Below, piece by piece: positions 1 to 64,000 of a stretch of DNA of 64,000 nucleotides. Position numbers and translations under genes: made by a program. The first letter of the stretch is position 1; each line of letters opens with the position of its first letter. The notes below the pieces were generated by a model. The model was not told where the DNA came from, searched no databases, and worked only from the letters and a program-made list of their open reading frames with translations. This stretch comes from Hydractinia symbiolongicarpus (taxonomy: Eukaryota; Cnidaria; Hydrozoa; Anthoathecata; Hydractiniidae), in assembly GCF_029227915.1 (NCBI RefSeq), contig NC_079876.1, forward strand, positions 11,160,001-11,224,000. The letters are read 5' to 3'.

Positions 1-560
1 TACTATGCACGTGTTAAGGTACCCAGGATATATGAAACACGCATTACCCAAATTGATGTAAAATAAAACTATGTAAGATAAATTTGTTATCGAATAGTAT
101 TTCGACTTACCGACTCTCAAGGCTCAGAAGAACAAACAGAAAAACCACAACCTTCACAATCTCTACAGTAATAAGGTCTAGTTCCGAATTTGTACCAAAA
201 AGGTTTTTACTTTTCTTGTCTGTTGTATGAGAACAATTTCATTTTAAAGCACAGTTATTATTTACCCAGGATAGCCTTTTCAGTTTCTAATAATGCTAAA
301 TGTGCTATTTTGCTTTTAAAGCTCTAATTTGAGCTATGAAAAACATTTAAGCACAATAGCTGCTTGTTTAAACCTATTCGGTCCGGGTTTTTTTTTAATA
401 ACTCTTTAATGTTATGTTGCATGGCTAGAATACTTATTGAGTTTCAATATTTATCTATTAGACACCTGCATGCAAATTTTGTCATGATAATTTGATATTC
501 TATCTGAATATCCTTATTTGAAAAGCATAGAACTATTATAAAATTTTGAATAACGTCATA
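1..560. other. gene-free AT-rich stretch
   Basis: No open frame with recognisable protein similarity and no RNA gene seen on either strand. Confidence 0.5.
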
Positions 561-569
561 ATTATTACA

Positions 570-1290
570 AACTAGTCGATAAGGCCCGTGGAAAAATCCA
601 CTGAGGCAGGATAAAAATTTTGATGACGTCAGCAACCTACCATTAATAATTTAGAAGTTTTGTTTTCACGTTGCATCTATCGTGTAGAGATTAAAGCGCT
701 GATCAAGAAAAGGTATATGATCATGTGCTTTTGATATGAGCAGTTAATGAGATATAAGGAGAGTTTTAAAAATTTAAATTAGCAATGGCCTCATCAAGAT
801 CGAAAAAATTTTTTTTATAAATTTGTATACCTATTGCCTTCATCGTATAGATCTTGAAACGCTGATCAAAAAAATGTATAGGATTAAGTACTTTTGACAA
901 ACGGTTGCAGAGATATCAAGGTTTAAAGGTTTTTTGATGACGTCATCAACCCGTCCGGATTCGGGGACCCAGGTTTGGAAAACTCACACAAATTGGTCCT
1001 AGGTTTTCTCTAGTTACCTACGCAGTGAAAAATCATTGACGTCACCACCTCACTTCCAAGTTATTTGGCCTCTAAGTTTTAGGTGCACTGTAATGGCTTC
1101 ATTAATTTAATATAGGATATTGACGGTAAAGTAGTGTTATTGACGTCGCGCCGTAACGTCAGAAAATTTAACATATTAGACATAAGTTTTTCGGCAACAT
1201 CAAAGGAAAATGAAGACATCCACTTTGCCTGTTACAAACAGAGACAGTCTCTGTATTATTATAAGAGACTAGCTACGCCTTTTCTTTTTT
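570..1290 (+). repeat. interspersed repeat, copy 1 (ACTAGTCG-headed)
   Basis: Starts with ACTAGTCGATAAGG, shares its head and body with the copy at 1429-2187, and its body with the inverted copy near 63.6-63.9 kb. It contains two related half-modules, each with a GCTGATCAAGAAAA-like core and an AGAGATAT box. Perfect TGACGTCA palindromes lie at 624-631, 938-945 and 1037-1044. No coding capacity is seen, so it is a non-autonomous element of unknown class. Confidence 0.7.
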
Positions 1291-1428
1291 CCTTATATCA
1301 GAATATAAGATAAAGCTAGCTAGCTTTCATCAGTCAAAAATGTACAAAATAGTACATAAAGCTATACACCGTTTATTAGCTTGGTATTAAAGAGCATGTC
1401 ATGAAAAAAACAAGCTGTTTATTGATTA

Positions 1429-2114
1429 CTAGTCGATAAGGCCGGTGGAAAAATCCACTTAGGCAGAAGGACAATGGAAAAATAGGTTGTTTTGGATTTT
1501 TTGCTGACGTCAGCAGTGCAATTACAAAAATTTTTGGCGAAATTTAGTTTATTCGTTGCCTGTACTGTGCAGAGGTATAAACGCTGACTAAGAAAATGTA
1601 TATGATCATGTCTTTTTGATAAGCGGTTAATGAGATATAACGGTTTAAAAATTTTGCTGACGTCAACAATGGCCAGTCAAACCCCCCAAAATTTTTTTTT
1701 AAAAAATTTGTATACCTGCTGCTTTTATTATATACGTCTTGAAACGCTGATCAAGAAAATGTATAGGATCGCGTATTTTTGACAAACGGTTGCAGAGATA
1801 TTAGGGTTTGAAGGTTTTTTGGCGACGTCATCAACCCGTCCATTCCGAAACGGATTCGGGGACCTAAGTTTGGGAAACTTACCCAAAGTGGTCCCTAGTT
1901 ACCTACGCAGAAGATGACGTCAGTTATTTCCACTCGTTTCCAAGTTATTTAGCCTTAAATTTAAAAGTGCAATGCAGTGGCTACACTAATCTTAATATAC
2001 TTTCCTTTGGCGTCAATATTGCTCTAACGTCAAAGTTTGCTAATTTACAGAACAAATTTATAGACGATGTTTTATAGACTTTATTAAAGAAATTTTATCC
2101 ACTTTGCAAAAGTC

Positions 2115-2163
<49 letters not shown>

Positions 2164-2187
2164 ACTGGCGTATTATTATATAGATTA
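1429..2187 (+). repeat. interspersed repeat, copy 2 (ACTAGTCG-headed)
   Basis: Same order of blocks as copy 1: ACTAGTCGATAAGG head, two half-modules, GTGGTCCCTAG-like segment, then a tail that runs into a CAGA tetranucleotide tract. TGACGTCA occurs at 1505-1512, 1658-1665 and 1915-1922. A simple-repeat tail is usual for retroposed elements, but no Pol III boxes are evident. Confidence 0.7.
2115..2163. repeat. (CAGA)n microsatellite tail
   Basis: About twelve uninterrupted CAGA units at the 3' end of repeat copy 2. Copy 1 ends with only a short CAGAGACAG remnant at the equivalent place. Confidence 0.9.
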
Positions 2188-2189
2188 TA

Positions 2190-3780
2190 AAATTCAGGAA
2201 ATGTGTTTTAGCCGTTTTATTTCACGAGATACTTCCTCTTAATTTGCGAGCGTGGCAATCGACTAATTTGAAAAAATAATTTTTTATATGAAAAGTATAT
2301 TAAAGTTGAGGACGGACTCGTTACATTTTCGGACTCAAAATAATAATAAAAGTAACAAAATGATAAGAATAAAAATTAAGGAAAAAAGTAACGAAAAATT
2401 GCTCATTTTCTTTTAAAGCAGTACTTGTGCCGTGTAAAGCATTAGACACCAGCATGCAAAATGTTTAGGTCCCATATCTTTCAGAGACTTTGATATTGGC
2501 TATTACTCGAAACTACCCCTAAAAATCTCTTTGAAACCCTTTTAATGGGGAAAATATAATAACTCTTGTTAGGATTTTGTTTAGAACTTGAAACTTACAA
2601 CACAACTTTGTTTTATCAAGAAGAAACATTTTGCATGTTTTAGTCACGTAGTTAATCCGATTTATCGATTTTTTCGGGTAAAATTTTAAATTTTTACCCG
2701 AAAATCGGAAAAAACGGATTGTCGGGCAATATTTGGCAATTTTTGCATACGATCTATGTAAAAACCGGAAAATATGTTAGATAACTTTCATTTAGCTTTC
2801 AGAAACTTCAAACTGAATGTAAAAATTCGCTCTAGAACTAAAGTAATTGAATTTTAAGCAGGTGGTATTTTGAACAAATTTCAAGCTTTTGATTACGTCA
2901 CAGAAAAAGTGCTAATGCAAGCAAAAATTTATTGCTACCATTTTGTTCCTTTTGACATACTATAAGTGTGCCAAGTTTTATTTAATTTAGACAATCCTAT
3001 GAAAGGTTATTGAGGGGGAGGGGAAGAGGGAATCCCACCCGGTCATAATATGTTCGAAAACCCCGGACCGAATAGGGTTAAGCTTCGTTTTCAATGGTGA
3101 CTAATGCGAAATAACGTAATTAATTTTTGAACATTATTTCTTAGTTCAAAGTGGAAACATGTTTAGTTTGTGTTATTTCAAACTCAAAACTTCAAGTTTC
3201 ATGAAACAACGTGAACTTGACATCTAATTTTTTTGGTACTGTTCCTCTTTACTTTATGAAATAAAGAAACATCAAAGGAATACTGATATTTTTATGCAAA
3301 TATGAGTTGCAAAACATACAGTGTAAGAATTTTCGAGATAAATACGCTTTAGAAACACGTATTTAAGGTTTAAAAAAGAACATTTTATAATAAAAGTGAA
3401 TTTGTTTTTTTCATTGGCGGAACGTTAGCAGAAAGGATCGAATTACACTTTTATAGCCCCTGACATGACTTGATCATCGATTGAACCCACAATCTTCCGC
3501 ACTGGAGGCAAAAGCAACCACAAACCCACCATTTTATGGTGAACGCTCTGCCTCAAGGACACCAGTCGTTGAGGGTTAAGCATGTTTAATATTTTATTTA
3601 TAACTTCGTTTACTTTTAATCCCCAAACATACTAAGGTATACCAGGTAACAATGCTTTTGAGATATCAAGATTTAAATTTTGTGAAAAAAGGTCCCATTT
3701 ATTTTCCCATTTTTTATCTGTTGTAGGAGTTACAAGCTCTATAAGTTTTTCAAGAATACAAAAATAAAAAATATGACAAA
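2190..3780. other. intergenic, no gene seen
   Basis: AT-rich sequence with scattered short palindromes. Several TTTATT hexamers (AATAAA on the minus strand, for example near 3798, 3697 and 3595) could end the minus-strand gene that follows. Confidence 0.4.
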
Positions 3781-4031
3781 AATAGCCATTTTGATTCTTT
3801 ATTGATTCTTAGTACAAGTTTGATTGTATTTACTTCCAGTATACCACAATGACCGATTAAGCACCCAGTGCTTAATTAACCGCTCAATCTGAATAAACAC
3901 CGCTTTAACTTAGTGTCGAAAAGCACCTAATGCCCAAGTATGAATTCACTCTGATTGAGTGTCCATGGTCTTTGACTGTGGGGCTATTTAAGCTAGTGGG
4001 TAAGCTGTGAATTAATACAACAAGTAAATAG

Positions 4032-7000
4032 TCAAGTAATTCCAAGATGTTTCGAACACATTTCCAAAGAACGTGTAGTCTCAAAATGAGAATATTTATC
4101 AAATTCTGCATTACCTTGGTCATCAGCCTCTGCTTCCTTGTCTTTATTTTTTTCTTTGACTTCTCCTTCCTCTTTTTTTTTGCTTTTCCCTTCCTTTTTC
4201 TCTTTTTCTCGATCTTTCTCTTTCTTCTTTTTCCTAAGGAAATGCATTGCTGACTTTAAAAAAAATGAATCAAGTTATATAGGTTGAGAGGATTATCAAT
4301 GGTAAAAAATACTGCATGCACAAATTAAACAATAATTTTAAACATATGATCTGGCATTGTAAAAGCAGCATCAAATACTTCTACTTTTAAACACACCGAA
4401 ACGTAAGCACTCGTCAATGCTTTTGAAAACGTGCTACGAAATACCAGTGCTTTTTGTTTGTGAATGAGTAACTTTAGCTTATAACATAAAAAAAAATTTA
4501 TTCACCCTGATGCATTCTTTTAAGTTGGTATTGAGATAAGCTAAGTGATCAGCCTGCAAACAACTTTTCCTAACTACTTTTTTTATTATATCTGACACAT
4601 GTTTGTTACCATTATATTTCCATTATTCAAAAAAAAACGATGCACAAATAATTTTGAGTTAATATTTTTGCAGAATATAGGTATCAAATGTTGCAAATGT
4701 ATGGAATAAAAACATAAAAATAGAAAAAATACGTTTTATAATGATATATAACTATAATATAAGTGAATAGTAAGTGAGAATATTCATAGCATATTATAAA
4801 AAGATTGTTACATCATTTTCCATTTCACCTAATAAATCCACACCAAATCCTCTTAAAGTAATAAATTCTAAAAAATTCAATAGCAGATGGCTACTACAAA
4901 CAATATTCAGTTTGGATAGGTAGCGTGACAATTTATTTTAGGGTAACTTTTTACTTGTGATTTTTTTGCATATCTCTGTAAATAGCTAGCTAGCTATAAC
5001 TGTCCGCTGTAAAAGTCAGATTAAAGAAAACGTCAATATTTTAATTGTTAACTTGAGTGTCAACTACAAAATAATTTATATCTATTGTTAAAATTATATT
5101 TTTAGTATCTAGATCCAAATAAGTAGCTATCGAATTTTGACAGCCACGAAAACAACATTGGCTTCAGGATTTGGATTATAAAAAAAAAAATCTTAAATAA
5201 AAACTTTGAGTTGATTATTTTAACAAACATTTGTTTTTTTTTAATCGAATCTGCTTCCAAACATCTCGTAGCAAACGGCAGTAAACTCAACTTTAAATTG
5301 TGGAAATACAACAATTCTTTAACGTTTCAGTCTGTTTTTGCTTTGTTCAACTTTATTTCCAGTCAGGTGCGCACTTTTTGCCATGTTTTTATCCTCTTTA
5401 GAACAGAAATCAGTCCTGGCAAAACATTTTTATTAATTTAATTAAAAAATACGAATAATATTTAATAAGGTTTAACAGGCGGATCCACAATAATTTGAAG
5501 CTGCTGCTGCAGAATCGCTATGTAACTTATTTATGTTACTTTATTCTCTTGAAATCATTAAAGCAACCATGTAGAATCAACATTTATCTACATTTAGGTA
5601 ATGAAGTTTGACCAATTTAAATTTTTTTGTCCAATTGTAAAAGTCCAAAAAAAAACAAGAAGAGGAAGATCTTAATTATACAATTTGTATAACTTAGCCA
5701 TTTCAGAATTCACAAAACTAAAAATAGATAAAGAAACAACCAAGGTAACAAAGAATCCAATACACAAGCACGCAAGAACTATCATATTTTCAAGATAGGA
5801 ATTTCGCAAATTACATTTCTAGTCTATTTGGGAAAAATGGAACACAAGTATCTGTGATATTGCCAACATACAGTATTTCTTTATTAGATAATGAAGAAAT
5901 CGTAATTTAAACAAATTCTGACAACAACTTGTATCAAGTGACAAATAACAAGTCAGTGATCATATACATACTTGGAGGATGATCTATCAGGAGACTTGGA
6001 AGTTGATTTCCGGGATTTTCTTCTTGCAGGAGAACGAGATCTTGATTTTGATTTTTTTCTAAATGAATTTAATAAAAATGAAGTTCAAAAGAAGTTTAAA
6101 ATCTCTTTTTCAAGCAGTTCTTTTTGTGAAGTAAATTTACAAAAAGTAAAGATTTGACATCTGTTATAGATGCAGTTCTCCATGCAGGGCTTCCCAATCA
6201 AAAACACTTCATTCGTGAGAAATAAAAGTGTTTTCATACCTGGATCGTCTTCTAGGAGACCGCGATGAAGATTTGGAAACAGACTTTCGTTTTTTGCGTC
6301 GATCTCTAAATAGCAGTTATTTATAAATTTATTTATTTTCATTATCAACAGAAATTAATGGGTAGAAGTAAACACTGTCCTTCATAAGTTAAATACCTTA
6401 TTAAGGGCATTATACCTGACACCAGTAAATAAATTAACCAATGTTAGATATATTTTTGTTTGAACGATTTTAGGAAAACATTGGTGTAATAGAAATAAAT
6501 ACTGCATGTATTTATTTTTGTGAATGTGATGTGAAAGAAATATAAGCGGCTTCTAGAACAAAAATCTAACTTATAACTTACCTGGAACGAGATCTTGATT
6601 TTCGACGTTTTGGAGACCTGAAATAACAAATACCCGAGTTACAATTTTGTCTCTTTTTATAAAATTATTTTGTAGATACACATTATTCATTGCAGATCTT
6701 TAATTTTGTGTACTAAACCTATTGATTCTAACCCCACCTTATAGAAGATGTTAATTAGCTGTTAACAACTAATTTGAATAGTATGGGGCAATTTATAGCT
6801 CGGTAATTTGCCAAAGTTTTGTTATATTAGATTATAATTGATCGAGGGAATGGATTAACACCAAAGCTGGAAGATTTAAACAGGTTTTACTGAAGGTTTT
6901 GGAGGGTGTGGAAGTGAAGTGAACAAAGAATTGTTAAGGAAACTGATCAGCCAGAAAATGTAAAAAGTATAAAATTGCTTTGCTAAAAATTCTGTTCCAC

Positions 7001-10000
7001 GTAGCTTCCATATTTTAAGTCTGTTTAAGGTAACTTAAAAAGAAGTGAACAAAAAATTATGGAGGAAACTGATCAGACACAAATATGGAAAGTACAAACT
7101 TGCTTTCCCTAAAATTCTATTGTCATATATTAAAAGACTGGTAAAGGTAACTCAAAATGAAGTGAACAAAAAATTACTAAGCAAATTAATCAGCCACAAA
7201 CATATTAAAGAAACTGAAAAGTGTGAGTTTGCATTCATTATGGCACAGCGTGAATTTTTAGAGGAAGTATGAATTCATTCAAAACGTGCTGCAGTGTGTG
7301 GTGTGAAACAACCAAAAGTGTACAAAAACAAACAAAAAAGATCAAACCACTGGAAGTTAAAAAACTGTAATTTCAAGCACGGAAGATTTAAAAGAACGTA
7401 AATACCTTGAGCGAGATCTACTTCGACTTCGTCTACTGCTTCGTCTGGGAGATCTATAAAGAAGGGATATCATGAATCTGATGCTAAGATATTTCTTTAC
7501 TAGCAATTTTAGATTTGCAAATACCTGGTAACTATGTGAAATTTAATATAGTTAGTGCCATATTAATTCAATGCTAGAACCAATATTTTTAAATCAGATG
7601 AACTGATGTAATTTAAGTTTTGATGAATGACTTTAAAGTTGATTGATGTTTTATGTCACTCAATCGCCACACTCTGAGCAATAAATATCATTCATAAAAA
7701 CACCCTTTGCTAAGTCAGGATAAAGAAAATTAAACCAAAAATATAACACCAAGCATTATTATGTGAATAATTACAAAAATTTCTGGAAATATTATTAATG
7801 ACCATGATCAGATTTGAACAATAGGAAAATTTTTGAATATATGACATTTTCCTTTTTATTGTAAGCATTGGCCCTATTGTGCTTGCAGGCTAACACTCCC
7901 CCAAACTCCTTTAAGTTAGGTTAATTAGACAGAGAATGGTATACAACCAGAGGAAAACATAATAGATGAATTATCATAATACCCAGCCTTTGTTTTGTCC
8001 AAAGCCGCACTAAATGATAAAAACACAATGCAACAATTCACCAATGGTTGTAATTACGTCCATTCAAAAAAGTAAAATAACATTAAGTTAGTTTAAAAAT
8101 ACAGAAACTTACATCGAAATTAAATTTCCACAATGGAAAACAACATTTGGTTGGGAAACTATATGGATATGCATTTTTATTTCATTTTTTACTTAAATCT
8201 TTTATCATATCTTTTATAAGAAGTCTAGAAGTCAGTTGAACAATTCAGATATTTAAGTGACAGGAAAAACAACTACAACAAAATTTAAATACCTTGAACG
8301 AGATGGACTGCGACTTCGTCTACTACTGCGTCTTGGTGATCTGTGAAATAATAAACAATATCCAAAATTAGATGCTTACACAACAAATGTAAAATTACAT
8401 TTACCGATGTGTTGATTTTAACATTTTAGACATAAAATAAAAGTCCTTGTTCAATCAATCTGGCTTTTGGTACCTTCAATCATAAATAACAGCTAATATA
8501 AGCTGGTTTGTTGCACATGATACAACAATAAATAAGTTCTTAACAGTTACTGTCGCAGTTTCTATTAAGAGAACTATTTGGTCCAATGATTCTAATTACC
8601 ACCCAAGTTTTTTATCCACAAAGGTAAATAAAAACTCATTTTCTATTAAGATTTTCACAAAAAACAATAGATTTAAAAGGTACTCGTACAACACAGGGAC
8701 ACGTAATAGAGGAATTATTATAATACCCTGTTTTTGTTTTGTCCAAAGCTGCACTAAATGATAAAAAGAACAAGATACAAAAACTCACCTAATAAAATGT
8801 GGTTGTGTGAAGTGTTTTAAAAAAATATAATTATTAAGTATTATTAAATTTTGTTCATTGACAACACAGAAAGTTGCATTATCTTGGCAAAAAGTTAGGG
8901 TTAAAAAAATCTCCCTCTCTTTAGATTTAAGTTTGTTAATATATAAACAATAGTATATACTACCTTGAATAGCTTCTTCTTCGCCGCACTGGAGATCTAA
9001 AAATTAATAAAAAACAAATTTTGAATTGTTCAAACAACAGCAGGAGCACAAAAACCGAATAACAACTTGAAAACTGCATTAATAGGGATTTAGAACTTTT
9101 ACACTGTATAACGTGCTTTTCTATTCAAAGTCATGTATTATATTATTTTTCATTCAGGTGATCATGTCTAGAAACATGAAAATGGTCACGTTTGCTTTAA
9201 TTAAAGATCAAAAATAAAATATTAGCTTGGAGTATGTAAGTAAAGGTAAGTAAAAAATAATTTAAAGGCACAACAGATCGGGACTAATTGAAAACATATA
9301 TTTAAATATATATATAAACAAATAAAAAACATAGTGCCCTAGCTTCGTTAATACACAGGGACGTAGGGCAACTTATTTTTAGCCAATTACATTCTACATT
9401 TCTGCAATCATACCATTTTATAGCTTCAAAAATTATTCGTGCCACAGATCTGTCACAAGAGGCAGAACATACTGCAATAAGACTGCATGGTCCATTTAAT
9501 AAAGATCATAAAATTGTTGAAGTGGGGACTAATTTATGCAGAAATGAATCATGGCCTAAGAATGTATCTCAATTTACTGAACTAATATACATCAATAGAA
9601 AAATGATAGACTTAATACCTAGTACGGGACCTTCTACGCTTTGGAGATCTAGACCTAAAAAATATCAAAACATTGGACACCATAAATTCTTAACAACTAC
9701 AAGCGCTTAAAATAACGGACTGTCAACGGTCAATGACTGCCGAAATTTAGCATTTGACTATCAAGATACAAAAAAGGAACGGTAAAATTCACTGGCAGCT
9801 TATTGTGCCTTCCACGAGGAAAAATAAAGACGCTCCTAAAATTCACGCAACAAAAATAACACATAGTTCAACAAGAGTGTAGCTATATGGCAAAGCGTAA
9901 AGTGTATAACCGCTAAAACTCAAAGCGAATAAACAATTAACATTTACAACAAGCTTCAAAAAAAAGTTTCATATATCACTTGTGGGCAAATTAAATTGTG

Positions 10001-13000
10001 AAAAACACGTCAATTTTTACTTAATTATTATGCTGTTTTCCTCGCCAATGGTTAAATTTCATATGTTTAAGATTTCCACATTGCTTCTCAGACTTTTTTT
10101 TGATTCCCCCAAAATTGACTTGACCTGTCATTTTAAATTCTCAGCAGTCACGGTATTTTAAGCAATGAACTTCATACAGTTAATTCAAAAAGTAGAGTGG
10201 AAAATAGAAAAAACTGTCATTACATTTATCCTAAAGCAATGGTATAAGAAAGAAAAGAAATTTACACAATTCCTGTTTTCACGGGGATATTTGTTTTATT
10301 CACATTTTGCAAATCTATTAAAAATTGTAGTTAAAACTGCTTGTTGATCTAATTTGTTCTACATATCTTCAAAATAAATAAATATAATCAAACAATATGA
10401 ATAATGCAATGTGTAGAAACATTTTGAAATTGATCCTAAATACATCTGATCCAGACAGGTCAAGTACCTTGACTTGCGACGTCTAGAACGGGACCGAGAT
10501 CTGGATCGTCGGGTTCGGGATCGACTGCGTCTTCTTGTAGGCGATCTATAATTACCAGTGGAGTCGTTTGGAATCGACTTAACATCAAATAAACTAAAAT
10601 TATGAAAAAACTGTCCCCAAAAATCTTATTAAAAAAGAAAGAAAAAGTTGAGGAAGTGAGGTTGAGATGACAAAGTTTTTGTATCTTAAACAATATGGCA
10701 AAAACAATGAACTACAGAATCACATTTATAGGCAAAAATGTTTTTACTTATCTTATTTTACAACAAGATTCATATACAATCAATTCTATTTTTACAGTCT
10801 CTTTTAGAATGATAGTAATAGCAATCGATTATAAATTAATATAACACATTACAACTTGTCTTATTCCAAGTACTCATGTCAAATCTTTAGGATCGAATCT
10901 TCGTCCTCAGTTCCCCAATTTAAATTAACACAAATAAGAAAAAATGCATTTGGGAAAAAGTGATAGGAAAAGATTGAAAAATAACTTTAAAATATCATAC
11001 CTTGATCTTGTTTCACCTAAAAAAAGTAGTAAATATTTCTCAGTGAAAACTTTCATTTCATCATTTATTTCGGTTTTGTAAATAATAGTACGCACAATTG
11101 TTTGGGATTATAGCTGGCTAATTTTCATCATACCTAATTGGTACTGCAACAAAATGTAAACATGAAAATTCCTGTTTTAGTATTTCTGTGATATGTTAGA
11201 AATAAAATAAAATATGTATGTTATATATTTCCAACAAAATTACATCATCGATGGAGTGCTGTACGATTCAATGCCTGAGATATCTTAACCTACATCTCAG
11301 TAATGGTCGATCTAACAGCAAATAATACATATTGTTGTACTCGAGTTGAGTAATTCAAAAAAATGTTTTTACGGTACATATAATTAGAAAATACAAGGAT
11401 TACAGATTATTTATAGCACAACTTGAGCCTTACATTCCTCATTAGGAACTAAAGTTCTTCTAAAGAAAACAAATTATTGTTAATAAGAAAGAAACTACAA
11501 AAAACAACTTACGGTCGAAAGTGGGGCGTTTTACAACATCACGCATAGTTCTTATTGTAGATCTACCTGTTGCAATCCGTTCACTCTCGGGCTTCACAAC
11601 TGGGCTCTTCGCATGAGTTACTCTAAAAATAAACCATTGCATGAATTTTATTGCAAGAGGTTAAATTTTAGACTAGATAGATAAAGGTATAAAAACAATA
11701 ATAATTATTATACTTAAGAGAACGATTTCCAAATAAAACTCCATTATACTGCAGAGCAGTAGGTACAGATTCAACCATGGAAAATTCAATGAAGGCATAT
11801 CTAAAAAGAATTAATAACAATTTTTTACACAACTGTTACAGACTTCAATCAATACTTAAAAGCAGTTTTCTTTTCAGTCAGCCACTCAGTATAAAAGATG
11901 GTTTTTGTACCTTGAATTTTGCATAAGTTGAAGAAAAACTGGTACACAATTGGACTTAACAGAGTTCAGAATCCATATGAAATTAAAGTAGATGGCCCCA
12001 AAATAGGGCCATAAAATCTTAAACACTAATCAAAATCGAACAAAATTTTCTGAAAATTCTTAAAACCATAATGTCTTTAACATAAGTAAAATTTTGGGAA
12101 AACTTGTTTATCTCACTTATTTCAGTATTCCTGATTTCTACAGAAAATGACTTCCTAAACAATTTGTTTGTCAGAAAATTAATATGCATTAAACAAATTT
12201 TTGGTTGACAGAAAGGCAAAAACAACATACAGTACTGTCATAAGGTTTGTTAACATTGTGTTCGTGTAACGATTGTGGTGCATGCGAACCACAATGCCAT
12301 TGTGGTCTCCACGATTACCAAAAATTCCAACATTGCATCGTGGCCTCCATGCTAATATCATTATCTTCACAAAGGATCGTGTGTCCCATGATCATTTTCG
12401 AGAGATCCATGATTTCTTGTTATTGTATAGCAATTATAATTTAATTGTTTCTTTCAAAAAAATATGTTATGACAGTTAATTTGTTTATTTCAGCTTTTAT
12501 CCCATTCAACGAAGCATGTTTTTTGCTCTTGCTTGATATATTTCTACTATCCCGTTTTTATGATTGTTACACAATCTATGGCGATCTTTTCTCTTTCTGC
12601 GATCCCGTTTTTACTGTTTCTAAACGATGTGCAAAGATCTTTTCGCTTTCTACAATGCTGTTTCCATGATATTTAAACGTTCTACAGTGACCTTTTTGTT
12701 TGTGCTTTTTCATGAATTTTAAACAATCTACAGCAATATTTTTGCTTTCTACAATGCCGTTTTCCTATAAATCTATATCCTATAGATCTATAGCGATCTT
12801 TTAGCGTCTTACCATCCCGTTTTCACGATTTTTAAATGACCTGAGGCAATAGTCTGGCTTTCTACGATCTAAACGATCTACAACGATCTTTTCGCTTTCT
12901 ACAATCCTGTTTTTATAATTTTAAAACAACTTTTTGTCGTCGCTCAATTGACGAAGGATCAAAATCTAATATAACTACATCTACCAACAAATAAAAAAAA

Positions 13001-14815
13001 TGTTAAACATTTTTATCGCTGCTGGTTTTAAATTTATTTAATTGTTAAGTAATTTATTCTTTGTTGTTGTAACAATACAACAAATCTATTGTGGACGCCA
13101 CAATGTAAAGTTTAATCTTTAATCGTGTAAGCCACGATGTAACGTTCGTGGAGGCCATGATTAGTAAAAAATAATGCACTGTGGACTTTCGTGGTTCGTG
13201 TGCAGCGCGGTAAAAATACGAACCATGATGTTAACAAACTTTTTTACAGTACTGTAAGTTTTATGAAAAATTTAACTTCGAATCAACTTACTTTTGTTCT
13301 TCAGATTTACAAAGTCGCATATATTTAACTTCACCAACTCCAGAAAAGAATGCCATTAACTGTTCAGAGGTAATCTAGAAAAAGAGATCAACAAGTGAAC
13401 AAAAATAACATTCGCTTTATACCACAAATAAGGAATTTCCAGCAAAAACCAAATAGTTGAATGAATTAAAGTTAGGAAAAGCGCTAAAAATCTTTCTTTA
13501 AAAAGCCAATCAAAAGTGCTGCATGTATCAGCAAACATATATGAAATTAAAGCAACATTGCAGACATACCGAGTCGTGAATGTTTTCTACAAATATTGTC
13601 CTTTTAATTTCTTCCAACTCCATCGGATCTGTGGTGCATGTTATCACCGGTGGTGGAGGCAAACCTGGTATATTTGTGGGTACCTAAATTATCCCAAAAA
13701 AAACATTTGGGTTAACAAAACTGCAATATTAAGAATCAATACAAAATTTGTAAAAATCGAAGCATCTACACACCTACCCACAGACATATAAGTCAAGTAA
13801 GATGTGCTATCAATACCACATGTGCCAATTTAGTACCTAACCTATTTGATGCACATATGCCAAAATCTTCAAGAAGTCTGCCATTGTCTGTTTTGTTAAA
13901 GTTGTAAATAAATACCCTGTTTTTATCATAAAAAAAAACATAAAAATGGTATTACATCTTCAACAGGAAAGGCTTGTGATAAGTACCCATTTGCTGTCAT
14001 TTGGGCATATGCGTTTGTTGTGTTGAGTAAATGCTGACATTCTACCTCCTCTGGAATTTCCTCTAAAAAAACAAAAATTATTCATAAAACTAGCAGTGGT
14101 TAAATATAAGGCAGGCGGGGATACAACGTTTGATTTTAAACAAGTTAGACGTATTGATAGTTTTGAAACCAATTGTTTGTTTGACTTAGACTTTGTATGA
14201 TTCCCTCTGTTTTTGCTTTGTACGATTATATTTTGATGGTGTTAAAATGAGCTACGTTGATGATTTAACTTCCCAGGATCCTGTTTTGATATTTTTTTTA
14301 AACAAAGTTACTGTGATGTTTTTGCTTCCTATATGATGTGGTTTTGTTAGCTTTGTGATAAAGAATAAAGATATTGAATATATCAATTATCAAATAATAA
14401 TTAGTTTCTTCAAAAATTGTGTAATATACATGTGTTACACTAAAAGCGATTTGGAAACGATTACGAAATGATTTTTAATTCAACGAAGCGATTTAAAACT
14501 TTTTGAAACTAATTGGAACAAATTTGAAACATTTTTTTTTTGTAAAAATTATTTTCCAATTTAATTTTAAAATCGTATAGAGATCATTTCAAATTAAATA
14601 TTATACATATTGAAATGATGAGTTTAAAAATGATAGGGCAGACGATCCCTAACAATCTGAATATTATGTATAAAATATCTTTACCTTGATTTAAAGGCAC
14701 GACAATAAGTGCCTTGTCAATGAAAACTGTGTTTGTCAAATGTTGAGCCACGCCACACTGTTCAGAGTGTTCATACTTAACATAACATAATTTAACGGCT
14801 ACTGGTAGAGTGTCA
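4032..14815 (-). CDS. SREK1: SREK1-like splicing regulator (two RRMs, RS domain), 5' partial
   Basis: Nuclear SR-related protein that modulates splice-site choice. Sixteen minus-strand exons: 14685-14815, 13956-14062, 13570-13683, 13292-13374, 11714-11800, 11513-11622, 11001-11016, 10468-10545, 9619-9654, 8964-8996, 8293-8340, 7406-7453, 6582-6617, 6240-6305, 5972-6058, 4032-4233. All have AG/GT borders and every junction phase agrees, giving about 426 residues. The first exon is the second half of RRM1 (VAQHLTNTVFIDKALIVVP is close to human SREK1). RRM2 is split over three exons (IKRTIFVENI; FFSGVGEVKYMRL; YAFIEFSMVESVPTALQYNG), followed by the VKPE segment, RSP/SRS repeats and a Lys/Glu-rich tail. 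The two-RRM layout favours SREK1 over SRSF11. The exon for the start and first half of RRM1 was not found up to the LINE at 15.8 kb. The end of the last exon is uncertain because a GTAATG donor lies at the DDQ codons. Confidence 0.87.
6911..7270. repeat. ~118-bp tandem repeat in an SREK1 intron, 3 copies
   Basis: Three diverged units each begin with a GAAGTGAACAAA-like block (near 6914, 7041 and 7158), followed by AAACTGATCAG and GCTTT..TAAAATTCT blocks. It lies in the intron between the 6582-6617 and 7406-7453 exons. The open frame it creates has no known similarity and is not a gene. Confidence 0.75.
12230..13254. mobile_element. Tc1/mariner-type MITE with TA target duplication
   Basis: The left end CAGTACTGTCATAAGGTTTG and the right end are inverted copies (CAGTACTGT, then GTTTGTTAACAT). 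TA lies just outside both ends (12228-12229 and 13255-13256). The 1,025-bp interior has degenerate ~60-bp units with GATCTTTTCGCTTTCTAC but no transposase. It sits in the SREK1 intron between the 11714-11800 and 13292-13374 exons. Confidence 0.8.
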
Positions 14816-14829
14816 CTAAAATTCACAAA

Positions 14830-15800
14830 ATGATTTGTGTAAAGGAAAATAAACCAGGCAATACAATTCCATATTTATAATTCATTAGTTGTATCTACGC
14901 CTTATTTAAATGCAATAAAATAATAGTTTTTAGAATTAATATAATGGAAAAAACTTTTATATAACATATACACCATTATGCTCAAAATGACAACAATGCA
15001 GGGAATTCCATGAAGAAAGCACCTACATATTAGAGAATTTGTGTGTGCGATTTTTTTGGACTTTTTAGAGCCCCTGGGTGGTGTAAGTGCAAAACATATT
15101 TCTTCTTAGGAAGTAACCTATAGCAAATATATACTGCAGGATTACATTGAAAGACTAAACGAAGAGAGAGGCTGCGTCAGATCATTTATTTTTTAAAAGG
15201 TTTTTGCACTGAAAGACTTATACTGAAAGACTATCCTTTTTTTAAAAAAAAAATGAGAATGAGTTTAAGATTTATTTTAGCAGCATGTGTTTACATTGTA
15301 TGTATTAAAAATAAAACAGGTCCCTCAAGAGCTTGTGGCAAAAATTAAATCGCAAATGAGCCATGCCAAAACATTCTTTACATACAATTATTGTGTAACA
15401 CTTCTCTTTCAAGAAAGGAAAAAAAAATTAAAAATTTTTAGCAAACATTTTTTATACATTTAAGAATATGAAAATAATATAAAAACTAAATTAATACATG
15501 AAAACAAAAATAATATTAAAATTTTACTCAAGAATAATATTGGAAAACACAAACCAAGCTTTAATGAATAATGCTCAATGTTTTAATCCTTCATTAAGAA
15601 GAAAATATAAACATAAATGTTCTAAAATATAGCTTTGCAGGTAAATTGTGCAATTTTTCAAGAACAATTGGTAATTTTTACATGTGCGATAGTCAAAACA
15701 CCCAAATAGCATTTGAGAATGTGTGAGCATAAGTGCGTGCAATCATACACGTCTTATGGAAATCTCTGCAATATTTAGTAAATTAAATTTTTAAAATTTA
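14830..15800. other. no gene seen (upstream of the first SREK1 exon found)
   Basis: I searched the minus strand for an exon encoding the start of RRM1 (a TLFGFLG-like motif) and did not find one. AT-rich intron or flank. Confidence 0.4.
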
Positions 15801-15828
15801 AAAAGAATTGAAAGACGTTTCTTTTACC

Positions 15829-18165
15829 CTATTTTATCTGGAGGGGGGACAAGTGCACTGACTGTTTGAGACTATTTTCACGAAATCTAGTCGGAAAATA
15901 GTGATTTATTAGCTCAAAACTATTGTGGAATGTTTGTGGTGCTAACTTATTTTTAACTTTAAACATGAAGATTAAGTGTTGATAGATAGTTATTTGATAA
16001 ACATTAAGCGCCTTTAAATCTTTCATAAAATGCCTTGAGTGAGTGCCATGATCCTGGTGGTAAATTATCCTAGTTGCTTGTTTTTGTTTGCTCAGAATTG
16101 GTTTTAATTTGGTCCTGTGTGTACTTGCCCATGCAATGTTTGCATAGTTTATGTACGAGTGAATTAGTGAGAAGTATATGTTTTTTAAACACATCTGGTT
16201 CAAAATAGATTTAGCTCTACAAAGAATACCAATATTTTTCGAGATTTTGTTTTCTACCAATTCAATATGTTTATTTCAAGTAATATTTTGATCTAGGATT
16301 ACTCTAAGGAACTTACTTTCTGTTTCCCTTTCAATTTCTATATTGTTTATTGCTAATTTTGGTAGTTTTAAAGGATTGTGATCTCTTCTACTAAATTTGT
16401 GAAAAAAAGTATATTTCGTTTTTTTTATATTTAAAGACAATTTGTTTGCACGGAACCACTCATTTATATCGATAAGTTCCGTATTTACAGAATCGAACAA
16501 ATCCTTTATGTTGCTATGAGAGTAAAATAAATTCGTGTCATCTGCAAACATTATTGGATCGAGCAATTTTGTAGCTCGTTTCAAATCGTTTACGTATATT
16601 AAAAATAAAAGTGGGCCTAATATCGAGCCTTGAGGTACTCCACAAAGTATGTGTTCATTGTCAGTTTTACCTTTTTCATAGCTTATAAACTGTTCTCTTT
16701 GAGAGAGATAACTACGAAACCAATTGAGTGATATGTTTCTGATACCACAAGATTCGAGTTTTTTTATTAGAATTTCGTGATCTACGGTGTCAAAGGCTTT
16801 TGATAAATCTATGAATACACCTATTGTATATTTATTTTCATTAAATGACCGGAGTATTTGGTCAACAATTGCATGTTCAGTAGCATGTGCATGTTAAAAT
16901 CCAAACTGTTTTTCATATAGAATGTTATGCTCTAAAAGAAATTTATATAATCTATTGTACATGATACGTTCAAGTACGGATATTGGTCTAAAGTTTGTTG
17001 GTAACGAGTCGTCTCCAGTTTTAAAAATTGGAGATACTCGTGCTATTTTTAGTTGCTCGGGAAAAATACCTTCTCTTAGAGATATCGAAAAAATGTGTTT
17101 TAGTGGTTCAAATAGTTGATCTTGACAGTTCTTAACTACATTCGAACTGATATCGTCATATCCTGGACTTTTGTTAATTTTAAGAGAGAGGAAAGCATCA
17201 GTTATTTCTTTATCAGTCAATGTTTCTTGCTTCATGTTTTCTTGATTTCTGTTTATATACGCGTCAAATTTTCGCTGAGTGTTAGGAATTGCTGATGCAA
17301 GTTTAGGTCCGACATTAACGAAGAATTTATTGAAAATTTCAGCTATTGTTTTAGCGTCTGTTATTTCTTCACCATTTGAAATCAGTCTCTTTGGGAATGA
17401 ACTTACTGTCTTTTTTTTCCCAATAACTTATTTAATAATTTGCCATGTTTTTTTAATGTCAAACTGATACTGTTTTAGTCGATTTGCATAGTGTTGTTTT
17501 TGTGATTTTAGTTTAATAGATTCAAATTAGGTTTTATATGCTTTATAATTATCCTCGTTCAACATAGTTCTCTTTTTAAGGAATTTATCGTATAATTTCT
17601 GTTTCCGCTTTGACGACTTTATGAGCCCTCTTGTCATCCACGGACTTAGTAAAGATTTAGATTTTGCTTTTATTTCTTTTATTGGAAATGTTTTATCATA
17701 TATTGAGAGAAATAATTTAAGAAATTCGTTGTAGGCTATGTTTGCATCACTTATGTTTTTGATATAGGACCAATCTACGTTACTTAATTTTTCTTTGAAA
17801 ATTGCAATTGTTTTGTCATTTATATTTCTTTTATATATTATTTGCGAGTCTGATTTACGGTTCACTTGCTGAGATCGCGTGATCACAAAAATTGGAAAAT
17901 GGTCCGAGATATCAGTCTTTATGATACCTGCACTTGTTTTATCATCTAGATTTATATTAGACAACACGTGGTCAATTAAAGTGGCACTCCTTCTTGTTAC
18001 TCTAGTTGGCTTGTTAACCAGAGGAAAAAAACTTCTTTCGAAAATAAAATGTATAAATTTTTTAACTTTTGCATTTGTTTCGTGATCTAAGAAGTTTAGG
18101 TTCAAGTCACCTACAATATAGGTTGGTTTATTATTCAGATTTAGCGAGGCGTTGCGTCTCAAAAA
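15829..18165 (-). pseudogene. 5'-truncated non-LTR retrotransposon ORF2 (CR1/L2-like)
   Basis: A single minus-strand frame runs about 778 codons and is broken only by four nonsense codons (17527-17529, 17428-17430, 16894-16896, 16276-16278), with no frameshift. It begins inside the AP endonuclease (IVGDLNLNF, TLIDHVLSN, DISDHFPIF). It then has the reverse transcriptase with VSPIFKTGD, FIDLSKAFDTVDH, GVPQGSILGPLLFLIY and the catalytic FADDT, followed by a C-terminal domain. The lost 5' end and few lesions point to a recent insertion that was dead on arrival by truncation. Clade is inferred from the endonuclease wording and is not certain. Confidence 0.88.
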
Positions 18166-18376
18166 TCAATACGACATTTTTGTCTAATGGGAACGGTTAC
18201 TTGTAATTCGTTTTATGTTTTATACCGTGCGTGCGTGGTGAAACAACTTCCATTAGACGTTTTCTACCTAGTATGCGCACAATGATGAATTTTTCTATTA
18301 TTAGCTTTATTATTCGTTATGTCGAAACATGTCGAAACGTTTATTTTACCTGTTTCCATTAAAAAATATTGTCTTA

Positions 18377-19033
18377 GGGCCTGATTATAAGATGCGAGTT
18401 GGCTCGGTGTTGGCCCGGTTGGCGGGTCAACCCGTTTAAAAAAATTACATATTATATGGGAAACGCCAAGCCTGGTGCCGGGTTGAAAAAGTGCGCATAT
18501 TTTTTTAAAAATGGCGGATGCAAGATGTGAACAAACAAGCGAAATTAAATCAAAATTATCATTAAGTATTTTGGTCGCCAATAGTTTGTTATTCCAAATC
18601 CAAGGTGGTCTGTATTTGTCATTGCTTCGAAGATATCGCCTAATACGGAACAAATTGACATATTTTTTACAAAACGAAGGAAACTCTTAAAACGTTTGAA
18701 ACACCAACAGGGAAATCCACGTAATATGCTCCACAAGTTCTAAAGTCCATTTAAACTTCTTGTCTGCTGCTTTGCTTGCCATTATTGTTTTTCCTCTGTT
18801 TTGGATCACAATACGCATGCTCTTCTTTTTCAACCCAGCCCTGGCTTGGCAAAGTGATATTATATGAGCCGATTCAACCCACCTAACCAACCTGTCCTAA
18901 GTGGGTTGACTCACCTCATATAATGTCAAATATTTTTTTTAGTGATCTGCCATTATGCCGAGCTGTTTAATTTTATCATGCGGAGTATGTGGCGAGCCAA
19001 CACCGAGCCAACTCGCCTCATATAATCAGGCTC
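18377..19033 (-). mobile_element. PIF/Harbinger-type non-autonomous element, TTA duplication
   Basis: Terminal inverted repeats of about 40 bp (GGGCCTGATTATAAGATGCG on the left, near-identical reversed on the right) flanked by TTA at 18374-18376 and 19034-19036. The minus strand carries a short frame starting MASKAADKKFKWTLELVEHI near 18780, like the start of the SANT/Myb-like second protein of Harbinger elements. It is quickly lost, so this is a 657-bp deletion derivative. Confidence 0.82.
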
Positions 19034-19158
19034 TTATAAGCTTTCCGATAAATGTTATGTCACTTTCACGATCGGCATGGAGTGATAGCTATTCAATGGC
19101 CAATCTATGCCGAAACAAAACATTGCAAATGGAAACAAAACCCCTATCCGATTATTCG

Positions 19159-19516
19159 TGGCGCCGTAGATTAGTGGTTATAGCTCTCGTACTCTGTGCG
19201 GGGGACCGGGGTTCGATTCCTCTTGACGGCGATTCAACATGGGCGAGTGAATGTTACCATAGCCCCGGGTTAACCCAAGCCATGTGAGGGAAATTGGGAA
19301 GATGGCACACTGTGTGTGCCGTTGGATGTTGCCGGGAGTTGTCTAGTAGAGCGCGGGCTCTAATTGGGTCTGCGTAGCTCAAAATAAGCATTAAATGCTC
19401 TAGGACTCTCCATCTACGCCATGGCCCCTCCTGGAAATAATAGACAGGGTATATCCCTCGATATTTGTGAGGCTAGCCATGTAAAATATGCACATCTATC
19501 TATCTATCTATCTATC
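19159..19516 (+). mobile_element. tRNA-derived SINE with (CTAT)n tail
   Basis: The head has Pol III promoter boxes: A box TAGATTAGTGGTTATAGC and B box GGTTCGATTCC about 50 bp later, with tRNA-like pairing GGCGCCG...GACGGC. A ~270-bp body and a CTAT tetranucleotide tail follow. A near-identical copy lies inverted at 42401-42750, which shows that the family is interspersed and fairly young. Confidence 0.88.
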
Positions 19517-19856
19517 CGATATGCTTTTTAAGACGCGGCGATAGCAAATCGTCTAATGGAAACAAGTCTTAACAAGAAGCCCTGGGGGCTCTAAGAATTT
19601 CCGCGCGCTACCAAAATATTTGATGAAAACCTGCTAATTCGTTGTGTTATTGCGCCAAACATTCAAAGGGGTTTGGTGCATGAACCTCTGAAGATAAAGC
19701 ACACCAGTGACATTATATCTTACAACAAACGCAAACAAATCGAAACGTGTCATAATAAACTCACATTTTAAAAGAAATTGCTAACAAAAAATACAGCCTA
19801 TCATTCATGGTTAAAAGTCTTGCGATTGAAACGTTTATGGTCTTAAACGGCATTAG

Positions 19857-20610
19857 TTGACAAAAAATCAAAATTTTGATGTGACCATCATTTTCAGCAT
19901 ACTTTTTTTATTAACTGTGTCAATTTTTGTCGAAAATAAAGCAGTTTTAATTTTTGGATAAATTTTGACCTGAAATGACATTTAGGTGACAAAAAATCAA
20001 AATTTTGTACCATCATCATTTTTAGCATACTTTTTTTGTTAACTGTGCCAGATTTAGCCGAAAATGAAGTGGTTTCAATTTTTGGACCATTTTTGGCCTA
20101 AAATGACATTTAAGGTGGCAAAAAACAAAAAAATTGATGTCACCATCATGTTCACCATACTTTTTTGTTAACTGTGCCAAAATTTGTCAAAAATAAAGTA
20201 GTTTTAATTTTTGGACCAATTTTAGCCTAAAATGACATTTAGGTAACAAGAAATCAAAATTTTGATGTCACCATCATGTTCAGCATACTTTATTTGTTTA
20301 CTGTGCCAAATTTTGTTAAAAATAAAGTAGTTTTAATTTTTGGACCAATTTTGGCCTGAAATGACATGTAGGTAAAAAGAAATCAAAATTTTGATGTCAC
20401 CATCATGTTCAGCATACTTTATTTGTTAACTGTTCCAAATTTTGTTGAAAATAAAGTAGTTCTAATTTTTGGACCAATTTTGGTCTAAAATGATATTTAG
20501 GTGACAAAAATCAAAATTATTATGTCACCATTATGTTCAGCATACTTTTTTTGTTAACTGTGCCTAATTTTGTCGAAAACAAATACCAATTTTGGCCTGA
20601 AGCGTCAATA
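19857..20610. repeat. ~128-bp tandem repeat, about 6 copies
   Basis: Units start near 19858, 19986, 20114, 20243, 20371 and 20498. Each has an AAATCAAAATTTTGATGTCA block, a CAGCATACTTTTTTTGTTAA block, an AATAAAGTAGTTTTAATTTT block and a GGACCAATTTTGGCC block. No coding potential; satellite-like. Confidence 0.9.
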
Positions 20611-20619
20611 CTAGACTTC

Positions 20620-22060
20620 CCAGTAGTTAAGGAGCTTGGGTACGAAGTTTACATCTGTGACGGACCAACGTGAAATCCCAGGGTCGATTTTTTCTCAAAA
20701 AATGCTCCGAAAGAAAAAAACGACGGTTTTAAAGAATTCAATAAAAATCACGGAAACAAATAATTATACTCATTTGGAGAATACAACTTTTTTTAATAGG
20801 AACGTCTAAATTTTAGGTGAGGCTGGATGTGCTGATTTTTTTATGCAAATATTCTTACCTGCGTTTTCCCTAAAAAGTTTCGGAAATTAGATATTTCGAC
20901 AAGAAAATAGGGAAATACTTTGCCATATTTACGGATGTTGGAGAATTTATAAATGGATGGTGAAATTTATACTGTTGTAAAATTGTAAAAAAAAACATGT
21001 TCATCAGTGAAGAGAGAAAAAACTGTCTTGAAATAATTATTTCTTAGTTAGACTATTATTTTGTTCTTTTAAACTATGAAGGAATTCGGGATGAGTACGT
21101 TCTTGCTCTTAAGTCTTGACTAAATCTCAGCCTTGATGTTCTTATAAAGAAAAAATATCTACTTTTTTCATAAATGGTTGTTACAGCATTAAAACAAGGG
21201 AGTACTACTATTTTTTCATCCATAGCAGGCGGATAACGAAAAAAATGAACATATCAAAGCAAAAAATAACAAAGTTCTTACCTTAACTGCTATCGACCGA
21301 AGCCAGTTAAAAAATGAACTCAAAGTTAAAATCCGTGCAGTAAAGGCTGATTACAGCTATCGAAATTTGTGATGGCTAATAAACAAAAGAGTTCATGTTA
21401 CAGGTCAAAAGTTTAAGCTTGGCTGCTAATGCGAAATAATACAGAATATGATAATAGTTTTGCGCATGATTTATTAACTGTAGCTATGTTTATTTTATAT
21501 AAGATTATAAGTTCCGAAAAATGTTGTTCAAAATTTATTATTTTATGGAGATTAGCAAAAAGTACTAATAAAATTACATTATTAAAAACTTTTTGTTGCA
21601 AAAATTTGACTGTTGCAGGATTATTGTCCATAACTAAAGAAGGTTTAATTGCTCATTAAAAAAAAATGAAAAGTTGCTCAACACTTCGCATTCAATAAAA
21701 CAAAAGGCGAGAGACAGCAAATAGTCTAATTCTGAACTGAATAACAGAAACGAAAAATGCACTATTTTCAATTTAGAGATTATTGGGAATTGCACAACAA
21801 AAAACGAATAATATTTGACTGAATAAATCCTTCTTTCGTCATCTCCACGCACTGCCCGAAGCGGTCATTGAATTTTTTTTAGCTATAAGCAGTGGTTTTA
21901 TTTGAATAGGGTGATAATTAAGCTCTTTCGAAAAATTACAATGTACTTTATGTTACACTATAACATATTTTATTTAAGAATACAATTCGCATTTTTCTCA
22001 CGGGATATATTTTTAGAGATTATCTTGTTTTTTAGGCCGAACATCATTTTCTCACGGATA
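20620..22060. other. no gene recognised
   Basis: Short open frames occur on both strands (21.4-21.85 kb) but none resembles a known protein, and no splice-consistent exon series was seen. Confidence 0.4.
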
Positions 22061-22330
22061 ACTCATTCACAGAGCACCAATTCACTGAAGCTAAAAGATC
22101 ACTTATTTGCAGATTACTTCACAGATCATTGATTCACTGAATCACTAAGTACTTTACAGAGCATTTAATTCTTTGAGCATGCTAAATTCAAAGATCACAT
22201 ATTCATAGAGCACTGATTCAAAGATAAATTATTCACTGAGTACTGATTCACTGAGCACTGATTCGCAGAGCACTGATTCGCAGAGCACTGATGCACTGAG
22301 CACTGATTCACAGAGCACTGAGGCACAGTT
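22060..22330. repeat. 15-bp minisatellite (CACTGATTC type)
   Basis: Degenerate units such as AGAGCACTGATTCGC repeat across the segment, most regular at 22245-22325. The minus-strand frame through it reads as monotonous QCSxN repeats and is not taken as a gene. Confidence 0.85.
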
Positions 22331-23996
22331 GTATGTAATAAGGCTATTGTCATATCTGTTTCGATTCCACAAAATACACAGGAGTAGTAAACGCCGCAGT
22401 AAACATGAAAACGAGGTTTATTATGAATGTTGTAAACCGAGTTGAAGTTTAAACCAAGATGACCAAAAGTCAAGTTGGTTCAAACCAAGTAGTCCTGCGC
22501 GTATTATAGTAAACCAAGTTAACTATTTCGAGTTATTATTTCTTTTTTTGAACTAAGTTGACCCCATGCATCAATTTAACTCGCTCCATTGTACTTAGTA
22601 AAGTTCCCGATCTATTAAATTCTGGATAATAAGGTAACAGACTAAATTGGGTTCATAATAGGGTTAAGTGTTTGATGAGACAAAAGGTAAAAAGATGTAT
22701 TTTTCAAACTAAAACATATGTACAAGGATTTTACATTTCAAGTACAAAAAGTGTGTGTTGTGGCTGAAATTCTTCCAACAAACTCTTCCAATTTGGCGTA
22801 ATTGGACCGTTCTTCAAGCAATCGTAAAACTTCACTTTGCCGTCTATGTTCAACAATGAAGTGTAGTGAGCTACGCTTCCTCTACGGTGTAGCGTAGTGC
22901 CCATCCATGTATACCTGAAATTCGAAATAAATAACTATAAACGTGACCATAATAAAACAATATATAGCATCCTTATACCTGAAATAGTTAACGACTTGTG
23001 CAAAACAAATATGGAGAGTCGATTAAATTTTGCAAACTTGTCAAATTTACTATCAATTTTAGTTACCTTTCTCCCTCTGTAAGGATGATTTCTCGCGGAA
23101 TGTTCAATAATCCTGTCCCATCAAAGCTTTCCACAGATATCGGCAAAATAATTGGGAAACATCTAAATATTTTTGGATCATATAGGATCTTTCTCCATTG
23201 CAGCACGGGTTGCTTTTTCCTCTAAAAATAGACATTAATTTCACATGGTGAAATATGGACAATTTATAAAATAGGGATAATTCGAAAACACTTACGTCAA
23301 GCTATTTTTATCCCATTGGATGAATCTCCTTTTGGGTAATGGTTTTTCCAGTGGTCGCATACATGGCGCCTTAAATGATCCAACCACCATTCAATGACGG
23401 CAGTTGTGAATAAGGACGCACTCGCACCGTCACCAGGGGCGGATCTAGCAAATTTTCTTTGTAGGTCATGATGCGCAGCATCATGACATACTAAGAAAAT
23501 TTGGATATACAGCTGGGGGTTTTGAAGGGCGCTGTAAGCCCCCCAAGTGGGGTCTGGGGCGGAGCCCCAGAAGCTTTCGCTGAAACAGGCTTTGCGAACC
23601 CTGAAATAGGCTTAAACGGGGACAAAAAACAACCTCGTATGCAGACGTTTTAGACCTTGATAACAGAAACGAAACATTCTCATAAACGCCGCAGCTCCGC
23701 ATAAACACTTCAAATAGAAAAAGAATGACAACTTAAATGTATTTCGTTAGCATAAATCATTTTTAGACTGTTTCGCCCAATGTCAGGGCTCGTCAGCATG
23801 CCTAGGACAAACGAAAAATAGATTGAAAATATAGTTCGTTAAGCCCGACATGGACAGTCATAATGCCGCTCCGGAAACCAGGTACTGTCGGCTGGAGTCA
23901 GGCCGAGCCCGGAATAAGGAAAATTTATTTATAGAAAGAAGTTATTGTTAAAGTGGAAGTAAAGAAATGGCTCTGTCAACTGCACGCACAGGAATT

Positions 23997-24172
23997 AATT
24001 ATCATTGCAGCTAGCTGTTTTGTCACATCATCGTATGATGATTGTAAAATTTTCAGAGGGTTGAGTATTATCATTACAGCTTGCTGTTTTGTTACATCAT
24101 CGTATGATGATTGTAAAATTTGCAGAGGGTTAAGTATTATCATTGCAGCTTGCTGTTTTGTCACATCATCGC
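23997..24172. repeat. 69-bp tandem repeat, 2.5 copies, within the hAT
   Basis: Three ATTATCATT[G/A]CAGCT starts near 23998, 24067 and 24136, each followed by GTCACATCATCGTATGATGA. The period is divisible by three, which keeps frames open on both strands; no protein is inferred. Confidence 0.85.
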
Positions 24173-24657
24173 AAAAACAAATGTACTGTATATAACTACT
24201 GTAAGAAGGTAAATGAAAAAAACTAAAAAGAAGGTAATTGGATTCATAACGTTATCATCACCTTCATCACCACCACGTAAAATTTAAGCATTCGAGAAAG
24301 CTTAGAAGGAAAAAAAAGACTTAGTTACTCCTTGACCCAGGTACTGTCAGCGGAGCCTACTGAGCCCGGGGACAATTTTGAATCAATCAGGTTTGTCATC
24401 ACCAAAAATGGGGAGGGGGGGGGGGAGAGGAGAGAGAGAAATATAATGAGTATGAAACTTATTACAGAAAGTAGTTTCTTAGATATGGATTTGTACAAAA
24501 AATTATACTTTATTTTAAAATTTATTTATATTTATATATTTATTCAGAAAAGGAAGAAACAATATTATTTATTTTATTACTTGTTAATTTTAACTTTAGA
24601 TATAAACAATATGAGTATATATTGAGGCTACATAGAAAAATAATTGATTTAAACATT

Positions 24658-25670
24658 TTACTTAAAATCCAATCTCCTGTTTTTAACAGCAAACTTATTG
24701 ATGACTGATGAGGTGGATGGTACAAATTCTTTGTGTATATGTAACAAAGCTAAGCCATTCAACCTATCTGCCACCATTGTACTGCGATTGTAGTTCTTAA
24801 GCCTTCTCATTGCAGAGAAAGAGCGTTCACATTCGCAGGATGTCACTGGTAATGTGGCAAGAATTCTTAAGGCTACAGTCAAATTGTCAAATTGTAATGA
24901 TGGAATTGCTTAAAGAGTGGCTGAAATATTATCAGGATAACTATCCTGCATCTCCCAGTACTTATGCCAGAGATCTAGCTCAGCATCAAGAGCTAAAAAG
25001 TTTGGCATGTCATCAGAATAAAAGCTACAAAAAGCTGTAAACTTGTCTTTCCATCCCAATAGACCATGTTTACTAACTAAAAACATCATCTTAGATGGAA
25101 TAATTGACAAGCCCTGATAAGAAGTCACAGTAGATATGTCAAAACGTAACTTCAATTCAGAATTTAAATTGTCCAACATTGGAATAGTTGTTGTCCTTTT
25201 AAAATAATCCGAAATGTTTTCAGCAGGAATGTTAGATCTGTTTTTTTGACGTCCACAAGTTCTAGGTTTTGTAGGAGTAACACATACTTTTTGAGCTAGA
25301 AATACAGCTTTCTCATACCACATTTAATGGTAGGCATCAACTGCATTTCGTGTAGCCATGGCTGCACTTTTAAGAGCATCAATCATATGAAGTCCCTCAA
25401 AAATATCGTTGGATTTGCTCTGAAGCATTCGTGTTACTGGCAGTGTTATATCAAATACAGACCGAGTAATTACCATTGTAATAATAAAATCAAAACTTGT
25501 AATTAATTTATATAAGGACAAGGCTTTTGATGATGTGTCAATATTGCATTGCCTTTGAACAAACATCTCCTCAAGAGTGAAAACAAGAGGGACATAAAGT
25601 TCTTGGAATGTATCCATACCTTCAACACGTTCAATCCACCTTGTGCGACAAACATCCTTAAGCTTTCCGA
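24658..25670 (-). pseudogene. hAT transposase, C-terminal two-thirds (ZMYM/52-kDa repressor-like)
   Basis: One frame read from about 25670: LKDVCRTRWIERVEG, the RW-containing motif typical of hAT transposases, a helical middle, then the dimerisation domain with TLPVTSCECERSFSAMRRLK and KNYNRSTM near the end. Two in-frame TAA codons (25324-25326 and 24910-24912) break it. The N-terminal zinc finger and first catalytic segment are absent; the upstream sequence in the neighbouring frame is OTU-like instead. Cannot make an active transposase. Confidence 0.8.
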
Positions 25671-26521
25671 TCTACTAAATTTAAAATGGTTACCTCCTTA
25701 ACTAAGTCTTCTTGTTTTTTGTCTGTGTTAAATGCAGAATTGCAGACAGACATATTGAGAATATCTTCCATAGATTTAAAGAGACTTTCTGGAAGAGCAA
25801 GGATAGAAGAAAATAGAGGATGCTTACAGTAAAAGCTAGCATTCATCATTAGCTCCACTGACACAAGAATTCGTAAGTCGTCAACCATCACATTTTTCCC
25901 AAACAAACACAACGCCATAGAACTGTACAGGCAATTTCCATTGACCTGAGACCTGTAATAAAAATAGGTATTGCTAGCTATTCTAAAACTTTAACTACAC
26001 ATTTTGCCAAACTGCTGCCTATTAAAGGTTTGTTTATGAAATTCAACTTGCTCAATATATAAATAAACTAAGAATGCATCAACAAAAGAAACTGAACAAG
26101 CAAGACATATTTGAGATGACCTTTGTACATTTTAAAACAACAAAGATTATTCATAATCTTTTTTAAGACAATATTCAGCTGCATAGTTAGTGGTCATAGT
26201 AACAAAAACGCATAGCTATTATAGAAACAACAAAAGATAAACATAAACAACTCACTTCAACGTAATTGCGCAACCATCCTTCTTTGCTTTCACATAGGCA
26301 GGAAGGTAGTATTCTGCATGGCAATTTCTTTGGATAAAACCAAAAGTAAGTTGTTTTTGCAACACGTCAGTAGATGGCAAAACAGAATTACATTTAAACT
26401 TTTTATTTAATTCGGCGTAAATTTGAGGTAGCTCATCAAAATTTTCGTTTTCAAAAACTAACTCCACACGCTCTCTCAAGCTCTTGCAAGCCATGTTGAG
26501 AACGGAAAGAATCTTCCGCAT
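25660..26521 (-). CDS. OTU/vertnin-like domain, two exons, fused next to hAT transposase
   Basis: Exon 1 (26256-26521) encodes a helical segment beginning MRKILSVLNMACKSLRERV. Exon 2 (25660-25952) joins in phase across GTGAGT...ACAG borders and reads SQVNGNCLYSSMALCLFG, then VDDLRILVSVELMMNASFY. This matches the shape of OTU-type domains (D-G-N-C-L-[FY]-R-[SA] then LR...ELxxN..YY) and of vertnin-like proteins. The Asp before GNC is Asn and the usual Arg is Ser, so protease activity is doubtful. The frame ends (NLVDRKA stop) one base out of phase with the hAT transposase frame, so a fusion protein would need a frameshift. Could be a host exon captured by the element. Confidence 0.55.
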
Positions 26522-26569
26522 GCCTTACTTATATTTATACTAACATGCTACAAATTTTGACAGGTTTGT

Positions 26570-27065
26570 TTAAAACTTTCTGACTAAAAATAGGTCAGGC
26601 CCACATAGGTTGATTCTAGTCAACGGTGAAAGCCTCACGGGATAACCTAGAGCCAAGACTGGCTGGCTTCAAAATTTCTGACTAAAAATAGGTCAGGCCA
26701 AGATAGGTTGACTCTAGTGTATGGTGAAAGCCTCACGGGATAACCTAGAGCCAAGACTGGCTGGCTTCAAAATTTCTGACTAAAAATAGGTCAGGCCAAC
26801 ATAGGTTTGATTCTAGTCAACGGTGAAAGCCTCACGGGATAACCTAGAGCCAAGACTGGCTGGCTTCAAAATTTCTGACTAAAAATAGGTCAGGCCAACA
26901 TAGGTTTGATTCTTGTCGACGGTAAAAGCCTCGCGGGATAACCTAGAGCCAAGACTGGGCTGACTTCAAAATTTCTGACTCAAAATAGGTCGGGCCCACA
27001 TAGGTTTGATTCTAGTCGACGGTAAAAGCCTCGCGGGATAACCTAGAGCCAAGACTGGCTAACAC
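26570..27065. repeat. ~99-bp tandem repeat, 5 copies, subterminal in the hAT
   Basis: Units start at CTGACTAAAAATAGGTCAGG near 26580, 26678, 26776, 26875 and 26975 and contain GATAACCTAGAGCCAAGAC. It sits between the OTU-like gene and the right end; subterminal repeats often bind transposase, but that is inference here. Confidence 0.9.
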
Positions 27066-28049
27066 AGGTCAGGTCAACATAGGTTGATCCAATTTGCGTT
27101 ATGAGAAAACAAGGAGAAATATTTCGATCTTCAGATTCTGGGTAAATTCGACAGAATTCGATTTCAATCCTCGGCATTTTTTTACTAGGTCGCCTGACAG
27201 GGTTGACCTAGTCTAAATCCGCGCCTGGTCACCAGTGTTCATTTGTGGAATAACAGAGGTTGCTTGACTAAGATTCTTTGACTGACAAAACTCACTACTG
27301 CAGTTGGACTGGATGTCATAATCCAAAAGAAACTTCCTTCCTCAATGTCAACGCTAACTTTTTCCACGTCTGGATTAAAAACTATTATTTTTTTTATTAT
27401 CAGTGTCACTTCTATCGTTTTCTCCATCGTCTGCTTCATCGTTAGAAGAAACACTCTGAGGCATAGGTTAAACTTGTTCATTTCATTGTTTTGCTTCTGC
27501 CAGAAGCGTTTCAAGTTTCATTTTCTTTGGGGGACTACCTTCTGATGATTTCGGAGGATTTTCACCCAAAACAAACTCTGGTAAAAAGTCGATGTCACTA
27601 TCTGTGGAGATGTCTGTTTCTTGTGCCTCTGAGTGCTTTCGCACTCTGAGAGCAGGCACTGGTCTTTTTACCAGTGTTGTTACTTTCCGTGGAGCAGGTA
27701 CCGGTTTTTTCATCGGTGCTTTTTCTTTTCGTGGAACAGGTCTTGGCACAGGGACAGAAGGAACTGAAGAAGCGCTATATTCATTATCACAATCACCGTC
27801 ATTATCAACATGTATTATTTCATTATCTGTCTTATCCAATTCATCTATTTCTTCTAAAAAGTCAGGGATATTCTCTCCCTGTAATACACTATCAACCGAA
27901 TTGATTGGAAACCTTTCCATGGTGTCAGGGAGTTGCCCAAAAACCACTTCGAATGGACTTTTTTTTGTAACTCGCGAGGAGCGAATATTCAGTGAATCTA
28001 AGAAAAAGAACAACTATCAAGTCACAGTATAATGATATAAATGTCAAAC

Positions 28050-28510
28050 CAAGTTTACAGGATGTCAAACCACTGAGTGCCAAACCAAGTTGGCAAACCA
28101 AGTTGACTAAGTGCCAAACCAAGTTCACTAAACGTCAAACCAAGTTGACTAAGTCCCAAACCAAGTCGGCTAAATGTCAAACCAAGTGGACTAAATGTCA
28201 AACCAAGCTGCCTAAATGTCAAACCATGTTGACTAAATGTCAAACCAAGTTGACTAAATGTCGAACCAAGCTGACTAAATGTCAAACCAAGTTGATTAAA
28301 TGTCAAACCAAGCTGACTAAATGTTGAACCAAGCTGACTAAATGTTGAACCAAGCTGACTAAATGTCAAACCAAGTTGACTAAATGTCAAACCAAGCTGA
28401 CTAAATGTCAAACCAAGTTGACTAAATGTCAAACCAAGTTGACTAAATGTCAAATCAAGCTCACTAAATTTCAAACCAAGTTGATTAAATGTCAAACCAA
28501 GTTGACCAAC
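28050..28510. repeat. 21-bp minisatellite, about 21 copies
   Basis: Unit AAACCAAGTTGACTAAATGTC with small changes. Because 21 is divisible by three, both strands stay open and read as heptapeptides (minus strand GLTFSQL). It lies upstream of the integrase-tail exon, probably in an intron; not called as protein. Confidence 0.92.
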
Positions 28511-28599
28511 TGCTAAATAAATAACAGGAAAAAATTGCACTGAATTTGTGGTAGCCAAGACGCCCATTTGTTGCTTTGAAGGGCCCGTTGTTTGCATGA

Positions 28600-29860
28600 T
28601 ATCATATCCTCGCCACAGGCATTAGTTCTTCGTAGTCTGTTTTCCACGACTTTCGTCATAAACTTGAAGTTTGATGGTACATGAAAAAATAAAAGATATG
28701 AAGAAGAGCTTGAAAAGTTGTCTGTGAATCTTTTTATTTTTTTGAAAATAATAATTCGTTTCTAAGATATAGGTCTTGACAGTTTAGCTAATTATGCGGA
28801 ATTATCACATCACAGATTGGATGTTAAAAAAATCTAAAATCTATAATTACAGTGATTGAGATTATTCTCTTGCTATTATAACGTATGTTATCGCTTCATA
28901 TAACTTTATAATTTAAATTCGTGAATTAATAAATACTATCAAAAATTTTATCAATTTTGATTCGCTTTTCTCAACTCAGTATATTTCCCCAGTTGTTGTG
29001 AAAAAAAACATAAAAACATTTCAAAAAAATGTGAAGTGTTAAAAACACTAACACAAGCGGAAAACAAAAACAAAACAAAATCGTAAATTTTAACTGAAAA
29101 TAAGGCTTAGATTCTTTAAGTTTATGTCTTAAAAAAATTTTTCAACTGACTACAGTACGGATAATTACCAGTATAGAAAAAATGTAGGCACGGTTCGTTA
29201 AATAGAATTCTATCGAAAACCAAGTGGTTGCTAAATTTAAAATTAGCTGTCTTGTCTTAATGTATTTTGACCAAGACTGTAGATCTTTTGCCTTTTTTAA
29301 TATCATGGGGCGCCTTCAAGGGACTACTTGTTTTTTGAAAAACGCGGGACGGCCTCGGAGGAGTACTTGTTCGTTTGAAAACAAAAGTACGCCCTTGGTA
29401 TGACGAAAGCAAGGGTAAGCGGACATGGAGGAGGTGGAGGGTTTGTCATAAATGGCGAATATTTGGACGAACAGTTTTTTGTATGCGTCCTATTGCCGGA
29501 TTTTATACAGCGCAGTCTGGGTACTAGTAAAGAGTTTGTAGGGACACATTTTTGAAGTATTTTAAAGGTCTGGATGTCCCGCTGTAAAATATATTGAAAA
29601 AGGGGTTTTCGTGTGGCAAAAGTAGTTAGAAGTATTCAGACAAGCGTCAATACATACTATTATATACGGTCTATGATCTATTTCTCTTCAGCAAGTTTAT
29701 ATTTTACCATTAAATACAAATTTTAAGAGTTCTGCTGTAGTCACGAATTTGTTTAAAGTGTTCAAGTGGTGATTTTCATTAACAACATTATAGTTCTACC
29801 ATAGTTAGAGATGAGATGTATCGAGCTATATTATACAATGATGGTCAAAAGGTTTTTCTT
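28600..29860. other. no gene recognised
   Basis: AT-rich sequence; nothing coding or RNA-like seen on either strand. Confidence 0.4.
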
Positions 29861-29879
29861 ATTCCCCCTTTGTTTAAAC

Positions 29880-30130
29880 AATTTTCGCTCAAACCAACAA
29901 ATGGTGAGCCAATAACGTTTTATCGCCTGCCTAGAGACCCAACATTACAGATGAAGTATCGTACAATGCTAAAAACCGTTGGTATAAATTGAAAGAATGG
30001 TCACATGTGTTGCAAACAATAAAATGGCATAAGAAGAAATGCCACTGATCCTAATATTGTTGAAAGTAAATTTGAAAAGGCTACGGCAAGGTAAAAATCT
30101 ATTAACCAACCATCATATCGAAAAAACCCG
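29880..30130 (+). pseudogene. possible THAP-domain relic
   Basis: The plus-strand frame reads GEPITFYRLPRDPTLQMKYR, close in style to the middle of THAP zinc fingers (xFYRLPxDPxLRxKW). The first Cys pair is not visible and stops follow within 50 codons. If real, it is a worn THAP transposase or THAP gene fragment. Similarity rests on one short motif. Confidence 0.35.
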
Positions 30131-30599
30131 CTATATTTCAATTAAACTCAAATTAGAAATAGCAAGAAAAGAAAATTCAGCACATTCGTAAAGAAAGCAA
30201 TCTACTGTTACAAATCCTTCCACGCCCATATCAACACGTAAAAAGCATTTTTAAACAAACAATTAATTTCTCAGCTTTCAACTTAACAATAAAATAACAG
30301 AACTGAAGAAACAGCTAAATTAGGCTAATAGTAAAGGGTTTACTGTTTTCAAAGCGAAAACTTTGAAGAACGCTAATCCCTACATTAAAATCACTGACTT
30401 AAGCAGGTTTTTATGAATTTCTTCTCTTATTAACATTTTACACACAGAGAATAAAGTACTAAAGACAAAATTGAATATGCTTAACAATCTATGTCTAAAG
30501 AAAAGTAAGGAAAATGATAAACTTAAAACATTCTATCGAATTAAAGATTCACCTTGTTAAAATCTAATTTTTAATACTTATGTGGACTTACTATAGAAA

Positions 30600-31280
30600 A
30601 ATTTAAAGTCTTATTTAAATTTATTAAACCATATATGTCAATTATTGAATATCCCTATTGTGAAAAGGATGGAAGTAGATCATTTGACAAAGTTCAGAAC
30701 CCTTTTCAGTTTCGACCATATGCAGACATTTACTTCCTCTCGATATAATGACACACATGCTTAACTGCAGCGACAGTACTGTGCATTCGTTGGATGGATA
30801 TTTTTGTAGACACTCTTTTTAATAAACTTGACCTGAAGCCTGTAGATGGATTTCTTTTGAAAAAAAATGCTCCAGATTGTACTTAGTTTAAATAACAGCA
30901 ATAAATTGTGATCTAAGCAGATTAATATTTTCCCATTATAAAAATAGAATCACTGCAAAGAATGAATGTATTATCATCCACATGGCTAGTGTTGTGTCAT
31001 ATATTAAATTTGCTATGCGACCAACAGGTTCTAAAACAAATTAACTAAATAAATAAGTAACTACCTACTATATTTGCTTTCTCTATATATATTTATAAAT
31101 ATACACACGGGAATGAAACAAAGACAAATTTTTACATTCAATACTATAGCTTCATGATCTCGCAATCCTCAGTTAAATACAACGACATTTAAACCGTAAA
31201 AACAATATAAAGTTATCAAAGGATAAAGTTAACAAAACCTAAATCTACAACTCTTATTGAAACCTAGATCTCCATGCTTC
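30600..31280. other. no gene recognised
   Basis: Very AT-rich with simple TA tracts; no supported feature. Confidence 0.4.
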
Positions 31281-31378
31281 TTGTATCATTTTTGTTCTAA
31301 ACTTTTTATTCTTATTGTTGTTATTATTATGTTATTATAGGGATAAGAACCATTGTATAATGGAACCCGAATAAATGT

Positions 31379-31379
<1 letters not shown>

Positions 31380-31420
<41 letters not shown>
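31380..31420 (+). repeat. 41-nt poly(A) preceded by AATAAA: 3' end of a retroposed RNA
   Basis: A pure A tract follows GAATAAATGTC, so a polyadenylation signal lies 6-10 nt upstream of the tract on the plus strand. This is the signature of a retroposed transcript. The upstream 120 nt (TTATTGTTGTTATTATTATG) look like a LINE or mRNA 3' UTR but were not identified. Confidence 0.7.
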
Positions 31421-31422
<2 letters not shown>

Positions 31423-31429
31423 ACAATAT

Positions 31430-31864
31430 GATGGTATCTATGAAAAAGTGACGTCGTTTGTTACTGTATCGTTGTTGTTGATGATTTTGTTGTTGTGGAT
31501 ATTTATCTAGGCTTTCATGTTTTTTTGTGCAGCTGTAAGAAACTTTTACGTTGTTGCGGTTAAATATTTTGTGGAGCTTGTTTTGTTTCGGGAAAGGTTT
31601 GTCTATAAGAAGCAAGAATAACTTTCCGATTTTCGTAGATACGTTTACGTTATAAGATTAAACCATATTATATTTCTTCTTCTTTTCTTATTTTCTGCGA
31701 GATTTGAAACAGCTTTCTTTCGTTCTTGGTATTGCAGTTTAACATCGTGCCCGGATTCCTTTAACGCCTTCTCATAAATTACGGCGACTTCGTTAAATAT
31801 TTGTTCATTTGAAGAATGTTCGGATAAACTCTGCTCAATAGTAATTGGGATTTGTTTGATGATA
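31430..31864 (-). pseudogene. Penelope-like element fragment (linker before GIY-YIG)
   Basis: The minus-strand pieces read IIKQIPITIEQSLSEHSSNE, FNEVAVIYEKALKESGH and KRRRNIIWFN; then, in another register, LIDKPFPKQNKLHKIFNRNN followed by VKVSYSCTK. This string of motifs is familiar from cnidarian retroelement proteins that carry RT and a GIY-YIG endonuclease. Neither the RT nor the GIY-YIG part is present, and a deletion joins the two blocks. Assignment to the Penelope-like group is from memory of the motif order. Confidence 0.55.
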
Positions 31865-31867
31865 TTA

Positions 31868-32019
31868 CCCAGTAAACACGAGACGTCTTAAACACGTCTT
31901 TAAAACTTCTTTGAAAGACCAGATGAGACGTCTCTAAGACGTCTCTGAAAAAAGACGTCTTTTTGCGACGTGTTAAAGACGTTTTAAAGACGTCTTTGGG
32001 ACGTCTCGTGTTTACTGGG
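31868..32019. mobile_element. palindromic MITE, TTA duplication
   Basis: A 152-bp near-perfect palindrome with ends CCCAGTAAACACGAGACGTC, flanked by TTA at 31865-31867 and 32020-32022. The interior is made of AGACGTCTT variants. The TTA duplication fits PIF/Harbinger. Confidence 0.88.
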
Positions 32020-32068
32020 TTACGCTAGATAATGAGACAATTTAAAAAAAGTATTGTTTGCTTTCCAG

Positions 32069-32420
32069 GTTCATCATACCCATCAAATCGATCTGGTCGA
32101 CATGAAAAATATGCAAGTTGAATATCAAAGAAAAACGTATCGTTATGTACTGTCGATTCTCGCTTTCACTGGTTAGTACCACTGTCTTCAAAACATGCAA
32201 GCAAGGTTAGAATGGAGCTTGAGAAAATTTACAATTTACATGGGACCACTAGTATTTTACAAAGTGACCAGGGTAAAGAGTTTTATGGATCAGTTCAAAG
32301 GTATTGTCAGAGGAAAAAATTAAAAATGATTAAAAGCAGACCTTACCACCCTCAATCACAAGCCTATGAGACTCGGACATTCAATTGGAAGTCCGAGTTT
32401 ATCTTACTGCACACGGAAAG
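32069..32420 (+). pseudogene. Ty3-type integrase core fragment
   Basis: After a CTTTCCAG acceptor the frame reads VHHTHQIDLVDMKNM, with the first catalytic Asp. A frame change follows (HWLVPLSSKHASKV), then LQSDQGKEFYGSV with the second Asp and SRPYHPQSQ. The expected GKVERSH with the catalytic Glu is replaced by AYETRT. The order and spacing are those of retroviral-type integrases (D, D, then the HPQSQGxxE motif). A broken exon of an integrase-derived gene; it lies on the opposite strand from the integrase-tail gene at 27 kb. Confidence 0.75.
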
Positions 32421-32499
32421 GTAAGCACATTCGTTATTGTATCATTTTGTATTGTTATTCTGTAACAAAAACAATAGCAAATATATTTTATTTAAACTT

Positions 32500-32650
32500 T
32501 AGTTCGCAATTTCAACTTCGATGATTTGCCACCAGAAATTATAGAAACGATCTTGATGTTAGTATTGCAATGCAGCGATTACAATTGGCCCTCGCATATC
32601 GTTTCCACCTTGGAGGAAAGAATACGGAAGGAGAAACAACTCTTTTAATT
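32500..32650 (+). pseudogene. F-box-like fragment
   Basis: The plus strand reads FNFDDLPPEIIETIL, which fits the start of an F-box, then about 25 more codons to a stop. A diverged inverted copy of the segment CTTGGAGGAAAGAATACG lies at about 39296-39328, just outside the other end of the Harbinger element. Identity rests on a 15-residue motif. Confidence 0.35.
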
Positions 32651-33468
32651 CTATTGAAACACTGCGTGAGGTTCTAGCAGGTGTCTGTATAGAAACTTAA
32701 TTTGAAATTTTGGCGGTTGTGTGACTAAATTATTCATGAATAACAATTCGCAACTATGATTGGTTATAAAAACAATTAGATAATTTAATGATGAATTTGA
32801 TAATATTATCAAAACAAGAAGCCATATTGAAATCGGTAAAATTTCTTTTGTTTTTATGTTAACATAATTAGCGAGGAAGCACATGCTCGACATTTTTGTA
32901 AACAAAAAGAAAAAGTTTATATCTCGTTTTAAAACGACGTTCTGTTATACGAAGTTATTTCTTTAGTTAGAATAAACATTAATCCAGCACACATTTTTTT
33001 GGCACTCGTCCGGCGCATATCTATCTATATTGTTTTTCATGATCAAAGTGGTATACTCAAGCCTGCAAAAATAGGATAATATCATGGTTAAACGCTTATT
33101 TCCAAACGTATTGTTGAAGTTTTTAACAGCAATGTTTACCGACTTATATTAGGCACACTTTCCACACAATTATCACGTGCCTTCAGCGTGTTAAGCGGGT
33201 TTTCCACTAGGCGGATTATTCCGTGTGGAGCGGAGCGGCCATTGTTGTTCTTGTGCAAATTCCGCCAAAGGCGTTCCGCTACGCGCGGAATTAAAAGTTG
33301 AACCGGACTCGACTTTTCCGCCACTGTAAATTCCGCGAGCCAATCAAAATGCTTGATTTCGTGTGTTTTACATAAAATTTAAAATAGCTGAAAGCTGAAA
33401 GGAAATAGCGAAGCAGTAGCTGTGAATGCATCATTGTGAACCATTGTGGCAAGAAAAAGGGAAATAAG

Positions 33469-34476
33469 ATGTCTTTCGCAGAATCTAGTCAGATTTTGAT
33501 GTCATGCACGCCAGTAGAGAGTCAAGTTACAGAATGTGACAAAGAATTGTTTATAGAGGAAGTAAGTAGAGCTTAGCTAGCTAGCTAGATTATTTTTCTA
33601 AAGCTAAACTTGGTTATCTGTTTTTTTGTTTGCCATAGTCAAATAACTATTTCTAAAACATTTGTAGGTTCGGAAATTTCCATGTCTATGGAACATTTAT
33701 TCTACTGATTACAAAGACAGAAACATCAAAAATAATGCATGGCAAGAATTGGCAAGAATATTTCAAAAAGATTGTAAGTAAACCCCTACTATCTCATAGC
33801 TACATATATATTTGCTGTTGTTTTTATTTTCAGAAAGAAAGTAAAATCACATAATTTTTGGAATCTGATATTAAATATATACTGTGTATATATATATGGC
33901 TTTTTATTATTTGTAGGCGAATTCCTTCAAAAACAACTAAAATATTAAAAAGACAACCTGAAAAAATGTCTCGACAGAAGAACAAGGATGACAAAATCAG
34001 GTGCAGCTGCTTCGTCGTTACCAAAATGTAACTATTTTGAACAGATGTCCTTTCTTTATGAAAGAGCACTTATGAACTTCCCAACTGAAAGCAATGTACG
34101 GATACAGAGTAAAGAAAATACAGAACAAACGTGTTGAAAGGAAAGCGTTGATCAACCCCCTGATGTAGATTTGTTCACACCACCACAATCTCCTATGATT
34201 TTGAACAAAATTACGGACAGTGGCAGCGCTACTGTTACGGCAAAGCGGGAGAAAAGAAAACGTAGTGAGAATGCAGAAGGAAATAGAATTTCGAAAGAGT
34301 TGGATGCAATAGAGAAAGAATTAAAAGCTGGTGATAAAGAGGAATGTGAAGATAGTCTTTTTTCCCGTAGCCTAGTGCCCACTTTAAGAAAATTATCTGC
34401 CAAGAAGAACAAAATGGCAAAAATTAAGATTTCGCAGCTGTTGTTTGAAATTGAGTTTGATGAGGCATGTGAATAA
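33469..34476 (+). pseudogene. Harbinger second protein: MADF domain with BESS-like C-terminus
   Basis: Exons 33469-33552, 33669-33774 and from about 33919. The MADF domain reads ELFIEEVRKFPCLWNIYS, then DRNIKNNAWQELARIF, then the C-terminal half CLDRRTRMTKSGAAASSLPK. An in-frame TAA (in LKY-stop-KDNLKKC) and a TGA near 34136 break it. The tail at about 34380-34460 has SLVPTLRKLSAKKNKM, like BESS or Harbinger Myb-like tails. In this superfamily the second protein binds the DDE nuclease and carries it to the nucleus and the DNA ends. Confidence 0.8.
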
Positions 34477-34883
34477 AACTAATTTTCTCTTTAACATTTT
34501 TTATATAACATAACATTTTTTACAGTATTTGTATGGATGTACATGTTCTATACATGTTGACATAAATTATTCAGTTTTTATTTTGTCCTGTACTATTGAC
34601 AATATCCCACTGCCATTCTACTGCTCCTTCATTGTTGAAATAGCATTTAAATTCATCCCGAATTAAGGCTGCCTGTTTTGAATAATTGTTTGAACTACAA
34701 TTTGTTAAGTCCTGAATACCACTGATACTTTCAGAGTCTTTTCTCCATTCACCTGAAATAATATTGTTTTGGCTTCCTCTATCAACATAGTTTTCTGGGC
34801 AGTAATTATAAGTATTATTTGCATTGGAAACAGTCATTAAGTAGTTGTGTAATGCCACCACTGCTTTAGTATTAATACCTTAA

Positions 34884-35085
34884 GGGAACTTATTTTGGCG
34901 GGAACTAATTTTGGCGGATTTGGCGGATTGGGGCAAAATCCGCCAAAATTAGTTCCCGCCAAAATTAAATATTTTACTCACCCGCCAAAATTAGTTCCCG
35001 CCAAAATTAAAAAAAATCGCCACCCGCCAAAATAAGTTCCCGCCAAAATTAAAAATTTCGTTGATCCGCCAAAATAAGTTCCCCT
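34884..35085. promoter_or_regulatory. left-end array with four E2F-core octamers
   Basis: GGCGGGAA at 34897-34904 and TTCCCGCC at 34953-34960, 34995-35002 and 35037-35044, each within a CGCCAAAATTAGTTCCCGCC-like unit. TTTGGCGGGAA is a classical E2F/DP site. The repeats may equally be transposase binding sites. Confidence 0.6.
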
Positions 35086-35193
35086 TAAAAAATCGACAAA
35101 AATCAACTTTTTTTCAATTTTTTATATCTTTTAGAAATATACCTTTGCGCTAGAAATATTATGTCATAATAAACCTCTAATACAAGATAATTT

Positions 35194-35844
35194 TTAATCA
35201 ATATTTATGATTTCTAAGTCCTTGCTTGACGATGGTGACGACTTTTTAGGTTTGTTGTTAACTTTTTGCCTTTTTGGGGCTGGTGCAGCTGAGGTGTTTC
35301 CAAAAAAGTTTCGAATATCTTTTTGCTTTTTCGTCTCTTTGCTTTGGCTTTTGGCTGTATTTTTTTTACGCTTTGGTCTCTCTTCGGTTGGAACCACGAC
35401 ATCTAAAATAACTGCAATATGTAAGAACGAACCAAGAATCAATTCCTCTTTCGGCTCTGTATACAAGGCTTCTACAAGTTGTTGGTATCTTGCAAGAACC
35501 AAAAGATTGTTTACTGTCCCTGGTAAAGTAACAGTTATTTTACAGGGGATCTCCAAGCCTCCTTGAACGAGAGGTGATCTTCGATAGTGTACACTTGTCA
35601 ACGTGGATTTCATAGACGCTCCTCTGTCCAGAAGAAATTTTGTAACCCTTGAGATTTCTTTGGGTAAATGGCCAACTGGTTTGTCATTTCCGAATTCACA
35701 AACTTTGATTGCAAATCTATCGAAAACATTGTTGTTCTCATGAAAGCAGTCCAGTGATTGATTTTCCTCAGGTTTCCAATAAGTTTTATAATAATGGAAT
35801 CCTCTGACAGCAGCTGTAAACTCGAACGTCTTGTTGTAAGCCAT
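35194..35844 (-). CDS. HIRAN-domain protein with PIP box (transposon accessory)
   Basis: 216 residues, single exon, start ATG at 35844. The HIRAN domain spans about residues 6-110: FTAAVRGFHYYKTYWKP, then ENNNVFDRFAIKV, then GHLPKEISRV, the family's RG.xYY..W.P, NxyDxxAI and VGHLP motifs. In HLTF this domain binds the 3'-OH end of single-stranded DNA at stalled forks. The tail is basic (KRKKN; KRQKVNNKPKK, likely nuclear signals). Residues 174-181, QKDIRNFF, match the PCNA-interacting box Q-x-x-[ILM]-x-x-[FY]-[FY] exactly. It lacks the SNF2 helicase and RING of HLTF. It is transcribed away from the transposase, with a ~355-bp shared promoter region. Role in transposition is inferred. Confidence 0.85.
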   Translation of the reverse strand: MAYNKTFEFTAAVRGFHYYKTYWKPEENQSLDCFHENNNVFDRFAIKVCEFGNDKPVGHLPKEISRVTKFLLDRGASMKSTLTSVHYRRSPLVQGGLEIPCKITVTLPGTVNNLLVLARYQQLVEALYTEPKEELILGSFLHIAVILDVVVPTEERPKRKKNTAKSQSKETKKQKDIRNFFGNTSAAPAPKRQKVNNKPKKSSPSSSKDLEIINID

Positions 35845-35925
35845 ATGGACGTCTTTTCTTTTCTAGCTCTGATGAAAAACAAAAATGTCAATCGATCGAT
35901 TTTTTAATTGCCTAGCATGAAAATA

Positions 35926-36140
35926 GAACGTTTTTGTTCTATTTGTCAGTGTAGACCGAACTTTCCCAATTAAATAGAATGTTTTTGTTCGATTGGTTAG
36001 TCTAAACGGGCCTTAGCGAAGAAAAAAAGAATGTTTTTGTTCGATTGGGTAGTCTAAACGGGCCTTAGCCAAGAAAAAAAGAATGTTTTTGTTCGATTTT
36101 TAGTGTAAATATAGGCCAAGTGAATGGAATGTTTATGTTC
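35926..36140. repeat. ~56-bp direct repeats in the divergent promoter region
   Basis: Four or five copies of GAATGTTTTTGTTCGATT, two followed by GTCTAAACGGGCCTTAGC. They fill the gap between the HIRAN and transposase start codons, so they are candidate control sites for both genes. Confidence 0.8.
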
Positions 36141-36199
36141 GAGTAAATATACAGGATACAGATAACTTACGTTTCCTTTTTTATCTCCCGGCTTTCAAA

Positions 36200-38040
36200 A
36201 TGTCTTACATCAGGAAGTTAGCTAAATTACAAGAGAAAGAAGCTCAACAAAGGGCCGCTGAAAAGGAAAAAACTTCAGACGAAACACCTTCAAACAGTTC
36301 TAGGGAACAAAGTAAGTATTTCTCTTTGATGTTTTTTTTTGTTATACCTACCTGCGAAGAAGTTTCTTTCTTTGTTTGAAAATTTTTAATTTTTGGTCAA
36401 AATTCGCAATTACATAGTGGTTCGTTTTATTCATTTTAGGCCCACAACCAACTGACTTCCAGCAAGAATCATCCCTTGGTTCGTTAGACTACGAAGCTGT
36501 TACAGACGCGACTGAAAATGTTAAATCCAGTGGCAAAAAATCATACAACCGTTGGTCAGAAAAAGAAAGATTTGATATCGGAAAATATGTTGCGATTCAT
36601 GGTGGTGCGGCTGCAATCACAAAGTTTCAAACCAAAGACAGGCCGTTAAGTGAGAGTACAGCTCGAAGATTTGGCAATCTTTACAAAAAAGAGCTGAAAG
36701 ATTCAACCCGAGAAAAACGTAGCGTGGTAACCAAATTTGTTCCTTTGAAACGCGGTAGACCTCTGTTCCTTGGCAGTCTAGATGAGATGGTACAAAGATT
36801 TTTAATTGCACTGAGAAATCGAGGAGGTGTTGTTTCAAGAACAGTTGCAACCGCTGCAGCGAAAGCTCTAATATCACGAAACCCTCAATTTGAGTTGGGG
36901 CATATTAAAATTGATAACAGTTGGGCAAAAAGCCTCTTCAAGAGAATGGGTTTCAAGAAAAGAATGAAAACGACCTCCAAAGTTGAAATCACTGAAGGAG
37001 CCAAAAAGGAGTGCGAATTACTATTTCTTCACGATATTGTTTCGACCATCGAACAACACAGCATCCCTCACCAACTTGTTATGAATCTGGACCAGACACC
37101 TCTTAAGTTTGTTCCAAGAATGAATCACACCATGGCGAAAAAGGGTTCATCGTCCGTCCCTATCGTTGGATCTTCCGACAAAAGATGCCTTACTGGTACC
37201 TTTATTATTACGCTTGATGGTTCTTTTCTGCCAATGCAACTGATATATGGGGGGAAAACAAATCAAAGCCTCCCAAAGTTTGAATTCCCCGAATCGTTCT
37301 CACTAAGCGTTAATCCCAAACACTACAGCAATACACAAGAATCCATCAAAGTCATCAAAGAGATCGTTCTAAAGCACGTTGAAGACCAGAGGAAGAAGTT
37401 AAATAACCCAAAGCAAGCTGCTCTTCTAATATTCGATGTCTTTCGAGGACAAATTACTGAGGAAGTTACCGAATTGCTGAAGAAGAACAACATCTTCCTG
37501 GTTTTGGTTCCAAGTAACATGACACATATATTCCAGCCCTTGGATCTTACTGTGAATAATCATTGCAAGCAATTCATGAGAAATTTGTTCACTGAATGGT
37601 ATTCAAAACAGATCGAGAAAGAGCTATCCCTTAACAAAAAGATCGAAGATATAAATATTCAATTAAAGCTGACCACCATCAAGCCTCTTCATGCAAGTTG
37701 GCTCCTCCAGTTTTATAACCATATCACTTCGGCAGATGGCCGTGAAGTCGTTTTGAATGGGTGGAAAGCATCTGGAATTTACGACGCAGTTCGCATGGGA
37801 TCCACTTCACTTGAATCCCTTGACCCTTTTCAAGATCTATCACCGCTGCCAGAAAGCAATAGTGTAATTACTCAGCCCATAACCGACATAATCAATGCGC
37901 CAGATTTATTAAAGGATAGCTTCATCAACGTGCGAGTCGAAAATGACGATGACAAAGAAGAGGAGTACACGCGTGACGAGGATGACATAGACTTTAGTCG
38001 GAATGCATTTGACATTATCATAGACGATGAAGAAGAGTAG
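36200..38040 (+). CDS. pogo-like DDE transposase (DD35D)
   Basis: Two exons, 36200-36311 and 36440-38040 (GTAAGT...TTTTAG, phases agree), 570 residues. The N-terminus has a short coiled region, then a psq-like helix-turn-helix (about residues 70-120: WSEKERFDIGKYV, STARRFGNLYKKEL) and a CENPB-type DNA-binding region (KRGRPLFLGSLDEMV, WAKSLFKRMGFKKR). The DDE_1 core has Asp255 in MNLDQTPLKF, Asp370 in LIFDVFRGQ and Asp406 in FQPLDLTVN; the last two are 35 residues apart. The C-terminus is strongly acidic. Uninterrupted and with all three catalytic residues, it is plausibly functional. I chose the ATG at 36200 because the longer exon-2 frame has no ATG near its start and the splice restores phase. 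Confidence 0.9.
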
Positions 38041-38134
38041 ATTTTTAGTATTTGTTTTAAAATTCTTTGCTTTGTAATGCTTATTTCTACATCTTTACCA
38101 AAGAAAATTTTCGTTGAAATTTGAAAAAATCCTT

Positions 38135-38349
38135 CACTCGCCAAAATTAGTTCCCGCCAAAATTAAAAAATCCGCTGACCCGCCAAAATAAGTTCCCGCC
38201 AAAATTAAAAAAAACCGCCACCCGCCAAAATAAGTTCCCGCCAAAATTAAAAATTTCGTTGATCCGCCAAAATTAGTTCCCGCCAAAATTAAATTTTTTT
38301 TAGATTTCCTTCGTCCGCCAAAATTAGTTCCCGCCAAAATAAGTTCCCT
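38135..38349. promoter_or_regulatory. right-end array with five E2F-core octamers
   Basis: TTCCCGCC at 38151-38158, 38193-38200, 38235-38242, 38277-38284 and 38328-38335, a spacing of 42 bp (last 51). The units are in the same orientation as most of the left array, so they are direct repeats layered on the short terminal inverted repeat. Confidence 0.6.
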
Positions 38350-39169
38350 TAAGGTACAACTTTGTCGACTTTACTTATGATGGGTCGGCGAAGAATTCGA
38401 AAGCGGCTTGCAGCAATTCCAAATACATTTTCTACTACTCACCGCGCTCTTGAGAGCCTATAGTTGAATACTCGCTTTTCTTTTGCCAAGTTTTGAAGTG
38501 GGTACGGTTTCATCATGTGAGGTTTCAGCCCAAAAGCATCATCACCTATGAAAGTAAAAGGCAACACACGATTTGACTGTGGTAGTTTTGATGCTTTTGG
38601 AATTTTAAGTAGATTATTCTCAATGCTATAGCCAAGATTGCTGTTTCCATACACACTACCATCACTTTGTCTTCCTGTATCTCCAATATCTACCATTAGA
38701 AATTTATAAAGTGCACTGCACACTGCCATAAGCACAATACTGTGTTGCTTTTTATAATTAAAGAATGCTGAACCTGATCTTGCTGGGGGCTGCATCACAA
38801 CATGCTTTCCAGCGATTGCCCCTAAGCAATTTGGAAAGTTCCATTTTTTATAAAATTCCTGAGCTACATGTTGCCATTCTTCTGGGGAGTTTGGAGGTTT
38901 AAGATCCCCCTTCTGCTTTCGTTCTTGGTAAATTTGGCGTATCCAGAATCTTTTTTTATATTTCCTATTATTTATTTCATTTTCTAATGCCAACAATTTC
39001 AATAGTTTAACTTTTTTAAGAAGAACTAATCGGCGACTGAACTTTATGGTGTTGTTTGCATAATGGCGCCGTGCTTAGTGGAAAAATAAAATGCGTTTTG
39101 CGAGACGGAAAATATCCTCTGCGCTGAACGCTCCGCACGGAATAATCCGCCTAGTGGAAAACCGGCTTT

Positions 39170-40180
39170 ACAGTCAGATTTCAATAGAAAAAAGTTAGCC
39201 CCTATTAAAGGAGAATATGGAATTTGATCATTTTTTTGCGAAAAAGACTCGGTCGAGCACCTCACGCACTGATTCTTTTGAAATTAAAAACAATCTCCTT
39301 GCGTATTCTTTCCTCCAAGTTTCCACATATGCACACTTGCGAAACGTATGTTATTAATTAATTAGTAATTGTTTGTGATTCCGAAAAATTACGCAAATTT
39401 TTGCCAAGAGTTTACGTACCGTATAAAAAGACCCTTCCACAAAGAAAAGCTAGAATAGCATCAAATTCAATCCGGGTGGGCATGCAAAGGATTGTAAAAA
39501 GTGCCGGCTCATTCTCTGGAATGGTCATAGAGCTGAAGACCATCCTGAACCATCCGAAATGGAACACGGCATGGCTAAATTTACAACTGCCGGCCTATGG
39601 TTGTTGTATAATAGAAAACATTGTGTGGAAATCGAAGAAGTGATTTTTAGTCTTTTATTCATTCCAGCTTTTATTTTCGATAGTCTTCGTTTATGTTCTA
39701 ATGTTTTTTGCCAAGTAAATTGCTTCCAATAAATCACACAGGTAGAAATTGTCGTATCTTTGTTCACATTTTTTATCTTTCCTTCATTCTATTTAGAAGT
39801 AGTGCTTTTTTACCTGAGTTTGATTTGTAGATATACCCGAGGTGACACGTTGCTTGCTGTAAAAAAGGTCACGTTGAAATCCTCGAACTGATTAGTCTGC
39901 ACGCTACATGTTTATTTCTTATGTTATGTTATGTTATGCAAAAAAACACATTACCTACTGTTTGTATTATATTTCTGTTATGTTATGGTATGAAAACACT
40001 TCAGCTAGTACATTTTTTCACAAAAAGAAGGTCAGTGCATGTGATGTTACAACGCTTGCTAATAAAAATTAAAAGTAATCATTCTACTAACGTGTGACAC
40101 GCTTTTCATTGCAAATAACAAAGCATCCAGAACACCGGTAAAATAACAAAAGATGACGTCATAAAAATTGCATATTGGTC
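39170..40180. other. no gene recognised
   Basis: A plus-strand frame at 39401-39643 has no similarity that I recognise. TTATG microsatellite-like tracts occur at 39915-39990. Confidence 0.4.
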
Positions 40181-40194
40181 AGTATGCGAAAAAT

Positions 40195-40335
40195 CGAAAA
40201 TTACAAAGTGGGGCAAGACATTATTACAAAGTGGGGCAAGACATTATTACAAAGTGGGGCAACGATGAATTACAAAGTGGAGCAGCTCCGAAATTACAAT
40301 GTGGGGCAAGATAATTACAAAGTGGGGCATAACAC
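40195..40335. repeat. 23-bp minisatellite, 6 copies
   Basis: Unit ATTACAAAGTGGGGCAAGAC with variable last bases. Confidence 0.9.
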
Positions 40336-40879
40336 AAGCCTCATACGGAACTTGCGGTGATGCTATTGAGGGAAACATTTTTAATAAAACGAAGAAAGGG
40401 TATGTTTCACTAGTATATATATATCACTTCTTCTTTACATGTGATGAGCCCCTTCTTAGACTTACTCACACCTAAAGCTGGCTAGCATATAACTATCTAA
40501 ACTAAAATTAAACTATTAAATAAAGTTACCTACCTAGCTGCTAGCTATAAAACTACTGAGTGGACAGTCAATTTTTTGTTTTTGAGCTCTATTGTAGGCA
40601 CGACACGAAGGACCCGGGTTGGTAAACATTGCTATGAAGTAGGTTACGAAATCGACTTTATAACCAAAGCATACACAAGTTCCGGTCAAGTTACAGAAAC
40701 ATAAAGTATTTCCATAGCAGTATACATTTTCACGTGATATATAAGAAATGTTGAATCTTAAAAAATAAGAGACCTTTACAAATACATTGTTATGACTATT
40801 TTATAAATGAGAAACTTTTCTCCATATTTGATTTCATAGTACTTTCCATCATGTTTACATTTGCTGCTTCTTCTGCTGC

Positions 40880-41048
40880 GAATTGCGTGAACTATTTTGG
40901 AATTGCGTGAAGTATTTTTGGAATTGCGTGAAGCATTTTTGGAATTGCGTGAACTATTTTTGGAATTGCGTGAAGTATTTTTGGAATTGCGTGAAGCATT
41001 TTTGGAATTGCGTGAACTATTTTTGGAATTGCGTGAAGAATTTTTGCG
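40880..41048. repeat. 21-bp minisatellite array A (8 units)
   Basis: Unit GGAATTGCGTGAAGTATTTT. Read as heptapeptides ELRExF the variable residue runs L,V,A,L,V,A,L,E, a three-unit higher-order repeat. The same family forms a second array at 43661-43876. Confidence 0.92.
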
Positions 41049-41049
41049 G

Positions 41050-42000
41050 AGAGTAGCGGAGCCTATTTCCTCATTATATAAGCCAAATATAAGGGAAAAG
41101 AAGTACGATGGAGAGTATATAGCATTTCTATGCGATTTCGTCCCTATACATCCGAATTATAAAAATTCAAACAAAAAATCACAGTAATCCAGCAATTTAA
41201 TGTGGTCATTCTTTAGTACAGTTTATAGTAAGCGAGACAACGTGTTTATCAAGGAGCAAAGCGATGGAGTGTTTGTTGTTTTTTAAAGATGGTGCCAAGC
41301 GGACGAACTGATATTTTCAAGAAAACGAAAGAGGGAAGTATGAATAGCTAGCTGGTATATCACTATATTTTACATGTAATGAACCTCTTCTCACCCACAC
41401 CTAACTAGCAAATAACTACCAACATATGTGGCAAAATAAGCTGGTATAACACTACCAAATTGGCTAGCTAGCAGCATAAACTAGGTAGTTAACCAGCACA
41501 AAACTGTTTTTCTCACTAGCTACTTATCTGACATAAAACTGGCTACTTGGCCGGCATAAAATTAGCTATGTAGCTAGATTTAAATGATCCTTAAGACATA
41601 TTTTCTAGTCATACACATACTGCACAATGAGTTAATTATGCTCTGATTAGGAAAGTACCATCAAATATCTACAATTATCCACAAAATATGTTGGTTCTAA
41701 CAATTTTAGACAAAAAACTAAGAACCAAAATTTTAGCCAAATCAGCAAAAGAACATTGGTATAGACATGTATTCTTTTTAGCAGAAGAGCCTGGACTTTT
41801 TTTATAAATAAAAGAATAAATGCAACCTCCATAATGTGTTTTTTGCAACCTTGTCAATAGTATTTATTTAGAAAAATATAGTGAAAATGGAAGGTTATGT
41901 AGAGCTATCACTATTTTTCACTTTTAGGTCATTCACACCCCTAAAAAGCTCCCTAACTAAAGCATAAAACATAATTTAGTGGCTCAAATTTTCTAGCTAA
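41050..42000. other. no gene; partial duplication of 40.38-40.52 kb
   Basis: 41325-41420 resembles 40385-40520 (TTTACATGTAATGAACCTCT versus TTTACATGTGATGAGCCCCT). GCTAGCTAGC motifs are frequent. Confidence 0.45.
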
Positions 42001-42003
42001 ATA

Positions 42004-42850
42004 AAGAGGGTGCCGATAAGCCGCAAACGCCCGCATATATACGGGCGAGTTCGGGCGACTTTTCGAATTAAATTGACGGTTGTCGGCCGAAACCGCCCGC
42101 ACTTTCCCGAACACGCCCGGACTCGCCTGGAACATTCCCGAAATGCAACACCTTGTAACATAAACATGGCGGACGACAGTTAAAAGAATGCGTTTGAAGA
42201 GAAAGGAGTTAATAAAGTTTATATATAAGTTATTTATCAAGTAAATCTTATCACAAATCATAAAAAACAGTTCTTTTAAGAACTTCGCTATCACATAGTT
42301 AGTTCATTTTAATTTTTATACTTTTTTAAATAACTCTTCGAGAGTCATTTGTGGTGAATCTTTTTTTTTCGGGCATTGTTCGGGACTATGCGGGTTTTTA
42401 GATAGATAGATAGATGTGCATATTTTACATGGCTAGCCTCACAAATATCGAGGGATATACCCTGTCTATTATTTCCAGGAGGGGCCATGGCGTAGATGGA
42501 GAGTCCTAGAGTATTTAATGCTCATTTTGAGCTACGCAGACCCAATTAGAGCCCGCGCTCTACTAGACAACTCCCGGCAACATCCAACGGCCCACACAGT
42601 GTGCCATCTTCCCAATTTCCCTCACATGGCTTGGGTTAACCCGGGGCTATGGTAACATTCACTCGCCCATGTTGAATCGCCGTCAAGAGGAATCGAACCC
42701 CGGTCTCCCGCACAGAGTACAAGAGCTATAACCACTAATCTACGGCGCCACAAAAAGGTCAGGCAAATACCTGACCTTTTTTCAAAAAGCCGAACTAGCC
42801 CGAAAACGCCCGCACTTTTTACGGCGTATGCGGCTTATCGGCACCCTCGT
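42004..42850. mobile_element. hAT-like MITE with 8-bp duplication GCTAAATA
   Basis: Ends AAGAGGGTGCCGATAAGCCG and inverted ACGAGGGTGCCGATAAGCCG. GCTAAATA stands directly outside both ends (41996-42003; 42851-42858). The interior is rich in CGCCCG (CGGGCG) motifs. A SINE has inserted inside, so the element itself is about 500 bp. Confidence 0.85.
42401..42750 (-). mobile_element. tRNA-derived SINE, second copy
   Basis: Reverse complement of the 19159-19516 SINE with the same A and B boxes and (CTAT)n tail. Nested in the hAT-like MITE, so it arrived later. Confidence 0.9.
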
Positions 42851-42946
42851 GCTAAATATACCAAACTAGGTGCCATATTTTTTAGTAAAAAGACTGTGAG
42901 CATATATAAGATGCACATGTAAAGTTTTTCATATATATATAATCAT

Positions 42947-43014
42947 GCCCTGTTGGTCTAATGGCTATGACACTCATGCAAATGAGAGATCCAGGTTCAA
43001 ATTCTGGACAGGGC
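42947..43014 (+). tRNA. tRNA-like sequence (pseudo-tRNA or SINE head)
   Basis: Acceptor stem GCCCTGT/ACAGGGC, D stem GTC/GAC, T arm CCAGG-TTCAAAT-TCTGG, and an anticodon stem CTCAT/ATGAG that closes a loop of only four bases (GCAA). At 68 nt it is about four short of a normal tRNA. Box B GGTTCAAATTC is intact. Probably not a working tRNA. Confidence 0.5.
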
Positions 43015-43384
43015 TAGGAAAAACATAATTATCTTGCACTTACAACAACCAGGTAAATGTTTCGCCTTTTTCGTGGACTTCTCTAATTATTTCTATATCT
43101 TGACTTTTTAATGTTGTTGTCATTGGAACCAAGTTAACTTTTAATCTCAGATTTATTAAAAATTGATAGTTTTTTTGGCGTTATGACCGATTGTTTAAAT
43201 ATTTGTATTGGCACATAATTCTGCTAACATGATTCACTGTATATATATTGACCGGATATAAATTTGAGAGCTTTGTTTGAGCTACTAAATTTGAAATATT
43301 TGCATCTCAATATTTTCTATACTCCTGGATTAATATGATACATATCTTAGATATATCGAGTATACGAATCTTTAAGTTGTAGGG

Positions 43385-43650
43385 GGATTCTCTATTAAGG
43401 TGCCTGCCCCTGCCTTGCCGTTCCCTTGCCTTGCCTAACCCTGCCTTGCTGATTCATCTTCCTGTTTCCTTGCCTGCCTTTGCCTACCCTTCCTATGCCT
43501 TTTCTGGTGCCTGGCTTCTATGCCCTTGCCTGTGCCTCTATGCCTTGCCTACCCCTGCCTTGCTGATTCCTCTTCCTGTTTCCTTGCCTGCCTTTGCCGT
43601 GCCCTTTCCTTGCCGTGCTTTGCCTTGGCAACCTCTCCGCAACACTTTCT
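43385..43650. repeat. C/T-rich tandem duplication
   Basis: Two ~120-bp copies of a CCTTGCC-rich block containing CCTGCCTTGCTGATTC and CTTCCTGTTTCCTTGCCTGC. Directly precedes minisatellite array B. Confidence 0.8.
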
Positions 43651-43660
43651 ATATTGATTG

Positions 43661-43876
43661 GAATTGCGTGAAGTATTTTTGGAATTGCGTGAAGTATTTT
43701 TGGAATTGCGTGAAGTATTTTTGGAATTGCGTGAAGTATTTTTGGAATTGCGTAAAGTATTTTTGGAATTGCGTGAAGTATTTTTGGAATTGCGTGAAGT
43801 ATTTTTGGAATTGCGTGAAGTATTTTTGGAATTGCGTGAACTATTTTTGGAATTGCGTGAAGAATTTTTGGAATAG
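43661..43876. repeat. 21-bp minisatellite array B (about 11 units)
   Basis: Same 21-bp unit as array A. Variable residue order is nine V units, then L, then E. The final L,E pair is the same as in array A. Confidence 0.92.
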
Positions 43877-44030
43877 AACAACGTGAGCCTTCTGGGCCAT
43901 CGTATGTTTCGTTATAGACACCTTGTAAAAAGTGGGACAAAAATAAAGGTGTGTTGACTGTAAGGGCAAAAAAGCACACTAAACAATTTATATATCATAT
44001 TATATTTTCATCATTAAAAAAATACCCGTA

Positions 44031-44054
44031 ATATATATATATATATATATATAT
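44031..44054. repeat. (AT)n microsatellite followed by an ACTAGTCG head
   Basis: Twelve AT units, then ACTAGTCGTTAACCTGTGG, a head like that of the repeat at 570 and 1429 but with a different body. Confidence 0.75.
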
Positions 44055-44159
44055 ACTAGTCGTTAACCTGTGGAAAAATACACGGGGTAAGCCACAAATC
44101 AAGGTGTGACCCGCCATTGAGTCACACAACCAGGTGGAGCGCTTTAGTACAGGTATGCA

Positions 44160-45080
44160 GTATGTCGTACATCAAGAGAAGCGCATACACTGTTACAGTG
44201 TTGCGACTGTAAGATATTTTTCAAAAAATTACTTTCCCACAATGATAGTTGAAATAGAAACAGAGTTTACAAGCCGCTGCAACTTTGCCGCAAAAACAAT
44301 CGGTCATTATTATGTTGCGGCATAAGTCATTGAAAAAGTTACAAAAGTTAATCGTGACACCGGGTTTAGCACTTAGTACAGTTAAATTGTGATAACAGGC
44401 GATATGGATAATAAATTTTCGCAGACTCTGTTTAAATAAAAACACATTAACAGTTAAACAGAATTGAATGGGCATTTGGCATAGGACCCTTTTCTAAAAA
44501 ACGTTTATCGCAACTTCGGGTTTAAATAAAAACACAAGAAACAGTTTGTCGTTATCCGTCCAGTTAAAAGTATCACTCGGCCATTTAATTTTGCAGAATA
44601 AAGTCATGACACTAATAAAAGGTGAAGCTACCTAACTGCATTAAGCATAAGAATTTTGTTTTAGCTAGGTAAAAACTGCATTTGGCTACTTTCACTTTTT
44701 AGTTACAGGTAGCTAGGCAGCTAAAAAAGAAGCTAGCTAGGTAGACCCAACTTCAACATTAAAATAAATAGCAATATACCAAACTGAATAAAAACTTTAA
44801 AATAATAGATAGCTATAGCTAGCTGCCTTAAAGCAGGATGCTGCCTGACAATCTACGTTTTTAGATAGCTAAAAACTTAAAATTGATTTGCTTAAGGTTT
44901 ATACATGGGTAGAAAACGTGATGAAATATTCACCTTAACATGTGACAACACAAAAAAAAATATATTCCTATAGATACAAAGTATTTAGAGAGAAAAATAT
45001 CGAAAGGAGACCTACAAACCTCACAACATCACCAAAAATGGCCTCCAAACATGTTTCCGTTGTTTATCCGGTTCTGGCGT
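44160..45080. other. no gene recognised
   Basis: AT-rich with TAGCTAGCTA motifs; short open frames have no known similarity. Confidence 0.4.
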
Positions 45081-45245
45081 GATTCCGAAATAGACGATAT
45101 CGCAGTTGCCGTAAAATTTGAACTGCGCAAAGCATTCTGGGATCGTTCTGGGGATAAACATTATCTAGCGCTGTGAGAGTAGCCATTTTAATATTGATTT
45201 TCATATGAGCAGAGCTGTGTTACTGAGATTTCTATAAATACATCG

Positions 45246-47600
45246 ATGGAATTGAATAAAAATGAAAGTACTTTCAACTTAGATGGTGATACAAATGTTG
45301 TCGATGTTTTACTACAAACGTTTGGTGTGAAAGGTTTGAAAGCTGGGCATGATGTAGCTTGTAACTTCGCTGCTTGGAAGTTGTCTGAATTAAAGTTGTT
45401 TTTGAAGATTAGTGGGAAGTTAAAGGGATTGACAAATGCCAAAAAACAGAAAGTTCTAGAAACAGTCATTTTAACTTGGAAAAAATTAAACTATATTCAG
45501 CTTTCATCAACAATGACGGTGAAGGAAAATCAAGATGACACTGATGCTGCTGCTCCTTCAGCAGCTATACTTTTGTCGCCTATACGAAAACCCATTCCTG
45601 GGGTAACAGCAAGCACACCTCGTGATCCTACGTTGAGATACCCAGACATAAAAGAAGGAATGTGCAAAGCCGATTTTGAAACATGGACGATGTCTCATCT
45701 ACAAGAATTTTTAGGAGACAGAAACATCAACCGAACTGGAAATAAATGCAGATTAGTGGAAAATGCCTTCGCAGCTTATAAATTGAATCTTGCAGTATCA
45801 GCAACCAATATTCAGGAAGAGAAAGAACAAATTAAGAGGGACGTTTCTGCTAAGCTGCTATTAGAGAATGGTTTGATGAGACTGCCCGATCCCACTACAT
45901 TGAAAAATGATTGGGTAGAAGCACCCATAAATCTGCCTGATACGTTAAATAACAATGTTACCGAGTATTTAGAAAAAAACAATGCTGGCAAAGCCTTCAA
46001 GGGAGGAAATTCGTTGTTACAGTCCGGTCATGTATCGAATGTCATGACACACATGATAAGTCCGAACATTCGTTATTGTTTTGTACGTGGTTCATGTCTT
46101 CCAGAACAGAAATTATCTAAAGATCCTTATTCTGTGTGGGTTTGCTTGCACAAAGATTTTGGTGATGTAATTACTGGTGATTGTAGTTGCACTGCCGGGT
46201 ACGTTTATTTTAACAATTTTGTAACCTGTTATTGTAGAGCCAAAATACAATTTTTTTTTGCAGGTGTAGTTGAAAAAAAAATTCAAGCATATGAAATATT
46301 ATCAATTTTTTTTAGAGTATCAGGTGTGTGCAAACATGTTGGTGGTTTACTTTGGTACATTGAGCGAGAAGTGAGACTGGGACATAATCAAACATGTACA
46401 TCAAAGAAGCAGCAGTGGAGTGTTCCGTCCAAGAAGCAGCTAAAATTGCATGTCCCTGATATATTAAATAACATCACAATAAAAAAACCAAAAGCTGAAA
46501 AAATTTTAAGTCCCAATGAAAGCTATGGACAAAATAGATTTCATTATGATCCAAGACATGTGAACGATCGTAGTACAGATTTACTTTACGAGAAAGATAT
46601 TAACGCATTAGCAGATGTTACGAATGGAAATTGTGGCATCGTACAGTTGATGCGTAAACGTTGTCACCATGATAATGCGGATGGAGAAATTATATCGAAT
46701 GTTGTAGAAATTTCAGAAACAGAACATGTTGAAACACCTATGACGGTTCAACAAAATTTTGAAAAAGTTGGTACGACATCCTTTGAAAATTTTACTAGCC
46801 ATTTGAAAATTAGTCCTGCACAGCAACTTCTTGTTCAAGAACTTACATCTAATCAAAGCAAGGATGTATCATGGTTTGAATACCGACGTGATCGTGTCAC
46901 AGCATCAAAGTTTAAAGACTGTTGTATAAAAGTTGATAATAACTTTGATATTATAAACCCCAAGAAAACACGTACTTTGATATCTAAAGTTTGCGGTTAC
47001 TATGATTCAAAATATCAATCGAAAGCATGTCGATGGGGCATAAATAATGAACCTGTCGCCAGAAAGATATACGAGAAGAACATGAAAAAATCTCATCGAC
47101 ACTTCAAAGTTATGGAACCTGGATTTTTTATTGATATGGCATATCCATTTATTGGTGCAAGCCCCGATGGATTAGTTAGTTGTAGTTGTCATGATCCTGG
47201 CTTATTAGAAATTAAGTGTCCTTGGACTCATCGTGGATTGAATATACCTGAGTATGCCTCGAAGAAGGATTCATGTTTGGAAATTGTTGGCGTAGATATT
47301 AAATTAAAACGTAAACATACATATTTTTATCAGATGCAGTGCCAAATGCATGCAACCGGAAGGAACTGGTGTGATTTTTTTCTTTGCACCACGAAAGACA
47401 GTTTTGTTGAAAGGATTATGTTTGACAAAGAGTTTTATGATATGGCTGTTCGAAAAGCCACAGTCGTGTATAAGGAGTTGATACTACCTGAAATATATAC
47501 TAGAGACTTATGCTATACATTGCATGTGGAGAAAGAAGTGAAGGAGACTGTCGCAGATATTGTTGATCATGTTACTATTGCTTTATCTAATACCTCATGA
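45246..47600 (+). CDS. SAP-SWIM-YqaJ-like nuclease of an ISL2EU element
   Basis: The reading frame is open for 784 codons, but an intron (46199-46315, GTACGT...TTTTTTTAG, 117 bp) interrupts the SWIM finger; splicing gives 745 residues and restores C-S-C-T-A-G-V-S-G-V-C-K-H (CxC...CxH). The N-terminus has two SAP-like helix pairs (AAWKLSELKLFLKISGKL; WTMSHLQEFLGDRN), expected to bind DNA. The C-terminal third is YqaJ/lambda-exonuclease-like: WFEYRRDRVTASKF, WGINNEPVARKIYE, GASPDGLV and LLEIKCPW. These give the PD-(D/E)xK residues Asp602, Glu616 and Lys618 (spliced numbering). The last helix has YFYQMQCQMHATG. No lesion is seen, unlike its partner. Because the intron length is divisible by three, a retained-intron form would also be open. 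Confidence 0.88.
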   Translation: MELNKNESTFNLDGDTNVVDVLLQTFGVKGLKAGHDVACNFAAWKLSELKLFLKISGKLKGLTNAKKQKVLETVILTWKKLNYIQLSSTMTVKENQDDTDAAAPSAAILLSPIRKPIPGVTASTPRDPTLRYPDIKEGMCKADFETWTMSHLQEFLGDRNINRTGNKCRLVENAFAAYKLNLAVSATNIQEEKEQIKRDVSAKLLLENGLMRLPDPTTLKNDWVEAPINLPDTLNNNVTEYLEKNNAGKAFKGGNSLLQSGHVSNVMTHMISPNIRYCFVRGSCLPEQKLSKDPYSVWVCLHKDFGDVITGDCSCTAGYVYFNNFVTCYCRAKIQFFFAGVVEKKIQAYEILSIFFRVSGVCKHVGGLLWYIEREVRLGHNQTCTSKKQQWSVPSKKQLKLHVPDILNNITIKKPKAEKILSPNESYGQNRFHYDPRHVNDRSTDLLYEKDINALADVTNGNCGIVQLMRKRCHHDNADGEIISNVVEISETEHVETPMTVQQNFEKVGTTSFENFTSHLKISPAQQLLVQELTSNQSKDVSWFEYRRDRVTASKFKDCCIKVDNNFDIINPKKTRTLISKVCGYYDSKYQSKACRWGINNEPVARKIYEKNMKKSHRHFKVMEPGFFIDMAYPFIGASPDGLVSCSCHDPGLLEIKCPWTHRGLNIPEYASKKDSCLEIVGVDIKLKRKHTYFYQMQCQMHATGRNWCDFFLCTTKDSFVERIMFDKEFYDMAVRKATVVYKELILPEIYTRDLCYTLHVEKEVKETVADIVDHVTIALSNTS

Positions 47601-48265
47601 AAAGAAACTTCTTGTACATCATTTTTTTGTTAATATTTTGAAGTAAAAAGCTCTGAACATATTATGACATTATTTCCTCAACCCCTTTTGATTCTTACTT
47701 AGTTTATGATTCCTATATTTACTCATATGGACCGAACTTTACCGTGAACGCCTTGCGTTAGCCTTTCTATATTCTTAACCTTCCAGTCGTTGATTCTCGC
47801 TGAGATCATATTACGCAACTTATTTCTCGTTATCGAACTGCGCGCTGTCATGATTGGTTCAAATATAAAAGCCTTGTCCTGATTGGCTGAATAAAAAATA
47901 ATACGAGACATTATGTCTCGGCAGTTTGAGAAGTCGGCCTGAGTTGTTTTGATTTCCACGGCGCCGAGCCTTACCGTATTATCTGATTGGTCTAAAAGAA
48001 ATGAATGTCGCGCTCTGATTGGTTTAAACTAAGACGAGAATTACGGGACTTTATAAAATATAAACAAGACAAGCGCAAGCTGAATCAAAGTTTTGCATAT
48101 TTCGAGAATCGATTGAGATTTCCCAGGAAAAAAATAAGATTCTCAGACAAGTTTGAAAATTCTGTAACCACGAAAGTAGGACGTGAACAAATGTAGGACG
48201 TGAAAGATCACACAATGGAATATATTAACAATTTTTTTTCTTGAAAATACCTAAGGTTAAAACAT

Positions 48266-49803
48266 TTACAATGGCACAAGAGGTGGAGCTAAGTTAGTGA
48301 TGGCAGCACAAATGACAAAAATATCATCCAATAAATCTTTCATTGTAACTGGTATTGCACCTTGGAGTATACGAAAGTCTTTGATTCGAGCTATTGCCCT
48401 TTCCACGTGTATTCTAGCCTTAGCTATATTAGAGGTTCGATTGCAGTTTTTTCTGGTAAAACGAATTTTATCCTTCAAGAACCGAGGAATAATCAATTTT
48501 GATCCTCTTCCAACCAACAGATCACTTATATTAAAACCTTTATCTGCCATCAAGTTGTCACCGGGGTTAATTTTCTCAAGAATGCCACAAGTTTCTGTTA
48601 TATACCGATCTGAAGCACACCCACCATAGCATTTTGAAATGAACGAAATTGTTCCACAAGGTGTGATCGACAACAGTTTTTTCCAAGTATTTTTAGATTT
48701 GTATGAAGAATACGTTTGAGCTTGCGCTTTGGCTAAACTAGGTTTTTCTAGTCCACCTTCCGTACAATCTATAATGCCGATGGTGTTTGGAAAATCCTTG
48801 AAGCACTTGGGGTAGCATCCATTATTTTCTTCTCTGGAAGGCCAATATATCAAACATTGAAGTTCTCTGGATAAAAATGGAATCCACGTACTAAGCACTT
48901 GAGACAGTGCTTTGAGAAACATCAAAACGATAACTCAGGTCTCGTTCTACTAACCCCAGCCGAAGCCTTATGAGGGTCATAAATAGTTCACTTTTTGTGT
49001 TGAGTTTCCTTTTTGGTCCTGTCTTTTTTCTGTTCGAATTACTTTTTGAATAAGAGGTTTCTCCCTTGAAGTAACTGAGCTTCTCAGCTTTTGGTTTTAT
49101 ACGGTTGTATAACCATTCAAACACACCATAATTTTGCAGTCCGGTATACAGGCTTATCGCTTTATCGTCATTCTTGATTTCGTCTATTGAAAAAGGTTTT
49201 TTTACATGTAAACCTGATTTTAAATCATTGTTTTCATTTATCAATTCTTGAATTTTTATTTGTTGACGTATAATGGTAACAGTTTTGTTTCGCTTCGAAG
49301 TGCACGAATCACAATTTTCATAAATTTTACTACGAGAACATTGTTCATTATCTATGGCGTTGTCATAATCATGGCCGTTCAAAAAAGGTGTTTGTGATGG
49401 TACGTCGCATAAATTTACCACCCCGATTCAAAGCCTTCTCCCAGCTTTTAGCATCTTTCTCAGTTTTAGGAGAATGCCATCGTAGAATGCCAACATGAGA
49501 CATTATGATCAACCTGAAGAAGTGAAAATAAAAGAAGACAGATTAAAAATGAAGCATTTAAGCAAAATTCCTAGCATGGGTATTTGTATGACTTGAGTTA
49601 TCAAGCATCCAAAGAGCTGAAATAGACTGATAAACCACAAATAGTTCAAACAAACATAGAAAACACTGTCATTGAATATTTGTAGAACTTGCTTTGCCAG
49701 CTAGCTAGCTAGTGTGGGAGAGTTATATATATTAAACTCACTTATCGGGACTGTTTCTTCCATTACTGCATCCATATACAGCACAGTAATCATTTTTACC
49801 CAT
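48266..49803 (-). pseudogene. ISL2EU THAP/DDE transposase, frameshifted
   Basis: Exon 1 (49742-49803) starts the THAP finger: MGKNDYCAVYGCSNGRNSPD. Exon 2 begins at 49513 (MSHVGILRWHS, WEKALNRGGKF). A frame change near 49440 leads to a coiled region and helix-turn-helix (LSYRFDVSQSTVSS), and a second change near 48900 leads to the catalytic DDE_4 domain. That domain has IGIIDCTEGG (Asp), LMADKGFNISDLL (Asp) and IHVERAIARIKDFR (Glu). All three catalytic residues remain, so only two small indels separate it from an open gene. Sequencing error is possible. Confidence 0.82.
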
Positions 49804-50004
49804 AACGGTCCAAATTCAATAAAATATATCTTGCTAATAATGTAATAATGTACGAATAATGTAATCGATATCTTTCTTTACTCAAGGCAACGCTGTGAAA
49901 GACCGTAAAATCGCTTCGCTGTTTATTTTCATCCCCAGAACAATCCCAGAATGCTTTGCGCAGTTCAAATTTTACGGCAACTGCGATATCGTCTATTATT
50001 CCGA

Positions 50005-50385
50005 AATTAACCTGCGTTCAACCTAAAAACGGAGGTCCGTAAAAATCGGGCCCTGCGCTAATTTTCCGAAAAAAGCTGCGCGCAACCATTTTGAACACAC
50101 AAAATACAGCTATTATAACAGGAATTACCGCAAGCAGCAAGGAAGAAAGGTTTATAACTAAGAGAAATAGTAAAACGAATTAAGGATGGGTGCGAAAGCT
50201 AATTCTAGTAACGTCTCTGTGAGCATATATAAATAAGTACGGAAAACATCTGAATGTGTAGATGTTCATTTTGGCAAAATTTCTGTTTACTAAAATATTT
50301 TCTCTTCGTCAGTTCTAGCCTTCTTGTAATCCATTATGCTTTGAAATGTATATTCTTTCGGCAAACGATGCCCGGCATCAATTAT
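50005..50385. other. 3' flank of the HEPN gene
   Basis: No coding sequence seen. Confidence 0.4.
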
Positions 50386-53300
50386 CTACTTGCACCAAAA
50401 TTTACCAGCAAATTTATGTAAATCATTTTCTTTGCTTCGGGAAAACACATCATAACGGTAAGTCATGGGTCTGACTCTCGAGGAGATTTGAGAAAGGATA
50501 TCCAACCTTAACTTGATTTTGTCATATCGTATCAATTGATTTGTTAAATAAAATATTTCGTCAAATATTATACGCTTTTCTTCTTTTATGTTTGTGCAAA
50601 GAAAATAGCCGAGTAGATGTATACCGAAGGTTTCGGAATCCGTTATTTTGCTATCAGGCAAAAGAAGAGAAAAAAGATTTTTCTCCAAGTCTTTTAACTT
50701 TCCTTGTTGTTGCCACTCTTCCATAACTTGATGCAATTTTTTTCCGTCCCTTGGAAAATCTCCATATGCAGGATCGTGAAATAAACATCGCAAACATTCT
50801 TCTACGTCAAATATTAACTCAGCTTGACGTTCGCAATCTAAAAGCGTCAAAATAAACTGTAAGTGAACAGAAAGTGAAGAAGAAGATAATTAAGATACCC
50901 TTTCTTTAGTTCACCGTTAATTTGAATCTAGTTGTTTCGTGTATAAACTGTAAATTGTCAAAATGCAAAAACAAAATTAAACACGAAAGGGTTTTCTTAC
51001 CAAAATTGTGCATTTCATAATTATATGTGGACAATTCGTCTTCCGAGAGTGTAATATCTTCGAATAATGTACACAAATGCTTAAAAATAAAGTAAAAGAA
51101 AAATATGACAATAGTAATTAATTAAGCATCATTTTTGTTCTATACATTTTTTTTTATCTTTCATCCAAAAGTTTCCGTTTTTAAAGAAATAATTTTTTCG
51201 TTGTAAGAATAAGTATATATAGTAATATGTGGAAAAGAAATGCTAGATTTGTTACTTTTTTGATTTTTTAAAAATCTGCATATTTTTCGGAAAACTAATA
51301 ATCAGCAGCTGATGATCAAGTTATTCGCTTCGTATTTACGCAGTTTTTTGTACCGAAAGTATCATTCCTTTGTTATTTAAAAAAAATTTTCTTCGGTTAC
51401 AAACCAGCACACAATGAAGGTTTTGTCAGCAATATTTTATTTGAAAAAAAAAATATTACATACAGGAAGATTATATCTGCACAGGGCTACGCAAATTTTG
51501 ATGTTGAAGTAAAGAAAGTAATATTTGTATAAAAGTAAATAACTTCAATGTAGATACATTTGAACTCACGTAATTTGAACTCCTATAATTTAAATAATCA
51601 TACAAATCGAACGAATTCTCCGGTCCCTTCCGAGTTTACTCTAAAATCCTTATAAGAAAGCTCCTATAGTTCGAACTCATGTAATTCTAAAAATCATGAA
51701 TTGAACAGTTTTAGTTTTGTGAGCAAATTTTGATCATGTAATTCGAATTTTGAAAATTTTCGTCCATTCAAAGTTCTAAAACTCAATTTTTTTTAACAAT
51801 CGAACTTTACAATGAAATTCAAACTTTTCAAATAATCTCGTGAAATTCAAGCTTTTAACAATGGAACGTTCCAATAAAATTCGAATTTTTCAACAATCGA
51901 ACGTTTCATTGAAATAGAATGCTTTGAAAACTTTGAGTGTTTTTGTTTGTCTGTTGACATTTTACATCATTCCTAACAATGGCATCTAAGAGAAAACACA
52001 ATGAGGTGACTTTGAAATGCTTTAAAGGATCTGGAAAAGGGGCACTTGATCAAAGATGTAGCCAAGGAATACAATATTGCCACTAGCACACTGGCAACCT
52101 GGAAGGAAAATAAGGAAAAACTAAACGAAGTTTTAGAAAATTGCTCTTTGAAACGCTAACGGAGATTTAAAACAGATAAATACGACAAATTAAATGACGC
52201 TCTGTTTAAGTGGTTTAAATCATTGCGCGGAAATAACATTCCAATCAATGGTTCAATCTATGCAGAAGAAGCACACGAATTTGCAAAAGCTTTTCAATAT
52301 GAAGACTTCAAGGCATCAAAATGGGTGGTTAAGAGACTGGAAAGAGATGTAAATTATGTTTTATGTACCTTTACTGTCTTCAATCACTCTCCCGAATGTA
52401 TCCCGTCATGAAAAATAGTCAGAACAATGGGAATTTCAATCTTTTAAAGATATGAAATTGCATTCGAGTAGGTATCTGGTGAATCAGAGAAAGTCACCAA
52501 AGAGATGACAGCGCCACGGGAAGAAACAACCCTCCCAACTATTCTTGCCAGGTACGATTTAAAGGACATCTTCAACGCGTATAAATTTGGTCTGTTTTAC
52601 CAAGCCTGCCTTCCAAGTCTTTATATTTTCGTGGTAAACGTTGCGCAGGTGGAAAATATGACAAAGTTGGCCTAACTGGTATGGCTGCATTCAACGCTAT
52701 TGGTGAAAAACACCCGATGTTCGTGTTAGGAAAGTCTGTAAAGCCGAGATGCTTCAAGAACGTGCACAAACAATCTTCCTTGTCGATACCGATCTCAAAA
52801 TAAATCATGGATAGATGGAGTACTTTTTGAAGAGTGGATACGAGAGCTCGACCGTCGATTAGATTCGCAAGGAAAAAGATTATTTGGTTGTCGATAATTG
52901 TCCTGCTCACCCGGAAGTCATAGGATTAAAAGCAATCAATTTACAATTTTTGCCACGCAACACAAATTCTTGTACAAGGCCTATGGAACAAGGATTATCA
53001 GGTATGTTTTCGCATGTTTTTTTGTGTTTGTATTTGATTTGACAATGCTTTTTTTAACATCCTTTTACATAGCAAGGGAAGCCGTTGCAATTTATAAAAC
53101 ATAGAATGTTTTGATTAGTTTGCCAACGCTCACTGAACGTGAAAATGAAATCGATAAATGTGCTATCGCTGTAACTAAAGATGAAAAAGTTTTTGGCCAT
53201 ATAAAAAAGGAAGGACAGGTCCATGTGCCAAAACAATCTTTTATTTTTTGGGACCGAATCGCATGAACAGAAATAGTGAGTGAGTATAAAGAGGTCGAGA

Positions 53301-56300
53301 TTGTTGATGTCGATGCAAGCTTTAATAATGATAAGGATGGCTGTCCTGACGAGTTTCGCCACCGTCGCAATACCAGATTGAAAAAGCAATAGAGGCTCTG
53401 CAGAAACTGACGTTGTTTGAGACTGATCCAACGTTTGTTTGGCTCTGCTGTCGCAAATATCCGATAAGATCAACCGTAGAAAATTGATAGCAGCCAGAAA
53501 AATCATGGATTTTTATGAGAAAAATTGTTAAGTAAAAATTTGTAAGACCTGTTTTACATGAAAATAGCAACTTATTTCTCAATTAGCTACTATGCGCCGT
53601 TTTACTTCATAGGATGTTACAATATTGATAATTAATAGCGATGTAAACCCGTTAACACTTTCCCACCAAAATTCGACCGAAAAATGTCAAACTCCTATAA
53701 TTCGAAACTTATGTAATTTGAATAATTTTTAAATCCTCTTGGACTTTAAGCACATTGTGCAAAAACTAAAATACAGACGTTACAAAAACAAACCAAAAAA
53801 AGAAATTCGCAAAATTGTTGCACACAAAACACAAAGTTTTATTTTTCAAAATTATCACCCCCAAAGTAAATTTTTGAAGAACTAAACAACGACCTAACCT
53901 TGTTTTTGTTTTTTAATCGTTTTTTTAATTGTTACGTTCTAGCGTTTGGTAATAAGAAACATTTTCAAAAAGTAGCTAAACAACTTGTTTTATTTAATGT
54001 TATAAAAAATGGCAGTACTTTGTCTGTTATTAACATTATGCACACACAAAGTCGTTTACTTACCTCTACCTCCTTCATGTTTTCTTTTGCACACCCAAGT
54101 GTGGAAAGGCCAAACTTTATCTGGTCTACAACATTTGACATGACATAATAAGGAACAACATTTGAAAAATATTTGATTCCATTCATCATGACACACAAAT
54201 TGTTAATTGCACCAACTGCGTCTGGTTTCAAAATTTTGCTTTTCAAAAGTAAACAACGTAACGTGTACAAATCAAAGATCTCGGAATCTGAAATCCCCTT
54301 TTTTGGAAAAATCAGTGTTTGCTTATATATTGGAAAATCAAACATCTCTCCGTTTCGATATAGTTCCAGTATTGTGTTATATAACTTTCCACCATCTTTA
54401 GGAAAGTTTCCGCTCGCAGGATGGTGAAGTAAAGATCGCAAATAATTTTTTACTTCAGAGAGCAATGCTCCACATAAAATTCTCCAATCAGTTTTGGTAG
54501 GTACTTTGCTTTCCTTCATATCTAGTAAAATGAAAAACTATTAGCTACAAAAACAGTTTAGGACAAAAAAAGACAAACAGGATGAGATAATTTAAGATAA
54601 AAAAGACACGTGGTTTCAGTAGGCTCCTAAAAAGGTCTGAGTGACTTTTGGACAACACTGAACGAAATATCACGGTCATATTAAATAGACATTTTCTAAT
54701 TTCGAGACACTCGATGTTAAATACATCATTCACAGTATCTCAAGCGTAAAGAAGTTGTCGGGTGCAAAACTATTAAGATAAATACAAGGAATTATGCTTA
54801 CTGGCCATTCAATAACTCCTTTTCCTTGTGTTCTAAAAGAGGTATGAAAGAAAAATAATTTACAAAGAAAGCAATACAGTGTTAACTGTAAAGAACAAAT
54901 TAATGTTAATAGTAATGAATACAAAAAATATAAAAATTCCAAAGTATACATTGTGATTATCAGAAGTAAATAAGTTCCATTTAGTTGCATCTAAACCTTT
55001 TAGTTTTAAATTTCTGCAAAATTACAGCCATATTTAGGGTGACTGTTCAACTAGAGCCTTGTGAATTTACAATATGTTTATTTGTGTCAATTAGGAGCCT
55101 GCTGATGCATAACCATCTTAAAAAGCTTTAAACTGCTCACACAGAATTAAAACAAATAATAAAATGTATAAAATTTACAATAACAGGCACACAGTATTCC
55201 TAAAATTTTGAATTTTTATCCCGGACGTGAAACGTAGTTCTACGTTAAAATTTACCTTTATTATTACGTAACTCGTTATAGTACCGTTTTTTAAATATGT
55301 TCCTAAAAAAATAATAATGTGTAGTTGAATTTCACACCAGAGCTTTAAGATTTTAACCGCTCTAATTTACATAACGGCCTTAAAGATTGTGTAAGTAGGA
55401 GTGTGTTTTACAAATTGTACGTTACGCCACTTGGCAGAACGTCATAATACGCCGGAGAACAAAATGTGTGAATGGTAAATGTGTGCACTCTCTCCCACTC
55501 CTAAAACTTACTTCTTATTTTTTTTTCTAAGCGATATCTAAATACCCGAGTGGCAAAGCCTGCAATGTTTTTCTTGTTTTTTGCTAAGCGGTCTGTGGAT
55601 GTTTCAGGGGACCTGATTAGTCACTTCTTGGTTTAATTAACGTCTAAATATTTATATTGAAGTGCAGAATGATAACACACTATTCAAATTTCAAATCAAG
55701 AGAATGGAGAAACGAGGTTTCATCTCTAACCTCTGGAAGTAACTCCATGTAAGAAAGCTTTACCACACAAAGATACATTTAAATATTCAGATTTCTTTTT
55801 CTGAATACAAAAGTGAAACGCATCAAACAATTAAATATAATAACAAAAAGCAAAAACTCTATCTCCACTTACTGACTTAAGTTAATTTTTTAATTGTCTA
55901 TATCTATATGCAAAACAGATGAGAGGGTTTGGTAACATGAGAGCAATAATAAAAATACTAAAAATACTAAAAATCACAGCGCGTAAAAACCATCTTACCT
56001 AGGCGGGTTAACTCGTCTTGGCAAGTTCAACCGAGTTCTAGACATGTTAGTTCAACTCTATGGTAAAATAATCTCGGTTTAGTTTGGACAAAGTTTTAAA
56101 AAGTAAGGGATATCTCACAGAATTTCTAAATGATGCTTTTTGGCCTTTTTTTGAGACACACAATAGTAATTTCCACCAGAATCTTGTTCCAAAATGCAGA
56201 GTGCTTTGCATAAACTATCCCAGTTAGCTCAGCAGGGATGAAAGAATTTTATGTCGCCAGTCAGAACTGAAATATATAGTGCTTGATTAAAAAACTCAAG

Positions 56301-59300
56301 GAAACTTACTCATTTTCTACTATGACGGGATAGCTGCCTAGTTGGGTGCTTCTAGTAAGCCTATTTTTTTTGCGCTCTGCCAAAACAACATTTAGAATGG
56401 GCATGTTGTATCGCAGTGCGTAAGTAACTATATCATATAATCTAAAGTGGGATGTTTGGAAAGGTTAAACATTTAGGGTGCAAAATTTGATGACAATCCG
56501 CCACGGGGCTGGCCTGAAGCAGCGGGGGTGGGGAAACTAAAAAAGCAAGAAAACTTTGCCCCTTCAGTTACATCAACCAGCCATTAGATTTAAGTAAAAA
56601 CATTGCATCAATAATACATCTACTTAAATTTTCTTTTATATAAACTTTCATCTTGCAGAATTTCATTGTTTCCAAGAAAAAGATTTTGCTTCCTGCAAGT
56701 CCACAGGGTAATAATAAGATTATATCCTTTTAAAAAATAACCGTTCTTGTAAACATTCTTTCGAGTATAGGTGTGGATAGCCAACTATATTATCTGTAAC
56801 GATCATTCTTCCCCATGGAATTGTCACGATAATTTTTCCCTATTATTTTCAAGTTACTTAATTAATTATGTGTTCATTACCTCGTATTTATCAATCTCTC
56901 CATATTCTGTGTCCGTCGACAAAACGTCAGCACAATCAATTTTTTGATTTCCTAAAAAAATGTACTGAATGCATAAAACATCATATCATCAAAATTACAT
57001 CATCAGGTCAATACTTTTTCTCAAACCCGTGTTAAAAGCTCACTGAAATCTGACATAAGGATATCTGTTTTTATTTTCCTCGTCTTAACCTGATTTATTC
57101 TTATTTCGTTAATAATAATACGATTTTGATTGGTTAAATGCCTCTAGATTAATCGAAACGGTTGAGCCTGCATACAATTCTGAGATTGTTAACTCGAATC
57201 GAAAATAATTTCTGTTATTAACTTGGTAGAAAAAGGTTGATAAAGCATTTAGAGATAACAATGATTAATGTAAAACGTTAACTCTGTTGACGCGATTTTC
57301 TAACGTTCGCAAGAAAGAAAAAATTGTTACTATTTATGTGTTATAACATAAATTATTTAGCTTATAATTGGAGGATCATATATATCATATGATGATTTTA
57401 AAACCTTTTGTACATAACTATGTATCACCATCATCAGTATTTTTGTTTGAGCATCTTGTTATTCTGCACATCACATTGTCAAAGTGATGATTATTACAAC
57501 TTGTTGTTTATCCTACCAAACTATTCTTCTCCAATGGTTTATTCGCCACAGATGATTAGAGTCAGATTGTTTATCTCCGTGTAAATATGACTTTTTTTTG
57601 ACACGAATTGGGATTGCAAAAAAAGAGGGGAATACTCCATAAATATAAATGATTTTGTGCTGTACTCCCATTGTAGGACAAAAACATTTTCAGGAAAAGA
57701 ATTTGATTTTAACTTTATTCGTGCTTATTTTCCAAAAAATTTTTTATGGAATTTTGACGAAACAACACTTTTTTATATCGAGTAAAAATTCTTAAAAAAA
57801 ATTTACTATAAATTGTTTTACATGTTTTTGAAAGCTTTATGTGACTTATTTTGTGACTTTGTGAATCTATGTGACTTATTTTGTGTTTTTATTGTTACTA
57901 AATTCACCGCATTCAAAATCGTTAACCAAATTTAAAGCTTGTGCTTTTGTTCTCTATTTAACCAAATTTGATGACGTGATCACCAAAAACGCTGATGTCA
58001 ACAAATTTTTTTTACACATTGTTTATTTATAGCCGGACAACACTTGTGGTCAGTTTCAAGTCCAACGGACAACGATTGTAGAAATTACACAGGGGGTGTT
58101 CTTAATGTTTGAAGAAGCCGAAAGTAATTATATAAAAGATCATGGACAGCATGACGCATTAATCAATAAGATTCACACAAGGCCTATATTATTAGTATAG
58201 ACAGACTAATAGAATTAACAAGTGATTTAGGCAAACAGAGAGGTTTTGACTCAATAAAATGGAGCAAGTTGTATTAATTTTTCATGCCTTGTAATATTAA
58301 ACGATTCAATTACCTAATGGAAAACACGGATTAACAAATATCTGAATTTTTTGTGTATTTAGAAAAGTCAATAGTGACATAAACAAATTTTCATCACTTT
58401 TCACATTTATTGATCGCATGCGAAGCGGATTTTATATATATATAAAATGTTTGAACACACAGAATTAGTCCACATTCCATGTTGGAGGATAATACTATTT
58501 TAAAGAATTTTTTTATTAGGTGAAATAACAAGAATTCATTCATACTACTACACAATCGAAATAACTAGACTGTTAACAGTTACACTGTAATTGTCTCGTA
58601 CCTATGTACACTTACAGCTGCACATATTTGTGCTGCGTCAGGCAACATAACCTTAATAAGTATATTTAAGACATTGAAATTGTTTTTTTAGTGAATACGA
58701 CAGCATAAAAATTGACCAAGCAAGAAGGTATAAATGTAAACATTGGAATATAAAGTAGAACGGGGTATTAAGGGTAAATATTTTTATGTCTTACCTTGGT
58801 CAACATCTATTGTTAGCACAAACCATGGCAGCGTTTCTGCAATAAATGCGTGGACTGACCCTATTCGTGCAATATCAACTACGTTAGATAATGTTTGAGA
58901 ATGTGAGTTGACAAACTGTTCTACTGAATACAACATCGTGGCTAAAAAGCATATAATTATTATTATTATTATTAAACAATATTTATACAGGATTTTTTAC
59001 ACTTCAGTAAAATGAACTACTGCTATCATCATGTGTCCTGTCAGTAAAAATATATAAAAGAAAGAAAAATATAAGCAAAAACTATTATCTACTAAATAAC
59101 CACTCATGAGTTAGCTAAGAAATTAATATAAAACGCATGTACGTACCAAGAAAAGAGAAAAAGAGAAAAAACAAAAATGTGAAACTAGAATGCGCAAAAG
59201 TTAGAAACAGAAGCTACCTAAATAATTACTAAAAACATATAAAACATATTTTAAAAGCGAATATTTACATAAAATGTTGATAAACTAATTTTTTGAACTG

Positions 59301-61392
59301 AAATAAGTTATCACAACAACGTATTTTTAATGGTAAGTCATTGTATAATGCTGCACCAAGATATTTGAAGGATCTTTTTCCGAACTCCAATTTTATACGT
59401 GGTAATTTCACTAACATATTTCGATTCCGTGTGTTAATTGAATGCTCGTTGATAACAAAATAATTATTGAAATTTTCGCAGACAGTGCGAGCAAAATAAA
59501 AAATCATGCCCAACATGAGACTGTGGATATAAAGTGTTCACATCTGGAACCTTTTTTGATCCAACAAATTATATATGATCGGCTATATGATTTGGCGAGC
59601 TAGTTTATTATACGTCTATTATAAGTCTTGTTTTACTTGGAAGAAAAAACAGAATTTGTCAAACATCGCAAATAACATGACCACAAACAATTTGAATAAA
59701 GATAATAAATTTAAATGAAAACCTTCATCGGTATATGTTATCAGGGTAAAACAAGAGTAACCGTTTTGCCGTTGAGTAACCGTTTTCGTTGTGTCAATAA
59801 GTATACCTTTGCGTTCAATAGTATGGGGACTCAAACGGTTTATAAACAACTAACCTAAGTTTTTATTTATCTTGCTACATTCTTCTAATTGAAGTTCTTG
59901 TGTCAACAATGTTTCCACACTGCGCTTTAACTTACTCACAAACACAACCGAATGATAGTAGCCATCCTCAGTAAGGATTTTGACCTCCAACTGGCCGTTC
60001 AATGTTTCAATTTTAGTACACGAAGGACTTGTGTCTGCTGACACCTGAACAGTTTCTCCAAATATTTCCTTAAAAAACACATGTTTAGAGCTGATCATAT
60101 CTTTGAAGGAAGTATTAAGTATTTGTATTTCGCGTTTGTTGAATGAACTACGATCGTTTTTTACCAAGGATAACATGATATGAAGTGAACCAGTATCCCA
60201 CAACGTAAACCCTAATGTAAGTTCTGTTAGGTTTATATCAGTAATGTTACTAAATTTTTTTTTCAACTCTGCAAACATTGCTTTCTCAAGTTCGGCTTGT
60301 AAGATTTTCGATTTTGGATGCGTATCACATTGATAAAACTCAAAAGCATTGGAATCTGGTGAAGTAAACTTAATCTCCGCTTCAAATTGTTCAAACTCCT
60401 CTTCACATGCTACTTTTTTCAACCCACATATACGTACATCAAACTTGAAGTCGTTGCTCAGTTGTGCTAACGATTTATTCACCACCTTCTCTATAGTCAT
60501 CCTCATCCTTGAATTCAATCCTTTTAATTTAGCGTTCTTGAGATATTTCCACCACTGCTAACTTGCTGATGGATAATTGAATTGAAATTCTCAAGGTTGA
60601 TTTATTCATCTTAGACAATATTTTATCCATCTTTTCTTTAATAGCGAAAACATCTTCTAAAATTCTAACTCTTTCTTTAAATTTTTCTAACAAAAATGTT
60701 ATTGAATATTTTTCAATCAACCTGATATCTTCTCTTATTTCAAAAAACGCTTCATGGTTTATCCAGGTTTTCTCAAAGTTTCTCCAATTTCCATTTGTGT
60801 GCAAGTATTCATATAAAGCAGTTAAGGCCCTAATATTTTCCTGCATGTTAGGGCTGATAGCTGAGAATTGTGATGTGTGTGCTCCTATATTTCTGGTTTT
60901 CCTCCCAGTATTCAAGTTCTTTGTAAGAATGTGCGAAAGACAATTTGATAATGTCCTACAAAATCCACAGTCATCGCAGTCTTTTTCTTCTCCGTTCCCT
61001 AGCAGGATATTCTTACAATTTGACTCACAAAAGATACAAAAGTTGTGATTCTTCCATGAAGGGAGACCTTGAATCTCTGTTAAACAAGCAAAGGACATGG
61101 TAAAGTCAAATTTTGACACATCTAAATTTAGTTTGGGAGTTAAGTCTCTTTTTGATTGTATAAAGAGATTTTCCCTATACTTATCTTCTTTCTTCAATAT
61201 GTGCTTTCTTGGCAGATGTGGCAGGATCTTTAATAGAATGTCGCAATTTTCATCTAATACATCCCCAGTTGCTCTAAAATGCAATACCATCAAAAATCTT
61301 TTTAACAATTTGCTCATAACTTCTTCGTAAAAGTTTCTCATAATAACAAATCGAGCTTGTTCATCCTGAATCACGTAATTTGGTAGATCCAT
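50386..61392 (-). CDS. multi-HEPN (DZIP3-like) gene, at least 9 exons
   Basis: Minus-strand exons: 60529-61392 (HEPN-1), 59856-60518, 58795-58941, 56881-56951, 56310-56441, 54802-54832, 54064-54521 (HEPN-2), 51001-51079, 50386-50837 (HEPN-3, stop). Phases agree for exons 2-3-4, 5-6 and 7-8-9; at least one exon is missing at 4/5 and at 6/7, and exon 1 to 2 needs a one-base frame change. Each HEPN module has the DZIP3-type core: FDFTMSFACLTEIQ, SDSEIFDLYTLRCLLL, TDSETFGIHLLGYFLC. Only HEPN-1 keeps RNIGAH (R-x4-H), the RNase-type motif of HEPN folds. It also holds a Cys cluster, C-x2-C-x3-C...C-x2-C-x2-C, just before it. Exon 2 is an unrecognised domain of about 220 residues; exons 3-6 are unrecognised. 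In cnidarians DZIP3-type HEPN domains occur in innate-immunity-like proteins, so a sensing or RNA-cutting role is possible. The gene could also be two genes. Confidence 0.62.
51555..53740 (+). pseudogene. Tigger (pogo group) transposon relic in a HEPN-gene intron
   Basis: Ends are made of inverted GTAATTTGAACTCCTATAAT-like units. The plus strand reads MASKRKHNEVTLK, KDLEKGHLIKDVAKEYNIAT, FKWFKSLRGNNIPI (CENPB-type DNA-binding region), then KYDKVGLTGMAAFNAIG and VVDNCPAHPEVIGLKAINLQ (DDE core) and PRNTNSCTRPMEQG. Multiple frame changes and stops. Opposite strand to the host gene, between its HEPN-2 and 51.0-kb exons. Confidence 0.85.
55000..56300. other. HEPN-gene intron, nothing further recognised
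   Basis: AT-rich with no supported exon; a missing exon of the HEPN gene may lie here, at 54.5-54.8 kb or at 56.45-56.88 kb. Confidence 0.35.
57000..58790. other. HEPN-gene intron, nothing recognised
   Basis: Between the 56881-56951 and 58795-58941 exons. AT-rich, no coding or RNA feature seen. Confidence 0.4.
59265..59620 (-). pseudogene. 3' tail of a CR1/L2-like LINE
   Basis: The minus strand reads HSINTRNRNMLVKLPRIK, then RSFKYLGAALYNDLPLKIR and a stop: the conserved C-terminal motif after the reverse transcriptase of CR1/L2-like elements (RN..L.LPR...., G..LWN.LP..I). Sits in the first HEPN-gene intron. Confidence 0.8.
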
Positions 61393-61499
61393 GTTACTTT
61401 CTAAATTTAAGATGGAAAGTACTATAGTAAAAATAAATAACCTACACATATTATACATAAAATATACATATCTTACATATAATAAATACACATAACTTT

Positions 61500-63200
61500 T
61501 AAACAGAAGTGATAACTTTTAAACAGAGTTGAGCTAGTCGCTGCAATATACGAATAGTAATATAAACATTTAACTGAGTAAACCATTTTAAAAGAAATAT
61601 TAAACCAATTCTAAAAACTTTAAGGAGCTTAAGAAAAGCTATAGAACGTGGCAATTTAACTTATAGCTTGTATGCTACTCACAAGTTTAATTCTCGCCAA
61701 CTGTGAAACTGTTTCACATCATTTTTTTCCGACCAATTGTTCCATATTAACTGACCAAGTAAAGACGGTACTGTATACTAATGCTGCTTAAATAATGTCG
61801 TCTTGGTTCAAAAACAACTGAAAACAGCGTTTTCAGAACGTTTGAATTATTTAACTATATTCAGTGACAAGAAGAGGCAACTGATTATGGCGAAACAACT
61901 CTTCAATTTACAGTAAGAATGTGCGATTTCTAATGGGTGGTCATATCTAACTAAAAATCCCTTTCACAGCTTTTATTACCCGTCTGCCGTTCGAGATCAC
62001 CAAAATGAGTTTATGCTCCATCATTCTGTGATTTTACTGCATTATGCAATGAAAGCAATGATTTAAAATTAACATTGAAGGAGAGCTTACTGATTTACTG
62101 AAGTAAATCTCATTTCAATAGCATCATTACTTTACTGCCTTTAGAGCTATTCTAGCATGATTTTTTTTTAATTTTGTGTCTAATATTTTTTACTTTTAAT
62201 ATATACTGAATTTTTGCAACTATATTTTCCGAACGCGAAAGAGGTTAAGTAAAATATGTTTAAATAACCAAACATTCGAATTAATCAGCAGTGAACAGAA
62301 ACGTTTTATAAAAACAAGTTACTAAGAAAATTTGTTCGACGTATGTATACAGTACACTTATATGTATCAGTAGTTACCGATGATGCAGTCGCAATAATTC
62401 CCCCTAGCACAAATAATTTATATCGTTCAAGAAAAAGGCTGAAGTCACTGATTATACAAATTATACAAACTTTAAACTAAAAGAATAAACAAGTATAAGT
62501 TTGAAATTTATTATCCCTAACTCTTAAGGTTGCTCAAAAGAAGAAGAGAAGAATCAAACCTTGAAACGCATCAAGTAATAAAAGCAGCCAAGTTCAGCTC
62601 TAATGTGGTTGATCAACAATTTAAACACGATTCTAACCTTCAAAATCATATAGTACATGTTTAAAACAAGTTTTTTCAGTTAAAACATAATGAATAAACA
62701 CTGTTTTGGAAACAAATAGTATCTTCCAAACCAACAAGTTTAATGCGTATACCACAAATGTGAATTTTCATGATTTCTTTAATTCTTTAATAAATAGCCA
62801 TACTTTTTTTATTGCCAAACGTTATAATATGCAGTTTTGTGTTTACTACACAACTATCACTTTCATAAGAAAACGTTTACGTGTGTCATTTCTCCTACTT
62901 ACGTAACCATGAAAACAACACTCCTTCCCACATGTTTTTTTTGCTAGTTAGGATCAATAATAAAAAAGCTGATGACGATGGATGAAAGCACACATTGTTT
63001 TTAAATACACTTACTAACAAATATTTAAAGATTCGAAATTAACAGCATGTAAGTGCTAATGTTTATATAAAAGAGATGTGGTGGAAGACTTGTTGGAATA
63101 AAAAGACAAATAATTTTTTAATATAACAAACAATATAATCTATTTAATAACAGCCGCAAGAAGCGAACATACATGACATGCGATATAAAACGGACGGACG
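61500..63200. other. upstream of the HEPN gene, no gene seen
   Basis: AT-rich. No clear promoter element or exon can be named; the 62706-62906 open frame has no similarity. Confidence 0.4.
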
Positions 63201-63204
63201 AACC

Positions 63205-63233
63205 AGTGGATTATCCACAAGCCACCGACTAGT
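63205..63233 (-). repeat. isolated inverted ACTAGTCGGTGG head
   Basis: The minus strand reads ACTAGTCGGTGGCTTGTGGA, like the head of the ACTAGTCG repeats but with an unrelated body. Confidence 0.55.
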
Positions 63234-63559
63234 CTCATAATAATAACCACTCGGTATCTGTTCGTGCGTCAAAATGATACCGGAATAGCGGCAGCGCGTT
63301 TGAAAGCGATGATTTAATTACCAAGAAACTGTAATAATTTAACACGGCATTACCGTGTCGTTTAGTCCTTACAAAAATTCAACATAATGTTCAACCCTAG
63401 GTCAAAATGAGTGTAGCGGTACTTAGTTTAATGCTTTTATTTATACTCTTTTTGATCATTACACCTTTTTATTTATTTTCGTTTTTAATGTTATCATATG
63501 TTAAGATTAAGATTATATCACGTTTTTTAGCCATGTATTATATTAATACCAAAAGTTGT

Positions 63560-63930
63560 CTGTGGCGGAAAATACTGAACTGAAAATTTAACGATATTAT
63601 GAAAGTTAAGGCCATGGCAGTGCACTTTTGAGGCCGAATAACTTTGAAACGAGTGGAAATAACTGACGTTATCTCCTGCGGGAACGACCTGGAATTAAAA
63701 TAGGACTAATTTTCTAAAGCTGGGTCAATCCATCCAGACTGATTAATGACGTCATCAAAAATTTTAAACCCCAATATCTCTGTAACCGTTCGTTAAAAGA
63801 AAAAGTATTTGTTTCTGTACATTTTCTTGATCAAAGTTTCACGCTCTATACAACAGCGGCAACGAGTACACAAATATAAAAATAAATTGTACTCTGATTG
63901 ACCATTCGTCAAAAAGACATGACCTATGTA
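63560..63930 (-). repeat. interspersed repeat, copy 3 (body only)
   Basis: Reverse complement of the second half-module of copies 1 and 2: TTTGATCAAGAAAATGTACA, AACGGTTACAGAGATATTGG, a TGACGTCA (63747-63754), then GTTATTTCCACTCGTTTC. Its 3' part ends near 63560 without the CAGA tail. Confidence 0.75.
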
Positions 63931-64000
63931 GTTTCTACATCTGCATTTCATGTTCTACACATTAGAGGCAACAGCTTTCCTTGTTTATGCACTGTGCACA

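Follow-up and report, generated by a model that had tools for sequence, protein, structure and literature searches.

A pogo-like DNA transposon of Hydractinia symbiolongicarpus with a second gene for a HIRAN protein carrying a PIP box

Results

Organization of the Element and Its Insertion Site

The analyzed window (a stretch of 64,000 nucleotides of Hydractinia symbiolongicarpus DNA) contains a two-gene, cut-and-paste pogo-like DNA transposon that looks intact. Its transposase gene and an accessory gene coding for a HIRAN protein are divergent and lie within the same perfect terminal inverted repeats. The features of the element, in window positions, are as follows.

34878..38354, no strand assigned: whole pogo-like element; its length is 3477 bp with TA as the target duplication, and with TTAA it would span 34884-38348
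34878..34918, plus strand: left terminal inverted repeat, 100% complementary to 38314-38354; it contains a pair of half-sites 16 bp apart
34939..35083, plus strand: left subterminal array of 42-bp units, oriented as the right array; its final unit leaves the block at column 19
35194..35844, minus strand: accessory gene, HIRAN protein of 216 aa (Pfam HIRAN, residues 8-86, E 7.8e-08)
35302..35325, minus strand: PIP box QKDIRNFF, residues 174-181 of the HIRAN protein (pattern Q-x-x-(ILM)-x-x-(FY)-(FY))
35921..36127, plus strand: 52-nt repeat in four copies, lying between the divergent genes and matching the reference copy at 62-100%, from repeat analysis
36200..36311, plus strand: predicted transposase exon 1 with an ATG start, predicted from the sequence by in-phase joining to exon 2 across a GT-AG intron
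36312..36439, plus strand: predicted GT-AG intron of 128 bp, from in-phase exon joining
36440..38040, plus strand: transposase exon 2 with DDE_1, a sub-threshold HTH_Tnp_Tc5 (both from Pfam profiles), a DD35D triad placed by eye and an acidic C-terminus
38137..38304, plus strand: right subterminal array of four 42-bp units, from repeat analysis
38314..38354, minus strand: right terminal inverted repeat, from its inverted-repeat match to the left end

The segment that holds the 52-nt copies (35921..36127) is the probable promoter region of the two divergent genes. With the flanking TA counted in, the inverted repeat is perfect over 43 nt (34876-34918 and 38314-38356). The earlier note on this DNA had placed the element at 34883..38349; the element itself stood, and the perfect inverted repeat reaches slightly further on both sides (34876-38356).

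Both flanks carry TA, and TTAA is likewise present on both sides, within the CCTTAAGG palindrome. The element interrupts a minus-strand Harbinger-like transposase gene (DDE_Tnp_4). The N-terminal side of this gene (38439-39074) matched DDE_Tnp_4 with an E value of 1.1e-13; the C-terminal side (34571-34837) matched no Pfam family and was assigned to the split gene by frame, since in the joined flanks its frame terminates the gene as would be expected, and partly by what we take to be its end motif. Rejoining the two sides at TA shifts the frame, and rejoining them at TTAA preserves it and leaves one stop. Since a further stop is already present nearby, the split gene is decayed and does not settle the choice between TA and TTAA. 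A TA duplication is the likelier one, though the split gene gives it no support, because pogo elements use TA and because TTAA needs four extra chance matches per side. The splitting of a decayed Harbinger-like gene identifies the element as an insertion. An ORF with a BESS motif lies at 34195-34476, beyond the C-terminal side of the interrupted gene, and an ISL2EU-like element is located in the same window at 45089-49997. A search of all 64,000 nt against Rfam at gathering scores returned no matches.

Transposase Gene

The predicted spliced transposase is 570 aa long. DDE_1 (PF03184) was detected in it with an E value of 3.4e-10 (40.2 bits, cut-off 22), and a DDxD triad was placed by eye at D255, D370 and D406 of the predicted spliced product, with 35 residues between the last two. 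These matches bear out the pogo-like DD35D transposase that had been read from the sequence earlier. The DD35D spacing falls within the range given for the pogo superfamily in the available part of PMC7386202. HTH_Tnp_Tc5 stayed below threshold (E 0.034, 14.6 bits versus a cut-off of 22.2); the Pfam rows for FR47 and DUF6488 were also below threshold and were discarded. Searches of NCBIfam at E values up to 0.1 retrieved no families for either the HIRAN protein or transposase exon 2. Calculated from base composition for a single given frame, with no correction for how many frames there are, a stop-free run of 540 codons has a chance of 1e-16 and one of 222 codons, the corresponding run for the HIRAN gene, a chance of 2.6e-07.

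HIRAN Protein and Its PIP Box

HIRAN (PF08797) is the sole Pfam match in the 216-aa accessory protein and scores 32.5 bits against a gathering cut-off of 24.7. A search of solved-structure sequences, in which the E limit was raised to 1, returned six rows, of which five were HLTF HIRAN chains aligned weakly (E 0.0073-0.01) and the sixth, a VapC ribonuclease (E 0.53), is unrelated. Residues Y72 and Y93 of HLTF flank a dinucleotide pocket, as described in the accessible text of PMC4666394. In the weak HLTF alignment, numbered by hand, these residues are aligned with Y18 and F41 of the HIRAN protein, so both pocket positions are still aromatic. The same weak alignment, with the same hand numbering, places H17 at the position of HLTF R71. 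A fold prediction made without an alignment for residues 2-216 was poor (mean pLDDT 35.5), and the model supports no claim.

The basic tail of the HIRAN protein contains the sequence QKDIRNFF (residues 174-181), a strict match to the PIP pattern and the sole match to Q..[ILM]..[FY][FY] among the stop-to-stop stretches of at least 60 aa in the six frames of the window, which together comprise 20,457 residues. Shuffled sequences matched the pattern at a rate of 0.00012 for the last 66 residues and 0.0065 for the whole HIRAN protein, rates that apply to a motif picked by a reader who already knew the sequence. An APIM-like RFAIK at residue 43 lies in the HIRAN core and was discarded by judgement as part of the fold. 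The transposase has no PIP box by either the strict or the relaxed pattern; clamp binding would therefore reside on the accessory HIRAN protein. Thus, the HIRAN domain, the canonical PCNA box and the location of that box on a separate accessory protein, all claimed in the earlier note, were each recovered. The note had also mentioned PCNA binding by the Drosophila pogo transposase, and this is in print: the consulted portion of PMC5371812 lists the transposase among PCNA interactors and describes its PIP box as conserved in Tigger and Lemi1. The same portion calls the functional relevance of PIP boxes in pogo-like and Ac/Ds elements unclear.

Octamers and Terminal Repeat Arrays

Exact octamers TTCCCGCC/GGCGGGAA occur nine times in the window, against an expectation of 0.41 per window, and none of 100 shuffles reached nine. 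All nine lie inside the element, as had been proposed for its two ends. Every one of them sits in a 29-bp block that recurs each 42 bp and consists of two GCCAAAAT half-sites 16 bp apart. DNA has a helical repeat of 10.5 bp, and the 42-bp period is close to four helical turns. The element carries 19 half-sites (17 on the plus and 2 on the minus strand), nine of which include the octamer.

A table of alignment columns was built from seven complete units out of nine. Within the block (columns 2-30), 28 of 29 columns are invariant, and the 10 adjoining columns (31-40) are all variable. The two omitted units, at 35065 (truncated) and 38314 (terminal), deviate at 8 and 3, respectively, of the 28 invariant columns of the block. 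The left and right arrays (the right one taken as 38139-38281) share 134 of 143 bases, with the nine differences confined to columns 11 and 31-40, a pattern tied to the column table, whose columns were defined from the same units. A near-copy of the right terminus closes the left array.

Eighteen of the 19 half-sites fit TTTSSCGS, which we take to be the E2F consensus, and 19 of the 23 matches to this presumed consensus in the window fall in the element. When the 29-bp block was shuffled, 0.2% of the shuffles matched TTTSSCGS and 0.008% matched the octamer. The E2F likeness of the block is real but post hoc. Since the nine octamers are copies of one repeat, conserved over the whole block, they amount to about one event, and a reading of them as nine independent E2F signals is ruled out. 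A promoter role for the two genes is likewise not supported. All nine octamers are downstream of both stop codons (150-290 bp beyond that of the HIRAN gene or 111-288 bp beyond that of the transposase), each start codon is at least 800 bp away, and conservation of the octamer is not separate from that of the surrounding block. The count of three independent signals with which the element had been introduced does not hold, as the octamers are part of a longer conserved repeat situated downstream of both genes. Transposase-binding repeats that chance to fit E2F would be the simpler reading of the octamers.

Searches for Relatives

Scans with six 8-residue patterns each, which reach close relatives, found no relatives of the HIRAN protein, the whole transposase or a 62-aa piece of it in a viral contig collection and none of an 87-aa transposase piece in bacterial and archaeal genome contigs. 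The element end pattern had no relatives in either the viral or the bacterial and archaeal contigs. As these collections cover viruses, bacteria and archaea, the absence of relatives says little.

Discussion

From the domain and the motif, we infer a helper role for the HIRAN protein. The reading that we put forward, tentatively and with a probability of about 0.4, is that this protein may act as a clamp-tethered helper of transposition that binds 3′ ends, with the block serving as the transposase site and the E2F likeness being secondary. According to this scheme, the transposase would bind the arrays of 29-bp blocks and then cut; the HIRAN protein would bind the 3′ DNA ends that excision leaves or those found at forks, and its PIP box would tether it to PCNA. 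Transposition or donor-gap repair would thus take place where PCNA is loaded, and a gain of copies during replication would be favoured. The E2F likeness of the block would be a by-product or a secondary gain.

A helper role is suggested because the HIRAN match is above the cut-off, the pocket aromatics are kept and a PIP box is improbable in the tail by chance; the long stop-free frames of both genes (222 and 540 codons) count in its favour as well. The PCNA tether gains from the pogo-family precedent in PMC5371812, as far as the available text of that paper goes. The block is the candidate transposase site because it is invariant in 28 of its 29 columns next to columns that vary. Alternatively, one array may recently have been copied to the opposite end, which could account for this conservation. 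The helper reading is weakened by the fact that the element is known here from one copy, as well as by the histidine at the position of HLTF R71, and a domain match is no proof that the protein would bind ends. We also count against it that the HIRAN domain of yeast Rad5 works without a PIP box, as stated in the part of PMC13050448 that was available.

The HIRAN gene may instead be a captured host gene, a passenger that adds nothing to transposition and owes its PIP box to a host repair protein, which we consider somewhat doubtful. The single known copy is compatible with a passenger, and HLTF, which is a HIRAN protein, is a host factor of post-replication repair according to the available text of PMC4666394. 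The left array looks as though it had been copied from the right one, and it has the near-copy of the right terminus at its end; this copy of the element has therefore been rearranged on the side of the HIRAN gene, which also fits a passenger. Against this stand the location of the gene inside perfect terminal repeats, its open frame and a domain that scores above the cut-off.

More doubtful still is an extended form of the helper reading, in which the transposon encodes a dedicated replication-clamp adaptor: the HIRAN protein would both grip 3′ ends and bind PCNA, coupling excision, insertion or gap repair to replication, and the end repeats would double as transposase and E2F sites. A role for the HIRAN protein in regulation or against the host, for example in shielding excised ends or competing with host fork-remodelling enzymes, but with no PCNA-guided targeting, is quite unlikely. 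HIRAN domains do bind 3′ DNA ends in fork remodelling, as stated for Rad5 in the accessible part of PMC13050448, and the HLTF domain has its dinucleotide pocket (PMC4666394, available in part); however, such a role would leave the PIP box unexplained.

S-phase timing and fork guidance of the element, as proposed in the earlier note, are what one might infer from its motifs. A complete wiring to replication, with host E2F driving S-phase expression through the end octamers and the HIRAN-PIP protein steering integration to forks, is very unlikely: the half-site fits, the concentration of matches in the element, their rarity in block shuffles and the transposon-amplified motifs of Brassicaceae that are able to bind E2Fa (PMC12595863, available in part) speak for it, but the octamers lie beyond both genes, far from the start codons, and are conserved only with their block, many transcription factors could be fitted post hoc, and the Brassicaceae case, in the text at hand, concerns host regulation and not the timing of an element.

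The element bears on the question of whether eukaryotic cut-and-paste transposons exploit replication via PCNA. If clamp binding and DNA-end binding reside on a separate gene, removal of one gene would allow this question to be tested. In the open literature, leaving Repbase and subscription papers outside the scope, we found no paper with both "HIRAN" and "pogo" as whole words and, for "HIRAN domain" combined with transposon or transposable element, no title on a eukaryotic HIRAN-carrying transposon. The word "HIRAN" is absent from the main texts of PMC7386202, PMC7325037 and PMC9976928. HIRAN-carrying elements may already be described in subscription papers or in Repbase. The pairing of a transposase with a HIRAN and PIP protein is unusual; accessory genes in DNA transposons as such are already known, as the available text of PMC4482050 describes.

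Comparison with Known Systems

The HIRAN protein resembles HLTF and Rad5 in its profile match and in the aromatic residues kept at the pocket positions; unlike these proteins, it is 216 aa long and has HIRAN as its sole Pfam match. According to the part of PMC13050448 available, yeast Rad5 needs no PIP box to bind PCNA, whereas a PIP box is present here. ISL2EU and PIF/Harbinger elements are also DNA transposons with a second gene, which codes for YqaJ or Myb/SANT proteins described in the accessible text of PMC4482050 as having no known function; they differ from the element studied here in both transposase superfamily and accessory domain. The spread of E2F-like motifs through transposon copies has a parallel in the MITEs of Brassicaceae (PMC12595863, available in part).

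In its transposase, the element resembles the pogo superfamily (Passer, Tigger, Fot, pogoR, Mover and Lemi, within IS630-Tc1-mariner), with which it shares DDE_1 and the TA beside its ends. In the available part of PMC7386202, members of this superfamily have one or two ORFs and are described as encoding transposases; the element of H. symbiolongicarpus adds a HIRAN and PIP gene and arrays of 42-bp units. A PIP box in a pogo-like element is also known from Drosophila pogo (PMC5371812, as far as available), where it is in the transposase; the one described here is on a separate protein.

Ends and internal repeats of the pogo-like element

The outermost inverted-repeat bases of the pogo-like element form the palindrome CCTTAAGG at both ends (34876-34883 and 38349-38356), so the target duplication can be read either as TA or as TTAA. 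The left end also has strong hairpin potential at 34892-34965, with arms of 33 nt, 97% complementarity and a spacing of 8 nt.

The left array of subterminal units (34939-35090) has the same orientation as the right array and is closed by a near-copy of the right terminus. This arrangement would fit a copying of the element's right end to its left side.

Between the divergent HIRAN and transposase genes, at 35921-36127, a 52-nt repeat is present in four copies; the motif CCAAT occurs once in this region and ATTGG twice.

Other repeats and mobile elements in the window

Non-LTR retrotransposon pieces lie at 16276-18165, where a reverse transcriptase match (E 3.1e-25) is accompanied by an endonuclease match scoring under the family cut-off, and the frame is interrupted by an internal stop. 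Two separate minisatellite arrays, at 40880-41046 and 43658-43874, have one 21-bp unit in common.

A second DNA transposon with two genes was also found:

45089-49997, whole element, inverted repeats of 73 nt (96%)
45198-47600, plus strand, YqaJ ORF
48266-49427, minus strand, DDE_Tnp_4 and HTH_Tnp_4 ORFs in two overlapping frames

Except for a THAP domain, for which no match was found in 45089-49997, this transposon agrees with the published description of ISL2EU, a known group with a YqaJ accessory gene (PMC4482050).
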